This document shows positions 1 to 14,235 of a stretch of 14,235 bases of DNA, one piece after another. The notes beneath the pieces are model-generated. The model saw nothing but the letters and a program-made list of their open reading frames with translations. It was not told the DNA's origin and searched no databases. Positions within the stretch are counted from its first letter, which is position 1. The number at the start of each line of letters is the position of its first letter. The stretch comes from Burkholderiales bacterium. Lineage in GTDB: Bacteria; Pseudomonadota; Gammaproteobacteria; Burkholderiales; Burkholderiaceae. The stretch covers positions 1 through 14,235 of the forward strand of contig CANFNO010000021.1 in assembly GCA_947447845.1 (NCBI GenBank). Direction: 5' to 3'. A program made the translations under genes and the position numbers.

Positions 1-565
1 GCAGGCGGCGGCATTGGGGGTGAACCATCTCACCGCCTGGCGCATGCTGTTCACCAAGGCGCAGATCAAACCCTGGGAGACGGTGCTGGTGTTTGGTATT
101 GGCGGTGGCGTTTCCCTGGCGGCCATGCAACTGGCCAAGGCCGTCGGCGCACAGGTGATCGTTACTTCACGCGACGACGCCAAACTGCAACGCGCACTGG
201 CTATGGGTGCCGACCACGGCATCAACAGCAGCACGCAAGACGTGGCCAAAGCGGTGTTGGCTTACACCGGTGGGCGCGGCGTGGATGTGGTGATTGAAAA
301 CGTGGGCGCAGCCGTCTGGTCTGCTGCCATGAAATCTCTGGTGCGCGGTGGCCGTTTGGTCACCTGCGGCGCCACGTCCGGTGATCAACCGCCGGCAGAC
401 CTGCGGCGAATTTTTATCCGCCAACTTCAAATTTTGGGTTCGACGCTGGGCAACACGTCAGAGTTTCGGGATCTGCTGGTGTTTGTGGAGCGCCATGGCA
501 TCACGCCGGTGATTGATAGCGAGTTCCCCGTGGAGCGCATCCACGAGGCCTTGAACCGCCTCGAA

Positions 566-2722
<2,157 letters not shown>

Positions 2723-2725
2723 ATA

Positions 2726-2728
2726 TCA
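2726..2728 (-). other. In-frame TGA nonsense codon within the MASE3 kinase
   Basis: On the minus strand the codons read ACC TGA TAT GTG GCC ATG TAC, with the same frame open on both sides. The codon aligns with a leucine in the paralogous kinase of this operon, and MASE3 domains commonly carry a hydrophobic residue there. A TTA leucine codon would need one change to become TGA, but TTA is rare in this GC-rich sequence; TGG (Trp) and TCA (Ser) are other one-step sources. Confidence 0.85.
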
Positions 2729-3385
2729 GGTAAAGCACAACTCGGTTGCCACGCCCAGCGCCATCACCAGCAACAGGGCGTTGCGCACACTGTGTTTGGC
2801 GTGGTCCTTGTCTTGGGCCAGTTGCAGTGCGGCAATGCAGTAGCCGCCAATCAGCAACCATTCCCAGGCGATCTTGAAGGGTGTCAGCCCCGTGCCGGCA
2901 ATCCAGGCAACCGGCATAAGGCCTTCAAATACCGCTGCGGTCATAACCACACCTGCCACGCCAAAACCGGCGAAGGCATATTTAGCCGGCCACGTTGTTC
3001 TGGCCCATATCGGGGCCACCAAAAAAGCAGTCACCTGCAGCGAGCGGGCGCACATCCAAAGCAGCGGCGGCGTATCCGGCGGATAGCTGCTGGCGTGCCC
3101 CATGCCCTCATAGGTCAGGGTGTGAAAGATATCGATCACGGAAGACCAGAAGAACCCCACCGCCACGATCAGCAGGTAGCGGTTGCTGTTGAAGGTAAAT
3201 GTCTGCACCGCAACCAGGTAGAGCGAAATGCCGATCACCACCGTAAACAACTCGGCCAGCGAGTGGAACCAGGTGTAGGCCAGTTGGCTGACCGTTATCA
3301 GCAGGACGGTCCAAAGCAAGGGCAGGCCCAGGCCCAGGGTTGTGGAATTGATGGACGTCTCGTCCCGGGTGTCAGGGGTGGGCAT
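2726..3385 (-). CDS. N-terminal fragment: MASE3 membrane sensor domain
   Basis: This 219-residue piece holds most of a MASE3 domain, a polytopic membrane sensor module known from histidine kinases and diguanylate cyclases. Visible hallmarks are the first membrane helices (residues about 16-60, with WFHSLAELFTVVIGISLY), a second helix ending in DIFHTLTYEGMG (about 75-95), then PPLLWMCARSLQ and further hydrophobic segments up to MALGVATELCFT, where the TGA occurs. The ligand sensed by MASE3 is unknown. The ATG at 3385 is 39 bases after the stop of the two-PAS gene; I see no strong ribosome-binding site, so translation may depend on coupling within the operon. Alone it has no output domain and lacks the last helix of the fold, so it would be of doubtful use unless the stop is read through or is an error. 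Confidence 0.8.
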   Translation of the reverse strand: MPTPDTRDETSINSTTLGLGLPLLWTVLLITVSQLAYTWFHSLAELFTVVIGISLYLVAVQTFTFNSNRYLLIVAVGFFWSSVIDIFHTLTYEGMGHASSYPPDTPPLLWMCARSLQVTAFLVAPIWARTTWPAKYAFAGFGVAGVVMTAAVFEGLMPVAWIAGTGLTPFKIAWEWLLIGGYCIAALQLAQDKDHAKHSVRNALLLVMALGVATELCFT

Positions 3386-3424
3386 GAATGTGACTGTGCA
3401 AAGAGGGTTGGCGCCGGCGGTGTT

Positions 3425-4162
3425 TCAAGCGATCGTCGGCGCCATCAAGGTCCACAGAATCTCCTGGTTCTCAAAGGACAGACAGGTGGCCGACACGTCC
3501 AGCGTTACAGTGCCGACCGACCGTGGCAACAGGGTCAGACGATCGGTGTAGCTGGAACCGACCATCAAGATGGGCAGGCAGGTCTCCATCAGCAACTCGC
3601 CCACGCCCTTCGCAAAGAGGTCGGCAAAGGGGGCATCCTGCAATTGCTTGCCCGTATAGCCCAGCATGCGTTGCGCCCCCGTGTTGGACCAACTGATGAG
3701 CCCGTAGCGGGACTTGATCAGGCCCAACCCCGGTATGTTCTGCATGGCATTCATTTCTACAACGTGGCTGGCGGTGTGCACACGTTCCTGGATTTGCGCC
3801 TCACGCAACACCACCATAAGCGTGTCAAAGCCTTGCACGAAGATGCTGATGCTCAGGCTTCTGGCCGTCTCGCCAGCTCCTACGGCTTGCTGGTGCAGAC
3901 CGGGCAGGGGCAAATCCTCGCAGACCACGCAATAGCGCTCTCTGCTGGCGTCCACCAGTGCCTTGAGTTCCGGCCTGGTGTTGCGCAGTAGGTCGAACAA
4001 GTTATCCAGTCGCCCGTTAAATGCCAGTGGCATCAGCACCTTGGCGGCCACCGGGTTCATCATCTGGATGTCGCCACTGCGTGACGCCTGCATCAGCCCC
4101 CAGGGCGTGCGGTACAGAAACTGCAGCAGCTCCTCATACATGGATTCAAAGTTCTGTGGCAT
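3425..4162 (-). CDS. Soluble protein with two PAS domains and no output domain
   Basis: This 245-residue protein seems to consist only of sensor domains. A first PAS-like domain covers about residues 10-120 (RTPWGLMQASRSGDIQMMNP, the usual opening of a PAS fold). A linker helix follows (about 120-140), then a second PAS covers about 142-240, with LISWSNTGAQRMLGYTGKQL matching the PAS pattern of a turn plus 'N..a..llGyt'. No membrane segment, kinase, cyclase or DNA-binding part is seen. The start at ATG 4160-4162 is supported by GGGAG eight bases upstream (4171-4175). It follows the PYP gene by 16 bases and precedes the MASE3 kinase by 39, so all three should be made together. An adaptor between photoreceptor and kinase is one plausible role, but this is inference. 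Bound cofactor, if any, cannot be told from sequence. Confidence 0.85.
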   Translation of the reverse strand: MPQNFESMYEELLQFLYRTPWGLMQASRSGDIQMMNPVAAKVLMPLAFNGRLDNLFDLLRNTRPELKALVDASRERYCVVCEDLPLPGLHQQAVGAGETARSLSISIFVQGFDTLMVVLREAQIQERVHTASHVVEMNAMQNIPGLGLIKSRYGLISWSNTGAQRMLGYTGKQLQDAPFADLFAKGVGELLMETCLPILMVGSSYTDRLTLLPRSVGTVTLDVSATCLSFENQEILWTLMAPTIA

Positions 4163-4178
4163 CGCATGCGCTCCCGGT

Positions 4179-4559
4179 TCAAGTTGCGCGTTTGAGCAGC
4201 AGGTATTGCATTGGAATGCCCGGGGTCGAAAGCAAACGCAGCTTGACCGGTGTTGGCCGCATGCGCCAGGTCAGCACAAAGTCGATGGTTTCGTCCAGCG
4301 GGCTGGCGGCCTCCCGCGCATCCATAAACCTTTGCGCCACCAGGTAGTTGTTCATGCACTGGGCCACTTCGGTAAAGAGCTGGCTCCCGATGATCCGTTC
4401 TGCTTTGATTCCAGTGGCCTGGCTTTCATGCAGGTTGTAGCGTTTCACCACAATGTCTTCATCGAAGGCGATCACGCCGAAATCGAGTTGGTCCAATTGA
4501 CTGTCGTCCAATGCGTGCAGAGTTGCCAAAAGGTTGTGGTCTTCAGACTTAATGCTCAT
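4179..4559 (-). CDS. pyp: Photoactive yellow protein (PYP) homologue, blue-light sensor
   Basis: The 126 residues match the classical PYP of Halorhodospira (125 residues) along the whole length. Shared signatures include DDxQLDxLxFGxI near the N-terminus, the core YNxxExxxTG and the tail MxPTxVK. The residues that hold the p-coumaroyl chromophore are all present with the same spacing: Y41, E45 and T49 (Tyr42, Glu46, Thr50 in PYP) and the thioester cysteine C68 (Cys69). The methionine important for dark recovery is also present (M100). Differences are Ile at the Arg52 position (I51), Leu for Phe62 (L61) and Gln for Pro68 (Q67). It should be a cytosolic photoreceptor absorbing blue light after covalent attachment of p-coumaric acid. 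The ATG overlaps the stop of the upstream dCache-PAS gene (ATGA) and has an AGAGG ribosome-binding site, so it is well placed for translation. Chromophore synthesis genes (tyrosine ammonia lyase, coumarate-CoA ligase) are not in this window. Confidence 0.93.
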   Translation of the reverse strand: MSIKSEDHNLLATLHALDDSQLDQLDFGVIAFDEDIVVKRYNLHESQATGIKAERIIGSQLFTEVAQCMNNYLVAQRFMDAREAASPLDETIDFVLTWRMRPTPVKLRLLSTPGIPMQYLLLKRAT

Positions 4560-5956
4560 GATTCCTCTCTGTGGTTGTGTAAAAAGTGACTGATGTCGCG
4601 TGCAGAGCAGTACAGCAGCGCACCGGTCGAATACATGACCGTGCTGACATAAAGCTCCACATCCAACAGGCTGCCATCGAGCCTGCGGTATTGGGTTTCC
4701 AATTTGCGAACCAGGCCATGGGCGCTCGTCGTGTCATGCGCTTTCCCTGCTTCCGGGGCGGGTGGCAGCAGGTCTTGTAGCGTTAGCGCGGTGATCTGCG
4801 CGATGTTGCGGCCCTGCAGGTAATCCGGGTGGTAGCCCAACAGGGTGGACAGGGACTGGCTGGCGCTGACGATGGTGCCGCTCTGGTCCAGGATATGCAC
4901 ACCGTCTTGCGAGGCCTCGGCCTTCGCCAGGCTTTCCTGCAGCGCGTCTTCGAGCTTGCTGCGTCCGCTGGTTTCGCGTCGTATAGAAAAGTAAATCAGC
5001 ACGCTCAGCGCAGCCATGATGGCGGCGGCCAACGCGCACAGCAGTGCGATGCGTTCGACTTGGGCGCGCCAGGGCACTAGAAAACTGTCGGTACCCTCAC
5101 CCACGACGACCATGAACGGATACCCGCCGACCCGCTGAAAGGCCGTTAAGCGTTCTATGCCGTCCTGTCGTGCGGTGGAAAGAAAACTACCGCTGGCCGC
5201 TTGACTGTCAAACGCGCGTGCCAGTTCAGGGGATGTTTCGGTGCTGCCAAACCAGGTGTCCTGGCTTTGCCCGGTTGCTACGCGGGCCAGGGTTTGCCGC
5301 GCGTTGTTGCGCAGGCTGACAGCACCCTTTTCAACCAGTTCGCCACCGACAAGAAGCCGATGAAAGTGCATGGGGTCAATGGCCGCACTCACGATGCCGG
5401 CGAAGCTGCCATCGGCATGCTCCAGCCTTCTTACCGCATAAAGCGCCGGGCTGTGCGTGGCCTGAGAGATTTCCGCGCCGCTGAAAAGCATGGCGTGCTT
5501 GTCTTGGTCGCGGGCCTGCTGAAAATGTGCGCGCTCATGCAGGTCGATGGTTTGCGAGGGGTCCAGGTGGTCACCATAGCGCACCAGACCTTGTGCATCT
5601 GTCACCATCAATCCATCCAGCAGGGGCATGAGGCGAATTTGGGTCGCCAGCATGGCGTTGACATGCTCAGCGTGCAGGGGCTTGTCTTTTGCACCCATCG
5701 TCTGCAGTTGCTGTGTCAAGTTCTTCAGGCCCAGATCGATCAAATCCATCTCGCCACCGATGGTCTGGCCGATGGAGCGCGCCAGCCCTCGCACGCGGCT
5801 GCGCTCGTCTTCTTGCTCGCTGTGCAAAATGCTGGCCTGCCATTGCACCACCAGCCCGAGCAGCACCGCCACCAGCACGACGTTGCCAAGAAGTAGCCAA
5901 TTGCGCAGACGCTTGAGAAAGGCGCGTTCGCGCCGCGCCACTGCCTCATAGGCCAT
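4556..5956 (-). CDS. Membrane sensor: TM - periplasmic dCache - TM - PAS, no output domain
   Basis: This 466-residue protein starts with a basic N-terminus and a membrane helix (about 20-40). A periplasmic region of about 260 residues follows, with the dCache/PDC pattern: a long helix (42-90), then GLMVTDAQGLVRYG, DLHERAHFQQARD and the 'isqathspalyavRRl' segment, then 'GSFAGIVSAAIDP'. A second helix (about 302-323) leads to a cytosolic PAS domain (about 345-460, with GVHILDQSGTIVSASQSLS and YRRLDGSLLDVEL). dCache domains typically bind small ligands such as amino acids or organic acids; the ligand here is unknown. The protein ends right after the PAS domain with no GGDEF, kinase or chemotaxis signalling domain. 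ATG 5956 has GGAG seven bases upstream. It overlaps the preceding gene by 11 bases and the PYP gene by 4, so translation is likely coupled. Confidence 0.88.
   Translation of the reverse strand: MAYEAVARRERAFLKRLRNWLLLGNVVLVAVLLGLVVQWQASILHSEQEDERSRVRGLARSIGQTIGGEMDLIDLGLKNLTQQLQTMGAKDKPLHAEHVNAMLATQIRLMPLLDGLMVTDAQGLVRYGDHLDPSQTIDLHERAHFQQARDQDKHAMLFSGAEISQATHSPALYAVRRLEHADGSFAGIVSAAIDPMHFHRLLVGGELVEKGAVSLRNNARQTLARVATGQSQDTWFGSTETSPELARAFDSQAASGSFLSTARQDGIERLTAFQRVGGYPFMVVVGEGTDSFLVPWRAQVERIALLCALAAAIMAALSVLIYFSIRRETSGRSKLEDALQESLAKAEASQDGVHILDQSGTIVSASQSLSTLLGYHPDYLQGRNIAQITALTLQDLLPPAPEAGKAHDTTSAHGLVRKLETQYRRLDGSLLDVELYVSTVMYSTGALLYCSARDISHFLHNHREES
4563..4569 (-). promoter_or_regulatory. 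Ribosome-binding site of the PYP gene
   Basis: GAGAGGA lies three bases before ATG 4557-4559, inside the end of the upstream dCache-PAS gene. It is one of the better Shine-Dalgarno matches in the operon and fixes the PYP start, which gives a protein aligning with classical PYP from its first residues. Confidence 0.7.
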
Positions 5957-7664
5957 GGTTGAGCTCCGTGTAGGGCGTCACAAGGCACACCCATACCTGG
6001 CTGCCATCTGACCGCTCTTCGGGTTTTGCGGAGACCAGTTGCAAGGCCTCGGTGCCTTGGCCCGGCACATGGTGGCTCCAATGCAAATGCAGAGCCTGGT
6101 GGGTGAGCGCGGCCGTCTCAATGGCGGAAATGATGCGTGGCAAGTCGGTAGGCACGATCCGGTTGAACCACTGCTGCATCCACTCAACGGGCGAGGCATC
6201 GTGCGCCACATGCAAGCCACGTGCACACGCATCGCTGCGCACCGGACAGTGGTAGCTGCCGCCCACATTGCGCTGCAGCGCAAACAGCATGGAGTCAGCC
6301 ATGGCCATCACGACATCCAGCAAACGCCCACGGTCGATCTGCGCCTGATCCAGCGCCCGCTGCCGGGCATATTCATCCTGCTGCTGGGTCACCGGCCGCA
6401 GCAAGGTCACCACGCACTTTTGCCCCTCAAACATTAGACTGCCAATGCTGACGTCGGCCAAAAATTCATTGCCGTCATGGTGCAGGCAGCGCAAAGGTTT
6501 GTCTTGGCTTCCCATGGTCCGGGTGTGGGGCGCGAATTCAAGCTGTTGCCGTCTTTTGGCCTGCGCCTCACGCAGGTCCAGCGGTGTGAGCAGGTCCACC
6601 GATAGCCCCAACATGCTGTGCGCGCCAAAACCAAAAAGGCGCTCTGCCGCGCTATTGGATTCCAGGATGCGGCCGCCGGTTTCCACAATCAGGATGGCAT
6701 CCGGCACCGCTGCCAACAGCGCGGTGAACGAATGGCGTGAACGCTCCAACTCCAGCAACTTGTCGTTCAGCTTGCTGTTGGACTCCTCGTACTCATGAAA
6801 CACTTCCACCAGTCGCGCGTTGACCTTGGCCAGATCGTCAAACAACTCTTCAGAGCTGAACACCCGCTCCAGCGCATGCGTGGTCAGATAGGCCCGCAGA
6901 ACACCATAGCCCAGCACCGAAAACCCGACCGCAAAAATGCCATGTGCCAACCACCACAGGTGGTTCCAGGGAGCCGCCAGCAAGAAGGCGACAGACGCTG
7001 TTGCAAACCAGGCCAACGCCAGCATCAAGTAGCGCATGAGGCGCGTGCGCGCAGGCATCAAGTTAAGCAGCGTCAGCGACACCACATTGCAAATCAAGGC
7101 GCCGGTTTCCATGCCCGCACGCGGCCAGGGCAGCATGCCCAACTCACTCGTGGCTAACGCAGCCACGGTGACATTCACAGCCATCAGATAGCCTAGAAAG
7201 CGCCACCAGAAGCTCAAACTACTGCGCTGCGCCAACGATTCGGTTGCCTTGTTGTGTGCACGCACAGCAACCAGCAAGAGCACACCCATGCACAGACGCG
7301 AGGCCGGCCCATACAGAACGAACAGCGTCATGTGGTGTGCTGCGACTGGCGTGAACATGCCGTGCAGGGAATAAACCACGGTAAAGGCCATAAAGCCTTG
7401 CGTCATGCGCTTGGCCAGCAACTCACCCGTGCGCTGGTAGCACAGCCAGCACACATAGGTCAGCGCAGCCCCTTCCAACGTTGCCAGCGCGATGGCTGCC
7501 TCGTGAAACAGGGGGTCATCAAAACGCAGCGCAGGGTCCTGCCACAGCTTCAGGTACAGCACCGGCAGCAGGGGCAACAGGTAGAGTGCAAATTGCATCA
7601 GCCGGGCCGCTGTGCGGATGATCCGGTCGACTGGTTTTTGGGGAGTGGCGGGAAACAGTTGCAT
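5946..7664 (-). CDS. Polytopic membrane protein with PAS domains, no output domain
   Basis: I chose ATG 7662-7664, four bases after the stop of the preceding kinase; the frame is open further upstream, but that would overlap the kinase. The 572-residue product has about eight hydrophobic helices in residues 22-260, a coiled-coil-like linker (about 268-305, with VEVFHEYEESNSKLNDKLLE), a clear PAS domain (about 310-430; LLAAVPDAILIVETGGRILE) and a C-terminal region (about 445-565) that may be a second, divergent PAS. I do not recognise the membrane domain as a named family; it contains several histidines in or near helices (H101, H110, H111, H235, H241). The C-terminal region has a compact Cys/His group (H472, C473, C480, H485, H488) that could bind metal. 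No kinase or nucleotide cyclase domain is present. Probably a membrane sensor that signals through partners. No clear ribosome-binding site is seen, suggesting translational coupling. Confidence 0.82.
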   Translation of the reverse strand: MQLFPATPQKPVDRIIRTAARLMQFALYLLPLLPVLYLKLWQDPALRFDDPLFHEAAIALATLEGAALTYVCWLCYQRTGELLAKRMTQGFMAFTVVYSLHGMFTPVAAHHMTLFVLYGPASRLCMGVLLLVAVRAHNKATESLAQRSSLSFWWRFLGYLMAVNVTVAALATSELGMLPWPRAGMETGALICNVVSLTLLNLMPARTRLMRYLMLALAWFATASVAFLLAAPWNHLWWLAHGIFAVGFSVLGYGVLRAYLTTHALERVFSSEELFDDLAKVNARLVEVFHEYEESNSKLNDKLLELERSRHSFTALLAAVPDAILIVETGGRILESNSAAERLFGFGAHSMLGLSVDLLTPLDLREAQAKRRQQLEFAPHTRTMGSQDKPLRCLHHDGNEFLADVSIGSLMFEGQKCVVTLLRPVTQQQDEYARQRALDQAQIDRGRLLDVVMAMADSMLFALQRNVGGSYHCPVRSDACARGLHVAHDASPVEWMQQWFNRIVPTDLPRIISAIETAALTHQALHLHWSHHVPGQGTEALQLVSAKPEERSDGSQVWVCLVTPYTELNHGL

Positions 7665-7668
7665 GGTT

Positions 7669-10443
7669 TTATTCGGCTGTTGCCAATGACGGCAGGCGTT
7701 GCCGGATTTGTGTAAGCACCTGCTCAAGCCGACTGGCGAGTTGTTCAACGAGTTCGCTGGGGATTGCGCGGGAGTGCATCAGCAACTCTTCAAGCTGCTT
7801 TGCCTTGGCCTGCGTGCTGGTGGCACCCAGAAAGCCGGCTGCCCCTTGCAGCTTGTGCGCCAGACGTTGAATTTCTTCATGTCCGCCCTCTGCCAGGTGG
7901 AGGCGAAGGTCCGCTGGCACTGCCGCGTAGGTGTCTAAAAAGGTTTGTAAAAACTGTCGTCGACTGTCTGGCTTTTTCAGGCGCTTCTCCATATCGTCCC
8001 AATCCAGCAGCATTGGTGCTGCGGCTGCAGTGGCAGCAGCAGATGCCGGAGCCTCCGCGTTGCGGCGTGTGGCCAGCAATAAGGCTGCCACCAGTTTGTC
8101 TATATCCACGGGCTTGGTGACGTGGGCCAGCATGCCGGCGTCCAGGCAGCGCTGGCGCTCTTCCTGCATCGCATAGGCGGTAAGCCCTATCACTGGGAGG
8201 GTCGGGCGCATCTGCAGGGCGCGACGTGCCGTTTCATAACCATTGATGCCCGGCATCTGTATATCGGTCACCAGCACGTCAAATTCCTGCGCGCTGGCCA
8301 AGACCTCCAGTGCCAGCAGGCCGTCCGAGACGATCTGGATGCGGGCCCCCTCCTGCTCCAGCAACTCGCGCAGCACCCACCGATTGACCGAGTCATCCTC
8401 TGCTGCCAGGATGCGCAGCCCGGCCAGACGCTGCAGCGCTGCGCCTGAGCTGTCCGCGATAGCTTCCTGCTTCTGCACTTCGGCCACCTGCACCGGCAAG
8501 CGAACGGTAAAGCAGGAGCCCATACCGGCCTGGCTGGAGAGGTCAATGCGCCCGCCCATCATCTCCACGAGTTGCTTGCTGATGGTCAACCCCAGCCCGC
8601 TACCGCCGTACTTGCGCGCAATCGACGTGTCGGCCTGCACAAATGGGGCGAACAATCTGGCCATCTGATCGGGCCCCATGCCGATGCCACTGTCCAGGAC
8701 CGAGAGTTGCAACCAACCGGCGCCCTCCACCAGAGTGGTCTGGGCGCGCACGGTGATGCTGCCTTTTGCGGTGAACTTGACGGCATTGCTGAGCAGGTTG
8801 TTGAGCACCTGAATCAGTCGCGTGTCATCACCTACGATGGCTTCGGGCAGTCCTTTGTCGAGTTCGATGCGCAGTAACAGCCCCTTGGCTTCTGCGCGGG
8901 GGCGTACCAGTTCCACGGAGCGCGCGATGTTCTCGCGCAACACCACAATGCCGCTCTCCAGTGTCAGTTTGCCGGCTTCGACTTTGGCCACATCAAGCAC
9001 ATCGTCTACCAAAGCCAGCAACAGGCGCCCGGATTCCTGAATTTGAGTCAGATACGGCTTTGCATTGGCAAGTTGTGGGGTGCGAATGCCGACTTGCGCC
9101 AGGCCGATGATGCCGTTGAGCGGGGTGCGAAGTTCGTGGCTCATGTTGGACAGGAATTCGCTCTTGGCACGGGTGGCTGTCATGGCCTGTTCCAGCGCCT
9201 GGTGCAGCGCCAGTGTGTGTTCTTCCACCAACGCGCCCAGGTGCTCGCGGTGTTTGGCGAGTTCATCCTGCAACTGCCTTTGCTCCGTTACATCTTGCAC
9301 ATAGGCCACCCAGATGTAAGAGCCGTCTGGTTGGCGTTGGGGCGCGGCACTAACGCCTCGGTGCCACCGCTGCCCTTGACGCGGCAGGTTGACCGGCCAT
9401 TCGTCTGACCAACCTTCGAGCGCGGCAAAGGAATGGTCAATGGCTTTTTGGATGCGCCCCAAATGCTCAGGATGGATACGACCGAAAGTCAGCGACACGT
9501 CGCGCATGACCTGATCTGCACTCAATTCCAGAATGTCGTGGACCCCCTCGCTGACAAACGGCATGCGGAACTGGCCATCAGGCATGCGTTGAAACTGGAA
9601 TGTCATACCCGGCACGCGGCTGACCACGCTTTGCAACATATCGACCTGTTTCTGCAGCGCAGCCGCAGGCCGGCGCAACAAGTATTCGCGTACCAGCCAT
9701 AGCATCAACCAATAGGCCCAGAAGTTCAGCGTGTGGCCCAGGGCCTCCGACAGGCCATTGGCAGTGCCGTGCAGACTGAACAAAACTTCGGCACCGCCGG
9801 TCAGTGCCATCAGCAGCAACAATGGATTGCGCGCCTGCGCCAGTTGTGCGTAGTGGGCAATTCGGACTGCCGCCACGCCGCACAAAATAACCAGTGCCCA
9901 CTCCCAAGCCAAAGCCATGGCGGCCAAACTTTCGGGTTCCAGTCCGGTCAGCGGGTTCCAGCCGGATAGATCCAGGGCCAGCATCGCGCAAGAGGGGATT
10001 CCGGCGCCGACAAATAGACTATCTAATTTGCCTTTGTCATCCTGCACGCGGGGCGCCAATACGATCACGACCACCAAAACCGTGCGCAAGTAGAGCCACA
10101 GCAAGGGCGATATATGGCCCGCAAAGGGCATTTGGTCACCGGCAAGCGCATGCAGCACATTCAGGCAACTTGACCAGAAAAAACCAATGGCAATGGCACG
10201 CAAATAGCCGCCACCTGGATGCTGTGAGCCACTAAAGGCCACGAAGTACAGGCTGATGCCCATCACCGAGGTGACCAGTTCCATCACTAGGTGAAACCAG
10301 CTCATATTGACAAAGCTAAGACCCAGCAGGGCAGCAGCGACCAGCATCGGCTTCAACAACTGTGCCGCTACAAGCCATAGGCTGTGTTCGTTGGTCTGCG
10401 GTTCGGCAACCGTCCTTTGTGACGCCGAATTTTCCGGTGTCAA
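7669..10443 (-). CDS. MASE3-PAS hybrid histidine kinase with REC and Hpt domains
   Basis: This is the intact 924-residue paralogue of the interrupted kinase. A MASE3 membrane sensor covers residues about 25-255 ([34 protein letters not shown]). A PAS domain (about 268-390, ending YVQDVTEQ) and a coiled coil lead to HisKA with H436 in [11 protein letters not shown]. The HATPase has [15 protein letters not shown] and KYGGSGLGL. The receiver domain has AEDD and D727 in VTDIQMPG, and the Hpt domain has H863 in [10 protein letters not shown]. All four phosphotransfer centres look functional, so it should run a His-Asp-His relay to a separate receiver, the REC-EAL protein being the closest candidate. 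The start is a TTG (10441-10443) overlapping the TGA of the REC-EAL gene, since no in-frame ATG occurs before residue 33, which lies inside a helix. The unusual start suggests translation depends on the upstream gene. Confidence 0.93.
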
Positions 10444-11624
10444 ATTGGCTGTGCAGTGGCTAACGGAAAGTCCGCAAGCCAGGCCAGCACCTCATTGATC
10501 GGCATGGCCTTGGCAAACAGATAACCCTGCACTACATCGCAGCCCAGCAACTTGGCCACGGCAAAGTCGTCATCCGTCTCCACCCCTTCGGCGACAGACA
10601 CCACGCCCAACTTGCGCGCCAGCAGTACGCTGGATTCGAACATGGCATACGACCGCGAATCGTTGGCCGAATCGTGCACAAAGGCTTTGTCAATTTTGAG
10701 TTCTGTGAAGGGCAGGCGGTGCAACTGCGCCATCGATGAATAGCCGGTGCCAAAGTCGTCAATGGAAAGGCCGAAGCCTTTGAGCCGCAGGCGCGCCAGA
10801 ATTTCCTGGGCTAACGGATGGCCTTGCGTCACGCCACTTTCGGTAATTTCCACAATGACATCCGAAGTTTTGACGTCGGCTGCCAGTACCAGCGCCTCAA
10901 GTTGCTCGGGTAGTGTGGGGTCGTGCAGACTTCTGGCAGAGAAGTTGACCGACATTCGAATGGCAATGCCATGCGCATTCAAGGTGCGCATGGCAGCCAA
11001 TGCCGTGTTGAACACCACATGCATAACGTCATCAATCAGCCCGCATTCTTCGGCCAGCGTAATGAAGGCCAGTGGCGAGACAAAGCCGCGCTGGACATGA
11101 TGCCATCGCGCCAGCACCTCCATGCCCACCGGTATGCCACTTGCAACGTGAATTTGCGGCTGGAACCAGGCTTCAATGTGGCCCTGTTCCAATGCCACGT
11201 GCAGGTCTTTGGCACCAATCGGCGGCCCAAAGGGTGAAGTGACCTGTCGGGCATCCCTGGCGTGGATAAGCAGGTTCTCGATGGCTTCGGTATCAAAAGG
11301 CTTTTGCAGTATGCCCAGCATGCGCAAACCCAGTGACTCGCCCATTTCCTCACAGGCTTTAAGGATGCGCCAGTCGGAACCGCTGAGCAAAATGATTCCG
11401 CCGCCAAAGTGGCGGCTGCCCAGATGGCGCAGTAGCTGCACGCCGTCCATGCCCGGCATTTGCAGATCGCAAAAGAGCACGGAAGGCGTCAAGCCATTGT
11501 CCAGATACTCTAAGGTTTGCGCTCCCGTGCCCGTGGATATGACGTTCTGGTAACCCAATTCATCAAGCGACAGTTCCATCAGCGTGGTCACCAGACTGTC
11601 GTCATCCACGACCAGCATCGTCAT
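10440..11624 (-). CDS. REC-EAL response regulator, predicted c-di-GMP phosphodiesterase
   Basis: The first gene of the operon, 394 residues. The receiver domain (about 1-120) has DDD at 7-9, acceptor D53 in FCDLQMPG and K108 in LQKPF. The EAL domain (about 135-385) keeps the residues for metal binding and hydrolysis: EVLAR (E169, an EVL variant of EAL), N227 in SVNFSA, E259 in EITES, the D289-D290 pair in [11 protein letters not shown]310 in KID, E346 in AEGVET and Q366 in QGYLF. It should hydrolyse c-di-GMP to pGpG under control of phosphorylation, lowering c-di-GMP and so usually favouring motility over biofilm. ATG 11622-11624 was preferred over the upstream in-frame TTG at 11642 because AAAGGG sits nine bases before the ATG and the receiver then begins as usual (MTMLVVDDD). 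Likely phosphodonors are the Hpt domains of the two operon kinases. Confidence 0.93.
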
Positions 11625-11633
11625 TTTCAAACA

Positions 11634-11639
11634 CCCTTT
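11634..11639 (-). promoter_or_regulatory. Ribosome-binding site deciding the REC-EAL start
   Basis: AAAGGG on the minus strand, nine bases before ATG 11622-11624. It favours this ATG over the in-frame TTG six codons upstream. Confidence 0.6.
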
Positions 11640-11724
11640 CAATTAATTTTTTGCAGCGACATGGGAAACCACCGATGGTGCTGTCGCCGCAACTCAATCA
11701 TCGGCGGGGGGGCTCGGTCAAAGT

Positions 11725-11751
11725 ATGCATAGCCGGATTATTTCTATGCAT
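11725..11751. promoter_or_regulatory. Candidate operator: inverted pair of CTATGCAT
   Basis: CTATGCAT occurs on the minus strand at 11725-11732 and on the plus strand at 11744-11751, with the cores (TATGCAT at 11724 and 11745) 21 bases apart, about two helical turns. It lies in the middle of the divergent region. A binding site for the neighbouring REC-AraC regulator is possible, but the core ATGCAT is itself palindromic and short, so chance is not excluded. Confidence 0.35.
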
Positions 11752-11767
11752 TTAGCGACTATTTGAA

Positions 11768-11784
11768 GTGCAGTTGGCCTGCAC
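11768..11784. promoter_or_regulatory. Candidate operator: perfect 6-bp inverted repeat
   Basis: GTGCAG, five bases, CTGCAC forms a perfect inverted repeat about 105 bases before the REC-AraC start. It could be a regulator site; as a hairpin it is too short and lacks a T-run, so it is not a terminator. Confidence 0.35.
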
Positions 11785-11887
11785 GCACGGACTGCTACAC
11801 ATAATGAATGGATGAAAGGTCGCTAGGCCTGACTGCGGCCAAACATGCTTCATAGCCGTTAACTTTTTTCGCCTCCATAAATCAACT

Positions 11888-12682
11888 ATGCCGCGTGCTG
11901 AAATCCTGATCATTGATGACCTGATGGAATCCGTGGCATTGCTGCTGCGCTTTTTCAAAAGCGAACCGATTGACGCCATGGTGGCTCTCAACGGGGTTGA
12001 TGGGCTGCGTAAGGCGCGCGAGGGACAACCCGATGCCATCCTGCTCGATGTAGCCATGCCCGGAATGGATGGCTACAGTGTGTGCCGCGAACTCAAGGCG
12101 GACAATCGCACGGCCCATATCCCGGTTATTTTTCTGTCGGCCAACACCAGCTTGCAGCACAAGCTCGACGGCTTTGCCGCAGGCGGCGTGGACTACATCG
12201 GAAAGCCCTTTAGTTCGGAAGAAGTTATGGCTCGGGTGTATGTGCACCTGCGATCCGGCAACCGGCCCCGGCAAGTCATGCCGGGTAGCGGCGCGGGTCT
12301 GCAGCGCCTGGTGGCACGTGAGCAGGATGGGGAAAACAGCATCGTCACCACGGCTCTGGTGTTTCTGCAGGAGGCAGGGCAGGAGTGGCTGGCGCTTGAG
12401 CCATTGGCACGCAAGGTGGGTGTGAACGAACGGCGTTTGACGGAGTTGTTTCGCAAGCACCTGGGAATGACGGTTGCCGAGTACCAAATCACACAAAGGC
12501 TTGAAGTAGCGCGCGCAAAGTTGTGCAACAGCGCCCAACAAATCCAGGTGATTGCAGAGGAGGCGGGCTACCAGAATGCGAGCGACTTTTCACGCGCCTT
12601 TCGTGCGCGCTATGGCCTGGGGCCGCGTGATTACCGGCAGGCCAGTACGGGTGCTGCGGCGACGCTTCTAAAAATGGAATGA
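11888..12682 (+). CDS. Response regulator with AraC-type DNA-binding domain
   Basis: 264 residues. The receiver domain (about 1-120) has the acidic pair D10-D11, acceptor D54 in LLDVAMPGMDG, the switch Ser in FLSA and K106 in GKPF. The C-terminal AraC/XylS-type domain (about 150-255) shows two helix-turn-helix units: LEPLARKVGVNERRLTELF and VIAEEAGYQNASDFSRAF, followed by GLGPRDYR, the family signature. It should be a cytosolic transcription factor switched on by phosphorylation. It is divergent from the kinase operon, so control of that operon and of itself is a natural guess. ATG 11888 gives a receiver of normal length; no good ribosome-binding site precedes it. It overlaps the next gene by four bases (ATGA), so the two are coupled. 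The phosphodonor is not encoded in its own operon; the divergent hybrid kinases are the nearest candidates. Confidence 0.93.
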   Translation: MPRAEILIIDDLMESVALLLRFFKSEPIDAMVALNGVDGLRKAREGQPDAILLDVAMPGMDGYSVCRELKADNRTAHIPVIFLSANTSLQHKLDGFAAGGVDYIGKPFSSEEVMARVYVHLRSGNRPRQVMPGSGAGLQRLVAREQDGENSIVTTALVFLQEAGQEWLALEPLARKVGVNERRLTELFRKHLGMTVAEYQITQRLEVARAKLCNSAQQIQVIAEEAGYQNASDFSRAFRARYGLGPRDYRQASTGAAATLLKME

Positions 12683-14103
12683 GCGTGCACAAGGAACAAT
12701 CTTTCTTGAACCTATTGCGCGAAGGTGGTAACACCGGCATGTGGTCGTACAGCCCGGTCACGCAGCAGCTGGATGCCGATGCCAACACCTGCAAACTGAT
12801 GCAATGCACAGACCCGTCACCCACTTGCCTGGCGCAGATGTTGGCCTGTGTTCATCCGGATGACCGGGCGCTACTGGAGCAGGACTTGCACGCTGCGGTG
12901 TCAAGTAAGGGGGCATGTACCCGTACGTTCCGAGTGCAGGCGGAGGGCACAACCACACAGTTGACCCTGCGTGCGCGCTGGTGTGCCTTGCCTGACTCCG
13001 GTGGTGGTGCACTGTTGGGCGTGGTCGAGCGCAGTCTGCTTCCTTCGCTGCAGGCGCAAGCGATCGAGCAGCGTTTTGAGCAATGGCGCAACGCTTTGGT
13101 TGGCTCTCCGGTGGTCATCTATGAACAGGACGCGCAGTTGCTTTATGAGTGGGTACTGGCACCGCGAGTCGGCTTGGACATGAACGCTATCACCGGCCAT
13201 TTGGCAAGCGACTTTCTTGAACCCGAATGTGCCGCAGAGATTGATCGCATCAAACGGCGCGTGATGGACAGCGGTAGCCCTGAGCGCCGACGGGTACACA
13301 TCCGGTCCAAGTCAGGCGAGGGAGGGGACTTTGATGTGTATCTGGCACCGCGCCGTGGGTCAGACGGCCAGGTAAACGGCTTGATGAGCGTGGCCATCGA
13401 CGTCGCGAAGCCCAACTTGCGTGAGCAGCAACTGCTTACGGTTTTTGAAAGCGCGCCCGTTCCCATTTCACTCTCACGCTTGTCGGATGGTGTTTTCATT
13501 CAAGTCAACACGCAGTTTCTGGAGTTGTTTGGCTACAGCCTGAAGGAGGTTCTTGGCTCTGGCGCACTTGGGCTAAACCTGTGGCATCAGGCTGAAGACC
13601 GGAACAGAATGCTGGCAGAACTGAAGGCCAATGGGCAGGTGCGCAATCTGGTGACTGGCTACCGCCACAAATCTGGACGCATTGGGCGCGTGCAAATGTC
13701 TGTGGAATTGGTGGAGGTAGGGGGTGAGATGCTGCTGTTGGCGGTGTTGACCGACATTAGTGCGTTAGAGGAAGCACGGCGCTCCCTGGCTCAGAGTGAA
13801 GCGCGCTACAAGGTGCTTTCAGAGGCCAGTTTTGAGGGGGTAGGTTTGGCCCGCGACGGCATCGTAGTGGACGCGAATGAACAGATCGCGCGCATGCTGG
13901 GCGTGCCCCGTGAGCAGTTGATCGGCAAGCCCGTCACGCATAACATGCGACGCGCTGACGTTCCCCGGGCGCTGCAGGCATTCCACACAGGCGGTGATTC
14001 GAATAATGAGTACGAATACTTGCGCCCGGATGGCAGCAAGGTGATATTGGAAGTCAACAGCAAAGACCTGGTTCAGGATGGTGAAGTTCGTTTAGGTTTG
14101 TAG
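12679..14103 (+). CDS. Protein with four PAS domains, truncated in the last one
   Basis: 474 residues, soluble, built of four PAS-type domains: about 10-115 (PAS3-like, with VHPDDRALLEQDL), 130-243 (SPVVIYEQDAQLLYEWV, of the kind often found before HWE-type kinases, ending GLMSVAIDV), 248-362 (FESAPVPISLSRLSDGVFIQ, ending LLAVLTDISALEEA) and 375-474 (LSEASFEGVGLARDGIVVDA). The final PAS stops at EVRLGL, within the last strand, where relatives continue with a 'rDiTerk'-type end and normally lead to a kinase or GGDEF domain. No such continuation is found in any frame after the TAG. The protein therefore looks truncated. The start ATG overlaps the TGA of the REC-AraC gene. If expressed it would be another sensor without output, perhaps once the cognate kinase of that regulator. 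Confidence 0.85.
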   Translation: MSVHKEQSFLNLLREGGNTGMWSYSPVTQQLDADANTCKLMQCTDPSPTCLAQMLACVHPDDRALLEQDLHAAVSSKGACTRTFRVQAEGTTTQLTLRARWCALPDSGGGALLGVVERSLLPSLQAQAIEQRFEQWRNALVGSPVVIYEQDAQLLYEWVLAPRVGLDMNAITGHLASDFLEPECAAEIDRIKRRVMDSGSPERRRVHIRSKSGEGGDFDVYLAPRRGSDGQVNGLMSVAIDVAKPNLREQQLLTVFESAPVPISLSRLSDGVFIQVNTQFLELFGYSLKEVLGSGALGLNLWHQAEDRNRMLAELKANGQVRNLVTGYRHKSGRIGRVQMSVELVEVGGEMLLLAVLTDISALEEARRSLAQSEARYKVLSEASFEGVGLARDGIVVDANEQIARMLGVPREQLIGKPVTHNMRRADVPRALQAFHTGGDSNNEYEYLRPDGSKVILEVNSKDLVQDGEVRLGL

Positions 14104-14235
14104 GATGCCCGGCCGCAGCGGCGTGCCAACCCAATTCCGATGTTTCACAAGGTTGGGCGTCGTATAAACCTCGAGGGAGGAAACCGCGGGGACCGAGACG
14201 GGCCGAGTTCAGATGGTGCGGCTATGGGGATTTGA
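14104..14235. other. Right-edge sequence after the truncated PAS gene, no recognised gene
   Basis: I cannot assign these 132 bases. The PAS domain does not continue here in any forward frame. One plus frame stays open to the window end, but its product (ending RWCGYGDL) is not recognisable. A six-base inverted repeat (CCAACC at 14126, GGTTGG at 14151) with a 19-base loop is present. The stretch may belong to an inserted element or lie past a deletion junction; the window is too short to decide. Confidence 0.4.

What the first reader, a model, noticed from the sequence alone, without database searches (positions are those of the whole stretch)
4179..4559. Photoactive yellow protein embedded in a c-di-GMP phosphorelay operon
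Seen: a 126-residue PYP homologue with Y41, E45, T49 and C68 intact, ATGA-coupled to a dCache-PAS sensor and in one run with two hybrid kinases and a REC-EAL phosphodiesterase. Known: PYP is a blue-light sensor whose downstream partners are largely unclear outside PYP-phytochrome fusions. Inference: this locus offers a full candidate route from PYP to c-di-GMP turnover, with the two-PAS protein or the kinases as direct partners.
Basis: partly seen in the sequence, partly recalled or inferred. Interest (0 to 1): 0.88.

Follow-up and report, generated by a model that had tools for sequence, protein, structure and literature searches.

The report
Blue-light sensor with conserved partner domain
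The gene looks like a member of a little-studied branch of bacterial blue-light sensors, and the gene right after it carries an unnamed domain that follows this branch almost everywhere we looked, making it a strong candidate for the missing partner that receives the light signal.

Summary
ORF 4179-4559(-) is a photoactive yellow protein (PYP) homologue with Tyr/Glu/Thr/Cys intact and a predicted PYP fold. It belongs to the published, uncharacterised "clade C" (mostly Burkholderiales), whose nearness to GGDEF/EAL genes is also published. What seems new is the partner. The 245-aa "two-PAS" protein just downstream begins with a ~113-aa divergent PAS domain, here called X, with no Pfam or NCBIfam family of its own. 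X occurs in 77 of 80 clade-C PYP loci, nearly always starting within ~100 bp after pyp, and heads various outputs: diguanylate cyclase, cyclase/phosphodiesterase, histidine kinase. In 399 Burkholderiales genomes, strong X and strong clade-C PYP occur in the same 11. Ten PYPs of other clades have no X within 1.5 kb. X co-varies with PYP more than its fused domains do. Exceptions: one clade-C PYP without X, one X without PYP beside it. The window and two relatives are a variant: X-PAS without an enzyme and without the usual DxT linker, in a phosphorelay operon with REC-EAL. The dCache-PAS gene is not conserved in those relatives; one of the two hybrid kinases has an in-frame stop. Binding, chromophore and light response are untested.

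The parts
4179..4559 (-). PYP homologue, clade C, 126 aa (Y41, E45, T49, C68)
3425..4162 (-).
3800..4138 (-). domain X: divergent PAS domain that accompanies clade-C PYP (residues 9-121)
   Evidence: HMM hit (P0121, the window protein); PAS topology with high pLDDT; no Pfam or NCBIfam hit at E<=0.01
3440..3742 (-). second, C-terminal PAS domain of the X-PAS protein (about residues 141-241; boundary read from the model), almost nothing after it
   Evidence: secondary structure of the model; Pfam PAS hit in the L001 homologue
4556..5956 (-). dCache-PAS sensor protein, 466 aa, overlaps the pyp start; not found in L001 or L002
5946..7664 (-). membrane protein with PAS and a C-terminal PAS-like domain (open frame from 7748; ATG at 7664; membrane part read from sequence, no TM predictor run)
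   Evidence: C-terminal domain conserved next to pyp in L001 and L002
7669..10443 (-). MASE3-HisKA-HATPase-REC-Hpt hybrid histidine kinase, intact
10440..11624 (-). REC-EAL c-di-GMP phosphodiesterase with the EAL active-site motifs present (EVL variant); open frame from 11642, ATG at 11624
566..3385 (-). second MASE3-HisKA-HATPase-REC-Hpt hybrid kinase, broken by an in-frame stop
2726..2728 (-). in-frame TGA in the second hybrid kinase (codon 220)
11888..12682 (+). divergent REC-AraC response regulator (80% identical copy in L001)
12679..14103 (+). multi-PAS protein overlapping the REC-AraC stop

Best explanation
Clade-C PYP and domain X are most likely the two halves of one blue-light receptor. 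PYP is the soluble, chromophore-bearing half. X is a dedicated receiver PAS domain at the head of an effector protein, to which PYP binds in trans in a light-dependent way. Different effectors follow X through its C-terminal DxT linker: X-PAS-GGDEF cyclases, X-GGDEF-EAL enzymes and X-histidine kinases. In the window, X sits on a bare X-PAS adaptor that lacks the DxT linker, so the signal most likely passes by PAS-PAS contact to the operon's intact hybrid kinase, then by Hpt to the REC-EAL phosphodiesterase and/or the divergent REC-AraC regulator. Shown here: homology, intact binding residues, gene order, co-occurrence, domain architectures, co-variation. Inferred: binding, light dependence, chromophore, direction of the effect, and every step of the phosphorelay.
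For: X found in 77 of 80 clade-C PYP loci, 125 domains, lowest score 72.9 bits. Of the 3 without X, in L016 and L038 the contig ends 155 and 296 bp after the PYP match, and L054 keeps a frame-broken X-like stretch after pyp (read by eye). In 76 of 80 loci X is downstream on the same strand, 21-105 bp from the PYP match in 75 of these 76 and 301 bp in one; output next to X: cyclase 52, cyclase-phosphodiesterase 12, kinase 8, none 4 (two of the 4 are contig-end or frame artefacts). Unbiased test: strong X (E<1e-19) in 11 of 399 Burkholderiales genomes, strong clade-C PYP (E<1e-37) in the same 11, at least one X next to PYP in each of the 11. 0 of 10 PYPs of other clades has X within 1.5 kb. Plasmids: 11 records hold X, all among the 13 with PYP. 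Mirror tree over 52 loci: partial correlation PYP-X 0.56 (bootstrap 5-95% 0.43-0.66) against -0.01 for the neighbouring PAS and 0.29 for GGDEF. DxT pattern in 117 of 125 X domains of the loci but in only 1 of 34 stand-alone X-PAS proteins with a complete X, and that match reads as chance. A pyp-type coumaryl-CoA ligase lies directly upstream of clade-C pyp in 20 of 80 loci.
Against: No binding or light data. No natural PYP-X fusion among the ORFs of the 80 loci or the 120 listed X proteins. One clade-C PYP (CP099603, L137) has no X in 16 kb. One X in G184 (C41, 73 bits) has no PYP within 2.3 kb, though that genome has clade-C PYP elsewhere. In L058 X lies at the C-terminus of a divergently encoded protein. 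The nearest relatives of the window lack the pyp-type ligase (no hit in G001 and G002 at E<=1e-40), so chromophore supply is unproven there. Co-variation falls to 0.39 without five Sphaerotilaceae, and on the 44 loci with two X genes PYP fits X1, X2 and GGDEF almost alike (0.67, 0.62, 0.63; partial 0.33 for X1 and 0.13 for X2). Six X domains besides L001 and L002 also fail the DxT pattern, five of them without stand-alone architecture. What follows X-PAS differs in the three members of the window's branch, so the adaptor's target is open.
Confidence: 0.62

Rival explanations
1. PYP and X are inherited as one transcription unit but do not touch: X senses its own ligand, and PYP acts elsewhere or only through shared expression.
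For: All evidence here is genomic; X is a PAS fold and could bind a ligand. The partners further downstream differ between loci. Part of the co-variation is shared with GGDEF.
Against: Several output types stand behind the same PYP-X pair. PYP varies with X and not with the PAS domain in the same protein. In whole-genome searches strong X was found only in genomes with clade-C PYP, with one X not beside it.
Confidence: 0.2
2. In this window PYP signals to the ATGA-coupled dCache-PAS protein or straight to a hybrid kinase, as the first reader also proposed; X-PAS is a bystander.
For: Overlap of the dCache-PAS stop and the pyp start. Kinases near pyp are described in PMC12826048. X-PAS here has no output domain.
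Against: dCache-PAS is missing in both nearest relatives, while X-PAS is kept right after pyp in all three. Stand-alone X-PAS relatives form a coherent family of about 36 proteins, the window's included.
Confidence: 0.15
3. This PYP branch carries no p-coumaric acid and has become a redox or other sensor.
For: No pyp-type ligase in G001 or G002; none among the window's scanned genes. The position of Arg52 is hydrophobic in 120 of 120.
Against: Tyr42, Glu46 and Cys69 kept in 120 of 120. A pyp-type ligase adjoins clade-C pyp in 20 of 80 loci; it was found in 8 of 30 PYP genomes (in G400 beside its other-clade PYP) and 0 of 30 without strong PYP. Most predicted pyp operons also lack TAL and pCL genes (PMC12826048).
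Confidence: 0.1
4. The window locus is a decaying copy: X lost its output and linker, one kinase is broken, so nothing is signalled.
For: In-frame TGA in the kinase; linker absent.
Against: X-PAS without linker is shared with relatives from 79% down to 41% identity over nearly full length, so it persists. PYP residues, HK2 and REC-EAL are intact.
Confidence: 0.08

Closest known systems
PYP clade C (Xing, Gumerov, Zhulin 2022, PMC9664959)
   Same: Burkholderiales host; Tyr42, Glu46, Cys69, Met100 kept; Phe92, Phe96, Trp119 lost; GGDEF/EAL neighbours
   Different: The paper reports adjacency to GGDEF genes; in the Results and Discussion that I read it names no shared N-terminal domain in those neighbours and no X-PAS adaptor form
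pyp operons with GGDEF/EAL or histidine kinases (Dohmen et al. 2025, PMC12826048)
   Same: Its Table 2 counts 29 GGDEF and 22 EAL operons, 8 HisKA and 9 HATPase
   Different: In the sections read these are separate associations; here one domain, X, underlies GGDEF, GGDEF-EAL and kinase neighbours of clade C
Idiomarina loihiensis PYP with its adjacent GGDEF protein (clade A; as cited in PMC9664959 and PMC12826048)
   Same: Single-domain PYP thought to act on a neighbouring cyclase in trans; blue light lowers biofilm
   Different: Other PYP clade; presence of X there was not tested here
Tandem PAS proteins PpsR, FixL, DosP (fold matches)
   Same: Tandem PAS fold
   Different: 11-16% identity, TM-score 0.34-0.40 on the two-domain model; no DNA-binding, kinase or EAL part in X-PAS

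Membership tests
PYP family (as defined in PMC9664959) | Cys69 for thioester bond | tested here: met
   C68 in the window; 120 of 120 homologues
PYP family (as defined in PMC9664959) | Tyr42 and Glu46 | tested here: met
   Y41, E45; 120 of 120
PYP family (as defined in PMC9664959) | PYP fold closer to PYP than to other PAS domains | tested here: met
   Model pLDDT 88.1; first 39 PDB hits are PYP or PYP-derived
PYP family (TIGR02373 equivalog) | score above curated cut-off 143.05 | tested here: not met
   70.1 bits; the paper says this model matches about 20% of BLAST-found PYPs
PYP family | binds p-coumaric acid and has a photocycle | not testable with these tools
   needs protein
PYP clade C | loss of Phe92, Phe96 and Trp119, Met100 kept | tested here: met
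   window I, L, Y and M at these positions
PYP clade C | groups apart from other PYPs | tested here: met
   21 X-bearing PYPs plus L137 form one side of a 100/100 branch against 11 others (33 rows). The clade name is assigned by traits and host, not by the paper's own tree
domain X | full-length match to the X profile, far above generic PAS | tested here: met
   window X 121.1 bits; in the 388 genomes without strong X the best hit is 28.5 bits
domain X | DxT output linker at its end (usual, 117 of 125; not needed for membership) | tested here: not met
   LREA in the window; LRES in L001 and L002
domain X | binds PYP | not testable with these tools
   needs protein

The most novel reading that the evidence does not exclude
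Domain X is the long-sought direct receiver of PYP for one whole branch of the family: an obligate two-protein photoreceptor whose receiver PAS has been plugged into at least three kinds of output (cyclase, cyclase-phosphodiesterase, histidine kinase). The window shows a further form in which a bare X-PAS adaptor feeds light into a multi-step phosphorelay.
Probability: 0.5. Interest if true: 0.92.

Novelty: new variant of a known kind. Interest (0 to 1): 0.8.

Why it matters
PYP is among the most studied light sensors, yet a 2024 review ends by saying that its signalling partner is still unknown (PMC11003764, passage), and a 2026 abstract calls the partner of H. halophila PYP unidentified (PMC13250908, search listing). 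X gives a concrete, genetically linked candidate for clade C that can be tested with two small proteins. If it holds, it also explains how one sensor can drive cyclases, phosphodiesterases and kinases, and gives a two-part blue-light switch. It would not settle the partner of H. halophila PYP, which belongs to another clade.

Tried and rejected
dCache-PAS as a conserved partner: rejected, no tblastn hit at E<=1e-4 in L001 or L002. Chromophore enzymes in the window: none among the ten proteins scanned with Pfam. A search with the pyp-type ligase of Caballeronia SBC2 gave hits in 8 of 30 PYP genomes, not in G001 or G002. Tyrosine ammonia lyase was not searched. X as a generic PAS domain: rejected, since in the 388 genomes without strong X hits stop at 28.5 bits and cover at most 94 of 112 positions. 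Natural PYP-X fusions: no ORF with both in the 80 loci; none among the 120 listed of 1008 X proteins, where the only two PYP-profile hits are 17.4 and 12.1 bits at residues 124-191, behind X. X in the PDB: only a chance hit, E 0.096. Own-genome search: no genome held. Linkage of X-PAS to PYP in metagenomes by equal longest-contig length: 14 of 36 X-PAS proteins share a length with one of the 36 closest PYPs; suggestive only. A phylum-wide draw of 398 genomes with TIGR02373 gave 75 genomes at E<=1e-3, nearly all generic PAS; five places were strong (E<1e-16), two clade C with X and three of other clades without.

Full report
What is there. ORF 4179-4559(-) encodes a 126-aa PYP homologue. The best PDB match is the PYP domain of R. 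centenum Ppr (E 1.9e-16), the AlphaFold model has mean pLDDT 88.1, and its first 39 Foldseek hits are PYP or PYP-derived structures. In the 120 listed of 562 homologues, Tyr42, Glu46 and Cys69 are kept in 120 of 120; position 50 is T 64, A 36, S 20; position 52 is L, V, I, M or F in 120 of 120. It has the published clade-C traits: Phe92, Phe96 and Trp119 lost, Met100 kept (PMC9664959, Results and Discussion read). In a tree with ten PYPs of other clades from loci and the H. halophila sequence, it falls inside a 100/100 group of 22 rows, with L001 (100/96) and L002 (96/90) as nearest rows.

Operon. On the minus strand: REC-EAL (10440-11624), MASE3 hybrid kinase with Hpt (7669-10443), membrane PAS protein (5946-7664), dCache-PAS (4556-5956), PYP, the 245-aa two-PAS protein (3425-4162), a second MASE3 hybrid kinase (566-3385); REC-AraC and a multi-PAS gene run the other way.

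The partner domain. The two-PAS protein has no Pfam hit at E<=1e-3. A scan of one genome per species gave 277 stretches encoding relatives; the best 80 loci were kept, a few genomes giving two. tblastn and then a profile of the N-terminal part of the two-PAS protein showed a domain, X, of about 113 aa in 77 of 80 loci: 125 domains, weakest 72.9 bits. Of the three without it, L016 and L038 end right after pyp, and L054 holds a frame-broken X-like stretch (my reading by eye). In 76 of 80 loci X begins 21-301 bp downstream of the PYP match, in 75 of them within 105 bp; in L058 it is upstream, on the other strand, at the C-terminus of its protein. 36 X domains (of the 125 plus the window's) scanned one by one gave only weak generic PAS matches in Pfam (PAS 4, PAS_8 3, PAS_4 2 of 36 at E<=0.01) and none in NCBIfam; the window's own X gave none in either. 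The model of the window protein (pLDDT 84.9) shows two PAS folds, X at about 95 over much of its core; Foldseek finds tandem PAS proteins such as PpsR, DosP and FixL, with low overall TM-scores.

Outputs. The gene that carries X next to pyp ends in GGDEF in 52 loci, GGDEF-EAL in 12, histidine kinase in 8 and nothing in 4. Of these 4, L037 has a frame break before a kinase and L042 ends at the contig edge, so only L001 and L002 are true stand-alone forms. 47 loci have a second X, mostly in an X-GGDEF-EAL gene. All 52 X-PAS-GGDEF proteins have GGEEF; 56 of 56 EAL domains have the catalytic motifs I searched for (55 EAL, 1 EVL); in the X-GGDEF-EAL proteins a crude pattern finds canonical GGDEF in 28 of 59. 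On the best quick PYP tree the output label changes 13 times (least possible 3), but the tree is weakly resolved, two of the labels are the artefacts just named, and well-supported branches alone force only 1-2 changes per label. Exchange of outputs is therefore likely but its number is unsure.

Is X tied to PYP? In 20 PYP genomes searched whole there were 33 X hits, all at E<=1.3e-29; three that lay outside the loci in hand were checked and have PYP directly upstream. In 399 Burkholderiales genomes strong X (E<1e-19) was found in 11 and strong clade-C PYP (E<1e-37) in the same 11, with at least one X beside PYP in each. One X in G184 (C41, 73 bits) has no PYP within 2.3 kb. Hits in the other 388 genomes do not pass 28.5 bits for X; for PYP, G145 has four other-clade PYPs (best E 7e-16) and the rest do not pass 27.5 bits. 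Fisher p about 1e-21 ignores kinship. The first look of that tool scored only about 10-11 candidates per genome, so a missed X cannot be excluded. Ten PYPs of other clades (L132; four in G145 seen through L122, L133, L135, L136; the second PYP of L139; L140; L141; L143; L144) have no X within 1.5 kb; L143 and L144 lack the chromophore Cys (sequences), and in L139 an X lies 3.3 kb away, beside its own clade-C pyp. Plasmids: 13 records with PYP, 11 with X, all 11 among the 13, including Rhizobium, Methylobacterium, Sphingomonas, Polymorphobacter and Indioceanicola. The two without X are CP099603 (clade C, a real exception in 16 kb) and CP025613 (another clade). In 250 genomes of the family of L001, some of them already counted above, 19 have X at E<=1e-10; 14 of 15 loci fetched hold a clade-C PYP upstream of X (in L179 0.85 kb away), and the fifteenth, L184, ends 164 bp beyond its X.

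Co-variation. Over 52 X-PAS-GGDEF loci the distances of PYP correlate with X at 0.73, with the middle PAS at 0.60 and with GGDEF at 0.55. Partial correlations are 0.56, -0.01 and 0.29; none of 500 permutations reached the X or the GGDEF value, 278 of 500 reached that of the middle PAS. Without five Sphaerotilaceae the values are 0.39, -0.07 and 0.24. On the 44 loci with two X genes PYP correlates with X1, X2 and GGDEF at 0.67, 0.62 and 0.63, and the partial values are 0.33 for X1 and 0.13 for X2. This fits contact between PYP and X but does not prove it.

The window's variant. The two-PAS protein has 37 hits at E<=1e-3, itself included; all but P0157 (an X-PAS-GGDEF) are stand-alone proteins or pieces, 41-100% identical. 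In 117 of 125 X domains of the loci a DxT/S pattern, the usual output linker of PAS domains (recalled), follows the last strand. The eight that fail are L001 and L002 (LRES, as LREA in the window), the broken L037, and L027, L051, L058, L061 (one of two) and L079, some of which show near variants. Of 35 stand-alone X-PAS proteins in which the profile finds X, one is a fragment without the end of X (P0156); of the other 34, 33 lack the pattern and the one match (P0149) reads as chance. So loss of the linker and loss of the enzyme mostly go together. Beside PYP in all three members of the branch: X-PAS, a hybrid kinase, and the C-terminal domain of the membrane PAS protein; REC-EAL in window and L002; REC-AraC in window and L001; dCache-PAS in the window alone. 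After X-PAS come the broken kinase (window), a chemoreceptor (L001) and a REC protein (L002).

Chromophore. A pyp-type coumaryl-CoA ligase (query: neighbour of the classic pyp in Caballeronia sp. SBC2, L139) gave hits in 22 of 80 loci: in 20 directly upstream of the clade-C pyp, in two (L067, L070) 2-3 kb away beside another PYP. It was found in 8 of 30 PYP genomes (in G400 beside its other-clade PYP) and in 0 of 30 without strong PYP, at E<=1e-40. It is missing from G001 and G002, so the window's branch would need another ligase or imported coumarate.

Prior work. PMC9664959 reports clade C beside GGDEF genes and notes that no clade-C member has been characterised (outline, Results, Discussion and passages seen). 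PMC12826048 counts pyp operons with GGDEF/EAL and kinases (outline, sections 4, 5, 6, 8, 10 and passages seen). Searches listed no paper whose title or abstract start describes a common domain in these neighbours; supplementary tables could not be read. So adjacency is known; the shared domain X and its adaptor form appear new within what I could search.

Noticed in passing
window 2726-2728: In-frame TGA splits the second MASE3 hybrid kinase between MASE3 and the kinase part; pseudogene or assembly error.
   Followed up: partly
L058:8304-9833: X sits at the C-terminus of a 509-aa protein encoded divergently upstream of pyp, the only such arrangement among 80 loci.
   Followed up: no
L064:10177-12969: Two X domains in tandem in one X-X-GGDEF-EAL frame; P0160 and P0161 may be alike (two X starts at residue 153, not assigned by name).
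   Followed up: no
L054:4632-6131: Geobacteraceae locus with pyp followed by a frame-broken X-like remnant.
   Followed up: partly
L139:7950-12320: Caballeronia sp. SBC2 plasmid holds a clade-C pyp with X-cyclase and, 3.3 kb beyond its X, a classic pyp with its CoA ligase: two PYP systems side by side.
   Followed up: partly
L137:7980-8366: Clade-C PYP without X, near a BLUF gene and a 4.1-kb PAS gene; natural test case for PYP without the usual partner.
   Followed up: no
L189:2372-2701: X domain (73 bits) in genome G184 without PYP within 2.3 kb; the same genome holds clade-C PYP on other contigs.
   Followed up: partly
L122 and L133 (genome G145): Four distant PYP homologues in tandem pairs within about 3.5 kb.
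   Followed up: no
L001:11127-13094: In the nearest relative a 4HB-HAMP chemoreceptor follows X-PAS, hinting at phototaxis as another output.
   Followed up: partly
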